From positions 1 to 41,745 of the IMG/VR virus record IMGVR_UViG_3300046003_006714: a stretch of 41,745 nt of DNA. One strand, 5' to 3'. A program made the position numbers and the translations under genes. This document shows, piece after piece, positions 1 through 41,745 of the stretch (the first letter of the stretch is position 1; each line of letters opens with the position of its first letter). The notes below the pieces were generated by a model that searched no databases, was not told the origin of the DNA, and was given only the letters and a program-made list of their open reading frames with translations. The DNA comes from a virus.

Positions 1-63
1 AACACCGTGGGCCATTGCGGGCACGGCGAGAAGGCAAGCGGAGAGGATGAGGGGGTGTTTCAT
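1..63 (-). CDS. Secreted protein with signal peptide, partial (cut by left edge)
   Basis: Only the first 21 codons are inside the window. They encode a textbook signal peptide: Met-Lys-His start, a hydrophobic core rich in Leu and Ala, and an Ala-Met-Ala motif before His-Gly that fits signal peptidase I cleavage after about residue 18. The ATG overlaps the TGA of the gene at 60-323 (ATGA), so it belongs to the same leftward operon. The mature protein lies outside the window, so no function can be given. A periplasmic or secreted phage protein, or the start of an accessory cargo gene, are both possible. Confidence 0.6.
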   Translation of the reverse strand, partial: MKHPLILSACLLAVPAMAHGV

Positions 64-323
64 TTGAGGTCGGGGTTGTAGTGGGCGGGGATGTCTGCCC
101 TTTTGTTCTTCCATCGCTCCAGCAGTCCTTCGATCAGGCCGATGCCGTCGGGCCTGCTGGCGTTGCTCACGTACTGCGAAACGTGGTCGGTGCTGACGAT
201 GAGCACGAAGGCTTGACGCTCGCCGCTGGCAACTGCGGTCAGGTAGTCATCAATCGCAGTCGCGAGACCCTGCAGCGAGACCGCCACGCGGTTGATCTTT
301 TCGACGTCGTCGCCTTCCTTCAT
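60..323 (-). CDS. Hypothetical protein, leftward early operon (87 aa)
   Basis: This small soluble protein is not recognised as any named family. It has an acidic, charged start (Met-Lys-Glu-Gly-Asp-Asp), a helical middle and a Lys/Arg-rich segment near residue 72. Its ATG overlaps the stop of the upstream gene (320-514) by four bases, and its own stop overlaps the next ATG, so it is translated as part of a coupled operon. By position it corresponds to the leftward early arm of lambdoid phages, where small host-takeover or recombination accessory proteins sit. The plus-strand reading frame over the same bases has no such coupling. Confidence 0.65.
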   Translation of the reverse strand: MKEGDDVEKINRVAVSLQGLATAIDDYLTAVASGERQAFVLIVSTDHVSQYVSNASRPDGIGLIEGLLERWKNKRADIPAHYNPDLK

Positions 324-514
324 GGCCGTGCCGTCGCCTTGCGCTGGATGGCCTTGCGCTCGGCGCGCTCACGTGCGCGGCGCTGGGTGCGGTTCTCGCC
401 AGCGAACCGTTCGCGCTGGACCTGCAGCGCGTCGGTGCGCTCGATCTGCTTTAGGCGGTCGACGAACTTCTGGGAGTCGAGCGCGTCAGCGGTCAGGCGG
501 TTGATCATTTCCAT
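320..514 (-). CDS. Hypothetical basic protein (64 aa)
   Basis: A short, strongly basic protein. Residues 38-62 are dominated by Arg, Lys, Glu and Ala and should form one long charged helix, perhaps nucleic-acid binding. It is not recognised. Its ATG follows the upstream stop (542) by 27 bases, the only real gap in this leftward operon, with only a weak purine-rich ribosome site. Its TGA overlaps the ATG of the 60-323 gene. Reality rests on the operon packing rather than on homology. Confidence 0.55.
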   Translation of the reverse strand: MEMINRLTADALDSQKFVDRLKQIERTDALQVQRERFAGENRTQRRARERAERKAIQRKATARP

Positions 515-541
515 GTCAGTCTTTCGAGGTGGGTTGGGGGA

Positions 542-796
542 TCAGCACCACTTCCACACCGCGCCAGCAATTCGGCGCAGCGGGGTCTGGTGTTCGGCGG
601 TTCGCGGGTCGAGCAGGGCGGTCTGCACCGCCTCGGCATCGCGGGAAATCACTCGGGGGGAGGGCGGCACGTAGGAGCGGCCAATGACCACGGCGCCGGT
701 GTCGATGCACTCGCGGCCGGCGATCTGGACGACGCGCAGGGCGGACGCATGGCCCTCGCTGGGCGCGGTGTTGTAGCGGTTGGAGAGGGCGGTCAT
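542..796 (-). CDS. Hypothetical protein (84 aa)
   Basis: The ATG at 794-796 overlaps the TGA of the preceding gene (ATGA), and a GGGAG ribosome site sits six bases upstream on the minus strand. The product has mixed composition with a central hydrophobic stretch (residues 24-42) and ends Trp-Lys-Trp-Cys. No family is recognised. A longer frame at 516-860 in a different register overlaps it, but it lacks the start/stop coupling and is Pro/Arg-rich in the way shadow frames in GC-rich DNA usually are. Confidence 0.6.
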   Translation of the reverse strand: MTALSNRYNTAPSEGHASALRVVQIAGRECIDTGAVVIGRSYVPPSPRVISRDAEAVQTALLDPRTAEHQTPLRRIAGAVWKWC

Positions 797-1197
797 GCAA
801 CGCTCCCGGTGGCTTTGGCGATGGAGGCGCGCATTTCTGCATCAGGCCCACAAAAGCCAAACCCTTCGCATGTCACACACATTTCCCAGAACGGAAGCAT
901 CTCTGTGCCAAGTTGATGGGTTACCGCGTGGTACTCGGTGCGACGGCCGGCGCCCCCGCAGTCGCAGCATTCCCAAGCGTCTAAGCCGTCATCTCGCCGC
1001 CGCTTCTGAAGCTCTTGCTTCGTGCAGAACTCACTCCAGGTGATCTCGCTGGCGATGTATTGATCGGATATGTCTTGCCGCCCTTTGTGCTGGTCGCAGT
1101 GGCTATACCCGGTATCGCCTGCGCCGAATTCACCACCGCAATTACTGCAATAGGTCTTGGAAAACCTTTTGGCTCCCGGGGTGTGCTGCGCGCTCAT
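793..1197 (-). CDS. Zinc-finger-rich hypothetical protein (134 aa)
   Basis: The start at 1197 was chosen because its ATG overlaps the TGA of the upstream small gene; the open frame extends to 1299 but that extension is Cys/Arg-rich noise. The protein shows three Cys pairs: CSNCGG near residues 17-22, CCDCGG about two thirds along, and CVTCEG near the end, the latter two resembling DnaJ-type Cys-x2-Cys-x-Gly knuckles. Zinc binding is likely, and a nucleic-acid or protein adaptor role is inferred. It sits in the middle of the pL-driven operon. No specific family is recognised. Confidence 0.7.
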   Translation of the reverse strand: MSAQHTPGAKRFSKTYCSNCGGEFGAGDTGYSHCDQHKGRQDISDQYIASEITWSEFCTKQELQKRRRDDGLDAWECCDCGGAGRRTEYHAVTHQLGTEMLPFWEMCVTCEGFGFCGPDAEMRASIAKATGSVA

Positions 1198-1370
1198 GAC
1201 AGCCTGCCCACCAGCGCCACGCAGGCGACGATCGCAAGGGCTGCGATCACGCACAGCCAAATGCTGGTGCCCTTTTTCTCCCGCGCACAGATCGCGCAAG
1301 GCTCGTTCTCGTCGTGATACACGCCAGACGCACCAGAGCGGTGGCCACAGGGTTTAAAGCCATAGTTCAC
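1194..1370 (-). CDS. Small zinc-ribbon membrane protein (58 aa, GTG start)
   Basis: A 58-codon frame fills the gap between two clearly real genes. It starts with GTG at 1368-1370, overlapping the TGA of the upstream gene (GTGA), and has GGGAG seven bases upstream; it ends in a TGA overlapping the ATG of the next gene. The product has a Cys-Gly-His at residues 8-10 and a Cys-x2-Cys at 25-28, compatible with a small zinc ribbon, followed by one strong transmembrane helix at about residues 38-55. Function is unknown; a membrane-anchored zinc-binding protein of the early leftward arm is what can be seen. Confidence 0.65.
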   Translation of the reverse strand: MNYGFKPCGHRSGASGVYHDENEPCAICAREKKGTSIWLCVIAALAIVACVALVGRLS

Positions 1371-1675
1371 TGGTGCACTCCCGCATTCATCTCGGCCGTG
1401 CGGACGCGATCGATCTCGCGGCGCAGCATCTCGCCGCTGTTCTTCATGCGGTTGATGGCGAGGTCGGCCTTGATGCGCTCGGACTCGATGCAGCGCCGCT
1501 CGGCCGCGTTGCGCAGCGAGAGCACGTAGGGCGAGGTCAGCAGGCGCTTCGTGCGCTGCTCTTCGGTCTCGGCCATCGGCTGCAACGTGAAGTCGCCGGC
1601 CAGCGCGTTGGCCACTGCCTCACGCGTATCGCCGTAGAACTCGGTCGCCTTGATGCCCGTGGTGTCGGTTTGCAT
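1367..1675 (-). CDS. First gene of leftward early operon, hypothetical (102 aa)
   Basis: This is the promoter-proximal gene of the leftward operon. A strong GGAGGGG ribosome site lies a few bases before the ATG, and the pL-like promoter and its two operators lie 30-75 bases upstream. The protein is helical and charged, with many Arg/Glu residues after position 40 suggesting a coiled coil. No family is recognised. Being first behind a repressed promoter, it should be among the earliest products after infection or induction. Confidence 0.75.
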   Translation of the reverse strand: MQTDTTGIKATEFYGDTREAVANALAGDFTLQPMAETEEQRTKRLLTSPYVLSLRNAAERRCIESERIKADLAINRMKNSGEMLRREIDRVRTAEMNAGVHQ

Positions 1676-1705
1676 TTGCCCCTCCAGTCGGTTGAAGATG
1701 GAGGC

Positions 1706-1734
1706 ATTGAATCCCAGATGTGGGAATCTGTCAA
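1706..1734 (-). promoter_or_regulatory. pL-like promoter of the leftward operon
   Basis: On the minus strand the sequence holds a perfect TTGACA -35 box (bases 1734-1729), exactly 17 bases of spacer and a TTCAAT -10 box (1711-1706, four of six consensus bases). The spacer is almost filled by one operator, and a second lies just upstream of -35. An A-tract at 1755-1750 lies further upstream. The ATG of the first gene follows about 31 bases after the -10 box. Confidence 0.75.
1712..1725. promoter_or_regulatory. Operator OL1 (in pL spacer)
   Basis: A palindrome with core TCCCA-N4-TGGGA. The symmetry extends outward to give 16 matching positions over 20 bases. It occupies the pL spacer, so a bound repressor would exclude RNA polymerase. 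The same core occurs at 1735, 2854 and 2877. Confidence 0.75.
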
Positions 1735-1748
1735 TCCCAGAAATGGGA
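1735..1748. promoter_or_regulatory. Operator OL2 (upstream of pL -35)
   Basis: The same TCCCA-N4-TGGGA core, centred 23 bases from OL1 and immediately upstream of the -35 box on the minus strand. A spacing of 23 bases is about two helical turns, suitable for cooperative binding of two repressor dimers. Confidence 0.72.
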
Positions 1749-1803
1749 ATTTTTTATCCTGCGAGTGCTGCAGGATGCTTAGGTCGTAGAGCGGGGGAGG
1801 GGG

Positions 1804-2295
1804 CTAGATCGCTGGGCGCTTAGCCCATGAGCTGTGCCAGGCCGCAAGGAGCAGCGTGAGGAACCAGCCAACAACGTGGCCGGAAGCTACAACGGCCTGG
1901 ATCGCTACTTCCGAGTGGCCGGCGTCGGCCGCGCACTCAGTGAAACTGCTCCAGACGTGCTCTGGTAGTTGCAGGAAGAGCAGCAACGCGCCGACACACC
2001 CGGCGCCGATAGGCCACCACGACAGCAGCCAGGTGAAGGAAAGCATTTGCGCCTCGGGAGCGCCCAAGCGCTGGCAGAACGCGTTGGTAGCGAGGATCGT
2101 GGCTGCAAAAATCGCAAGATTCAAAACCAAAGGTATCCGGTCCAGCGCGGCTGAGAAGTTGAGCTGAGTGCAGGCCCCAGGCCCGAAAGAGCTTACCAGC
2201 CATGCTGCTGCAACTGACGAGGACAGGGCACCAGCGACAAGGATGACAGTCGTCGTCGTCGAAACCGATTCTTGCGTGATGTTTTTGGTGTTCAT
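1804..2295 (-). CDS. Four-helix membrane protein, candidate superinfection exclusion
   Basis: This 163-residue protein has about four hydrophobic helices, at roughly residues 16-37, 52-72, 84-108 and 130-152, and only short loops, so it should be an inner membrane protein. It lies 87 bases downstream of the repressor on the same strand and would be transcribed with it in the lysogen, the position of rex- or sie-type lysogenic conversion genes. It is not recognised by sequence. The role in exclusion is inference from position and topology only. The start has no obvious ribosome site, which fits low expression or a nearby alternative start. Confidence 0.65.
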   Translation of the reverse strand: MNTKNITQESVSTTTTVILVAGALSSSVAAAWLVSSFGPGACTQLNFSAALDRIPLVLNLAIFAATILATNAFCQRLGAPEAQMLSFTWLLSWWPIGAGCVGALLLFLQLPEHVWSSFTECAADAGHSEVAIQAVVASGHVVGWFLTLLLAAWHSSWAKRPAI

Positions 2296-2382
2296 GCGTC
2301 ACGAATGCCGGCGCGCACCGGGGAGAACCCTAGGTTGGCGACTGAAGTCGAGAAGGAAAAACGAAGATGCGGGCACTGCGCC

Positions 2383-2829
2383 TCACGTTTTCGTGAGTCG
2401 CTTGTTGCTTACTGGCTCGGGTCGACGGTCTGATCGGATCTCTTGAATTCGGCTGCGCATCGTCGTTTCCAGCCGCTCCATTTCCGTAGGGTTGAGGTCC
2501 GCGATGTCTTCGCGTGAGACGTTCACGAAAGGCCACTGCTTGGCCTTCATGCCCTGCACAGATCGGACGCCGCCACCCTTTGCTGGGCTCAGATCGGGCA
2601 GCAGCAACTCCCATGGCTGAAGATGGAGCTGACTGGCAACCTGCTCGAGGAGATCGATGTTCCAGGAATTTTTTCCCGGTGTCACTAAGCGGCCGGCGCT
2701 GCCACGGGACAGCCCAATTGACATCAGCTTCTTGATGCCTTTCCCAGCGGACGGATCATCCGCCTGAATGACAGCAGTCACATTCTGAGCAACCAGTTTG
2801 CGAATGGGGCTTGGTTCGACTTCTTTCAT
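2383..2829 (-). CDS. XRE-family phage repressor (CI-like), short form
   Basis: The protein of 148 residues begins with a helix-turn-helix of XRE type at about residues 10-80: helices around Ile-Arg-Lys-Leu, Gly-Ile-Lys-Lys-Leu and a recognition segment Ser-Arg-Gly-Ser-Ala-Gly-Arg, then a typical helical ending Leu-Glu-Gln-Val-Ala followed by Pro-Trp-Glu-Leu-Leu. It should hold the lysogenic state by binding the TCCCA-N4-TGGGA operators next to it. The tail is only about 65 residues and shows no S24 LexA-like peptidase motif, so induction is unlikely to go by RecA-stimulated self-cleavage. The open frame extends to 2919, but that extension runs through both operators, so the ATG at 2829 is preferred. 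It is divergent from the Cro-like gene. Confidence 0.75.
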   Translation of the reverse strand: MKEVEPSPIRKLVAQNVTAVIQADDPSAGKGIKKLMSIGLSRGSAGRLVTPGKNSWNIDLLEQVASQLHLQPWELLLPDLSPAKGGGVRSVQGMKAKQWPFVNVSREDIADLNPTEMERLETTMRSRIQEIRSDRRPEPVSNKRLTKT

Positions 2830-2853
2830 GAAATCAGCATGCAACAGCGCAAT

Positions 2854-2867
2854 TCCCAAGATTGGGA
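2854..2867. promoter_or_regulatory. Operator OR2 (upstream of pR -35)
   Basis: TCCCA-N4-TGGGA palindrome directly before the pR -35 box, between the divergent repressor and Cro-like genes. Same core as the two operators at pL. Confidence 0.75.
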
Positions 2868-2868
2868 C

Positions 2869-2897
2869 TTGAACATTCCCAAATATGGGACTAGGAT
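2869..2897 (+). promoter_or_regulatory. pR-like promoter of the rightward early genes
   Basis: TTGAAC (2869-2874) is the -35 box, followed by exactly 17 bases and a TAGGAT -10 box (2892-2897, four of six consensus). The layout is the mirror of pL: one operator fills the spacer and one abuts the -35. Transcription should start near 2904, only a base or two before the Cro-like ATG at 2906, so this message may be leaderless. Confidence 0.7.
2877..2890. promoter_or_regulatory. Operator OR1 (in pR spacer)
   Basis: TCCCA-N4-TGGGA palindrome inside the pR spacer, centred 23 bases from OR2, exactly the OL1-OL2 distance. Confidence 0.75.
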
Positions 2898-2905
2898 GCG
2901 TGCCC

Positions 2906-3151
2906 ATGGAACCAATCATTTCTTACCTCGGCCGCAAGCTGCGCGAGGCCGGGCCCGGTCGATGGGAAGCCATCGCAATCGAGGCAGGCGTTGCGAAATC
3001 ACTGCCAAGGAAGATCGCCTACAGCGATCGAAACAACCCCGGCGTGCAGACGATTCAGCCGCTGCTGGACTTCTTTGAGGCGGTCGAGCGTGGGGAAAAG
3101 CTCCTTCCCGAACCAGCCACCGCTCCAGCGCCAGCAGGGCAGGGGGTCTGA
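2906..3151 (+). CDS. Cro-like XRE repressor
   Basis: This 81-residue protein is nearly all one helix-turn-helix domain: an N-terminal helix, Trp-Glu-Ala-Ile-Ala followed by the turn Ala-Gly-Val-Ala and a recognition helix, then Asn-Pro-Gly-Val-Gln-Thr-Ile-Gln-Pro-Leu-Leu as in many small XRE phage regulators, and an Ala/Pro tail. It should compete with the repressor for the shared operators and favour lytic growth. ATG 2906 was chosen over an in-frame ATG at 2885 because the latter is inside the OR1 operator and upstream of the predicted transcription start. No good ribosome site precedes it, matching a leaderless message. Confidence 0.8.
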   Translation: MEPIISYLGRKLREAGPGRWEAIAIEAGVAKSLPRKIAYSDRNNPGVQTIQPLLDFFEAVERGEKLLPEPATAPAPAGQGV

Positions 3152-3171
3152 CCATGACCACTCGAAATGCG

Positions 3172-3654
3172 TCAGCTTCCCTTGGCGACGGCGTGCTTGC
3201 ACAGCGGGCAGACGAGGGCCTGGGTGTAGTTCCGGTTGACCTTCTCGACGGCAGTGTTGAGCACCGCCTTGATCCCCTTGTCGTAGCAAGGCTGGCAGAG
3301 ATAGTGCAGCGGCTCCGCACTGCCTGGCTCGACGGACCCGCTCTCCTGTGGGATGAGGTTCACCCGATAGGCGAAGTAGCCGGGGGCGAGTTCGACAAGC
3401 GAGTAGCGACCACGCTCGTGCGCGGCTTCTTTCAGTTTTCGCAGTTCCTCGCAGGCTTCGAAGTATTGACCTTGGAGCTGAAACATCGAGGCATTGTGAG
3501 CGAGCAGAGCTTGCTGGGCCTGGAGCAACTGCTCGGTGATCGCTCCGACCTTTTCGCCCACCAACTGACTGTCCCGGATGCCGACCATGGTCTTGGCGAC
3601 GTCCATGGCCACGCCCAGCGAAGTGGCGACAACACCGATGTGTGAGAAATCCAT
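3172..3654 (-). CDS. Zinc-ribbon protein on the opposite strand, in the immunity region (160 aa)
   Basis: The ATG at 3654 has a strong GGAGGG ribosome site six bases upstream; the frame is open further, to 3858, but that part overlaps the divergent gene at 3740. Residues 1-30 include a hydrophobic segment, residues 30-80 look like a coiled coil, and the C-terminus carries Cys120-x2-Cys123 and Cys149-x2-Cys152, a zinc ribbon. It is convergent with the Cro-like gene (20 bases between stops) and divergent from the ribbon-helix-helix gene. A counter-oriented gene here could be expressed in the lysogen. Function is not recognised. The overlapping plus-strand frame at 3154-3645 is considered its shadow. 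Confidence 0.75.
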   Translation of the reverse strand: MDFSHIGVVATSLGVAMDVAKTMVGIRDSQLVGEKVGAITEQLLQAQQALLAHNASMFQLQGQYFEACEELRKLKEAAHERGRYSLVELAPGYFAYRVNLIPQESGSVEPGSAEPLHYLCQPCYDKGIKAVLNTAVEKVNRNYTQALVCPLCKHAVAKGS

Positions 3655-3674
3655 GAACACCCTCCGAATGACCT

Positions 3675-3693
3675 GTGGACTGCCATTGTCCAC
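3675..3693. promoter_or_regulatory. Inverted repeat between divergent genes, possible operator
   Basis: GTGGAC, seven bases, GTCCAC lies in the 85-base gap between the divergent zinc-ribbon and ribbon-helix-helix genes. It could be an operator for either product; no clear promoter boxes were found around it. Confidence 0.3.
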
Positions 3694-3739
3694 GGACCCG
3701 CGGACCATTCGCTGCCAGCGTTTCAGGAAGGTTTGACCC

Positions 3740-3997
3740 ATGGTCGACGAAGCATTCGCCCGCTCGGTGCTGGGCGGCAAGCGCACGGACCGCATTGAGT
3801 CCCGGGTCACCGACGAGCTCAAGCTGGATCTGAAGAAGCGATGCAACCAGCTCGGCATGACGGAGAGCGATTACATCGAGCGTCTGGTCGCGGTGAGTTT
3901 GTACGGTATCGAACATGTCCAGATGATCGAGCGCAAGCGCATCGAAGAGGTGTGCGGCTTGTCCGGCTTGAATCCGGCAAAGGACCCGGCGCCATGA
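3740..3997 (+). CDS. Ribbon-helix-helix (Arc/MetJ-like) DNA-binding protein
   Basis: The 85-residue product has a short beta-type strand (Asp-Arg-Ile-Glu-Ser-Arg-Val-Thr) at about residues 17-24, a helix with Leu-Lys-Leu-Asp-Leu-Lys-Lys-Arg, a turn at Gly-Met-Thr-Glu-Ser and a second helix, the order of a ribbon-helix-helix repressor. It probably dimerises and binds an operator such as the inverted repeat just upstream. GGAAGG lies eight bases before the ATG. It heads the rightward early operon after the counter-oriented gene, and its stop overlaps the next ATG. A regulator controlling early gene timing is the likely role. Confidence 0.7.
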   Translation: MVDEAFARSVLGGKRTDRIESRVTDELKLDLKKRCNQLGMTESDYIERLVAVSLYGIEHVQMIERKRIEEVCGLSGLNPAKDPAP

Positions 3998-4314
3998 AAG
4001 CGAAGCACTGGCCAGACGGCACGCCGCGCAGCACCGGCAACGGTTTCGACCTCGTGAAGCGCAGGGCAGAAGGGCCCAGCATCTTCGCAACGCCCAGCGA
4101 GGCAGCGAAGGCTGCCCTCCACCAGCGCGGCGTTGAGAACGGCCGCGTGTCCCGCGCCAAACGGCCAGGGCCTGCTCCTGGCCACAGCCACGCCGTGATG
4201 CCCAACCTGAGCGAGCGCGCAACGCGGGAGCTGAAGAAGGGTGGGAAATCGATCAGTCTGAGCACCGCGGCCGACACCGAGCGGCGCCAGCGCACACGGA
4301 AGGCGGCGATATGA
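3994..4314 (+). CDS. Hypothetical basic protein (106 aa)
   Basis: Starts with ATG overlapping the previous TGA and ends with TGA overlapping the next ATG. The product is basic, rich in Arg, Lys and Ala, with no membrane segment. The C-terminal half (Leu-Ser-Glu-Arg-Ala followed by Arg/Lys runs) may contact nucleic acid. No family is recognised. The minus-strand frames over this region are longer but lack coupling and look like shadows. Confidence 0.65.
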   Translation: MKAKHWPDGTPRSTGNGFDLVKRRAEGPSIFATPSEAAKAALHQRGVENGRVSRAKRPGPAPGHSHAVMPNLSERATRELKKGGKSISLSTAADTERRQRTRKAAI

Positions 4315-4532
4315 GCGTCCTTTCACCACAAGCCGCCGAGGTGCTGGCGGACCCACACACGCCGGAGCAACTTGAAGCCGCCATCAAGGCACAGGGCGAC
4401 CTCGTGCAATGGCACCACATGTGCGGAAAGATGCCAAAGGCGCGCGAGGCCTACGCGCACGTGAAGGTACTGGTGGCCATGCGCACGCCGGAGACGGTTG
4501 CCGCGCTTGAAGCTGCGCGAGGTCTCACATGA
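4311..4532 (+). CDS. Hypothetical small helical protein (73 aa)
   Basis: A 73-residue all-helical, Ala/Glu-rich protein coupled by ATGA on both sides. No domain is recognised. It sits just before the HNH nuclease in the early operon. Confidence 0.65.
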   Translation: MSVLSPQAAEVLADPHTPEQLEAAIKAQGDLVQWHHMCGKMPKAREAYAHVKVLVAMRTPETVAALEAARGLT

Positions 4533-5182
4533 ATTTGGCCACGGCTAGGGTAGCTCCCGAAAAGGCGGTCTTCCGGCCCGTCCTGCCGCTGGTTCATTTG
4601 CCGGGCATGACGGAGATGCACATGGCCACGATGACCTACAGGGAGCAGTTGCTCCACCCGAACTGGCAGCGCAAGCGGCTGGAGATCATGCAGCGCGACG
4701 AGTTCGCCTGCAAATTGTGCTCGGACACTGAGACGACCCTCCATGTCCACCACAAGCAGTACGCGAAGGGCCGGATGGCCTGGGAGTACCCGGCCGACGA
4801 GTTGGTGACCTTGTGCGCCGAGTGCCACGACACGATGCACGAGCAGCAGGGAATGCTGCGCGACATCACGGCCAAACTGCCAGTCGATGGACCTGGGCAG
4901 GTGACCTCGGCAGCGGCACTCCTAGCCGGCTGGGCGAACGGCTCGCAGGGGATGGACCTTTCCCATGCATTTGGACTGAGCCCGACAGATTTCATGGCGG
5001 GCGAGATCGCCTTCCTTCTGGAGGATGGCTGCGTTGTCCATCAGCTTCTTGCCCTTATTGAGGTGCTGCGGTCGCGCGACAGGTACACCGTGCGCGCAGC
5101 CATCGACTCATTCATCGCCGACTTGCGCACGCGTGCAAACGCCGTGCCTTCGCCGCTGCCACAAGGGTGCGAAGAGCTGTGA
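4529..5182 (+). CDS. HNH endonuclease
   Basis: A classical HNH site is visible: Cys61-x2-Cys64, then His72-Val-His-His75 and Cys96-x2-Cys99-His100, giving a zinc-binding HNH fold with His75 in the position of the catalytic base. The domain covers about residues 40-110 of 217; the C-terminal half is helical and unrecognised. The ATG at 4529 overlaps the previous stop; internal Met27 and Met30 are alternative starts, since the first 30 residues are less typical. HNH proteins in early operons may act in replication, recombination or host DNA degradation, and which applies cannot be read here. It is distant from the terminase, so a packaging-linked HNH role is less likely. Confidence 0.8.
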   Translation: MNLATARVAPEKAVFRPVLPLVHLPGMTEMHMATMTYREQLLHPNWQRKRLEIMQRDEFACKLCSDTETTLHVHHKQYAKGRMAWEYPADELVTLCAECHDTMHEQQGMLRDITAKLPVDGPGQVTSAAALLAGWANGSQGMDLSHAFGLSPTDFMAGEIAFLLEDGCVVHQLLALIEVLRSRDRYTVRAAIDSFIADLRTRANAVPSPLPQGCEEL

Positions 5183-6153
5183 CAGACCTTCCAAAGCCAT
5201 TGACACCGGCGGACTGCGACTTGCGAGGTCTGCCCTTCATGCCGCTGCAAGTAGCGCGGTTGATGGACTCCGACCTGTTCATCCTGAGCACTGGTGACGA
5301 GTTCAAGGCCGCGCTGGCGCTGTGGTGCAAGAGCTGGAACCAGATTCCAGGTGGCAGCCTGCCCGACAACGACAAGCTTCTTGAGGGGCTTTCTGGCGCC
5401 AAAGGCTGGAAGAAGGTTCGGGAGATGGCGCTGCGAGGGTGGGTCAAGTGCAGCGACGGCAGGCTGTACCACCCCGTGGTTGCCGAGAACGCCATACAGG
5501 CCTGGGAAGGCCGTCAGGACCACGACGAGAAGCACGGCAATCGAACGACTCGTCAGGCTCGCTGGCGCGCAAAGATCAAGGAGATTTCGGAGCTACTTCG
5601 GCAGGCTGGCATCACGCCTCCCATGAATGCATCACTCGCTGAATTGAAGCGTCTCGCTGCGCTTCATGTAGACGGATTTGTAGATACAGATGTAGACGCT
5701 CAAGCGTCTACAGGAGACGCACCTGTAGGCGCTACAGAGACAGCTAATAAGAGTAAGAGTAAGGGACAGAGTAAGAGAAAGAAAGGAGCTAAAGCTCCTC
5801 TGTCGGCAGACGATCTGCCGACCTGGATGCAGACGCTCGTCGCCCTCTACCACGAGGTCCTCCCTGAGCTTCCTGGCATTCGCGTCATGGACAAGGAGCG
5901 CGAAGACGCACTGCGCGCCTTCTGGGACTGGGTGATGACCACCAACCGCCCTGATGGCACGCCCCGAGCGACCAACGATGACGAGGCGTTCGCGTGGACC
6001 CGCGACTACTTCACGCGGGCCCGTAGCAACGATTTCATCATGGGTCGTGGCCCGCGTTCACCTGACCACAAAAACTGGCGCTGCTCGATCGAGTACCTGT
6101 TGTCGAGTCGCGGCATGAAAAAAGTCATCGAAGAAACCCAGGACGCCCCATGA
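5179..6153 (+). CDS. DUF1376 replication-initiator-like protein
   Basis: Residues about 10-100 match the DUF1376 type: a short segment Pro-Phe-Met-Pro-Leu with a following helix, the conserved run Ala-Leu-Trp-Cys-Lys-Ser-Trp and Gly-Ser-Leu-Pro-Asp, as in YdaU-like phage proteins found before a helicase or helicase loader. It is proposed to recognise the origin. Residues 150-205 are a low-complexity linker of Ser, Lys, Thr and Ala, encoded by AT-richer DNA that carries the palindrome cluster at 5666-5822. The GTG at 5179 overlaps the previous TGA and is preferred; GTG at 5167 is four codons upstream. The stop overlaps the helicase ATG, so the two proteins are translationally coupled. Confidence 0.78.
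   Translation: MTDLPKPLTPADCDLRGLPFMPLQVARLMDSDLFILSTGDEFKAALALWCKSWNQIPGGSLPDNDKLLEGLSGAKGWKKVREMALRGWVKCSDGRLYHPVVAENAIQAWEGRQDHDEKHGNRTTRQARWRAKIKEISELLRQAGITPPMNASLAELKRLAALHVDGFVDTDVDAQASTGDAPVGATETANKSKSKGQSKRKKGAKAPLSADDLPTWMQTLVALYHEVLPELPGIRVMDKEREDALRAFWDWVMTTNRPDGTPRATNDDEAFAWTRDYFTRARSNDFIMGRGPRSPDHKNWRCSIEYLLSSRGMKKVIEETQDAP
5666..5822. other. Candidate replication origin: palindrome/iteron cluster in the initiator gene
   Basis: Within the DUF1376 linker region lie repeated TGTAG half-sites and four strong inverted repeats: 5691-5712 (10-bp arms, 2-base centre), 5723-5737 (CTGTAG-GCG-CTACAG), 5784-5799 (7-bp arms) and 5802-5822 (9-bp arms, 3-base loop). Two further TGTAGA half-sites lie at 5667 and about 5680. 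Between the second and third repeats is a purine-rich, A-rich tract (about 5738-5784). Lambdoid origins have the same arrangement, with iterons and an AT-rich region inside the initiator gene. Origin function is inferred. Confidence 0.5.
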
Positions 6154-7607
6154 ACATGACCGAACCCAGCGGGTTTGATGCCGGATACGACCCGGAGGAC
6201 GCGGTTTCCATGCTCCGCGTGCCACCGCACAGCACCGAGTCCGAGAGCTCGGTCATCGGCGGCCTCTTGCTCGACAACGGTGCATGGGACCGCGTCGGCG
6301 ACATCCTGACCGAAGCCGACTTCTACCGCTACGAGCACCGCCTGGTGTTCGCCGCGATCGCCTCGATCGTGAACTCTGCGAAGCCGGCCGACGTCGTGAC
6401 GGTCTTCGAGCACCTGCAGGCGCGAGGGGAGGGCGAGAAGGCCGGGGGGCTGGGCTATCTGAACTCGCTTGCGCAGTTCCTGCCCAGCGCGGCCAACATC
6501 CGGCGCTACGCCGAGATCGTGCGCGAGCGCTCCGTCCTGCGCCAGATGGTGGCGGCCAGCGACGAGATCGCCACCTCAGCATTCAACACCGGCGGCAAGT
6601 CCGTGGCGGTACTGCTGGACGAGGCTGAGCAGAAGATCTGCCGCATCGCCGAGCAGGGCCAGAAGGCCGAGGACGACTGGGAGAGCACCGACACCGGCAT
6701 GGTCCGCCTGCTCGACTTCATCCAGGACCACAGCGACGGCCAACAGAAGCAGGACTTTGTGAGCTTCGGGCTCAAGGACCTCGACGAGCGCTTGGATGGT
6801 GGTGGCAGGCCCGGCGATCTCATCGTGCTGGGTGCCAGGCCGCGCATGGGCAAGACCGCCATGGCGATGACTATCGCCGATCACGTCGCGGTCAACCAGG
6901 GCCTGCCGGTGGCGATGTTCTCCATGGAGATGCCGCGCAACCAGGTCTACAAGCGCCTGATGGCGATGCGGGCCCGGATCCACTTGAGCCGCATCAAGCG
7001 GCCGGAGCGGTTGAAGGACTTCGACTGGCCAGGCATCACCACCGCGGTGGAAACCCTGCGGCAGGTGCCGTTCCACGTCAACGACCAGGCCGGACTGAAC
7101 ATCAACCAGGTGCGCACCAAGGCGCGTGCCCTGAAGCGTCGTGCCGGCAAGTTGGGTCTGGTGGTGGTGGACTACCTCGGGCTCATGAGCGGGACCGACC
7201 CGAAGATGCCGCGGGTCTACCAGATCGAAGAGATCACCAAAGGCCTGAAGTCACTGGCCAAAGAGCTCGGCTGCCCGGTGCTGCTGCTGTGCCAGATCAA
7301 CCGTGGCGTCGAGCAGCGCGTGGACCAGATGCCGATGCTCTCCGACCTGCGCGACAGCGGTTCCATCGAGCAGGACGCCGACATCGTGATGTTCGTGCAC
7401 CGCGAGTTCGTCACCAAGCCCGACCTCGGAGACGAATGGAAGTTTCACGCCAAGGTGCACGTGGCAAAGCTGCGCGACGGCGAGCCCGGCTACCTGGACC
7501 TGATGTACGTCGGCGAGCACACGCAATTCATGGACTGGCCCGAGACCGTGGCCGTGCCGAGCTCCAAGGTGCGCATGGGCACCTCAACGAAAACGAAACC
7601 GCTATGA
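6150..7607 (+). CDS. dnaB: DnaB-like replicative helicase
   Basis: The 485-residue product has the DnaB layout: an N-terminal helical domain (about residues 20-125, with Pro-His-Ser-x-Glu-Ser-Glu-x-Ser-Val-Ile-Gly-Gly-Leu near its start), a linker, and a RecA-like C-terminal domain from about 195. Walker A is Gly228-Ala-Arg-Pro-Arg-Met-Gly-Lys-Thr236; Walker B is the Leu-Val-Val-Val-Asp-Tyr segment after Gly-Leu; the Gln-Leu/Ile-Asn-Arg-Gly-Val-Glu motif follows. It unwinds the phage origin as a hexamer and likely replaces the host helicase. ATG overlaps the DUF1376 stop. Length is normal for the family. Confidence 0.95.
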   Translation: MNMTEPSGFDAGYDPEDAVSMLRVPPHSTESESSVIGGLLLDNGAWDRVGDILTEADFYRYEHRLVFAAIASIVNSAKPADVVTVFEHLQARGEGEKAGGLGYLNSLAQFLPSAANIRRYAEIVRERSVLRQMVAASDEIATSAFNTGGKSVAVLLDEAEQKICRIAEQGQKAEDDWESTDTGMVRLLDFIQDHSDGQQKQDFVSFGLKDLDERLDGGGRPGDLIVLGARPRMGKTAMAMTIADHVAVNQGLPVAMFSMEMPRNQVYKRLMAMRARIHLSRIKRPERLKDFDWPGITTAVETLRQVPFHVNDQAGLNINQVRTKARALKRRAGKLGLVVVDYLGLMSGTDPKMPRVYQIEEITKGLKSLAKELGCPVLLLCQINRGVEQRVDQMPMLSDLRDSGSIEQDADIVMFVHREFVTKPDLGDEWKFHAKVHVAKLRDGEPGYLDLMYVGEHTQFMDWPETVAVPSSKVRMGTSTKTKPL

Positions 7608-8635
7608 GCGAGAACACCAATATCGAGTGGACGGACAGCACCTTCAATCCGTGGATGGGCTGCACGAAGGTGTCGCCGGCCTGTGACCACTGCTACGCCG
7701 AGGTAAGCACGCCATCGCGCACGCTGGGTGTGACCTGGGGTGCTGGCCAGGAGCGCCGGCGCACGTCGCCTGCCAACTGGTCGATGCCCCTACGCTGGAA
7801 CGCCCAGGCCGAGGCCTTCTGGGCCCAGCACGGCCGGCGCCAGCGCGTGTTCTGCGCGAGCTTGGCCGACGTGTTCGACAACGAGGTGCCAGACGAGTGG
7901 CGCGCGGACCTCTTCAACCTGATCGACTCCACCCCCAGTCTCGACTGGCTGCTGCTGACGAAACGCATCGGCAACGTCAAGGGCATGCTGCGCAAGATCC
8001 TGCGTCCAGACACACTGCCCGCCAATGTGTGGCTGGGCGCCACCATCGCGAACCAGGAGGAGGCCGACCGAGACATCCCGAAGCTGCTGGCGGTGCCAGC
8101 GCGTGTGCGCTTCCTGAGCATGGAGCCTCTGCTTGGGAATGTCGATCTGAATGGGCACACGTACAGCCTGGCCCCGGGCCTTGGCGAGGGTATCGACTGG
8201 CTCACTGGGAAGACCAGTCAATTCAGCGACATCTACGGTGGTCATACATCGCCGTGGTTGGACAGGGGTGATTACGATTTTCCAGAGGATTACGAGGAGC
8301 CGCGCATTCACTGGGTCATCGTCGGTGGCGAGAGCGGCAACGATGCGCGGCCGATGCACCCGGACTGGGCCCGCAGCCTTCGCGACCAGTGCGCTTCCGC
8401 CGGCGTGGCGTTCCTGTTCAAGCAGTGGGGCGAGTGGACCCCAGGCGAGAACGTGCAGCTCCAGCGAGGCACTGTCGACGGCGCATGGTGGGTCGATGCT
8501 CGGTGGATGCCGAGCCGGGAAAACCTTGCGGCGCATGACGGCCACCGCGACGACGAGCCGGACCTGTACCGCGTCGGCAAGAAGGCTGCCGGCCGCCTGC
8601 TCGATGGCGTTCAGCACGATGGGTACCCGCTATGA
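7604..8635 (+). CDS. DUF5131 / phage Gp37-Gp68 family protein, radical-SAM-like cysteines
   Basis: The 343-residue product starts with the family signature Ile-Glu-Trp-Thr-Asp...Asn-Pro-Trp-Met-Gly-Cys and three cysteines, Cys20, Cys27 and Cys30 followed by Tyr-Ala-Glu, the arrangement that links this family to radical-SAM iron-sulphur enzymes. Later conserved stretches include Leu-Leu-Leu-Thr-Lys-Arg, Trp-Leu-Gly-Ala-Thr, Leu-Ser-Met-Glu-Pro-Leu-Leu and Val-Ile-Val-Gly-Gly-Glu-Ser-Gly, the last ending in Phe-Lys-Gln-Trp-Gly. The reaction is unknown. ATGA overlaps on both sides place it between helicase and resolvase, so an action on DNA or nucleotides during replication is a reasonable inference. 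Confidence 0.85.
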   Translation: MSENTNIEWTDSTFNPWMGCTKVSPACDHCYAEVSTPSRTLGVTWGAGQERRRTSPANWSMPLRWNAQAEAFWAQHGRRQRVFCASLADVFDNEVPDEWRADLFNLIDSTPSLDWLLLTKRIGNVKGMLRKILRPDTLPANVWLGATIANQEEADRDIPKLLAVPARVRFLSMEPLLGNVDLNGHTYSLAPGLGEGIDWLTGKTSQFSDIYGGHTSPWLDRGDYDFPEDYEEPRIHWVIVGGESGNDARPMHPDWARSLRDQCASAGVAFLFKQWGEWTPGENVQLQRGTVDGAWWVDARWMPSRENLAAHDGHRDDEPDLYRVGKKAAGRLLDGVQHDGYPL

Positions 8636-9075
8636 CCGCCGTCACCCTCACCATCTACGGCGAGCCCGCCAGCAAGGCGAACAGCAGGGAGATCGTCACG
8701 ATCGCTGGCCGGCCCTCGGTCATCAAGAGCAAGAAGGCGCGAGAGTACGAGACCAACGCGCTGCGGCAGATCCCGCCCACGGCACGCGTGCGCATGCTGG
8801 GCCCGGTCGCGGTGACGATCCGCGTGTTCTACGCCACCGAGCGGCCCGACCTCGATGAGTCCGTGATCCTGGACGTGCTGCAGGACAGGTTCCAGTCGGT
8901 GAAGGTGGGCGAGGTGAAGCAGCGCCACCTGGTGCAGAAGGGTGTCTATGCCAACGATCGACAGGTGCGCGAGAAGCACGTCTACCACGCGATCGACCGC
9001 CTGAACCCGCGTGCCGTGATTGAGGTGCGGCCGCTGCAGGCTGAACAGGCCGACCTGCTGGGAGCAGTGGCGTGA
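8632..9075 (+). CDS. rusA: RusA-like Holliday junction resolvase
   Basis: The 147-residue product shows RusA-family features: Tyr-Gly-Glu-Pro-Ala-Ser-Lys near residues 9-15, Arg-Pro-Asp73-Leu-Asp75-Glu, Asp81 and Val-Tyr-Ala-Asn-Asp109-Arg-Gln. These aspartates form the metal site that cuts four-way junctions. It is expected to resolve recombination intermediates or trim branched DNA before packaging. Length is slightly over the roughly 120 residues of E. coli RusA. It is coupled by ATGA to the DUF5131 gene and by GTGA to the next. Confidence 0.88.
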   Translation: MTAVTLTIYGEPASKANSREIVTIAGRPSVIKSKKAREYETNALRQIPPTARVRMLGPVAVTIRVFYATERPDLDESVILDVLQDRFQSVKVGEVKQRHLVQKGVYANDRQVREKHVYHAIDRLNPRAVIEVRPLQAEQADLLGAVA

Positions 9076-9629
9076 AGTGGACCTCTGGCACCATAGCCCG
9101 CGCCATCGCGCTGCAGACCCTGGCCAAGAAGTGCGTGGTGCTGGTGGACAACTGCAACTGGACCGGCCACGAGTGCGACGTGCTGGGCGTGACCACCGAC
9201 CTGCGCATCATCGACGTCGAGGTGAAGATCAGCCGCGCCGACCTCAAGGCCGATGCCAAGAAGGGGAAGTGGTGGCACCTGCAATACGGCGCATGGCTTC
9301 CGCAAGAGCGTCGTCAAGAGCTAACCACCACGCCGCGCAATCATCCCCCCAAGGTCTGGAAACACTACTTCGCGCTGCCTGCCGAGATCTGGAAGCCGGA
9401 GCTGCTTGAATGCTTGCCAAGCAAGGCCAGCGGTGTGCTGCTGCTGCATCCACAGCAGCGCCGCACTGGCCCGCCGGTCGAGGTGCAATGCGTGCGCCGC
9501 GCTACACCGAGCAAGGACGCGCTCCGTCTCAAGCCCGAGCACGTGATCGATATCGCACGCCTGGCTAACCTGCGCATGTGGGAAGAGTACGGGCGCAACG
9601 CCAAGGCGCAACCGGAGGCCATCGCGTGA
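9072..9629 (+). CDS. PD-(D/E)XK nuclease-like protein
   Basis: The first third has the order of a PD-(D/E)XK site: a helix ending in Lys-Lys-Cys, then His33-Glu34-Cys-Asp36-Val-Leu-Gly, then a strand with Ile-Ile-Asp-Val-Glu50-Val-Lys52-Ile-Ser. Asp36 and Glu50-x-Lys52 would be the acidic and lysine catalytic positions. The arrangement is similar to small phage and MmcB-like proteins that handle DNA. The later part (Lys-Val-Trp-Lys-His-Tyr-Phe and Leu-Leu-Leu-His-Pro) continues a compact fold. Start is GTG overlapping the resolvase stop. Nuclease activity on branched or damaged DNA is inferred. Confidence 0.6.
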   Translation: MKWTSGTIARAIALQTLAKKCVVLVDNCNWTGHECDVLGVTTDLRIIDVEVKISRADLKADAKKGKWWHLQYGAWLPQERRQELTTTPRNHPPKVWKHYFALPAEIWKPELLECLPSKASGVLLLHPQQRRTGPPVEVQCVRRATPSKDALRLKPEHVIDIARLANLRMWEEYGRNAKAQPEAIA

Positions 9630-9778
9630 TGCTCATCTGCCGCCCCATCGGCCGTGGCAACTGGACCACCGCACAGTTCCATGTCACCGGCGAGCGCGCG
9701 CAGCCGCTGCTGGTGAAGGTCGGCGAGCGCTTCATCGTGGCCGGCGTGACGTGGCGCGTCGTGAAAGTCCTGCCATGA
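9629..9778 (+). CDS. Small hypothetical protein (49 aa)
   Basis: ATG shares one base with the previous TGA (TGATG), with GGAGG about ten bases upstream. The 49-residue product is beta-rich, with a pattern of strands ending Val-Thr-Trp-Arg-Val-Val-Lys-Val. It is coupled by ATGA to the NinB-like gene. No family is recognised. Confidence 0.65.
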   Translation: MLICRPIGRGNWTTAQFHVTGERAQPLLVKVGERFIVAGVTWRVVKVLP

Positions 9779-10299
9779 CAGTCGCCCACCTCGTGCTGCT
9801 CGACCAGGTGCAGGGTCACGCGCTCATCAAGGAAAGCCTGTGGCCGAAGTGCAAGGAAGAGTTGCGCACCGGCCACCAGCTCGTGGTCGAGGTGCGGTAC
9901 CTCGAAGACCTCAAGACCGACAAGCAGCGCGCCTACCTGCACGGTTGCATCCTGGCCAACATCGCGAAGCAGGCAAGGCCCAACGGCGAGCAGTTCCCGC
10001 TCAAGGTGTGGAAGGAGTGGTTCCGGTCGGAGTTCCTGGGCTTTCGCACCGTCACGCATCTCAACCCGTTCACGAAGAAGAAGGCCCGGCGCCGACAGCG
10101 CCTGAGCACCGAGGATCTGAGCGTGCGGCGCTACGCAGACTACATCGAGCGCGTCATCGCGTATGCCGTCGTTGAGCTCGGTGTCCGCTTCCCCGAGGAA
10201 TGGACCGACCCCGAGACCGGCGAGGTGTTCTCCCTGAAGGATGCCGACCACCGCCGCCAGGTGCGCGAGCGCAAGAAAGAGTTGGGGATCGAGGCATGA
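9775..10299 (+). CDS. ninB: NinB-like (Orf-family) recombination mediator
   Basis: The 174-residue protein has the layout of lambda NinB/Orf: an N-terminal strand region, Leu-Lys-Thr-Asp-Lys-Gln-Arg-Ala-Tyr-Leu-His (about residues 46-56; lambda has Arg-Ser-Leu-Asp-Gln-Asn-Arg), Trp-Lys-Glu-Trp-Phe-Arg, a Ser-Thr-Glu-Asp-Leu-Ser-Val segment before the helix with Tyr-Ile-Glu-Arg-Val, and an ending near Val-Arg-Phe-Pro-Glu-Glu-Trp. NinB aids strand exchange by loading onto single-stranded DNA-binding protein complexes. Similarity is at the level of pattern, so the name is likely but not certain. ATGA joins it to the following HNH-like gene, as in nin regions. Confidence 0.7.
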   Translation: MTVAHLVLLDQVQGHALIKESLWPKCKEELRTGHQLVVEVRYLEDLKTDKQRAYLHGCILANIAKQARPNGEQFPLKVWKEWFRSEFLGFRTVTHLNPFTKKKARRRQRLSTEDLSVRRYADYIERVIAYAVVELGVRFPEEWTDPETGEVFSLKDADHRRQVRERKKELGIEA

Positions 10300-10634
10300 C
10301 AGCCCGCCCCAAGTTCGCCTACGTGCGCAGCCGCAAGTTGCTGGCGGCCGTGCGCGAGCTGGCGTGCCAGTGCTGCGGCGCCGCCGCGCCATCGGATCCC
10401 GCGCACAGCAACCAGTCGTGCCACGGCAAAGGCGGGCGCATCAAGGCCAGCGACGTCTACGTCGCGGCCATGTGCCGTGTCTGCCATCGAATGATCGACC
10501 AGGGCAGCTTCCTGAGCGAGTCCGAGCGCATTGCCATCTGGACGGCGGCCTGGCGCGCTACGGTGCGCGCGCTGCTTCGCCTGGGCACGTGGCCACCCGA
10601 GGTGGAGATCCCCGACATCCGAGTGATGACGTGA
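10296..10634 (+). CDS. HNH-like nuclease, DUF1364-type
   Basis: Cys24-x2-Cys27, Asp34-Pro-Ala-His37, Gly-Lys-Gly-Gly-Arg-Ile-Lys-Ala-Ser-Asp (44-53) and Cys60-x2-Cys63-His64 form a treble-clef HNH pattern very like DUF1364/Ref proteins of phage nin regions, which cut DNA near recombination sites. The protein is 112 residues. ATGA couples it to NinB. A GC-rich inverted repeat (10636-10657, 7-bp arms, 8-base loop) follows the stop directly, without a T-run. Confidence 0.7.
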   Translation: MTARPKFAYVRSRKLLAAVRELACQCCGAAAPSDPAHSNQSCHGKGGRIKASDVYVAAMCRVCHRMIDQGSFLSESERIAIWTAAWRATVRALLRLGTWPPEVEIPDIRVMT

Positions 10635-10676
10635 AGCGGCCGCACGACTTCGGCCGCACAACCTGAGACCACCACC

Positions 10677-11009
10677 ATGCACACAGCTCAAGGCCAGATC
10701 TACGGTGATACCAATTCGCAGCGCACCAACACCAGCCGAGCGATCGCGTCGCCGGCGCCGGTGTCGCGCATCCAGGAAGCGCTCGAAAACCTGAGCGTCG
10801 CCCTCAACGACCTCGCAGTGGCGGAGAACCTGATGGTCTCCCGCTTGGTCAGCGTGTCCAAGCCCGTGGGCGGGCCCAAGGATCAGGCCAACCGGCCCGA
10901 AGAGCTGACTGTCCAGAGCCCGGTGGTGGACCAGATCAACTCGCTGCGCCAGCGCGTGCTCAACATCACCGGCAGCATGAACGACACCCTGCAGCGCCTG
11001 GAGTCCTGA
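10677..11009 (+). CDS. Hypothetical helical protein (110 aa)
   Basis: Soluble, with predicted long helices (about residues 30-58 and 83-108) and a Gln/Asn/Thr-rich start. No convincing ribosome site precedes the ATG. Family unknown; in nin-like regions such proteins are often uncharacterised. A possible coiled-coil oligomer. Confidence 0.55.
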   Translation: MHTAQGQIYGDTNSQRTNTSRAIASPAPVSRIQEALENLSVALNDLAVAENLMVSRLVSVSKPVGGPKDQANRPEELTVQSPVVDQINSLRQRVLNITGSMNDTLQRLES

Positions 11010-11040
11010 ACTGAAACCGCGCCCAGCACGATTCAACCCA

Positions 11041-11463
11041 GTGGCGGCCGCAGTGCTGCGCGCCAGCATTCAGCGGCACGTGCGCGAGCTGCTGCTGAAC
11101 GCCCAGCTTCACGCCTGGACCGGCTACCACGTCGCGAACCTGGTGAACCTCTCCGGCCGGCTGGGCTACATCGTGCTGGGCGCCGCTGAGCCATCGCGGC
11201 TCAGTTCCGACAACCCCGACATCCGAATCTGCCTCGGCCTGGGCTCAGCGCTGGCCGACCTCACCAGTGACGGCAGGCTCGAGCAGCACCGACCCGCCAT
11301 CCAGGCCGGTCTCCTGGCCATCGAGCGCCTGCTGCCGCGCCTCAACGCAGTCGCCCTGTTCGACAGTGCGGCCAGCCTGGACGCCAGGATCAAGAACGGG
11401 CTTGGCATCGACACCGACGATCTTCACAACCTGATCCACACCGAGCAACGGATTGCCGCATGA
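11041..11463 (+). CDS. Hypothetical protein (140 aa, start uncertain)
   Basis: Helical and mildly hydrophobic in patches, without a recognised domain. The start at GTG 11041 is a guess: the frame is open upstream, and a CTG at 11011 just after the previous stop would add ten residues with a basic, phage-typical start. The stop overlaps the ATG of the zinc-finger protein. It is translated in series with that gene, so the two may act together. Confidence 0.6.
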   Translation: MAAAVLRASIQRHVRELLLNAQLHAWTGYHVANLVNLSGRLGYIVLGAAEPSRLSSDNPDIRICLGLGSALADLTSDGRLEQHRPAIQAGLLAIERLLPRLNAVALFDSAASLDARIKNGLGIDTDDLHNLIHTEQRIAA

Positions 11464-12176
11464 CCAACAAGCCGCAGAACGACGACAGACCCAACATCGA
11501 GGAGCAGTACACCTCGGCGACCCACGCGTCCTCGCTGGTGGTGGACCCCGACCACTCCGGGTCTGCTGACAAGCTCATCGCTTCGGCGTGGAGCCCGTCG
11601 CGCCTGGGTTCGTCGCTGCTTCGCCTGCACAGTGAGGCCGACGGCACCCCAGACGTGGTGCGGCTTCACGAGCGCGGCATCGAGATCATGGCCGCGGTCA
11701 TTGCACGGGAGCGATGCACCAAGGAGAACCAGCAGATCCGCGAAATCAAGAAGCACAAGACCCCGGTGGTGCGGGATGAAGACATGCTCGCCGCACGGCG
11801 GCAGGCTGGCGAGTGGTACCTGCACGAGCAGGGCCTGCGCCTGCAGCGCCTGAAGACGCTTCCCGAGGTCCGGCACCAGCTCGCCATGTGGGCATTGCTG
11901 AGCGACATCCCCCAGCCGCTGGAGGTGGTCGCCGGCGCGCTGATGTGGTGGCTCAGCAATACCTGCCACGTCTGCAATGGCCAGCGCTGGGAGGTGTTCG
12001 CCGGAACCGGACGCCTGAGTCAGCAGCCCTGCCAGGCCTGCGAGGGCACCGGCAAGCGCGTGAAGCCGCATGGTGCCCTCACCAGCAAGGTAATCTCGTA
12101 CATTGGCGACTGCATCAACGCCAGCCGCGCCGGCATGTCACAGCGCTTGAACCACTACAAACCGAAGAAGGACTGA
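11460..12176 (+). CDS. Zinc-finger protein, candidate late antiterminator (Q-like)
   Basis: This 238-residue protein has a basic helical first half, then a zinc knuckle: Cys169-x2-Cys172-Asn-Gly, about 18 residues and Cys191-x2-Cys194-Glu-Gly-Thr-Gly. The same DnaJ-like Cys-x2-Cys-x-Gly arrangement occurs in phage-82-type Q antiterminators. Its place at the end of the early operon, before the leader and late genes, is where Q sits in lambdoid phages. So it may bind the late promoter region and let RNA polymerase pass terminators such as 13509-13531. Sequence similarity is only in the zinc motif, so another DNA-binding role is possible. Confidence 0.5.
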   Translation: MTNKPQNDDRPNIEEQYTSATHASSLVVDPDHSGSADKLIASAWSPSRLGSSLLRLHSEADGTPDVVRLHERGIEIMAAVIARERCTKENQQIREIKKHKTPVVRDEDMLAARRQAGEWYLHEQGLRLQRLKTLPEVRHQLAMWALLSDIPQPLEVVAGALMWWLSNTCHVCNGQRWEVFAGTGRLSQQPCQACEGTGKRVKPHGALTSKVISYIGDCINASRAGMSQRLNHYKPKKD

Positions 12177-12178
12177 CC

Positions 12179-12403
12179 ATGGCCATGAAGAACGTGTTGC
12201 GCGACGGCATGACCGACGACGAGGTCTTCCGAGAAGTGTTCAAGAACTGGGCCAGCCGCCAGAAGGTGCATGAGGCTCCAAACGACGGCATCATCGACCT
12301 GCACATCACGATCACGTTTACCGCGCCCGCCAAGGAAGCCAAGGCAGCGCTGGCTGAGATCTTGGCCGAAGAGGCCCGCAAGCTGACTCCAGCGAAGGAG
12401 TGA
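12179..12403 (+). CDS. Small hypothetical protein (74 aa)
   Basis: The ATG lies just after the previous stop. A compact charged protein: an acidic helix (Thr-Asp-Asp-Glu-Val-Phe), then a strand (Asp-Leu-His-Ile-Thr-Ile-Thr-Phe), then an Ala/Lys/Glu helix. No family is recognised. Last gene of the early run before the orphan gene at 12429. Confidence 0.6.
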   Translation: MAMKNVLRDGMTDDEVFREVFKNWASRQKVHEAPNDGIIDLHITITFTAPAKEAKAALAEILAEEARKLTPAKE

Positions 12404-12428
12404 GAGATACCTGTCAAGGCAAGAAATC

Positions 12429-13145
12429 ATGGAACCCTACATCTTCCACGGCTTGGTCCTACCCGATCATGTGAAACTTTCGGTTTGGGATTATTTTGAG
12501 TTCACGCACCCGAGCTCCGGTGCGGTCGGGCGAGCCAAGATGAGCATCGTCGACAACAAGATTGAAGTGTCGGTGGAGAGTGACCATCCCTGGAAGATCT
12601 ACGACCTGCGCAACGTGGCGAAGTACATCGTCCAGAGTCACCTTGCCATGTATAGCTACTTGACTGGCAATGTCCACGAGTTTTCGCTGACCAGGGTTGT
12701 TTCGCCATCCCGCGGCATCGACCACCTCTTTGAGATCGACATCCCTTGCATCGCTGAATTGCGGAAGTCCGTCGATGTCCAAGAAGGCATGCGAAAGATC
12801 AAAGAGAAGTACGCAACCCCCGGTAGCATGCTCTTGAATCGATGTTTTAAGGACCTTGCCTCAGCACTAAACGACGCTGATGACACTGCCTTCTATTGCT
12901 ACCGAGCCATCGAGTCACTTCGGCTGCACTGCGGCGTTGTGCACGGTATACCGGAGACCAACAAAAAGGCTCAGTGGGCGAAGTTCCACGAGCTCGCCGG
13001 CTGTTCAGAGGCCTCCGTTCGGGTTCTGGAGGAGGCGGCTACGCCTCTTCGTCACGGCGGAGTGACGGGAATAACAGACGAGGAAGGCGCTTTACTCTAC
13101 GTGAACACGTGGGCTATCGTGGATGGATACCTGAAGTGTGTGTGA
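12429..13145 (+). CDS. Orphan hypothetical protein, possible moron (238 aa)
   Basis: The ATG is not coupled to the previous gene and there is a 25-base gap. The product is soluble, starts with a beta-rich segment (about 1-75) and turns helical after residue 110, with Cys and aromatic residues but no motif I recognise. Base composition and codon choice are visibly more AT-rich than the flanking genes. Independent gain between the early and late blocks, as with moron genes, is the natural reading; a defence, anti-defence or host-fitness role is possible but not shown. Confidence 0.7.
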   Translation: MEPYIFHGLVLPDHVKLSVWDYFEFTHPSSGAVGRAKMSIVDNKIEVSVESDHPWKIYDLRNVAKYIVQSHLAMYSYLTGNVHEFSLTRVVSPSRGIDHLFEIDIPCIAELRKSVDVQEGMRKIKEKYATPGSMLLNRCFKDLASALNDADDTAFYCYRAIESLRLHCGVVHGIPETNKKAQWAKFHELAGCSEASVRVLEEAATPLRHGGVTGITDEEGALLYVNTWAIVDGYLKCV

Positions 13146-13508
13146 TCACAATGTCCCGGCACCTTGAGCACCCGTCCCCGTGCGTCACGGTATTGCACAA
13201 AAATCAGGCAACGTCGTAGAATCGCGCGCAGGGACCACAGGCGATGCTGATCGCCTCGTGCCCGGAATCTCCGTCGAACGTCATCGGATACAGGCAGAGG
13301 CCGACCGTTGAAGCTGTTGACGGGGAAGGTGTCTTCAAACGAAGGCCACCACCCACATAACACCCCCGCCGAGAAGGGCACACGGGGTATTTGGCAAACC
13401 CGGGGCTTCGGCCCCGGGCGCGCCTCCTACTCGCAGTGGCCACCAGTTGTTTGTGAAGCGCAAGTAACTCCCCGGGCGGGGGACATCAGTCCAGCCACCA
13501 TCCCAAGC
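13146..13508 (+). other. Non-coding leader between early and late genes
   Basis: About 360 bases without a convincing gene. A weak promoter candidate is TTGCAC (13193-13198), 18 bases, TAGAAT (13217-13222, five of six consensus). Downstream is a very stable hairpin, 13399-13418, with 8-bp GC arms and a TTCG tetraloop but no T-run. In lambda-like phages the late promoter, the Q site and a pause or terminator lie here. A plus-strand frame at 13308-13577 overlaps the tRNA and is not accepted. Confidence 0.45.
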
Positions 13509-13535
13509 AAAGCCACCCACGCGGTGGCTTTCTCA
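13509..13535 (+). terminator. Intrinsic terminator before the tRNA
   Basis: AAAGCCACC / GGTGGCTTT, nine-base arms with a 5-base loop (13509-13531), followed by a T-rich stretch. Could stop leader transcription unless the late antiterminator is present. Confidence 0.6.
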
Positions 13536-13539
13536 TTTC

Positions 13540-13615
13540 TGCGCGGTAGCTCAGCAGGTAGAGCACCGGCCCGATAAGCCGTAGGTCGCTGGTTCAAGCC
13601 CAGCTCGCGCAACCA
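13540..13615 (+). tRNA. tRNA-Ile (GAT anticodon), CCA encoded, C33 instead of U33
   Basis: A complete cloverleaf can be folded. The acceptor stem is seven pairs (13540-13546 with 13605-13611, including one G-U), the D stem GCTC/GAGC, the anticodon stem 13566-13570 with 13578-13582 (outermost pair mismatched), the T stem GCTGG/CCAGC with loop TTCAAGC, discriminator A and CCA at 13613-13615. The anticodon loop is CCGATAA, giving anticodon GAT (13573-13575), Ile. The base before it is C where tRNAs have an almost invariant U33. ATC is common in this phage. No repeat suggesting an attachment site is seen around it. Confidence 0.85.
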
Positions 13616-13675
13616 CTTCCCCGTCACGGCAAGGGCTCCCGCCGCCAGCCACGGCTCACCACCAACGAGGTTCAC

Positions 13676-13966
13676 ATGGCCTGTTCGAAGCGTTCCCTCC
13701 TGATGTCGCTCTGCTTGGGCGTCGCCGCCGCATTCACCGCCACCTGGCGCACCGTGAGCGATGCCGCCCACCAGGTTCATGCCCTGTACTGCCGAGCGGC
13801 CGACTGGGTGATCGAGCGCGTGGCCACCGCCGCCGGCAAGGCCCAGCCCATGGAAGCGCCCCGCGCCGCCGTGCTGCTGGTCCAGGCCAAGGCCTTCGTG
13901 CTGCGCCTGGCCAAGCGAGAGACCCCCCGCGTGATGCCGGGCTGGCGGATGTGTCCATCGACCTGA
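13676..13966 (+). CDS. Small membrane-anchored hypothetical protein (96 aa)
   Basis: An N-terminal hydrophobic helix (about residues 7-22) after Met-Ala-Cys-Ser-Lys-Arg suggests an anchor or uncleaved signal; the remainder is helical and basic. A GAGG ribosome site lies about seven bases before the ATG. The gene stands alone between the tRNA and a strong terminator, so it could be made in the lysogen or early in the late phase. No family is recognised. Confidence 0.6.
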   Translation: MACSKRSLLMSLCLGVAAAFTATWRTVSDAAHQVHALYCRAADWVIERVATAAGKAQPMEAPRAAVLLVQAKAFVLRLAKRETPRVMPGWRMCPST

Positions 13967-13985
13967 TCACGCTGTCACGCACTGG

Positions 13986-14009
13986 AAGGGCCCCCCACGG
14001 GGCCCTTTT
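13986..14009 (+). terminator. Strong intrinsic terminator
   Basis: AAGGGCCCC / GGGGCCCTT, nine-base arms, four-base loop, then TT. Follows the gene at 13676-13966. Confidence 0.85.
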
Positions 14010-14258
14010 CCATTGGGCCCACTCGGACCCAGCGGAAAAGGATCTCTCCAGAAAACCAGCAGCAAACGCCGCCCACCACCCGGCCGTCACATGCCCGCCA
14101 GGGCTGGCCATCTTGGGCGGCGTGCTCCGGCATAGCGGAACCCTGCCGGCGACCAAGAGCCGCAGCCCATCACGTAGAACAGCGCAGCCACCTCCAACCA
14201 GGCAATGCGGGCGGGGATGGGCACCCAAGATCACGTTGCCATTGGCCGCAAGGCCTTC

Positions 14259-14286
14259 AACCCCCGGTGACCACCCGGGTTTTTTC
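14259..14286 (+). terminator. Intrinsic terminator before the late genes
   Basis: AACCC / GGGTT stem with an inner three-pair helix and small internal loop, followed by six T residues. Ends only 14 bases before the next ATG, so it separates or modulates late gene expression. Confidence 0.65.
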
Positions 14287-14299
14287 CAAGGATCCAGCG

Positions 14300-14503
14300 A
14301 TGACCAAGTCCGTTCGCATTGAGAACGCCGACACCAGCTCCTACAAGGTGGTGGTGAAGGTCGAGGTGAAGAACGCTGCCGGCGAGTGGGTGCCCGCCGA
14401 TCCCGCCATCGGCCAGGACCAGCGCCTGGATTACCCGACCCAGATGCTCACCGCCGGCATCCACAGCCATCGCCGCCTGGTGATCGAGGAAGCCCCGGAG
14501 TAA
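14300..14503 (+). CDS. Small beta-rich hypothetical protein (67 aa)
   Basis: AAGGA lies about nine bases before the ATG at 14300 (an upstream ATG at 14267 is inside the terminator). The product is a compact series of strands (Ser-Val-Arg-Ile-Glu-Asn, Val-Val-Val-Lys-Val-Glu-Val) and ends acidic. A small beta-sandwich protein is likely; function is unknown. First gene of the late block. Confidence 0.65.
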   Translation: MTKSVRIENADTSSYKVVVKVEVKNAAGEWVPADPAIGQDQRLDYPTQMLTAGIHSHRRLVIEEAPE

Positions 14504-14505
14504 CC

Positions 14506-14712
14506 ATGCTCCTGCTTCCGCACCAGCAGCGCGTCGTCGAAGAGCACGCCGAGCTCGCCGACCGCCTCCAGAAGCTCACCGCCTTCCTGGACACGCCCAC
14601 GTTCGATGCGCTGCCCAAGGACGAGCGCCACCGCATGGTCCAGCAGCGCATGCTCATGAGCCTTCTGGCCATGACATTGAAGGCGCGCATCGACGCGTTC
14701 GAGGAACTGTGA
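14506..14712 (+). CDS. Small helical phage protein, crAss001_48-like
   Basis: Residues 6-66 show the pattern of a family common in phages: Gln-Arg-Val-Val-Glu-Glu, Glu-Leu-Ala-Asp-Arg-Leu-Gln-Lys-Leu-Thr-Ala-Phe-Leu, then Gln-Gln-Arg-Met and a final Arg-Ile-Asp-Ala-Phe. The family, known as crAss001_48-related, has no known role. Start is two bases after the previous stop. Its TGA overlaps the GTG start of the small terminase. Confidence 0.65.
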   Translation: MLLLPHQQRVVEEHAELADRLQKLTAFLDTPTFDALPKDERHRMVQQRMLMSLLAMTLKARIDAFEEL

Positions 14713-15500
14713 AACCGGCCAAAAAGCCCGCCGTTGCACAAAAAGTAGGCAGAACCGGCGGCCACAAGGCAAAAGTCCAGGAGCTCGCAGCACCAGGACC
14801 CGAAGAATCGGCGCTGACGCCAAAGCAAGCCGCCTTCGTCGCTGAGTACCTGATCGACCTCAACGCGACACAGGCTGCGATCCGGGCCGGTTACAGCGCC
14901 AAGACCGCGCCGGAACAGGCCAGCCGGCTGTTAGCGAATGTCAAGGTAGCAGCCGAGCTCCAGAAAGCCATCGCGGCGCGCGCCGAGCGCACCGACATCA
15001 GTGCTGACCGTGTGGTGAAGGAAGCCTGGTCGATCCTGACCGCGGACCCGCGCGAGTTCATGGAGTACCGCATCGGCTGCTGCCGCTACTGCTGGGGCAA
15101 GGACCACCGCTACCAGCGCACCGCCGCCGAGTTCGAGAGCGCGGAGACTGCCTACGCGACATATTGCGAGGCACAGATCGATGCTGGCAAACCCATCGCT
15201 GGCGAGTTCGATCCGAAGGGCGGCATCGGCTTCAACGCGACGCGTGCGCCGAACCCTGAATGCCCGGAGTGCTTCGGCGAAGGCACCGGCCGCACGGTGT
15301 TCAAGGACACCAGCAAGGTCAGCAAGGCGGCTGCCAGCCTGTTCGCTGGCGTGAAGGAAACCAAGGAAGGGCTGGAGATCCGGTTGCACAGCAAGGACGC
15401 CGCCATGGACAAGATGTTCCGGCACCTCGGTCTGTACAACGACAAGATCGAGCTCACCATGCCTAAGGTCCGCATCAAGGACTTCACTGGCAAGAGCTGA
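14709..15500 (+). CDS. terS: Terminase small subunit
   Basis: Residues 36-95 match the Terminase_2 type: Leu-Thr-Pro-Lys-Gln-Ala-Ala-Phe-Val-Ala-Glu-Tyr-Leu, Asn-Ala-Thr-Gln-Ala-Ala-Ile-Arg-Ala-Gly-Tyr-Ser, and Ala-Ser-Arg-Leu-Leu-Ala-Asn, a helix-turn-helix that binds the packaging site. It starts with GTG overlapping the previous stop. The middle (about residues 122-200) contains two Cys-x2-Cys pairs (Cys-Arg-Tyr-Cys and Cys-Pro-Glu-Cys) and could bind zinc, making the protein, at 263 residues, longer than the usual 150-180. Confidence 0.9.
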   Translation: MKPAKKPAVAQKVGRTGGHKAKVQELAAPGPEESALTPKQAAFVAEYLIDLNATQAAIRAGYSAKTAPEQASRLLANVKVAAELQKAIAARAERTDISADRVVKEAWSILTADPREFMEYRIGCCRYCWGKDHRYQRTAAEFESAETAYATYCEAQIDAGKPIAGEFDPKGGIGFNATRAPNPECPECFGEGTGRTVFKDTSKVSKAAASLFAGVKETKEGLEIRLHSKDAAMDKMFRHLGLYNDKIELTMPKVRIKDFTGKS

Positions 15501-15607
15501 GATGCTGCAAAAGTTCTCAGCGCACCGCTGCCAGGTGCCGAAAATCGCGGGCCGAGACCATCGGCGCGCTGGTGCATGTAGCTCGATGGTTCTCAAAGCG
15601 GCTCGAA

Positions 15608-17095
15608 ATGGCTGAAATCGAGTTCGCCTACAAGCCGCAGGGCCCCACGGTTGAGCAGTACATCCTCAGCCGGTCGCAGCGAACCATCATCACGGGCCCG
15701 CTGGGCTCATCGAAAACCAACGGGAGCTGCTGGAAGTCGTTCCGCGTGATGATCGAGCAGGAGCCCGATTCCGACGGCGTGCGGCGCACGCGCGGCCTGG
15801 CGGTGCGCAACACCTACCCGGACCTCTTCAGCACCACGATCAAGGACTGGCTGGAGATGTTCGGGGATCTCGGCAAGTTCCACAAAGGTGGACTGGAGCC
15901 GCCCACGCACCGCCTGAAGTTCAAGCTCGACGACGGCACCACGGTGGATGCCGAGATGGTGTTCCTGGCCCTGGACCGCCCCGATCACGTGAAGAAGCTG
16001 CGCGGCCTGCAGCTCACCTTCGCCTGGCTCAACGAGGTCAAGGAACTGCTGTTCACCATCCTGGAGATGGTCGACCTCCGCATCGGCCGCTTCCCGCAGA
16101 ACCCGACCTGGTACGGCATGTTCGGCGACACCAACGCGCCGGACACAGACCACTGGCTCTACCGCCTGGCCGAAGAGCTGCATCCCGAGGGCTGGACCTT
16201 CCTCAAGCAGCCCGGTGGCCTGATCCGCAGGTCCCCCGACGCGCCGTGGGAGCTCAACCCGCTGGCCGAGAACCTGAACAACCTGCCCGATGGCTACTAC
16301 GTCAAGGGCGCCCAGGGCAAGACCGAGAGCTGGATCAAGGTCAACCTGGCCAACGAATACGGGTTCGTGGCCGACGGCAAGCCGGTGTGGCCCGACTACC
16401 GCGACAGCGTGCACTGCAAGTCCTTCGATCTCATCAAGGGCCTGCCGGTGCACATCGGTCTGGACTTCGGTCTCACCCCGGCCGCCATCTTCGGCCAACG
16501 CACTCTCATCGGGCAGTGGCGCTGGCGTCACGAGCTGGTGACCACCGACACCGGCGTGATCCGCTTTGCCAACGAGCTGAAGAAGTTCATCCAGGAGAAC
16601 CTGGCCGGCTACAAGATCGGCCGCATCACCGGTGACCCATCGGGCGACCAGCGCCAGGTCGGCGACAAGGACGAGCGCACGGTGTTCCAGCTCCTGGAAG
16701 CCAACGGCATCACGGCCGAACCAGCGCACACCAACGACTTTGCTATCCGGTCCGAAGCGGTTGCCAACCCGCTGCGTCGAATGATCGACGGCGAGCCCGG
16801 CTTCCTGCTGCACCCCGACCTCAAGGTCACCCGCAAGGGAATGCAGGGCGCCTACAAGTTCCGCCGCATGCAGGTGGCGGGCGAGGAGCGCTACCGCGAT
16901 GTGCCGGAGAAGAACGCGCAATCCCACCCCTGCGAGGCTGGCCAGTACCTGATGCTGGGCGGTGGCGAGGGTGTGGCAGCGATTGAGACGCACAGCGAAG
17001 AGAAAGCCGCCGACGCCGAGGCCTACCGGGCACAGCGTGGCCTGGCCACCTCAGACGACGCCAAGGCGTTTCGCCGCAACAGAGGCAGACGATGA
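15608..17095 (+). CDS. terL: Terminase large subunit
   Basis: ATPase and nuclease that packages DNA through the portal. Walker A is Gly30-Pro-Leu-Gly-Ser-Ser-Lys-Thr37; Walker B lies around residue 130 (Leu-Thr-Phe-Ala-Trp-Leu-Asn-Glu), and the nuclease half starts near Gly-Leu-Asp-Phe-Gly-Leu-Thr-Pro with Gly-Asp-Pro-Ser-Gly-Asp later. 495 residues from ATG 15608; a GTG at 15572 would add 12 residues, neither has a strong ribosome site, and Met-Ala-Glu-Ile-Glu looks like the natural start. The frame ends in an ATGA overlap with the portal gene. 15501-15607 holds no gene. Confidence 0.9.
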   Translation: MAEIEFAYKPQGPTVEQYILSRSQRTIITGPLGSSKTNGSCWKSFRVMIEQEPDSDGVRRTRGLAVRNTYPDLFSTTIKDWLEMFGDLGKFHKGGLEPPTHRLKFKLDDGTTVDAEMVFLALDRPDHVKKLRGLQLTFAWLNEVKELLFTILEMVDLRIGRFPQNPTWYGMFGDTNAPDTDHWLYRLAEELHPEGWTFLKQPGGLIRRSPDAPWELNPLAENLNNLPDGYYVKGAQGKTESWIKVNLANEYGFVADGKPVWPDYRDSVHCKSFDLIKGLPVHIGLDFGLTPAAIFGQRTLIGQWRWRHELVTTDTGVIRFANELKKFIQENLAGYKIGRITGDPSGDQRQVGDKDERTVFQLLEANGITAEPAHTNDFAIRSEAVANPLRRMIDGEPGFLLHPDLKVTRKGMQGAYKFRRMQVAGEERYRDVPEKNAQSHPCEAGQYLMLGGGEGVAAIETHSEEKAADAEAYRAQRGLATSDDAKAFRRNRGRR

Positions 17096-19239
17096 TCATC
17101 AAACCGACACCGCAATACGATGACCGCGCCGGGGATCTGTCCCGCGATCACGCCGGCGCCGGTGCGTTCAGCATCTACGCCCTGGAGCGGATGCTGCGCG
17201 ACTGCATGGAACAGCCGGACTGGCGCCTGCGCGCTGCGGTGTGCGCCGCCTACTACGACGGCAAGCAGTTGAGCGAGCTGCAGCGCTGGCACATCCGCGA
17301 GGCGGATCTGGAGGAGCGCGCCGTCAACCTGATCCGGCCCGTGATCAACAGTGTGCTCGGCCAGGAAGCCCGCAGCCGCACCGACGTGAAGATCGAAGCC
17401 GACGACGACGCCGACTCCGATGTTGCCGAGGTCATGAGCTACCGCCTGAAAGAACTCGAGCGCGAGTCCAGCGCGCACATGGCGGTGAGTGAGGCCTACG
17501 CATCCATGGTGAAGAAAGGTCTGGGCTGGGTCTACGTGGGCCGCAACAGCGACCCGCTTGACTACCCCTACCGTGCGGAGAGCGTGCCCATCGACGAGAT
17601 CTGGTGGGACTGGCGCGGCCAGCGCGGCGTCACCCTCAAGGAAGGTTGCCGCTGGCTGGTGCGCCAGCGCATGGTCGACCTCGACGAGCTCGAAGCCGGC
17701 ATGCCCGAGCACGCCGCTGTCTTGCGCATGTGCGTCAACGGCTGGGAGAACTTCCTGGATGACGACGGCAACATCCTGGGCAAGCCGGAGACCCCCGCGC
17801 TGGAGCAGGCCTACGCGAACGAGAGCCGCTTCAACCTCACGGTGAAGAAGTGGGACTGGGTGGATGCCGCCCGCAAGATGCTCAAGCTCTATGAGGTCTG
17901 GTACCGCGTGCCCGCCCAGGTGGTGGTGCTGCACATGAGCCCGACGCGGCGCGTGCAGTACGACCCCAACGACCGCCGCCATGTCGAGGCAGTGTCGCGT
18001 GGCCTGGTGAAGATCAGCAAGGGCATCACGTCCCAGGTGCGCCGCGCGCTGTACGCCGGCCCGCACCGCCTCTACGACGAGGCCACCAAGAAGCGCAACT
18101 TCCCCTACATCCCGTTCTTCGCCTTCCGCGACGACGAGGACAAGAGCCCGTATGGCCTGATCGATGGCATGGTGGCGCCACAGGACGAGTACAACGAACG
18201 CCGCCTGCGCATCCAGTGGATGCTCAAGGCCCGCCAGGTGCAGATGGACAGCGACGCGCTGGATCCGAAGTACAACTCGATCGCCGACGTCGAGCAGAAC
18301 GCGATGCGCCCCGACTTCATGGCCATCACCAACCCGAACCGGATCAACCGCAACAACGTCGCCATCAAGATCGCCAACGACCTGGCCATGCAGCCGGAGC
18401 AGTTCACGGTGATGGCCGACAGCAAGCAGCTCATCCAGGACACGGCCGGCCGCTACGCCTCGCAGCTCGGCAACAAGCCCGCCGGTGTCACCTCCGGCAT
18501 CGCCAACAGCCTGCTGATCGAGCAGGGCGAGCAGTCCATGGGCGAGATGAACGACAACTACAGCACGGCCCGTCGCTCCGTGTTCGAGCAGGCCGTGGAC
18601 GAGATCATTGCCGACCACCGCGAGCAGAACCTGGCCGTGCCCATCGGCGCCGGCAAGACGCGCCGAGTGGTCGTGCTCAATCAGTGGAGCCCCGAGGGCA
18701 AGCCGGTCAACAGCGTGGCAGACGCCCACATCAAGACCGCGCTGGCTGAGGTGCCGAACACGCCGGCGTACCGCCAGCAGAGCCAGCAGCAGGTCGCCCA
18801 GATCATCCAGGCCCTGGGCAACAACCCGCAGGCCGTGGCTGTCCTGGCACCTGCCTACGTGGAGAGCACGTCGCTCAACAACCGCCAGCAGGTCGCCGAC
18901 GATCTGCGCCGCGTCTCTGGCCTGCCGATGCCCGGCGACAAAGAAGGCCAGGCGCAAGCCGAAGCCCAGCAGACCGCGATGCAGGCCGAGCAGCAGCAGC
19001 ATGCGCGTGCGCTCGCCCAGGCCACGCTGGACGAGAAGGTGGCCAGCGCCGAGCGGCACCGCGCCACTGCCCGTAAGGCAACCGCCGATGCCCAGTTGGT
19101 CGAGGGCCGCATCGTGGCTGGCCAGGTGCCTGCCGAGGTCGACAAGACCATCGCTGAGACCGCGCAAATCCTCGCACCGGAACCCGAGCCGGACGAAGAC
19201 CAGTTGATCGAGGACGCGCTGGCCGAAGCCAGCAACTGA
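17092..19239 (+). CDS. Portal protein, P22-like
   Basis: The 715-residue product fits the large P22-type portal family: Tyr-Tyr-Asp-Gly-Lys-Gln-Leu near residue 55, Arg-Pro-Val-Ile-Asn-Ser-Val-Leu-Gly at about 83, Asp-Glu-Ile-Trp-Trp-Asp-Trp near 168, Arg-Asn-Phe-Pro-Tyr-Ile-Pro-Phe-Phe-Ala-Phe at about 340 and a long Gln/Ala-rich helical C-terminus (from about 555) like the barrel of P22 gp1. Twelve copies form the DNA gate. Followed by a strong terminator. The opposite strand holds a similarly long open frame that is only a shadow. Confidence 0.92.
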   Translation: MIIKPTPQYDDRAGDLSRDHAGAGAFSIYALERMLRDCMEQPDWRLRAAVCAAYYDGKQLSELQRWHIREADLEERAVNLIRPVINSVLGQEARSRTDVKIEADDDADSDVAEVMSYRLKELERESSAHMAVSEAYASMVKKGLGWVYVGRNSDPLDYPYRAESVPIDEIWWDWRGQRGVTLKEGCRWLVRQRMVDLDELEAGMPEHAAVLRMCVNGWENFLDDDGNILGKPETPALEQAYANESRFNLTVKKWDWVDAARKMLKLYEVWYRVPAQVVVLHMSPTRRVQYDPNDRRHVEAVSRGLVKISKGITSQVRRALYAGPHRLYDEATKKRNFPYIPFFAFRDDEDKSPYGLIDGMVAPQDEYNERRLRIQWMLKARQVQMDSDALDPKYNSIADVEQNAMRPDFMAITNPNRINRNNVAIKIANDLAMQPEQFTVMADSKQLIQDTAGRYASQLGNKPAGVTSGIANSLLIEQGEQSMGEMNDNYSTARRSVFEQAVDEIIADHREQNLAVPIGAGKTRRVVVLNQWSPEGKPVNSVADAHIKTALAEVPNTPAYRQQSQQQVAQIIQALGNNPQAVAVLAPAYVESTSLNNRQQVADDLRRVSGLPMPGDKEGQAQAEAQQTAMQAEQQQHARALAQATLDEKVASAERHRATARKATADAQLVEGRIVAGQVPAEVDKTIAETAQILAPEPEPDEDQLIEDALAEASN

Positions 19240-19262
19240 GCCTCACCCCCATCAGATGACAG

Positions 19263-19285
19263 AAGCCCGCCTCGCGCGGGCTTTT
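19263..19285 (+). terminator. Intrinsic terminator after the portal
   Basis: AAGCCCGC / GCGGGCTT, eight-base arms and a five-base loop, followed by TT. The rest of the 197-base gap (19286-19436) has a further inverted repeat (CACCCAG ... CTGGGTG) and no gene. Confidence 0.8.
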
Positions 19286-19436
19286 GCATTTGCGCCACCC
19301 CGCAGAGCTGCCGACCTGCGGGCGTGTGTATCCACCGGCGCGCCACCCAGAACGAATCGTCCACGCCCTGGGTGTGTTTCAAGGACGGCGGCCGCAAGGC
19401 CTCGGTGATCGACCGTAAACGATGAAGGAGAGAGCA

Positions 19437-20381
19437 GTGGATCCAGAGAACCAGCACCCAGCCTTTGACCCTGATGAGCAGGCCATCCTGAGCGAACTTC
19501 GCCCCGAAGAAGAGCCGCACCTGCAAGCCGACGAGGAAGGCAACACGCCCAACAGCGAGCCCAACCCCGCCGACGCGTCGACCACGCCTGACCTCAGCGC
19601 AGCGCCCGCTCCTGCACCCGCAGAAGCACCTGCACCTGCACCCGCCCCAGCGGCCGAAGCCCCAGCGCCTGCACCCGCAGCCGCTGCGCCGGCACCTGCC
19701 GCACCGCCCGCCGAACAGCCCAAGCCGCAAGGCGACACCCGGGCTGCACTGCGAGCCGCGCGAACCGCCGAGAGGCGCCTGCGCGACGAGAACGAGCGGC
19801 TGCAGCGTGAGCTGGAGGACGCCCGCCAAGGCAAGAAGCCGGTCGACACCCGCATCACGGATGAGGAGCTGGAGCAGCTCGAACAGGACTTCCCACTGCA
19901 GGCCAAGCTGGTCCGCCATCAGCGAGAGCTCGAACAGCAGATCGCAGCCGCGCGCCCCGCCGCGCCGCCATCGACCGAGTTCGAAGCGCCGAGTTACCGC
20001 CCTGAAGTTCAGGAGGTGATCGACAGCGTGCCCGACCTGGTGGCATGGCAGTACGACCCCAACGCTCAGGACCGCTTTCAGCGCGCCGTTGAATACGACA
20101 AGGCGCTGCTCGTGGACCCCGACTGGAAAGGCCGCACGCCCGCCGAGCGCTTCGCTGAAGCCGTCGAACGGACCAAGCGCGCATTTGGCACCGCACCGGC
20201 ACCCGCGCCAGCTCCTTCCGCACAACCCCAACTCGATCCTGCCGCCGCCCTGGCTGCTGCTCCGGCCTCTGGCCCCAAGAGCATCAGCGACTTCAGGGGT
20301 GGCGGCCCCGCCGCACCACCCGAACGCGACTTCTCGGCGATGTCGGATGAAGAAATCCTGGCATCGCTGACGCCGTCGTGA
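19437..20381 (+). CDS. Scaffold protein (putative), with Ala-Pro repeat linker
   Basis: Starts with GTG at 19437, six bases after AAGGAG; the upstream in-frame ATG at 19422 contains that same ribosome site, which decides for GTG. The 314-residue product is acidic at the N-terminus, then a low-complexity run of Ala-Pro and Ala-Pro-Glu (about residues 45-100), a coiled coil (about 105-140), and a helical C-terminus (with Ser-Asp-Glu-Glu-Ile-Leu at its end). Placement between portal and major capsid protein and this composition fit a scaffold that directs capsid assembly and is later removed. Confidence 0.75.
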   Translation: MDPENQHPAFDPDEQAILSELRPEEEPHLQADEEGNTPNSEPNPADASTTPDLSAAPAPAPAEAPAPAPAPAAEAPAPAPAAAAPAPAAPPAEQPKPQGDTRAALRAARTAERRLRDENERLQRELEDARQGKKPVDTRITDEELEQLEQDFPLQAKLVRHQRELEQQIAAARPAAPPSTEFEAPSYRPEVQEVIDSVPDLVAWQYDPNAQDRFQRAVEYDKALLVDPDWKGRTPAERFAEAVERTKRAFGTAPAPAPAPSAQPQLDPAAALAAAPASGPKSISDFRGGGPAAPPERDFSAMSDEEILASLTPS

Positions 20382-20410
20382 GCGGGAACACACCTCAATA
20401 GGAGTTTTCC

Positions 20411-21712
20411 ATGTCCACCACTTCCGTTCCGCGCGGCAACGCGCTGGCCAACAAGCAGTTCTCCAAGGCGCTGTCGGCCATGGCCGTGCGCCAGGCCACG
20501 CCGCTGGCTGCACTCACCGGGCCCATGCCCACCCACGACGCTGCGATGCGCAAGCTCAAGCAGCAGTCCACCACCGAGATGCCGGTGGTGCGAGTCGACG
20601 AGCTCTCCAAGGGCCCGGGCGACGTCGTGCAGCTCGACTGCGCACACGTCGTGAAGCTGCGCCCCGTCATGGGCGACCGCAACGCCGAAGGTATGGGCGC
20701 CGCGCTGAAGTACAGCACCAAGGACATCGTGCTCGACATGGCCACCATCCCGGTGTCCGCTGGCGGCAAGATGACCCAGCAGCGCACCCCGCACAGCATG
20801 CGCCTGAATGCGCTGGCCCAGTTGAAGCGCGGCATCCCCGCCTTCCGCTGGCAGCGTGCGCTGGCCATGCTGGCTGGCAGCCGCGGCAAGCAGGACGGCA
20901 CCGACTGGGTGCTGCCTCTGGCGACCGACCCCGACTTCGCCGAGATGATGGTGAACCCCATCAAGGCGCCGTCGTACAACCGTCACTTCGTGGTGAACGG
21001 CGTCAGCCTCACGCAGGGTGGTGCGCAGCTCGCATCGGTGGCTACCACCGACCGCATGCTGCTGTCGCACCTCGACGAGTTCTCGGCAATCTGGGATGAG
21101 ATGACCATCAAGATGGCGCCCATCCAGATCCCGGGCGACCCGGCCGCCGGCGATGACCCCATCAAGGGCATCCTGCTGGTGGACCCGCTGGTCTGGGACT
21201 CGATCGAGACCGACACCACGGCCAGCGGCAACCTGCGCAAGTACAAGGCCGACGCTATGGAGCGCGCCAAGTACGGCAGCCTGAGCAAGCATCCCTTGTT
21301 CAGCGGCTCGCCCATCCTGTGGAACGGTGTGCTGGTGCGCAAGATGCAGTACGCCATTCGCCACGATGCGGGCGACGTCGTGGCCCACGTCACGGCCGCA
21401 AACCGCCTGGCTGGCACCGAGACCAACGTGACGGTTGCCGCCGGCTTGAGCACCACCCACCAGATGGCTCGCTCGGTCTTCCTCGGCGCCCAGGCCCTCG
21501 GCATTGCATCTGGTGCGAACCAGACCAGTGAAGAGACCTACTCGCTGCTGGAGAACAAGACCAACTTCGGTCGCAACCTGGAGCTGGCCGGCGAAATCAT
21601 GGGCGTGGAAGACAAGCTGCGCTGGAGCCTGCCGAACGCCGATGGCGACCTCGAAGCCACCGACTTCGGCGTGGCCGTGATCGACAGCGTGGTGCGCAAG
21701 CGCAACGTGTGA
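20411..21712 (+). CDS. Major capsid protein, N4-gp56 family
   Basis: The 433-residue product has an N-terminal arm, and sequence features of the N4-gp56 group: Asp-Ala-Ala-Met-Arg-Lys-Leu, Lys-Tyr-Ser-Thr-Lys-Asp-Ile-Val-Leu-Asp, Thr-Pro-His-Ser-Met-Arg, Leu-Val-Asp-Pro-Leu-Val-Trp-Asp-Ser, and Phe-Leu-Gly-Ala-Gln-Ala-Leu-Gly-Ile-Ala-Ser-Gly, ending Phe-Gly-Val-Ala-Val-Ile-Asp-Ser-Val-Val. This is an HK97-fold shell protein. TAGGAG lies seven bases before ATG, and a terminator follows the stop, so it is set up for high expression. Confidence 0.9.
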   Translation: MSTTSVPRGNALANKQFSKALSAMAVRQATPLAALTGPMPTHDAAMRKLKQQSTTEMPVVRVDELSKGPGDVVQLDCAHVVKLRPVMGDRNAEGMGAALKYSTKDIVLDMATIPVSAGGKMTQQRTPHSMRLNALAQLKRGIPAFRWQRALAMLAGSRGKQDGTDWVLPLATDPDFAEMMVNPIKAPSYNRHFVVNGVSLTQGGAQLASVATTDRMLLSHLDEFSAIWDEMTIKMAPIQIPGDPAAGDDPIKGILLVDPLVWDSIETDTTASGNLRKYKADAMERAKYGSLSKHPLFSGSPILWNGVLVRKMQYAIRHDAGDVVAHVTAANRLAGTETNVTVAAGLSTTHQMARSVFLGAQALGIASGANQTSEETYSLLENKTNFGRNLELAGEIMGVEDKLRWSLPNADGDLEATDFGVAVIDSVVRKRNV

Positions 21713-21718
21713 TGACAC

Positions 21719-21739
21719 AGGGGGACTTCGGTCCCCCTT
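21719..21739 (+). terminator. Terminator after the major capsid gene
   Basis: AGGGGGAC / GTCCCCCT stem with a TTCG tetraloop, then only a short T stretch. Strong stem, weak tail. Confidence 0.65.
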
Positions 21740-21786
21740 CCCATTTCACCTCTCCCCATTCGTTCTCACCTTCATAGGAGCCAATC

Positions 21787-22233
21787 ATGGCAACTCTCTT
21801 CGCCAAGCGCGCAAAAGCACCGGCCAACATGCCGGTGGACGGCCGCGCCATCAGCCTGGTCGACTCGATCGCCCTGGCAGCCAACCCGGTGGCACTCGAC
21901 GTCATCAACCTGGTGCGTATCCCCGCCGGCATGGAAGTGTCGGTGGTGCAGATCCAGGCCGATGACCTCGACACCAACGGTGCTCCCACCCTGGTGTTCC
22001 GCGCTGGCTACGCGCCCTGCGACACCGGCTCCGCGCTTGCCGCAAGCAATGCGTACTTCGCTGCTGCTGGCCAGACCCTTGGCCAGGCCGGTGGTCGCCT
22101 GAACTGCGCGTTCAAGCCGATCAAGTTCGAGGAAGACGTGTGGCTGACGCTCACGGTCAACACCGCTGCGGCCACGTTCGCTGCCGGCGAGATCTACGGC
22201 ATCGTCCTCGGCGCCGCCGTCGGTCCGAAGTAA
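21787..22233 (+). CDS. Head decoration-like protein (148 aa)
   Basis: ATAGGAG lies about seven bases before the ATG. The product is Ala/Val-rich and beta-dominated, with a phage-typical Asn-Leu-Val-Arg-Ile-Pro-Ala-Gly segment near residue 41 and Leu-Thr-Leu-Thr-Val-Asn-Thr-Ala near 120. It is the gene directly after the major capsid, where head decoration or stabilising proteins are usual. Not assigned to a known family. Confidence 0.6.
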   Translation: MATLFAKRAKAPANMPVDGRAISLVDSIALAANPVALDVINLVRIPAGMEVSVVQIQADDLDTNGAPTLVFRAGYAPCDTGSALAASNAYFAAAGQTLGQAGGRLNCAFKPIKFEEDVWLTLTVNTAAATFAAGEIYGIVLGAAVGPK

Positions 22234-22264
22234 GCACCGCCGCCGCGGCGCGCGCGGCTTTGGA

Positions 22265-22299
22265 AAGGGCTGGCCCTCTACGGAGGTCCGGCCCTTTTT
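22265..22299 (+). terminator. Terminator after the head protein
   Basis: AAGGGCTGG pairs with CCGGCCCTT (one wobble), with a small inner helix in the loop, followed by TTTTT. Confidence 0.8.
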
Positions 22300-22313
22300 C
22301 ATGGAGACAGCTC

Positions 22314-22736
22314 ATGAAGCTCAAGTACGTAGGCCTCAAGGAAGAGGAAACCGCATTCAGTCCCGAGACCGGCATCACCTGGACACCGGGCTCCTCGCAC
22401 GAGGTGCCCGACGCCATCGCCAAGCGCATGCTGGCCCACCCCGATGTGTTCGCCCTGGACGCCGCCAAGCCTGCCCCCGTGAAGGCCGCGACGCAGGCGC
22501 CCCCTCCACCACCGCCCCCTGCACCACCGCCCCCTGCACCTCCAGCACCGCCTGCGAGCATCGTCAAGGGCGAGTTCGTGATCGCGGCGCCCGATGGTCC
22601 ACTCGTGCTCGACGGCATGGACCGCGAAACCCTGCTGGCCTTGGCCAAGGAATCTGGCCTGAAGCCCCACCCGAACACCGGCGTCGAGAAGCTGCAGCTC
22701 ATGCTGGTCGGAGCCTTCCCCGTCAAGGCTGAGTGA
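22314..22736 (+). CDS. Head-associated protein with poly-Pro linker (140 aa)
   Basis: Starts with ATG 22314, GGAG about nine bases upstream. Three parts: a small folded N-terminus (1-55; Lys-Tyr-Val-Gly-Leu ... Ala-Lys-Arg-Met-Leu), a proline/alanine linker at about 62-83 of Pro-Pro-Ala repeats, and a C-terminus with Met-Asp-Arg-Glu-Thr-Leu-Leu-Ala-Leu-Ala-Lys-Glu, Leu-Lys-Pro-His-Pro-Asn-Thr-Gly-Val-Glu-Lys-Leu, resembling SAP/HeH-like mini helices. A head- or DNA-linking accessory protein is the guess. The stop overlaps the next ATG (TGATG). Confidence 0.6.
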   Translation: MKLKYVGLKEEETAFSPETGITWTPGSSHEVPDAIAKRMLAHPDVFALDAAKPAPVKAATQAPPPPPPPAPPPPAPPAPPASIVKGEFVIAAPDGPLVLDGMDRETLLALAKESGLKPHPNTGVEKLQLMLVGAFPVKAE

Positions 22737-23356
22737 TGAAAGCCTGGGCCGAGTTCCATGTGCATGTCCTGCCGGACGTGCTGGGCTGCCCGCATCCCGT
22801 GGTGGATCGGGCGCTGTGTGACGCGGCCCGGGAGTTCCTGCTGGCCAGCAAGGCCTGGCAGGAGACCGAAGAGTTTGAAGCCGAGGGCGACACCAACCGC
22901 TTCGACTTCGAACTGCCGAGCCAGACCGAGCTGGTGCAGGTGGTGCGCGGCTCCGTGGACGGCCGCCCGCTCGACATCTACGGTGTCAGCAAGCTGCCCG
23001 CCGACCACGCCACGCGGCCGCCGCGCTGTGGCCTCTACCACGCCGTCTACCACGCCGACGAGGAGCAGTACCTGCTGTTCCCGACGCCATCGGCTGGCCA
23101 GGTGGTGAGCATCACGCTCGCCGTGCGCCCGCTGCTGGCAGGGCAGGGCATTGGTGACCTGGTCTTCATGAAGCACGCCGAGCTGATCGCGGCCGGTGCC
23201 AAGGCCCGCCTGCTGAAGAAGCCGCGCCAGCCCTGGACCGACATCGAGCAGGCCGCCATCTTTCAGACCGAGTTCACCGCCGGCATCCACACCGCGGCGA
23301 ATCGCGACTTCATCCATACCGCGCCGGCGCAACGCCGCGTCAAGAGCTGGGGCTGA
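22736..23356 (+). CDS. Head-tail connector protein (putative)
   Basis: 206 residues, with two halves: Leu-Pro-Asp-Val-Leu-Gly-Cys-Pro and Asp-Ala-Ala-Arg-Glu-Phe-Leu at the start, then a beta-rich middle (about residues 50-145), and a helical end with Lys-Ala-Arg-Leu-Leu. The order of small proteins after the capsid genes in podoviruses is connector/adaptor, and such proteins commonly have a helical bundle with a beta insert like this. The specific fold is not confirmed. Confidence 0.6.
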   Translation: MKAWAEFHVHVLPDVLGCPHPVVDRALCDAAREFLLASKAWQETEEFEAEGDTNRFDFELPSQTELVQVVRGSVDGRPLDIYGVSKLPADHATRPPRCGLYHAVYHADEEQYLLFPTPSAGQVVSITLAVRPLLAGQGIGDLVFMKHAELIAAGAKARLLKKPRQPWTDIEQAAIFQTEFTAGIHTAANRDFIHTAPAQRRVKSWG

Positions 23357-23358
23357 GC

Positions 23359-24021
23359 ATGGCCAAGACCATCAGATCCGTGCTGGAGACCGTGGTCGGC
23401 ACGCTCTCCGACGACGCCAGCATCACGTGGACGCTCCAGAAGCTGGTGCGATACATGAACGACGGCCAGCTCGACATCCATGTCGCGCGGCCCGACCTCT
23501 TCAACACCGAGCAGGACCATGCGTTGGTGGCCGGTGCCCGCCAGACCCTGCCTGCCAACAGCTCCAAGCTGATCAACATCACCCACAACACCGTGGGCGA
23601 GATGCTGCCGGTGACCTTGATCGACCGCCAGCTCCTCGATGCGCAACTGCCGGGCTGGCGCAGCGCGACCAGATCCCTGCGCGTCATCCATTTCATGTAC
23701 GACGAGCGCCAGCCCAAGGTGTTCGAGGTCTACCCACCGGCCGCTGTGGGCGCGTCTCTGCGCATCGAGCACGCCGCCATCCCGATCGACCTGCCAATCC
23801 CCGCCGAAGGCACAGCCCTGGCTGACGTGGTGGGCGACATCAACGTGCCGGACCTGCAAGGCACAGCGCTGCAGCACTACCTCTGCCATCGCGCCTATGC
23901 CGAGGGCAGCGAGGACGGGCACATGCAGCTCTCCAAGGACTTCTTCGCGCTCTTCTCCAACGTGCTCGGCGTCGAAATCGAATCGACCAAGAACGTAGCA
24001 CCCAACAAATCTTCACCCTGA
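23359..24021 (+). CDS. Head-tail adaptor, DUF6682-like
   Basis: This 220-residue protein follows the previous stop by two bases. The pattern of an N-terminal helix with Val-Arg-Tyr-Met-Asn-Asp-Gly-Gln-Leu-Asp (about residues 29-39), Arg-Pro-Asp-Leu-Phe (44-48), a beta part with Phe-Glu-Val-Tyr-Pro-Pro-Ala at about 121-127 and a C-terminal helix with Leu-Cys-His-Arg-Ala-Tyr-Ala-Glu is like adaptor proteins that join portal and tail in N4-gp56-type podoviruses. Function in assembly is inferred from this and position. Confidence 0.65.
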   Translation: MAKTIRSVLETVVGTLSDDASITWTLQKLVRYMNDGQLDIHVARPDLFNTEQDHALVAGARQTLPANSSKLINITHNTVGEMLPVTLIDRQLLDAQLPGWRSATRSLRVIHFMYDERQPKVFEVYPPAAVGASLRIEHAAIPIDLPIPAEGTALADVVGDINVPDLQGTALQHYLCHRAYAEGSEDGHMQLSKDFFALFSNVLGVEIESTKNVAPNKSSP

Positions 24022-24033
24022 CAGGAGCTTCAC

Positions 24034-24423
24034 ATGGCCCGCTACGAACACCCCGACGTCATGGACAACGGACTGGCGTACATCCGCAACAACTGCAACT
24101 CGATGGTCGTGATCAGCAGCTACACCTTCGGCGACAGCTACGCCACGGTGGTGGCTGCGGTGCTGGCTTCGGTCGCGATGAGTCCGAGTGACATGGTCTT
24201 GAGCACCAGTGGGAACAACCGCCGGCTGACGGTGGCGGGGAAGACCGATCTCTCCGCCGATGCCAGCGGTGGTGGTGCAAACAGCCATGTGGCGCTGCTG
24301 GACACCGTGGCCGGCAAGGTGCTCTACGTCACCGAGGAGGACGCCGCCCAGGCCATCGTCGCCACCAACGCCGTGGCTATTGCCGGGTTCATCATCACGC
24401 GCACGCAGCCGGTGGCTCCCTGA
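24034..24423 (+). CDS. Hypothetical virion protein (129 aa)
   Basis: ATG with CAGGAG about eight bases upstream. It has a helix at the N-terminus and a beta-rich C-terminal part with repeated hydrophobic strands (Ile-Val-Ala-Thr-Asn-Ala-Val-Ala-Ile-Ala-Gly). Appears in the tail/connector region and is likely structural. No family is recognised. Confidence 0.6.
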   Translation: MARYEHPDVMDNGLAYIRNNCNSMVVISSYTFGDSYATVVAAVLASVAMSPSDMVLSTSGNNRRLTVAGKTDLSADASGGGANSHVALLDTVAGKVLYVTEEDAAQAIVATNAVAIAGFIITRTQPVAP

Positions 24424-24443
24424 TCTAAGAGGGGGTCTACACC

Positions 24444-24755
24444 ATGGATGCCATCTCCTACACGCGCCGCCTGGTGAAGGGCAGCGAACTGACCTACGCC
24501 GAGGGAGACGCAAACCTCGACGCCACGCAAACCGCACTTGAGCAGCTCGATGCAGAAAAGGTGAGCATCGAGGATGCCGTAGACGTCGAGACCGGCACGG
24601 GGGATGTCCTGCTCACCGACGTGGCGTTGGTGTTCAGGGCTGATGTGCCCCTGGAATACACCGTCGCCAAACTGCTTGAGCCGGCCACCGTTCGCCTGGA
24701 TGCGATCGATGTCCTTCTCGAAGACCTCGAAGCCGCGATCGAGGCCATCCTATGA
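24444..24755 (+). CDS. Hypothetical small protein (103 aa)
   Basis: Acidic, Ala/Leu/Glu-rich, with helices at 20-50 and 77-102. Tyr-Thr-Arg-Arg-Leu-Val-Lys-Gly-Ser-Glu-Leu-Thr-Tyr-Ala-Glu-Gly at the start resembles tail-fibre-attached sequences. It ends in an ATGA overlap with the fibronectin-III gene, so it is part of the same cassette. Confidence 0.6.
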   Translation: MDAISYTRRLVKGSELTYAEGDANLDATQTALEQLDAEKVSIEDAVDVETGTGDVLLTDVALVFRADVPLEYTVAKLLEPATVRLDAIDVLLEDLEAAIEAIL

Positions 24756-26116
24756 GCATCGCCAGCGTGCTCACGCGGCTTGAAGCTGCTCGCGTCGCCA
24801 TCATCGCGGCCATCGAGGACAAAGGTGGAGTGGTGCCGTCCAACACCGGTTTGGAGGCGCTGCCGGACTTCATTGCCGACATCAGTTCCGGCGGTGGCGC
24901 GTTCGTGCCGAGTGCGTTCGCTGTGGGCGACTGGACCGCGGCCGCGGCTGCAGGGCAAATCAATCTCAACATCACCGCGCTTCCAAGCGATGGTGGAACT
25001 CCGATCACCGCGCTGCAGTATCGGATCGATGGTGGGACTGCTGTCGGCCTCTCCGGCACAGGAACGGGCGCCAGGACGATCAGCGGGCTTGCGGCTGGCG
25101 TGGAATACGACGTGCAGATCCGCGCCGTCAATGCGCTTGGCGCCGGCGCGTGGAGCGACACGAAGTCCCGCACGACACCGGTTGTGCCGTCGGCTTTCAC
25201 GTCTGGCAACTGGACGGCCACCCCTGGCGATGGCGAGGTCGTGCTCAACATCACGGCTCTGCCTAGCAATGGTGGGACTGACATCACTGCGCTTCAGTAC
25301 CGCATCGACGGTGGTACCTGGACCAACCTCACCGGTACTGGCACCGGGTCGCGCACGATCACGGGTCTTACGAACGCGACGGAATACGACTTCGAACTGC
25401 GCGCGGTGAACGCTGTGGGCAACGGGGCAGCGAGCGACGTGAAGTCGGCCACCCCTGAAGCAGCAGTCAGTCCAAACCCTGTGCATGAAGGTCTCCAAGC
25501 GACGATTGGAACCCTCCATGTGCTCGGGGTTGGCATCACGGCGGCCAAGCCGGCTGGCACCGTTGCTTCCGACCTGCTGATTGCCATCCTTGAGGTTCGC
25601 GGCAACGACCGCGCCATTGTTTCTGCGACTGGATGGACGCCAATCGTGTCGGCATTCTCTGATCAAGGTACCGTCGGCGGGCTCATGGCTTACCGGGCGC
25701 CGGGTGACGTTGCAACCACTCAGTTTGTGTTGACCGAAGCTCGTGGGACGTGGAACTCTCGTGTTGTCATGCACAGGATCAGTGGAGCGAACGCTTCCAC
25801 CCCGATCCGGGCGTCTGCCGCTAGCCCAGAAACGTCCACCGCCGATGCAAATTGGCCGTCTCCAACCGTCACGATCGAGGAAGGCGACCTCGTTCTCTCG
25901 GACTTCTTCCAGCCACAGTCTCTCAACGCTGTTGGAACGCCTACAGCAGGCTTTACCAGGATCTATGAAGCCGATGCCGACGACGACACTGCTGAAGGTC
26001 GACGCAGCGTCTTGCTGCGGGAGGATGCGCCTGCAGGAGCGACGGGATCTATTTCTCACGCCGCCAGTTCTGCGTACACGGCTCGTGCAGCGCTCACGAT
26101 CGCGATCCGAGCATGA
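24752..26116 (+). CDS. Fibronectin-III repeat virion protein
   Basis: 454 residues with two tandem fibronectin type III domains at about 50-144 and 145-237: each has Gly-Asp/Asn-Trp-Thr-Ala, Ile-Thr-Ala-Leu-Gln-Tyr-Arg-Ile-Asp-Gly-Gly, Gly-Thr-Gly-Thr-Gly, and Glu-Tyr-Asp-x-x-x-Arg-Ala-Val-Asn-Ala. They are close copies, also in DNA, so a duplication. A beta-rich domain follows (240-454), containing Ile-Val-Ser-Ala-Phe-Ser-Asp-Gln and Gly-Trp-Thr-Pro-Ile-Val. Such domains on phage virions mediate binding to cell surfaces. Begins and ends in ATGA overlaps, linking it to the hydrolase cassette. Confidence 0.85.
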   Translation: MSIASVLTRLEAARVAIIAAIEDKGGVVPSNTGLEALPDFIADISSGGGAFVPSAFAVGDWTAAAAAGQINLNITALPSDGGTPITALQYRIDGGTAVGLSGTGTGARTISGLAAGVEYDVQIRAVNALGAGAWSDTKSRTTPVVPSAFTSGNWTATPGDGEVVLNITALPSNGGTDITALQYRIDGGTWTNLTGTGTGSRTITGLTNATEYDFELRAVNAVGNGAASDVKSATPEAAVSPNPVHEGLQATIGTLHVLGVGITAAKPAGTVASDLLIAILEVRGNDRAIVSATGWTPIVSAFSDQGTVGGLMAYRAPGDVATTQFVLTEARGTWNSRVVMHRISGANASTPIRASAASPETSTADANWPSPTVTIEEGDLVLSDFFQPQSLNAVGTPTAGFTRIYEADADDDTAEGRRSVLLREDAPAGATGSISHAASSAYTARAALTIAIRA

Positions 26117-27132
26117 CCCTCTACCGTTTTGCCGGAACCAATCGCGGACTGCTGCTTCTGGCAACAGGGCGGCGGAGAGTCACGTTTCCGCAAGGCGCAC
26201 CTCCACTCACGCCTGTCGCGTTCACCGCGCGCCTCGTGGTCACTGGCCACTCGATCCCGGACGCCCCTTTGCAGTGGCCTTGGGGCGGCGTGATCACGGA
26301 TGCTGGATTCACTCCGGACATGATCACCAGCACCGGCCCGTTTGGGTCGGCGGAGTCACGGTGGAATCTTGATCCGGCCGGCCTGGACAAGGTCAGGGAG
26401 TACCTGTCCGAGCCAGGTGCCAGTGCGGACCTCTTCCTCGGTACCGAGGCCTTCGGCGGCTCGTATGGAAGCCCCGGACGTGCCTCGGTTCACGGCCACA
26501 TCCAGTTCTCCGATGCCTACGGCTACGCGCTGTTGTGGCACAACCTGGCGGCATCAACCGGCGCTCAGACGTTCTACAGCAACTTCTGGCGCAACGACAT
26601 GGACGAGGTCTTCGGCTCAAGCTGGAGGAACTCGCACAACGTACCCGTCAGCGCGCCCTACAACCTCACAGAGGTGGAGCTGTGGAACAGCATCATTGAT
26701 CACGTCAATGCCAATCGTGCAGGGGGCACGCGGGAGATGCGCCTGGTTCCCTGGCTGGAGGTCATGCTGGCCATCTACGACGCGATCGAGGCGGGCACGC
26801 TCACCGGCATGGTGATGACGGACTTCTTCATCGACGACGTGCACCCCTCCAACCTCGGAACTTGGGTGCTGATGGCCGTGATGATGGCCGTGATGTACCA
26901 CCGCCATCCTGACGAGCTCAGCCACTCGATCAGCGATCAGTACGGCGGTGCGCCGTTCACCGTCAATTCTGGCTACGCAGCCCAACTCCGACCCCTCATC
27001 TGGGCCACCTGTGTGGCAACACCTCGCACTGGGATGGAGGGTTTCGCTGACGGCGGTGTTGATCCGCAGGCGCTGATGGTCGACGGACACCCTTTGATGG
27101 TCGACGGTTTCCCACTTCGAATCGGAGCTTGA
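26113..27132 (+). CDS. SGNH-hydrolase-like protein
   Basis: The 339-residue product carries the main blocks of an SGNH/GDSL-type hydrolase: Gly45-His-Ser47 after a beta strand (Leu-Val-Val-Thr), and Asp241-Asp-Val-His244-Pro-Ser-Asn near the end of the fold, giving a Ser47/Asp241/His244 triad. Oxyanion residues between are likely Gly and Asn in the Glu-Ala-Phe-Gly-Gly and Tyr-Ser-Asn segments, but this is less certain. Members deacetylate or hydrolyse esters on polysaccharides. It is directly upstream of DUF1800 and DUF1501 genes. The C-terminus repeats Leu-Met-Val-Asp-Gly, an odd small duplication. No signal peptide, so virion-borne rather than exported is suggested. Confidence 0.7.
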   Translation: MTLYRFAGTNRGLLLLATGRRRVTFPQGAPPLTPVAFTARLVVTGHSIPDAPLQWPWGGVITDAGFTPDMITSTGPFGSAESRWNLDPAGLDKVREYLSEPGASADLFLGTEAFGGSYGSPGRASVHGHIQFSDAYGYALLWHNLAASTGAQTFYSNFWRNDMDEVFGSSWRNSHNVPVSAPYNLTEVELWNSIIDHVNANRAGGTREMRLVPWLEVMLAIYDAIEAGTLTGMVMTDFFIDDVHPSNLGTWVLMAVMMAVMYHRHPDELSHSISDQYGGAPFTVNSGYAAQLRPLIWATCVATPRTGMEGFADGGVDPQALMVDGHPLMVDGFPLRIGA

Positions 27133-27133
27133 A

Positions 27134-27490
27134 ATGCCCACGCTTATTGACGACGCCACCCCAACTCCAGCGCACCGTGCTTCGATCGATGCTGCCCTTC
27201 ATCCCAGCGTTCGAATCACGGGCAACACCACCCTGGCTTACCCAACTGTCGTGGGCATCCCGTACGAGGTCGAATCAGCATCTGCTGTGGTGGTGACGCT
27301 ACCCAGCGGCTCCGGCATTCGTTCCGGCACCGTCATCAATGGCCACAACATCGGCGCTGGCCTGTTGTCGTTCGCTGCAAGTGGCGGCGAGTCCATTGTC
27401 GGCAATGCCGAGCTTCCAAGCACCGTTGCGCAATACGACCCCTTCGAACTGCGCCGCATCAATGGCAACCGCTGGTTGCGCATCGCATGA
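27134..27490 (+). CDS. Small beta-structured protein (118 aa)
   Basis: A beta-rich protein with the feel of a fibre or adhesin subunit: many short Val/Thr strands, Gly-Ile-Arg-Ser-Gly-Thr-Val-Ile-Asn-Gly-His-Asn, and a final Arg-Trp-Leu-Arg-Ile. It lies one base after the SGNH gene and overlaps the DUF1800 start (ATGA), so it is part of the cassette. It may be the docking subunit for the enzymes. Function is not recognised. Confidence 0.55.
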   Translation: MPTLIDDATPTPAHRASIDAALHPSVRITGNTTLAYPTVVGIPYEVESASAVVVTLPSGSGIRSGTVINGHNIGAGLLSFAASGGESIVGNAELPSTVAQYDPFELRRINGNRWLRIA

Positions 27491-29223
27491 GTGCCGCCGC
27501 CCGTGCTGTGCGCCGCAAGCGCAAGCCAATGACCATCAACGATGCATCGCGCTTCCTGCGCCGCTCAACCCTGGGCGTTCGCTACGAGCAGATGAGTGCC
27601 GTGGTCGGCACGCGCTTTGCGGACTGGGTTGATGCGCAACTTGATCTATCGGTCGTGCCCAACCAGGCGCTGACCACGGTCAGGACGCGGCGCCTTCCTG
27701 GATTCGCGTCAGGCCCCGTGCTGGACCAGTTCTGGCCAGCCAATTACCAGTACCTGAACTGGAAGTTCTACCAGCCGGAAATTCTGCGCACGCGCCTCAC
27801 CTACGCGGTGATGGAGCTGTTCTCGATGGGAAACATCGATGTGACCGTGGGCAACCACGCGATGATTTGGGACATCATCGAATCGGAAGTTACCCAGGGC
27901 AACTTTCGCTCCCTCATCGAGAAGATCACGCGCAGCATCCCGATGAGCCGCTGGCTCACGTACTGGCGCAACGCCAAAACGGATGGCGTGCGCCAGCCGG
28001 ACGAGAACTACGGCCGCGAGATCATGCAGCTCTACACCATCGGGTTGTGGGAGCTGCATCTGAACGGCACCCGCATGAAGACGGGCGAGCTCAGCCCCTC
28101 GGATCCACGCTACGTGTTGGGTGGCACGGAAGACGTGCCCACCTACGGCCAGTCGGACGTGGCCAACATGGCGCGTGTGTTCACGGGCTTGACTGCCCGC
28201 GAGACCTCCGACAATGGCGCCTCGATGAACACGGCTGATCAGTCGTTTCTTGGAATTCCGAGTGGGGATGCTGGCAACCTCGGTTACATCGACGCTGACG
28301 GCAATCGCGGCTGGGCAGCCCGGCTTGTCTTCGCGCCGAGCTACCACGAGAGCACACTTCCGAAACAGGCCCTGTACGGACGCATCGACATTCCTGCAGG
28401 AACCAACGGCGACACGTCGCTGAGCATCGCGCTTGATGCTCTTGTCGATCATCCAAGCTGCGCACCCTACCTTGCCGGTCGATTCATTCGACTGCTGACT
28501 TCCAGCAACCCGAGTCCTGAATACGTTGCTCGTGTGGCTTCCGTGTTTCGAGACGACGGCACCGGGGCGACGGGAAACCTGCGCGCATTCTTCCGAGCCA
28601 TTCTTCTGGACCAGGAGGTCATGGCGCCGGTTGAGAAACGCTTGTCAAGCCGCGTGCCTTCGTTTGAAGAGCAGCGCCTTGCGCTGGTGCTCGCCCACCC
28701 CCCAGGTTTCACCACGGAGGGCGCCATTGGTGCCGGGGGCACGGGGTTTGATGGGCCACCAGGCAGTCAGACCCTGACCGCGGAACTGATCGGCATGGGC
28801 TTCTACAGCCCTCTGCAGATTTTCCAGAACCCGTCCGTGTTTGGCAGGTGGCCAGCAGCCTACAGCGCTGGCGGTGCGATCTTCAATGCCGGCTTGAAAA
28901 GCCCAGAACTGGCCACGCTGACCGAAGGCTCCGTGACAGATCTGATCGACACGTCGAACACGCTGTATCAACGCATCGGGAATCTGGCACCTGCCCAGGA
29001 TCTCGCGGACTGCCACAGCGTCACCGGAAACCGTGTGGCCCTGGTGGACAGGTTGGCTTTTCTGATCACCGGCGGGTCTGCGCCTCAGTCGCTGAAGGAC
29101 TCGATCCTCACTGCGCTGGCTGCGCGTGGCGCCTTCTTCGACACGGTGCCCAGGCGCTCGGAGACCTACTACAACATCGCCGCCGTGTTGTGGCTATCCC
29201 CTTGGGGTATTTCCCGGAACTAG
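27487..29223 (+). CDS. DUF1800 family protein
   Basis: All DUF1800 landmarks are visible in 578 residues: Asp-Ala-Ser-Arg-Phe-Leu-Arg-Arg-Ser-Thr-Leu-Gly near residues 19-30, Leu-Arg-Thr-Arg-Leu-Thr-Tyr-Ala around 99, Asp-Glu-Asn-Tyr-Gly-Arg-Glu-Ile-Met-Gln-Leu-Tyr-Thr-Ile-Gly at about 176-190, Asp-Val-Ala-Asn-Met-Ala-Arg-Val-Phe-Thr-Gly, the segment Arg-Phe-Ile-Arg-Leu-Leu, and Pro-Ser-Val-Phe-Gly-Arg-Trp-Pro near 460. The family is usually bacterial and next to DUF1501; its reaction is unknown. Here there is no N-terminal signal, unlike most bacterial members that are exported. It is coupled on both sides and has normal length. Confidence 0.9.
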   Translation: MSAAARAVRRKRKPMTINDASRFLRRSTLGVRYEQMSAVVGTRFADWVDAQLDLSVVPNQALTTVRTRRLPGFASGPVLDQFWPANYQYLNWKFYQPEILRTRLTYAVMELFSMGNIDVTVGNHAMIWDIIESEVTQGNFRSLIEKITRSIPMSRWLTYWRNAKTDGVRQPDENYGREIMQLYTIGLWELHLNGTRMKTGELSPSDPRYVLGGTEDVPTYGQSDVANMARVFTGLTARETSDNGASMNTADQSFLGIPSGDAGNLGYIDADGNRGWAARLVFAPSYHESTLPKQALYGRIDIPAGTNGDTSLSIALDALVDHPSCAPYLAGRFIRLLTSSNPSPEYVARVASVFRDDGTGATGNLRAFFRAILLDQEVMAPVEKRLSSRVPSFEEQRLALVLAHPPGFTTEGAIGAGGTGFDGPPGSQTLTAELIGMGFYSPLQIFQNPSVFGRWPAAYSAGGAIFNAGLKSPELATLTEGSVTDLIDTSNTLYQRIGNLAPAQDLADCHSVTGNRVALVDRLAFLITGGSAPQSLKDSILTALAARGAFFDTVPRRSETYYNIAAVLWLSPWGISRN

Positions 29224-29225
29224 AC

Positions 29226-30533
29226 ATGCCACAACCATCCGACTTTGTTGCTGCGCAAGCAGCCATGGCCACCGCTGCTGCTGCAGGAGGGGGGACGAAT
29301 CGACGCAACCTGATCGCCATCTTCCTCGGGGGTGGAAGTTGCGCGCACAACACCATCATCCCCAGGACGGGCGCCAACCGCACGTACTACGAAAGCGTGC
29401 GACCAGGCCTCGCCATTGCCAACAACTCGGCCACCGCGCTCGACGCCGACTGGCAACTTCACCCATCACTCACCGGGCTCAAGACCTTGTGGGATGCCGG
29501 CAGGCTGGCCATCGTGCGCAACATCGGGCCTCTGGTCTATCCCATCACGCGCGCCCAGTTTCTGGCGCAGGCCGTACAGGTTCCCGCCCAGCTCCATTCC
29601 CACTCGGACCAGCAGGACGTGTGGGAGACAGGAATCGGCAATCAGCCGGTAGCGGCCACCGGTTGGCTCGGGCGACTTGGAGAGTTGCTGACCCCGTTCA
29701 ACACAGGCACCGAAGTGTCACCGTTGATCAGCATGGCTGGCCCAACCGACACCTTCCGCGCCTTTGACATCCGATCTCTTGGCCTGGGCCCCAATGGCTT
29801 TGGCCTGAGGAATGGCGGGTTTCGCCTTGACGGCAACTTCCTGAACATCGCCGAGGATCTCTTCCAAGAGGTCGAGGCCGATGACCTTCTCGTGCAGGAA
29901 TACCTCGACACCCACAAGCGTGCAGTGATCGCTGGCAGCATCATCAACGCGGCTCGTGATGCTGCTGCCATCCCCACCAACATCCCGAACACAAGCCCGC
30001 TCGGGAACAACATGCGCTTCGTCATGCGCCTGGCGTCGCAACAGGCGACGCTGGCACAGCGCCGAACACTCTTTTTCATGGCGCACGGAGGCTATGACCA
30101 CCACGCCGACCAGTTGACTCTCGAAACGGGACGCTTCACTGAGCTGGATCCGGTGCTGCTCCAGGCCTACAACGCCTCGGTGAACTACGGAATCGCGGCC
30201 AACACCACCTTCGTGGTGTACAGCGAGTTTGGGCGAAGCCTGCGACAGAACGGATCCGGCTCAGACCATGGATGGGGCGGCCATGCGTTCGTGTTCGGCG
30301 GTGCAGTCCAAGGGGGCTGGTACGGCAACCCCTACTCGCTGAACCCGGCGGGCCCGGACATCGTGCGCGAACAGTGCCACATGATCCCGACGACACCCGT
30401 GGACTCGCTTATCGCGTCGCTGGCCAAGTGGATGGGGGTGCCTGATGCGGTGAGCGGCGGGGTGAACCCACTGAACCTGCTGGTGCCGAACCTGCCCAAC
30501 TTCCCCGTTCGGGATCTTGGGTTGTTCACATAG
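29226..30533 (+). CDS. DUF1501 family protein (alkaline phosphatase/sulfatase superfamily)
   Basis: Landmarks in 435 residues: Leu-His-Pro-Ser-Leu near 77, Gly-Arg-Leu-Ala-Ile-Val-Arg-Asn-Ile-Gly, Ser-His-Ser-Asp-Gln-Gln-Asp-Val-Trp-Glu-Thr-Gly, His287-Gly-Gly-Tyr-Asp-His-His293, Ser333-Glu-Phe-Gly-Arg and Asp347-His-Gly. These are the DUF1501 metal-binding positions (usually Gly-Gly-Trp-Asp-Thr-His). Bacterial members carry a twin-arginine signal and are exported; this one instead has an Ala-rich 25-residue N-terminus without twin arginines or hydrophobic core. Starts two bases after the DUF1800 stop. Likely a metal-dependent sulfate or phosphate ester hydrolase; substrate unknown. Confidence 0.9.
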   Translation: MPQPSDFVAAQAAMATAAAAGGGTNRRNLIAIFLGGGSCAHNTIIPRTGANRTYYESVRPGLAIANNSATALDADWQLHPSLTGLKTLWDAGRLAIVRNIGPLVYPITRAQFLAQAVQVPAQLHSHSDQQDVWETGIGNQPVAATGWLGRLGELLTPFNTGTEVSPLISMAGPTDTFRAFDIRSLGLGPNGFGLRNGGFRLDGNFLNIAEDLFQEVEADDLLVQEYLDTHKRAVIAGSIINAARDAAAIPTNIPNTSPLGNNMRFVMRLASQQATLAQRRTLFFMAHGGYDHHADQLTLETGRFTELDPVLLQAYNASVNYGIAANTTFVVYSEFGRSLRQNGSGSDHGWGGHAFVFGGAVQGGWYGNPYSLNPAGPDIVREQCHMIPTTPVDSLIASLAKWMGVPDAVSGGVNPLNLLVPNLPNFPVRDLGLFT

Positions 30534-30547
30534 CCGCTGGAGCACAG

Positions 30548-30952
30548 ATGAGCTACTACGTCGCAGGCTACATCCAGTCCGGCTACTTCGAGGGGGAGGA
30601 GACGGAGGCGGACGTTGTCACGCCGGCAGACAGCGCCTCGCCGGCGACGGTCTCGTCGAGCAATGCGGTGCAGACCTTCCGTGCCAACGCGGAGGGAGCC
30701 GTCGGCGGGGCGACCGTCACGTCCACGGTAGCGACGGCCGGTCATGGGGGATTCGTACAGCCGGCCGACTCGGACTCCGGCAGTTCCGTGACGGCGTCGA
30801 GTGCAACGCAAACGCTTCCAGCTTCGCCCGCGAGTTGTTTTGCTGGAGCGCTGGTCACCCAGTCCCGCGCGCTGGTATTGAACCGCGAAATCACCTATCC
30901 CGTGGCGGTCTATCCCGACACGTTGCAAAGCGCCGAATACCAAGGGCAGTGA
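30548..30952 (+). CDS. Hypothetical low-complexity virion protein (134 aa)
   Basis: GGAG lies about six bases before the ATG. The first 15 residues (Ser-Tyr-Tyr-Val-Ala-Gly-Tyr-Ile-Gln-Ser-Gly-Tyr-Phe) are aromatic; the middle is a low-complexity Ala/Ser/Thr/Val stretch (30-95). Likely an extended tail or fibre-linking protein. Not assigned. Confidence 0.55.
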   Translation: MSYYVAGYIQSGYFEGEETEADVVTPADSASPATVSSSNAVQTFRANAEGAVGGATVTSTVATAGHGGFVQPADSDSGSSVTASSATQTLPASPASCFAGALVTQSRALVLNREITYPVAVYPDTLQSAEYQGQ

Positions 30953-30959
30953 GGACACC

Positions 30960-31256
30960 ATGGCAATCCTTCAAACCTTCGAAATGCAGCCCGGCGAGGT
31001 CAAGGGCTGGTCGATCTCCTTTGCCAAGTATCTGGCCCGCACCGGGGACAGTGCACGACCGACAACCCCGATCGAATATTTGGTGCCCGAGGGGATCACG
31101 CTGGTCGCAGCGATGTGGGTCGACGAAGGCGGCTATCTCAAATTCTTCGTGTCCAGCCCGCTCAAGGCCAAGACCTACAAGCTGACGTTCTGGCTGAACA
31201 CCACGGGTGGCGAGCGACTCGAGGCCGACGTCAAGGTCAAGGTCAAGGACTACTGA
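30960..31256 (+). CDS. Fibre-tail adaptor-like protein (98 aa)
   Basis: The product is a small beta-sandwich with Gly-Trp-Ser-Ile-Ser-Phe-Ala-Lys-Tyr-Leu-Ala near the N-terminus, Gly-Ile-Thr-Leu-Val-Ala, Ala-Lys-Thr-Tyr-Lys-Leu-Thr-Phe-Trp-Leu-Asn-Thr-Thr-Gly-Gly-Glu-Arg and a final Val-Lys-Val-Lys. This order resembles phage fibre-tail adaptor proteins (Gp77-like) that sit in front of the fibre or lysis genes. Pattern-based, moderate confidence. Confidence 0.6.
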   Translation: MAILQTFEMQPGEVKGWSISFAKYLARTGDSARPTTPIEYLVPEGITLVAAMWVDEGGYLKFFVSSPLKAKTYKLTFWLNTTGGERLEADVKVKVKDY

Positions 31257-31302
31257 CCGGCCACACCCAGCACCCAACCCACTGAACTAGGACCACTGCG
31301 CC

Positions 31303-31722
31303 ATGCCGGAACCAACGACCACCACCACCATTGCGGCGACGACGCTGTCGGCCGCGGGAATCACCGTACCGCCGCTGGTGCTGCTGGGCGTGAACCTGGG
31401 CCTGCGCCCCGACGTCCTCATGGCCGGCTTCGCGGGCGCGATCGTGGCCATCGTGCTGCTCGCAAGCGTCCCGCAGGAGGGCGACACCTGGAAGCACCTG
31501 CTGCGCACCACCCTGCGGCGCATGTTTGTCTCGGTCGCGTCGGCGCTGACGGCGGGCTACCTGACGCCGCTGCTCATGCTGCCGGCGGCCAACCCACATG
31601 AGGCCATCGTGTTGGGCACGGCCTTCGCCATCGGCGCTGGCGCGCAGCGGTATCTGCGCAAGACGCTGGACCGCATCACGCCGCCGACCCTCGATCGCAA
31701 CGAACAGGGAGATGCCCGATGA
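31303..31722 (+). CDS. Holin-like membrane protein 1
   Basis: 139 residues; three hydrophobic helices at about 20-38, 40-56 and 80-100, with a basic C-terminus (Leu-Arg-Lys-Thr-Leu-Asp-Arg). Its place just before a second membrane protein and the endolysin fits a holin. It is a candidate only, because holins share topology rather than sequence. Stop overlaps the next ATG. Confidence 0.65.
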   Translation: MPEPTTTTTIAATTLSAAGITVPPLVLLGVNLGLRPDVLMAGFAGAIVAIVLLASVPQEGDTWKHLLRTTLRRMFVSVASALTAGYLTPLLMLPAANPHEAIVLGTAFAIGAGAQRYLRKTLDRITPPTLDRNEQGDAR

Positions 31723-32048
31723 GCGCCACCGCCGCCATGCACCTCGTTTTGATCATTTCGGCCCTGGTGGTCATGGCCGAGGCGCTGAACAAGCTGGAGC
31801 GCTGCGCACCGTTCGCGCCAGGTCTCACGCCGCACCAGCGGCTCGTGGATGGCCTGAAGTCGCTCGCATGGGCCCTGCTGGCGCTGGGCGCCGGCGGCGC
31901 GATCGCCGGGCCAGTGCTGCCGTACCTCAGTGGCGTGCCTACGTGGATGGCCCACGTACTGCGCTTCGAGCACCCGACCCTGGATCACGTCGTCGTGATG
32001 CTGGGCTTTGCCATCCTGATCATTCGCACGCGCGTGAAGGAGGGATGA
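31719..32048 (+). CDS. Holin-like membrane protein 2
   Basis: 109 residues with hydrophobic helices at about 6-22, 47-70 and 90-105. Directly before the endolysin and coupled to both neighbours. With the preceding protein it may form a holin/antiholin pair; which one kills is undecided. Confidence 0.65.
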   Translation: MSATAAMHLVLIISALVVMAEALNKLERCAPFAPGLTPHQRLVDGLKSLAWALLALGAGGAIAGPVLPYLSGVPTWMAHVLRFEHPTLDHVVVMLGFAILIIRTRVKEG

Positions 32049-32050
32049 CC

Positions 32051-32695
32051 ATGGTTGAACTCACCGTCGAGACCCTGCAGCGCGCCACCGGATCCACCCA
32101 GGAGAACGCCGAAAAGTACCTGCCTTTCCTCAAAGGCACGTGCAAGGCTTACGAGATCACCACGCCGCGCCGCGTGACCGGGTTTCTCTCGCAAATCGGT
32201 GTGGAGTCGGAGAACCTGGCCACCATCGAAGAGAACCTGAACTACTCGGTGGAGTCGCTGCTGACGAAATTCGGCCGCCACCGCATCAGCGAGTCCGACT
32301 GCCACCTGTACGGGCGCAAGCCTGGCCAGCCGGCCAACCGCCAGATGATCGCCAACCTGCTCTACGGCGGCCCTTGGGGCTTGAAGGAGCTCGGCAACAA
32401 GAACCCGGGCGATGGCTGGAGATACCGTGGGCGCGGCTTGAAGCAGCTCACCGGCCTGGACAACTATGCGCGCTGCGGCCACGCCCTGCGCGAGGACTTC
32501 GTGGGCCAGCCCGAGCGCCTGCTGATGCCGGTCAACGCTGCGCTGTCCGCTGGCTGGTTCTGGGCATCGAAGAACCTCAACGCGCTGGCCGACAAGGGCG
32601 ACATCCGGGCGCTGACGAAGGAGGTCAACGGCGGCTACACGGCTCTGGACCGTCGCATTGCACTCTGGCACACCGGCCTGGAGGTCTTCGCATGA
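32051..32695 (+). CDS. Endolysin, GH19 chitinase-like
   Basis: The 214-residue product matches GH19-type phage endolysins: Phe-Leu-Ser-Gln-Ile-Gly-Val-Glu52-Ser-Glu at the catalytic helix, Glu61, Ala-Asn-Leu-Leu-Tyr-Gly-Gly, Gly-Asp-Gly-Trp-Arg-Tyr-Arg-Gly-Arg-Gly-Leu-Lys-Gln-Leu-Thr-Gly and Asn-Ala-Ala-Leu-Ser-Ala-Gly-Trp-Phe-Trp. It cuts peptidoglycan sugar chains. No secretion signal, so holin-dependent. ATG 32051 is preferred over 32045 (which gives an ATGA overlap) because AGGAGG is only one base before 32045 but seven before 32051. Confidence 0.9.
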   Translation: MVELTVETLQRATGSTQENAEKYLPFLKGTCKAYEITTPRRVTGFLSQIGVESENLATIEENLNYSVESLLTKFGRHRISESDCHLYGRKPGQPANRQMIANLLYGGPWGLKELGNKNPGDGWRYRGRGLKQLTGLDNYARCGHALREDFVGQPERLLMPVNAALSAGWFWASKNLNALADKGDIRALTKEVNGGYTALDRRIALWHTGLEVFA

Positions 32696-33246
32696 CACGC
32701 CTGCTCGGCCTCATTCCTTTCTGGGGGTGGCTGCTCGTTGCCGCCGCGATCGCTGCCGCATTCGGCGGCCTCTCCATGGCGCTGGTGAACGAGCGCGCCG
32801 CTCACAAGACCACGATCGCCAACCACGCACTTGAGGTGGCCGCATCCACCGCTCTGGCGCTCAAGCAGTCCGAGAACAACCGAAAACTCGAAGGAGATCT
32901 CCGTGAAGCCCAAGCCATCAACACAGCCCTGGTTCAGTCCCTTGAAGATGCTCTTGACGGTGCTCGTGGCGCTGCTGATCGTTCTGCTGTGGGGCTGCGG
33001 AACGCCACCGCAGCCGCTGCAGCCCGCGCCCGTTCAGGGTGTAAGGCCGCCACCCCTGTCGGAGAAGGCCCGGCAGCCGGCGACCCCATCGGAGTGCTTG
33101 CCGACGTGCTTGGACGGGCTGACGCGCGAGCGCAGTTCCTGGGAGACCTCGCTGATCGGCGCGGGATTGCCGGTGCCGCCTGTGAACTCGAATACGACGC
33201 CGTCTACCGGGCGCTGACCTCGCCCACCACTGGAGCACAACCATGA
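32692..33246 (+). CDS. Rz: i-spanin (Rz-like)
   Basis: An N-terminal transmembrane anchor (about residues 8-30) followed by a long, Ala/Glu/Gln-rich periplasmic coiled coil (35-120) with two late cysteines: the Rz design. It spans the periplasm to meet Rz1 and disrupt the outer membrane after endolysin action. 184 residues, ATGA overlap with the endolysin. Rz1 is embedded in the +1 frame at 32903-33217. Confidence 0.8.
   Translation: MTRLLGLIPFWGWLLVAAAIAAAFGGLSMALVNERAAHKTTIANHALEVAASTALALKQSENNRKLEGDLREAQAINTALVQSLEDALDGARGAADRSAVGLRNATAAAAARARSGCKAATPVGEGPAAGDPIGVLADVLGRADARAQFLGDLADRRGIAGAACELEYDAVYRALTSPTTGAQP
32903..33217 (+). CDS. Rz1: o-spanin (Rz1-like lipoprotein), embedded in Rz
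   Basis: Starts with GTG, six bases after AAGGAG, in another frame inside Rz. The 104-residue product has a hydrophobic signal helix (Leu17-Leu29) ending in the lipobox Leu-Leu-Trp-Gly-Cys32, then a Pro-rich mature part (Pro-Pro-Gln-Pro-Leu-Gln-Pro-Ala-Pro, and Pro-Pro-Pro-Leu), as in lambda Rz1. Nested position, ribosome site and lipobox together make this a real gene. The longer in-frame ATG at 32831 lies too far upstream of the signal. Confidence 0.82.
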   Translation: MKPKPSTQPWFSPLKMLLTVLVALLIVLLWGCGTPPQPLQPAPVQGVRPPPLSEKARQPATPSECLPTCLDGLTRERSSWETSLIGAGLPVPPVNSNTTPSTGR

Positions 33247-33710
33247 CCGAGATCTTCGCCTTCTTCCAAGCCCTGGACCTGTCGTGGCTGTGGTCCATCG
33301 TGCAGGTGCTGCAGTCGCTGGGCATCTTCTGGCCCACGGTCTGGAACGGCCTGAAATTTGCCTTCTACCTGTGGTGCTTCTGGGTTCTGTTCGTTGCCGC
33401 CATGGGTGTTTACCGCGTGCACCGCGATGGCGGGCTCAAGAAGGCCACCACCTCAGTGTTTCACCGGGGGCTGGCCATGTCGCTGGTGGCTGTCGCTGTC
33501 ACAGTCGATTTCATCAGCCAGTACACCGTGGCGCCAATCGCCTTCTGGGACTGGCCGAAAAAGGGCGAGCACCTCGTCACCGACCGCCTGCAGCGCTACA
33601 TCAAGACCAACATCAGCCCCAAGCGCGTGGCCTTCGCCAAGTGGCTTTGCCACCTGCTGGACCCGTATGACCCCCGGGGCTACCACTGCATTCGACGGAG
33701 CCTGCCATGA
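33243..33710 (+). CDS. Membrane protein after the spanins (155 aa)
   Basis: At least two hydrophobic segments (about residues 15-35 and 38-58), a third near 75-95, rich in Trp, Phe and Tyr, then a Lys/Arg tail. Linked by ATGA to Rz and to the collar protein. It is not a standard holin but lies in the lysis block; a role in membrane disruption, timing or superinfection is possible. Confidence 0.65.
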   Translation: MTEIFAFFQALDLSWLWSIVQVLQSLGIFWPTVWNGLKFAFYLWCFWVLFVAAMGVYRVHRDGGLKKATTSVFHRGLAMSLVAVAVTVDFISQYTVAPIAFWDWPKKGEHLVTDRLQRYIKTNISPKRVAFAKWLCHLLDPYDPRGYHCIRRSLP

Positions 33711-34699
33711 GCCAAAGATTCTCCAACAACGCGCGCTCGCGCCTGGTCGGTGCGCTGAACAACTCGGCCACCACCTTCACGATCGAGTCGGCCACCGCCG
33801 ACACCTTCCCGGTGGCCAACACCACGAACTGGGTTACGCCTCTGAACTGGTTCAAGGCGACGATCCAGAACAGTCTCGGCCAGGTGGAGATCGTGCGGGT
33901 GGGCACGCGCGGGCTTGGCAGCGGGATCTTCGGCAACGTGCTGCGCGGCCAGGACGGCACCACCGCAATTGCCTTCGATGCAGGCGCCGTGGTGGGCTTG
34001 CGGGTGACGGCCGAGGACATCGAGGCCGCATTGGCGCTGCTGGAGGAAAACAACACATTCAGCGGCGACAACAACTTCAGCGGCGACAACACCCACAGTG
34101 GACAAAGCGACTTCACTGGTGAGATGCGGCAGAACGGCGCACAGGTGCGCACGGTTCCCGTGGGCGGCATCATCATGTACGACGGCTTGATCGCCGACAT
34201 CCCTGCCGGATGGCAGCTCTGCGATGGCACCAACGGCACGCCGGACATGCGGAACCGGTTTGTGATTGGCGCCATGGTTGATGCATCGGGCGAAGCCCAA
34301 ACCACGATCACTGGCGCTCCGACGAAGACGGGAGGGTCAAAGGATGCGATCGTTGTTGCGCACGCACACGGCGTGAACATCACGTCCGGCAACATGAGTG
34401 CAGACCACACCCACTCCGGTGCAACGGCGTCTGCTGGCGTCCATGCCCACTCGGTGCAGTACGCATCGGGCTCGAACACTGGTAGCTCGTATCCGTCACG
34501 GCTCTCTGAATCGGGCCTGACGAATGTCCCCACGGCCGCTGATGGTGCGCACTCCCACAGTTTCACCACCGGTGGATCTTCCGCCAATCACAGCCACCCT
34601 GTGATCGGAAACACGGCATCGACTGGAGCGTCTGGCACCAACGCCAATCTGGTGCCGTACTACGCGCTTGCTTACATCAAGTGCATGCCATACGTATGA
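33707..34699 (+). CDS. Tail fibre / collar protein with His-x-His motifs
   Basis: 330 residues. The N-terminal part (1-140) is beta-rich with a short repeat (Phe-Ser-Gly-Asp-Asn, residues about 117-135), followed by Val-Gly-Gly-Ile-Ile-Met-Tyr-Asp-Gly and Gly-Trp-Gln-Leu-Cys-Asp-Gly-Thr-Asn-Gly (about 150-175), the phage collar signature. The C-terminal half has five His-x-His pairs (His-Ala-His, His-Thr-His, His-Ala-His, His-Ser-His, His-Ser-His), as in phage fibre tips that bind metal ions, for example T4 gp37. A receptor-binding or baseplate-collar role is expected. ATGA overlaps on both sides. Confidence 0.85.
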   Translation: MSQRFSNNARSRLVGALNNSATTFTIESATADTFPVANTTNWVTPLNWFKATIQNSLGQVEIVRVGTRGLGSGIFGNVLRGQDGTTAIAFDAGAVVGLRVTAEDIEAALALLEENNTFSGDNNFSGDNTHSGQSDFTGEMRQNGAQVRTVPVGGIIMYDGLIADIPAGWQLCDGTNGTPDMRNRFVIGAMVDASGEAQTTITGAPTKTGGSKDAIVVAHAHGVNITSGNMSADHTHSGATASAGVHAHSVQYASGSNTGSSYPSRLSESGLTNVPTAADGAHSHSFTTGGSSANHSHPVIGNTASTGASGTNANLVPYYALAYIKCMPYV

Positions 34700-36720
34700 C
34701 CGTCATTGCCATCAACGGATACCGGGGCGCGGTCCCGCGCTTCAGCGATCGGCTTCTCAAGCCGAACCAGGCGCAGCGCGCGCGCAACTGCCGGATCACG
34801 TCGGGACGTCTGGACCCAATCCGTGGGCTCGGCCCGGTGTTCACGTCGGACCTGGAAGAAGAGATCAGCACGATGTACCGCTACCGGCACTACGTGGGTG
34901 GCGCGCCGCTGGACAACTGGCTGATCTGGGCGGCTGATGTCGATGTCGAACTCTCGCCCCTGGCCAACGACCCGCGCGGTGTTTTCTACTTCACGTCGGA
35001 CGAGTTTGAGCCCCGGGTTTCGGCCTACGCGCAGGCGATCGCAGGTGCTGCCTACCCCGATGCATGGTTCGCGCTGGGCGTGCCCAGCCCTACCGTGAAG
35101 CCGGCGGTTTCTGCCAGCGGTGGGTCCGGGACCGACGAAGACCGCAGCTATGCCTACACCTTTGTGACCGCATGGGGCGAGGAGTCCGGGCCCAGCCCGG
35201 CATCTGACATCGAAACCGGAAAGCCGGATGGTACGTGGGCGCTGAGCGCCATGCAGACCGCGCCTCCCAACAGCGGCACGGTGGTGGCAGCGCTTCCCAA
35301 CACGCCGGCCAGCGGCTTTGCACGGGTCGAGCTCGACACCGTGTTCGGCCTGGCGGTGCACGAGGAGGTCGAGTTTGCCGCCGTGGGCGGCATGACCGCG
35401 CTCAACGGCCGCCACCGCATCGTGTCGATCGACACCGCGAACGACCGCATTGTCGTGGCGCTCGTCACGGCCGCTGCCTACACCAGTGGCGGCACCTGGA
35501 CGCGCACCTCGCCCCTGAACACGGCGGGCATGACCAAACGCATCTACCGCACCGCCGGCACGAACCCCGCCTTTCTTTTCGTGGCCGAGATCCCGGTAGC
35601 CGACACCACCTACAACGACACGATCGCGCCCACGTTGGTCGCCGAGCCCATCCAGACCGCAGCCACGCTGCCGCCGCCCAAGAACCTGACATGCCTCAAG
35701 GCGCTGCCCAATGGCTGCTTGGTGGGCCTGTCGGGCAACGAGCTGTGTCTGAGCGACCCCTACATGCCGTATTCGTGGCCGATCAGCAACCGCTACAGCT
35801 TCAGCGGGCGCGGCGTCGAGCTGGTGATCGCGGGCAACTCCGTGATCGTGCTCACCGACAGTTTCCCGATCCTCTTCACGGGCAGCGACCCCGAGGTCAT
35901 GAGCCCGAGCACGATCGAGACCTATGCGCCGTGCGTGTCAAAGCGCGGTGTCGTCAACGTGGGTGGCGGCGGCCTGTATCCCAGCTTCGACGGTCTGTGG
36001 CTCGTCACGCCAGGTGGTGCCAGAAAGCTCACCCAGGACCTCTACCGGGAGAACGAATGGCGCGCCCTGAACCCGGCCAGCTTCGATGCCGAGTTCTTCG
36101 ACGGCCAGTACTACGCGCAGTACTCGCTCGGCGGCACACGCACCCTGATCTGGGTGCTCGACATCGCGGAGCCCGATGGCGCCCTTGAGATTGACGAGCA
36201 GGTCAGCGCCCTGCACAAGAACAAGTACGACGGCAAGTTGTACGTGGCCCAGGGCGCGCGCATCTTCGAGTGGGATGCCAACGACGGCTTCCGCTACGAG
36301 TCGGACTGGCAGAGCAAGGTGTTCCAGCTCGGCAAGCCAACGACGTTCAACTGCGCGCAGGTTTTCGCCGACTTCGACGAGATCGTGCCGATCGACACCT
36401 CGCAGCAAGCGTCGAATGCCGCGCTGCAGGCCTTGCCGATGATGGGCGGCGGTCAGATTGCGGGCCTCGAACTCAACGTGGCGGAGATCAACGGGTCGCT
36501 CCTCGTGCCGGTGACACCCCAGAGCCAGCGCAAGGTGCAGTTCACGCTGTACGAGAAGGACACGCCGATCTACACCACCCTGGTGGGCAGCCAGAAGCCG
36601 TTTCGCCTGCCCACGGGGTACAAGGCCGAACTGTTTTCGATCCAGCTCGCGGCTTCGGTGCCGACCTACTCGGTCGCGGTGGCCACCTCGATGCAGGAAC
36701 TCAAGACGGTGGCGCCATGA
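34696..36720 (+). CDS. Large tail protein, nozzle/stabilisation-like
   Basis: 674 residues, starting Met-Thr-Val-Ile-Ala-Ile-Asn-Gly-Tyr-Arg-Gly and carrying Lys-Pro-Asn-Gln-Ala-Gln-Arg-Ala-Arg-Asn-Cys, Gly-Arg-Leu-Asp-Pro-Ile-Arg-Gly-Leu (about residues 25-45). The remaining sequence is beta-rich with repeated Gly-Leu-Tyr-Pro-Ser-Phe-Asp-Gly-Leu-Trp-type blades near 420. This fits propeller-type tail nozzle or stabilisation proteins (P22 gp10/T7 gp12-like in role) that close the head. Specific assignment is by layout, not a clear match. Confidence 0.6.
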   Translation: MTVIAINGYRGAVPRFSDRLLKPNQAQRARNCRITSGRLDPIRGLGPVFTSDLEEEISTMYRYRHYVGGAPLDNWLIWAADVDVELSPLANDPRGVFYFTSDEFEPRVSAYAQAIAGAAYPDAWFALGVPSPTVKPAVSASGGSGTDEDRSYAYTFVTAWGEESGPSPASDIETGKPDGTWALSAMQTAPPNSGTVVAALPNTPASGFARVELDTVFGLAVHEEVEFAAVGGMTALNGRHRIVSIDTANDRIVVALVTAAAYTSGGTWTRTSPLNTAGMTKRIYRTAGTNPAFLFVAEIPVADTTYNDTIAPTLVAEPIQTAATLPPPKNLTCLKALPNGCLVGLSGNELCLSDPYMPYSWPISNRYSFSGRGVELVIAGNSVIVLTDSFPILFTGSDPEVMSPSTIETYAPCVSKRGVVNVGGGGLYPSFDGLWLVTPGGARKLTQDLYRENEWRALNPASFDAEFFDGQYYAQYSLGGTRTLIWVLDIAEPDGALEIDEQVSALHKNKYDGKLYVAQGARIFEWDANDGFRYESDWQSKVFQLGKPTTFNCAQVFADFDEIVPIDTSQQASNAALQALPMMGGGQIAGLELNVAEINGSLLVPVTPQSQRKVQFTLYEKDTPIYTTLVGSQKPFRLPTGYKAELFSIQLAASVPTYSVAVATSMQELKTVAP

Positions 36721-36923
36721 AGAAGGCCGCACTCGAAACGCCGAGGACTGGTGACAGCGCACTGGACCGATTCCTTGCTGCGACAAAGCAGAACCTCGAC
36801 CAGATCACTGGCCAGACCAAGACCTCAAGGTACCTGGCGCCGCTTCCCGCCACCGCAACTCTGGCCCAGGTAATCGAGCGGGTGAATGCGATCGCCGAGC
36901 GTATCCAGAGCGATCCGTCATGA
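36717..36923 (+). CDS. Small hypothetical protein (68 aa)
   Basis: Basic start, helical C-terminus (Ala-Gln-Val-Ile-Glu-Arg-Val-Asn-Ala-Ile-Ala-Glu). ATGA overlaps on both sides. Not recognised; a small tail-assembly or chaperone protein is possible. Confidence 0.6.
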   Translation: MKKAALETPRTGDSALDRFLAATKQNLDQITGQTKTSRYLAPLPATATLAQVIERVNAIAERIQSDPS

Positions 36924-37423
36924 GCGCCACACCCCCCTGGGAGACCTACACCGAGGCCGGCTTGCTGGAGCTGCTGTGCGGCAACGAGGACGCCGTGCGC
37001 TTCGTGGTCGATATCGCGCAGTGCTCACATGCCTACGACGACCTCATTGACCGCGACAAGCCGGTGTCTGACGCTGTCGTTCACGGCTTGATGTGGAAGC
37101 TGCTGGTGTCGTTGCCCACCAACGCATTCTTCCGCCAGCACCAGGACACGCTGCGGCCCGTGATCATCACCGGCATCTTGAACTGGAAGGCGGCCACCGA
37201 CATGGAGGCCGGCGCCGACCTTGAAGAGCTGCACGTCTCCCACGCCTTGCGGTACGCGATCGCCGACATCGTACTGCTGTGCATGGCCATCCTCGGTGGC
37301 CACCAGTACGCCATGGCCAACGCGCGCCGCGCCCGCCTCATGGGTCAGTCCGACACCTGGGCTCACTACCTCGCCGAACACCCTCCAACGGAGCACAACC
37401 ATGCCGATCCGCACCAAGACTGA
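36920..37423 (+). CDS. Hypothetical helical protein (167 aa)
   Basis: Mostly helical with Cys, Trp and His residues (Asp-Ile-Ala-Gln-Cys-Ser-His-Ala-Tyr-Asp-Asp-Leu-Ile-Asp-Arg-Asp-Lys near residues 31-47), mildly hydrophobic (about 112-128). Coupled by ATGA to 36717. The next gene overlaps its end by 23 bases. Known in phages with this gene order only as a hypothetical protein. Confidence 0.65.
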   Translation: MSATPPWETYTEAGLLELLCGNEDAVRFVVDIAQCSHAYDDLIDRDKPVSDAVVHGLMWKLLVSLPTNAFFRQHQDTLRPVIITGILNWKAATDMEAGADLEELHVSHALRYAIADIVLLCMAILGGHQYAMANARRARLMGQSDTWAHYLAEHPPTEHNHADPHQD

Positions 37424-38603
37424 TTGCCGGCGCTTCGCCGACGCTGCGCCCGAAAGCCGCAGCATTTGTCACCTCGACATGGGGGATGATGCGCCAGACA
37501 CCAGCCGCCAGGACGCAATCGCAGCAGACATGCAGAAGCTCTCGGCGGAGCAGTGGGACTGGGTGAAGGGAGAGTACGAGAAGTCCGCCCCGGACCGCGC
37601 TGCTGCCGCCGCAATGGCGCGACAGGTCAGCCAGGCGCAGCTCAACTCGATGGGTCTTCAGGACTCCGTCACGCGCTCCTACATCGAGGATCGCGAGAAC
37701 CTGTTCCGTCCCCTTGAGCAGGGCATCGTCACCTCTGCGAACGAATACGACACGCCCGAGCGCCGCGAGGCAGAGGCTGGCCAGGCAGTGGCTGACGTCG
37801 GCATCCAGCTCGACAGTGCGCGCCGTGCGCAGACGCGTCAGCAGCAGCGCATGGGGGTCAACCCGAACAGCGGTGCCGCGCTGGCCACGGGCAACCAGAT
37901 GAGCCTTGGCGAGGCTGCTGTGAAGGCGGGCGCCGCTAATACGGCGCGCGACAACGTGGAGCTGCAGGGCTACGCGCGAAAGATGGATGCTGCGAACCTG
38001 GGCCGCAACATCGCATCGAGCCAGGCCACCAGTGCTGGCGTTTCACTCAACCAGGGCAACAGTGCCGTGGCAAACGCGAACATGCCAAACGCGGTGAACA
38101 ACCAGGGCATTGGAGTCATGCAGGGCGGCGCGAACAGTGCGCTTGGCGGCATGAGCAACGCGGCAGGCATCTACCAGAACTCCACGGCGGCGCGCACACA
38201 GGCGGGCGATAACGGCGCGGCGATGGGCGCGTTGGGGTCAGTGGTGGGCGGGTTTCTTGGCGGGCCAATGGGCGCGGCAGCGGGTGGCGCGTTGTTTGGG
38301 CCCACTTCCGACGAGAACCAGAAGGAGGGTCGCAAGGAGGTCAAACCAGAGCTGTCCCTGGCGGCGATCCGCAAGCTGCCCAACGCGGAGAGCTGGCGCT
38401 ACAAGGACAACAGCCCGGCCGCCGATGGTGGCCAGACGCACGTCGGCCCGATGGCTCAAGACGTGCAGGCATCCCTCGGCGATGCCGTCGCGCCGGCCGG
38501 CAAGCAGATCGACCTCATCAGCATGAACGGCCATCTGACCAACGCGGTCAAGGCGCTGGACAAGCGAGTCATCTCCCTCGAACACAAACGGAAGGCGGCC
38601 TGA
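37401..38603 (+). CDS. Virion protein with C-terminal S74-like chaperone domain
   Basis: 400 residues. The first 190 residues are helical and charged; a Gly/Ala/Met-rich membrane-like stretch follows (about 265-300, with Gly-Gly-Pro-Met-Gly-Ala-Ala), then a typical S74 start: Thr-Ser303-Asp-Glu-Asn-Gln-Lys308, Leu-Ala-Ala-Ile-Arg-Lys-Leu, Trp-Arg-Tyr-Lys, His-Val-Gly-Pro-Met-Ala-Gln-Asp-Val and a closing coiled coil. Ser303 and Lys308 are five apart, as in the self-cleaving endosialidase chaperones. Position before two internal-protein candidates suggests a gp14-like ejection protein. ATG at 37401 overlaps the previous gene by 23 bases. Confidence 0.75.
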   Translation: MPIRTKTDCRRFADAAPESRSICHLDMGDDAPDTSRQDAIAADMQKLSAEQWDWVKGEYEKSAPDRAAAAAMARQVSQAQLNSMGLQDSVTRSYIEDRENLFRPLEQGIVTSANEYDTPERREAEAGQAVADVGIQLDSARRAQTRQQQRMGVNPNSGAALATGNQMSLGEAAVKAGAANTARDNVELQGYARKMDAANLGRNIASSQATSAGVSLNQGNSAVANANMPNAVNNQGIGVMQGGANSALGGMSNAAGIYQNSTAARTQAGDNGAAMGALGSVVGGFLGGPMGAAAGGALFGPTSDENQKEGRKEVKPELSLAAIRKLPNAESWRYKDNSPAADGGQTHVGPMAQDVQASLGDAVAPAGKQIDLISMNGHLTNAVKALDKRVISLEHKRKAA

Positions 38604-38605
38604 TC

Positions 38606-39949
38606 ATGAGCAAGAAAAATGCACTGGCTTTCACAGTCGGGCTGGGCTCGGGCTACCTGTCGGCAAACCGGCAGATGAAATCCGATCAGCGCCAAGCGAA
38701 GGATGATGCGTGGCGCGAAGAGCAGCGAGCTGCTGAACGCGATCGCATCCAACGGGAGAAGCAAGATCGCGTCGCCCTTGCCGATGCCGTCGCGCCGCGC
38801 ACCGCTATCGAAGGCACCGCCGTCGACACGCCGGCCGGACTCACGCTCTACAAAGACCCCGCGCAGGCGCAGGCAGCCGCTGGCGAAGCACAGATCGAAG
38901 CCGAGATGCGTGGCGTACCCTCGCTTGCCGCAGCGCGTCCGGCCTACGGCGTGACCGGCACCAGCGTGGGCAACCAGATCACCACCGAGAAACCCGACGT
39001 GGCGGCACTCAACAGCACCGATGCGCGCATGGGCCGAGTGGTGGACACCACCATGGCAACCGACCCCGCCAAGGCGCTGACCCTGCAGAACGCCGCGCTG
39101 TCCGGAAAGCGATCGCAGATGGAAATCGACGAGATCATCCGAGGGCGCCGCAAGGCGATCGAAACCGAGGGCCTGATCAAGACGGCCCAGGCCTCGCGCA
39201 CCGGCGACCCCAATGCCGTGATCCAGGCCTTCAATGCGAATGGCGAGTGGAAGGTTGACGGCGAGCTCAAGGTAACCCCGGAGAAGCGCAAGGCGCCATG
39301 GGGTGGGGAAGTTGAGACCTTCACCTACACCGGCACCATCAAGGGACCCGACGGCAAGATCAAGCCGGTGCGCCTGAACTCGCTGGAGGCCATGGTGCAG
39401 CTCGTACCCTTCCAGGACATGTTCAAGATGGAAGCCGAACTGGGCAAGGGCGCGGTGCAGCACAACAACAACATCTCGCTCGAGAACGTGCGGCACGGCA
39501 ACGACATGAAGGAGATCGGCGCGCGCGGCGGCCAGGACCGCGCCACGCTAGACCACCGGAAAGCCACCGGGACGGACAAGACCCCCATCGGCCGAGAGGA
39601 GCGTTTGCGCTACACGACCCTGTTCCAGGATGCTGGCCGCCGAATGGCTGAAGCGCAGAAGGCGCTGAGCACACTGCAGAAAAACCCGGTCTACTCAATT
39701 GCCAAGCCAGGGTCAGCCCAGCACACGGAACTGCAAGGCCTGCGCGACACCATCCGCCAGTACGGGGATGAGAGGTCGATGTACCAATCCCTCCTGGCAG
39801 AGTCGCAAACCGCACCTGCCGGTAGGGGTGGCAGTGGTGCCCAGAAGGATGGCAAGCCCAAGGCGGTGTCGAGCAAGGCCGAGCGCGATGCCCTGCCCAA
39901 GGGCGCACGCTACATCGGCCCGGACGGTCAAACCTACATCAAGCAGTAA
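38606..39949 (+). CDS. Internal virion protein candidate (447 aa)
   Basis: GGAAGG precedes the ATG. Starts with a hydrophobic Ala-Leu-Ala-Phe-Thr-Val-Gly-Leu-Gly-Ser-Gly-Tyr, then a long Gln/Arg/Glu/Ala helix (20-55), and ends with Ala-Leu-Pro-Lys-Gly-Ala-Arg-Tyr-Ile-Gly-Pro-Asp-Gly-Gln, common in phage internal/tail proteins. Charged helical composition and position between the S74 protein and a giant partial gene suggest an ejected core protein. Confidence 0.6.
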   Translation: MSKKNALAFTVGLGSGYLSANRQMKSDQRQAKDDAWREEQRAAERDRIQREKQDRVALADAVAPRTAIEGTAVDTPAGLTLYKDPAQAQAAAGEAQIEAEMRGVPSLAAARPAYGVTGTSVGNQITTEKPDVAALNSTDARMGRVVDTTMATDPAKALTLQNAALSGKRSQMEIDEIIRGRRKAIETEGLIKTAQASRTGDPNAVIQAFNANGEWKVDGELKVTPEKRKAPWGGEVETFTYTGTIKGPDGKIKPVRLNSLEAMVQLVPFQDMFKMEAELGKGAVQHNNNISLENVRHGNDMKEIGARGGQDRATLDHRKATGTDKTPIGREERLRYTTLFQDAGRRMAEAQKALSTLQKNPVYSIAKPGSAQHTELQGLRDTIRQYGDERSMYQSLLAESQTAPAGRGGSGAQKDGKPKAVSSKAERDALPKGARYIGPDGQTYIKQ

Positions 39950-39952
39950 TCC

Positions 39953-41745
39953 ATGGCGAAGAACGACTGGGGTGATGCGCTTGTCACGGCCGAGAGCCCG
40001 CTCGACTGGGGTGATCGACCCGCTGCACAGCAGGACCTGCCGGATGGTGTGAAGCCGTCCACCGCCGGTGGTGGTCGCGGCGTGACCCCACCGCAGGCCT
40101 ACGCACGCCCGGCGCCGGCCGCGACGGTCGAGCCGGGCGCCGACACCATGAGCGCGGAGTTCGGTGGCCCTCAGGTCGTGGACGAGGGCCCGCGCGTGAG
40201 CGTGTTGCAGGACCAGCCGATGGCGGTACCGGACCCTGCGCGTCGCCTCTCGCTGGGCGCCGGCCCCATCAATCAGGAAACGGCTGCGCGAGCCGAGCGC
40301 ATGGTCAACGGCCAGGACCCCGGCGTGCCGAACCGCGCCGTGGTGGAGCGCGCCGCGCGCGGCATCCAGGAGCAGGTGTCCACCGGCGAGCGCAACACGT
40401 TCGGCGATCTCGTCGACACCGCCACGCTCGAAGACCGCCGCGCCGCCACCGGCCGCGAGATCGACGCCCAGCGCCGGCGTGAGTTCGCCGAGACGAACCC
40501 CGTCATGGGTGGCGTCGCTTCCGGTGCTGCCGGCCTGGTCGCCGGGATGATCAACACCCCGCAGCTCGCCGCCGACGCCTTCAACAAGACCGTGGTGGAT
40601 CCGGTGCTCCAGGCCGCTGGCCAGGACCCGATGCCGTCACCAGGTCAGATGCCTGGCACCCAGGCCCTCACCGAGCTGGCCGCTGAATACGCGCCCGTGG
40701 TCGGGCAGCAGCCGATGGGTGACGCCTGGGACAAGGGCGAGTTCGGCCCCTGGCTGGTGGCCAACCTGGCGCAGCAGTCCCCGCAGATCGCGCAAAGCAT
40801 CGCCGCAGCATTCGCGCCACCCCTGCGCGCGATCCTCCTGCCAGCCATGGGCGCGCAGTCGGCGGGCATGAGCTACGTGGCCGGCGATGACCCCCGCATT
40901 GCGCTGGCCAAGGGTGCAGTGGAGATCGGCACCGAGATGCTCCCGCTCAAGGTGTTCGACCGTGTCGGCGAGATCCTGGCGCGCGTCCCCGCGAATGCCC
41001 AGCGCACCGTGCTGGCCCAAGCAGGACAGAAGCTCATGGCCGCCGGTGGTGCCATCACCGCCAACGCCCTGACCAACGCGGTGGAGGAGTCCGTCGCCCA
41101 GGTCAGCGGCAACGCGCTGGACCAGCTGGTGGCCGGCAAGGAAGGCTCGCTGCCTGAGGGTGTCGGCGAGGCGGCCGTCATCGGTGGCCTGACCGGCGCC
41201 GGCATCGGTGCGCCGCAGGCCGTCGTGGCGGGTGCGCGCGACAACACCCCGCAGGGCCAGGCAGCGCGCGAGCTCAGCCGAGCGCTGGACGCGCCGGTGC
41301 CGCAGCAGACCGTCGCACCCACTGGGTTGAACCCGAATCTGCGCCCACCGACCGACCGCACCGAGCAGATCAAGGCGCTGCGCGCCGCCGGCGACAAGAC
41401 CGCTGCCGACCTCCTGCAGCGCCGCCAGGACCGGGAGATGTCGGCGTACACCGCCGAGCGCGAGACCGAGGCGCTGCAGCCCTTTGGAGCTGGGGTGCAG
41501 CAACGCTACCGCGAGATGCGCTTGGCCGGAGCCATGCCGGGCGACGCCGTCACCCAGACCGCGATGCGCGTGAACTTCGAACAGGCCGCCCAAGCCGCGG
41601 GCCTGTCCGAGAAGGCGCGCGACGCCGCGCTCAAGCAGGCCGAGACCATGCCGCCGGACAAGGCGCCTGGCTTCCTCCAGAAGGCGCTGCAGGCCTTCAC
41701 CAGCAAGGGCCTGGCCAAGCCCATCGAGGGTGCCGAGCGCCTGGC
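39953..41745 (+). CDS. Giant internal virion protein, partial (cut by right edge)
   Basis: An open frame runs from ATG 39953 (three bases after the previous stop) without a stop to the end, at least 597 codons. The product is Ala/Gly/Pro/Gln-rich with a disordered start (Asp-Trp-Gly-Asp twice), a hydrophobic block at about residues 180-198 and a Gly/Ala helical hairpin near 280-320, then long helices. It is a typical start for very large ejection proteins of podoviruses. Any enzymatic domains lie beyond the window. Confidence 0.75.
   Translation, partial: MAKNDWGDALVTAESPLDWGDRPAAQQDLPDGVKPSTAGGGRGVTPPQAYARPAPAATVEPGADTMSAEFGGPQVVDEGPRVSVLQDQPMAVPDPARRLSLGAGPINQETAARAERMVNGQDPGVPNRAVVERAARGIQEQVSTGERNTFGDLVDTATLEDRRAATGREIDAQRRREFAETNPVMGGVASGAAGLVAGMINTPQLAADAFNKTVVDPVLQAAGQDPMPSPGQMPGTQALTELAAEYAPVVGQQPMGDAWDKGEFGPWLVANLAQQSPQIAQSIAAAFAPPLRAILLPAMGAQSAGMSYVAGDDPRIALAKGAVEIGTEMLPLKVFDRVGEILARVPANAQRTVLAQAGQKLMAAGGAITANALTNAVEESVAQVSGNALDQLVAGKEGSLPEGVGEAAVIGGLTGAGIGAPQAVVAGARDNTPQGQAARELSRALDAPVPQQTVAPTGLNPNLRPPTDRTEQIKALRAAGDKTAADLLQRRQDREMSAYTAERETEALQPFGAGVQQRYREMRLAGAMPGDAVTQTAMRVNFEQAAQAAGLSEKARDAALKQAETMPPDKAPGFLQKALQAFTSKGLAKPIEGAERL

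Follow-up and report, generated by a model that had tools for sequence, protein, structure and literature searches.

We found that the viral DNA analyzed here (41,745 nt; hereafter, the window) hosts, at positions 27134–30533 on the (+) strand, three consecutive genes encoding a small beta protein, a DUF1800 protein and a DUF1501 protein, which we judge somewhat likely to form a mobile virion-appendage cassette that recognizes or modifies the host surface.

Genomic context of the DUF1800–DUF1501 pair

Pfam and PHROG matches identified the surroundings of the pair as a podovirus structural block, with all genes named below located on the (+) strand. Upstream, the window encodes a terminase, a portal protein (17092–19239; phrog_156, 5.8e-108) that marks the block and has relatives in Achromobacter phage CF418P1 and Stx phages, a major head protein (20411–21712; phrog_334, 9.8e-73), two virion structural proteins and, as the upstream neighbor, a minor tail-like protein with Fibronectin-III repeats (24752–26116; PF00041, 3.5e-11; phrog_6977/23968, minor tail). 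Directly 3′ of the pair lies an open reading frame for a 134-aa protein (30548–30952) that matched no Pfam or PHROG family. The genes downstream further include those for a protein resembling the Gp77-like podophage fiber-tail adaptor (30960–31256; PF23148, 7.2e-5, which is under the curated cut-off), a holin-like protein, a GH19-type endolysin (32051–32695; phrog_181, 6e-73; PF00182, 2.9e-4) and a tail (collar) fiber (33707–34699; phrog_8469, tail fiber, 4e-35).

The DUF1800 gene (27487–29223) encodes 578 aa and matched PF08811 (E = 9.3e-48) with 163.8 bits against a curated cut-off of 26.1. This match spans model positions 1–296 of 419, and the C-terminal third of the protein aligns with its homologues by MAFFT. 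The DUF1501 gene (29226–30533; 435 aa) matched PF07394 (E = 1.2e-21) with 77.8 bits against a cut-off of 27. With both families far above their cut-offs and structural genes on both sides, the placement of the pair inside a phage structural block, as proposed in an earlier note on this DNA, is borne out. The close spacing described there was likewise read from the sequence: ATGA overlaps at 26113–26116 and 27487–27490, and gaps of 1 base (27133) and 2 bases (29224–29225). The small beta protein, here termed the adaptor (27134–27490; 118 aa), is a stand-alone domain that resembles the C-terminal end of a minor tail protein of phages (phrog_8780, 1.1e-7).

Recurrence and extent of the unit

The genes are also present on about 21 other IMG/VR contigs, and a search of virus genomes for adjacent DUF1800 and DUF1501 genes, which the earlier note had suggested, revealed that the two are neighbors on every carrier contig that is not truncated at this position, about 17 in all. 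Comparison of the window with the whole of L030, a siphovirus-like contig of 33.6 kb, showed nothing in common except the adaptor, DUF1800 and DUF1501 (51%, 55% and 69% identity, respectively). The DUF1800–DUF1501 pair has traveled as one unit between phages that share no other relationship. Adaptor homologues were found immediately 5′ of the DUF1800 gene on four further phage contigs, and a family-profile scan of the collection returned the same four carriers and no more.

The mobile unit comprises the adaptor, DUF1800 and DUF1501 genes (27134–30533), which is smaller than the set starting at 26113 that had been proposed at first. The difference is a 339-aa protein (26113–27132) that had been counted as an SGNH-like member of the set, a label derived from its motifs GHSI and DDVHPS, as no Pfam, PHROG or NCBIfam model matched. 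We rejected its membership since it was missing from all 20 of the other carrier records that were searched, and a search for viral relatives returned none. Relatives with the same two motifs occur in Paracoccus plasmids, one of them as the N-terminus of a GH16/RTX protein. The SGNH-like protein is a neighbor specific to the window.

Tail fiber or collagen-like genes lie upstream of the pair in L030 and L027. L045 has a baseplate wedge gene among its structural neighbors, L034 has those for terminase, portal and major head protein, and L032 has those for major head and minor tail proteins; around the pair in L029 and L021, no clear structural block was seen. The contig number of L021 hints at an isolate genome, and L021 may be an inducible prophage. 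The N-terminus of the L045 DUF1800 resembles a baseplate wedge–tail fiber connector, although this match is weak (phrog_677, 2.2e-4), and that of L046 carries Ig/cadherin domains (Cadherin_5/Big_9/DUF4082). Several other N-terminal extensions of DUF1800 yielded no match, and a search of phages with the L045 N-terminal peptide gave no lead. The pair is part of the structural blocks of many phages that are not related to one another and is found in tail blocks together with an anchoring domain or an adaptor, the phrog_677 domain being a weak assignment.

A search of 50,697 phage records for relatives of P0001, P0002 and DUF1800 gave no lead, and the single DUF1501 match among these records, MT837425, was set aside because it looks like a bacterial contig. 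Our literature search for phage DUF1800/DUF1501 returned no description of the cassette; the single phage paper found to name DUF1501 did so for a weak CDD match of a 61-aa protein.

Predicted folds and active-site residues

The AF2 model of DUF1800 is all-helical (pLDDT, 72.6; pTM, 0.81). A fold search of the PDB returned no match, and the sole significant Foldseek match in BFVD was A0A6J5M749 (E = 7e-20), a "DUF1800 family protein" of an uncultured Caudovirales phage, which has the fold and family of the window protein and is known from a database annotation only. Neither the helical model nor the PDB fold search gave any sign of enzymatic chemistry, and DUF1800 is predicted to be a helical scaffold.

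The DUF1501 model (pLDDT, 80.7; pTM, 0.86) matched sulfatases, MCR/Ept and YejM in Foldseek, with a best E-value of 2.5e-5, a probability of up to 1.0 and modest TM-scores (0.26–0.46). DUF1501 is therefore predicted to adopt an alkaline-phosphatase-superfamily fold of the sulfatase/MCR-like type; the models support placing it in the fold class of enzymes whose substrates are sulfate, phosphate or phosphoethanolamine esters. PDB sequence searches returned no match for DUF1501, so any similarity to this superfamily lies below detection at that level. Besides the predicted fold, the window protein shares the D-H-G motif (D347-H348-G349) with type I sulfatases, the MCR/EptA phosphoethanolamine transferases and YejM/PbgA. 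It differs from them in that its translation lacks CxPxR, the formylglycine motif of type I sulfatases, and has Cys in place of D39, and in that the superfamily systems have no DUF1800 counterpart.

The earlier statement that key residues are kept holds for HGGYDHH and SEFGR, and for the presumed metal ligands D291, H293, D347 and H348, which were assigned by motif alone. It fails for residue 39, which is Asp in 96 of 98 DUF1501s, the two exceptions, with Cys, being the window and L030 copies. Catalysis by the window DUF1501 is uncertain because of this replacement, and the literature searched reports no enzyme activity for any DUF1501. A lineage carrying D39C could have lost catalysis altogether, leaving the cassette as a receptor-binding module that grips its former substrate instead of cutting it. 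Such a loss would fit the near-invariance of Asp39 elsewhere, the strong purifying selection on the window DUF1501 despite the substitution (see below) and the four retained ligands, at which a ligand site may remain. However, Cys is able to ligate metals, the remaining invariant residues are intact, unlike those of a decaying enzyme, and other phage copies retain Asp, and we regard a purely binding module as rather unlikely.

Leader loss, phylogeny and selection

DUF1800–DUF1501 operons are known from bacteria, for example, adjoining chitin synthase in Dickeya/Pectobacterium (PMC5122149). The window shares with these PF08811–PF07394 operons both families, their order and their tight spacing, at 24–33% identity. 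The bacterial pairs bear lipobox and Tat leaders and reside in chromosomes or plasmids, whereas the phage copies are leaderless and lie in virion gene blocks with adaptors or N-terminal extensions. Specifically, a Tat leader was scored by eye in 81 of 82 bacterial DUF1501s versus 1 of 20 phage copies; automatic positives for the window, L030 and L048 stemmed from residues upstream of the start codon and were scored as leaderless. As had been noted from the sequence, neither window protein has a signal peptide: alignments to bacterial homologues showed that the lipobox and Tat leaders are missing, with a short N-terminal helix taking the place of the latter in DUF1501. Together with transfer of the unit between phages, leader loss suggests that the pair rides on the virus particle.

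The same absence of leaders, along with the adjoining lysis genes in the window, would also be expected of late enzymes that are made with the structural genes, act in the cytoplasm or on post-lysis debris and are never packaged. We consider this improbable, as the bacterial proteins are exported and, judged by fold class, would act on envelope or extracellular esters, and as the baseplate-connector-like and Ig/cadherin fusions and the tail-protein-like adaptor point to the particle.

In the gene trees of both DUF1501 (support, 96/82) and DUF1800 (SH-aLRT, 94), the majority of phage copies fall into a single clade, and the inner groups agree between the trees, so that, by this phylogenetic comparison, the pair has been co-inherited in phages. 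Between the window and L030, the three cassette genes are under purifying selection, with pS 0.94 versus pN 0.22 for DUF1501. A host gene pair captured recently and without function in the phage, of which L033 on a 322-kb contig provides a case (Tat leader kept; 57% identity to an Aquabacterium copy), is very improbable for the window, where this reading is contradicted by placement in a deep phage group, by the relative with 69% identity in an unrelated phage and by the excess of pS over pN. Capture confined to this isolate, which the earlier note had named as an outcome that would refute its proposal, is likewise rejected by recurrence in other contigs, tree placement and pS/pN.

As a separate observation, a chromosomal DUF1501 of Aquariibacter albus (L048) groups with the phage clade. 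A suspected prophage was rejected here, as the gene is surrounded by ordinary chromosome.

Proposed role during adsorption

In the virion-appendage reading that we favor, the proteins would assemble into a complex on the particle, anchored to tail or fiber by the small beta protein or, elsewhere, by the N-terminal extension of DUF1800. DUF1800 would act as a helical scaffold or partner, and DUF1501, as a sulfatase/phosphoethanolamine-transferase-like domain, would meet a phosphate-, sulfate- or phosphoethanolamine-substituted polymer of the host surface during adsorption and then modify or bind it. Since the virion would deliver DUF1501 from outside, the Tat/lipoprotein leaders of the bacterial pair may have become dispensable and been lost.

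More tentatively, and with some doubt on our part, the cassette could be a previously undescribed modular host-range apparatus. In it, a helical DUF1800 scaffold for which no fold has been solved would display a sulfatase/phosphoethanolamine-transferase-type enzyme on the tail, and a bacterial surface system would be reused as a three-gene unit swapped among podo-, sipho- and T4-like phages. Should the proteins be part of the virion, they would constitute a tail enzyme module of a new kind, portable between phage types, and would offer a handle on the role of the widespread bacterial pair, which the phage would direct at surface polymers of the same class. The loss of leaders and the two architectures (separate adaptor versus fused anchor) yield clear predictions that proteomics and adsorption tests could check cheaply. 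None of the three proteins matched a tailspike in Pfam or PHROG; the cassette resembles tail depolymerases and deacetylases of this type in its tail-gene location and proposed surface polymer target, but consists of two separate proteins plus an adaptor and not of one trimeric spike.

A DUF1800-DUF1501 cassette within a podovirus structural block

The late half of the window (an IMG/VR virus record; 41,745 bases) is a podovirus structural block with a terminase, a portal (phrog_156, 5.8e-108), a major head protein (phrog_334, 9.8e-73) and two additional virion structural proteins, followed in its downstream part by a fiber-tail adaptor-like protein, a holin-like protein, a GH19-type endolysin, a collar fibre and an internal virion protein. 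Achromobacter phage CF418P1 and Stx phages have the closest portals (~33-37% identity). The stretch from the connectors to the lysis genes holds, in order, genes for an FN3 protein (24752-26116), an SGNH-like protein (26113-27132), a small beta protein (27134-27490), DUF1800 (27487-29223) and DUF1501 (29226-30533). The earlier note was right to describe a DUF1800-DUF1501 cassette in a phage structural block: both products far exceed the Pfam cut-offs, and the overlaps and 1-2 base gaps that it reported are present in the sequence.

Elsewhere in the window, a tRNA-Ile (GAT) gene lies mid-phage at 13540-13615, immediately 5′ of the packaging genes, and by eye the product of 2383-2919 (−) resembles helix-turn-helix repressors, a hint of a temperate lifestyle. 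In CF418P1, an 8 kb gene (L040:8822-16876) is annotated "putative portal," which is likely a misannotation; the portal homologue lies elsewhere in that record.

The pair recurs in other phage contigs

PHROG gave no match to either protein. Among 50,697 phage records searched by tblastn, none contained DUF1800, and DUF1501 had a single match, on an unverified faecal contig of bacterial appearance. No description of the pair in phages was found in the literature searched. In bacteria, the pair has been noted to share an operon with chitin synthase, its DUF1501 bearing a Tat motif (PMC5122149).

When 2.9 million viral contigs were scanned four times, with bacterial-plus-viral and with viral profiles, the results settled on one set of ~21 contigs carrying the pair's genes. 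DUF1501 lies directly 3′ of DUF1800 in all except four (L020, L023, L028 and L036), where the contig end falls within or beside the pair. A terminase was seen with one profile in 9 of the 20 carrier records searched. Read with PHROGs, L030 has a collagen-like tail fibre on the upstream side of the pair and genes for terminase, portal, major head and tail on the downstream side; L027 has a collagen-like fibre upstream and portal and major head downstream. L031 is a podovirus with window-like connectors and internal virion protein, L034 has terminase, portal and major head, L032 has major head and minor tail, and L045 and L038 have baseplate wedge plus fibre or virion structural genes; the structural context of L029 and L021 is less clear.

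One 322,512-base contig with a terminase (IMGVR_UViG_3300037882_003354) carries two pairs, L033 and L037. The leaderless pair (L037) has a beta adaptor and structural-like genes nearby; the leader-bearing, host-type pair (L033) is 57% identical to Aquabacterium and adjoins ribonucleotide-reductase-like and glutaredoxin-like genes.

Three genes form the shared unit

L030's contig, complete at 33.6 kb, has in common with the window only the genes of the beta protein (51% identity), DUF1800 (55%) and DUF1501 (69%), and the same three genes are the only ones shared with the L032 contig. Between the window and L030, pS and pN were 0.87 and 0.37 for the beta protein, 0.93 and 0.34 for DUF1800, and 0.94 and 0.22 for DUF1501; synonymous sites are saturated, while the proteins are conserved. 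A scan of the collection for the beta-protein family, of limited reach because its search patterns came from the same sequences, found only four contigs, all with the pair. The 20 other carrier records searched all lack the SGNH-like protein, so that, of the four-protein set proposed earlier, the adaptor, DUF1800 and DUF1501 belong together, the SGNH-like protein drops out, and the unit is 27134-30533.

Relatives of the SGNH-like protein occur in Paracoccus plasmids (L140:2752 onward and L141:2348-3304), one of them forming the N-terminal domain of an RTX-repeat GH16 glycosidase; together they are possibly an unrecognised SGNH-type family.

Predicted folds and the presumed DUF1501 active site

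Sequence searches against solved structures turned up no relative of DUF1800 or DUF1501. In AlphaFold2 models, DUF1800 is almost entirely helical (pLDDT 72.6, pTM 0.81), with no PDB match to the predicted fold, and DUF1501, modelled from viral alignments (pLDDT 80.7, pTM 0.86), matches sulfatases, MCR-1/EptC and YejM (Foldseek probability 0.87-1.0, best E-value 2.5e-5, TM 0.26-0.46), its predicted fold being that of the alkaline phosphatase superfamily. The 98 DUF1501s compared (17 viral, 81 bacterial) show no variation at H126, D291, H293, F335, R337, N342, G345, D347, H348, W350, P388 and W402; 96 of them have Asp at position 39, and the other two, those of the window and L030, have Cys. D39, a putative metal ligand assigned by motif, directly follows the first strand, a place at which this superfamily has a metal ligand. 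Because this residue is Cys in the window, its DUF1501 may be catalytically altered or a binder, and the hydrolysis proposed earlier is doubtful for this copy.

Export leaders and proposed modes of anchoring

Twin-arginine leaders were scored by script and corrected by eye. Bacterial DUF1501 loci scored 82/82, or 81/82 after removal of one false call, L048, a chromosomal locus of Aquariibacter albus. Among phage copies, 1 of 20 (L033) has a leader after removal of the window and L030, whose false scores came from residues 5′ of the start codon or beside the first strand. In the leader's place, the main phage clade has in most members a short segment of the pattern M-x(1-3)-P-x-x-[FYW] and then an Ala-rich stretch; residues 5-20 of the window protein are modelled as a helix (pLDDT 85-92). 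The lipobox of bacterial DUF1800 (plasmid set) is absent from phage DUF1800.

The DUF1501 tree groups 11 phage copies with L048 (support 96/82) and, within that group, the window with L030 (100/100); L021, L027, L029, L032 with L042, and L033 fall outside the main phage group or lack a resolved placement. An independently built, quick-search DUF1800 tree unites 14 phage copies and L048 (SH-aLRT 94), with inner groups matching those of DUF1501. The window, L030, L031 and L037, joined for DUF1800 by L032, form a group that has a separate beta adaptor; the other group has N-terminal extensions on DUF1800 instead, the pattern that we would expect if the pair were anchored by two alternative means. 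Only two extensions were recognised: that of L045 matches phrog_677, a baseplate wedge-tail fiber connector (2.2e-4), and in L046 (8534-11644), DUF1800 is fused C-terminal to Cadherin_5/Big_9 and DUF4082 domains. The best reading of adaptor, DUF1800 and DUF1501 is a virion-borne, surface-active set.

At L048:9806-12855, a DUF1800 with a leader-like N-terminus precedes a leaderless DUF1501 of phage-clade affinity, reflecting either phage-to-host transfer or a DUF1501 exported by its partner.
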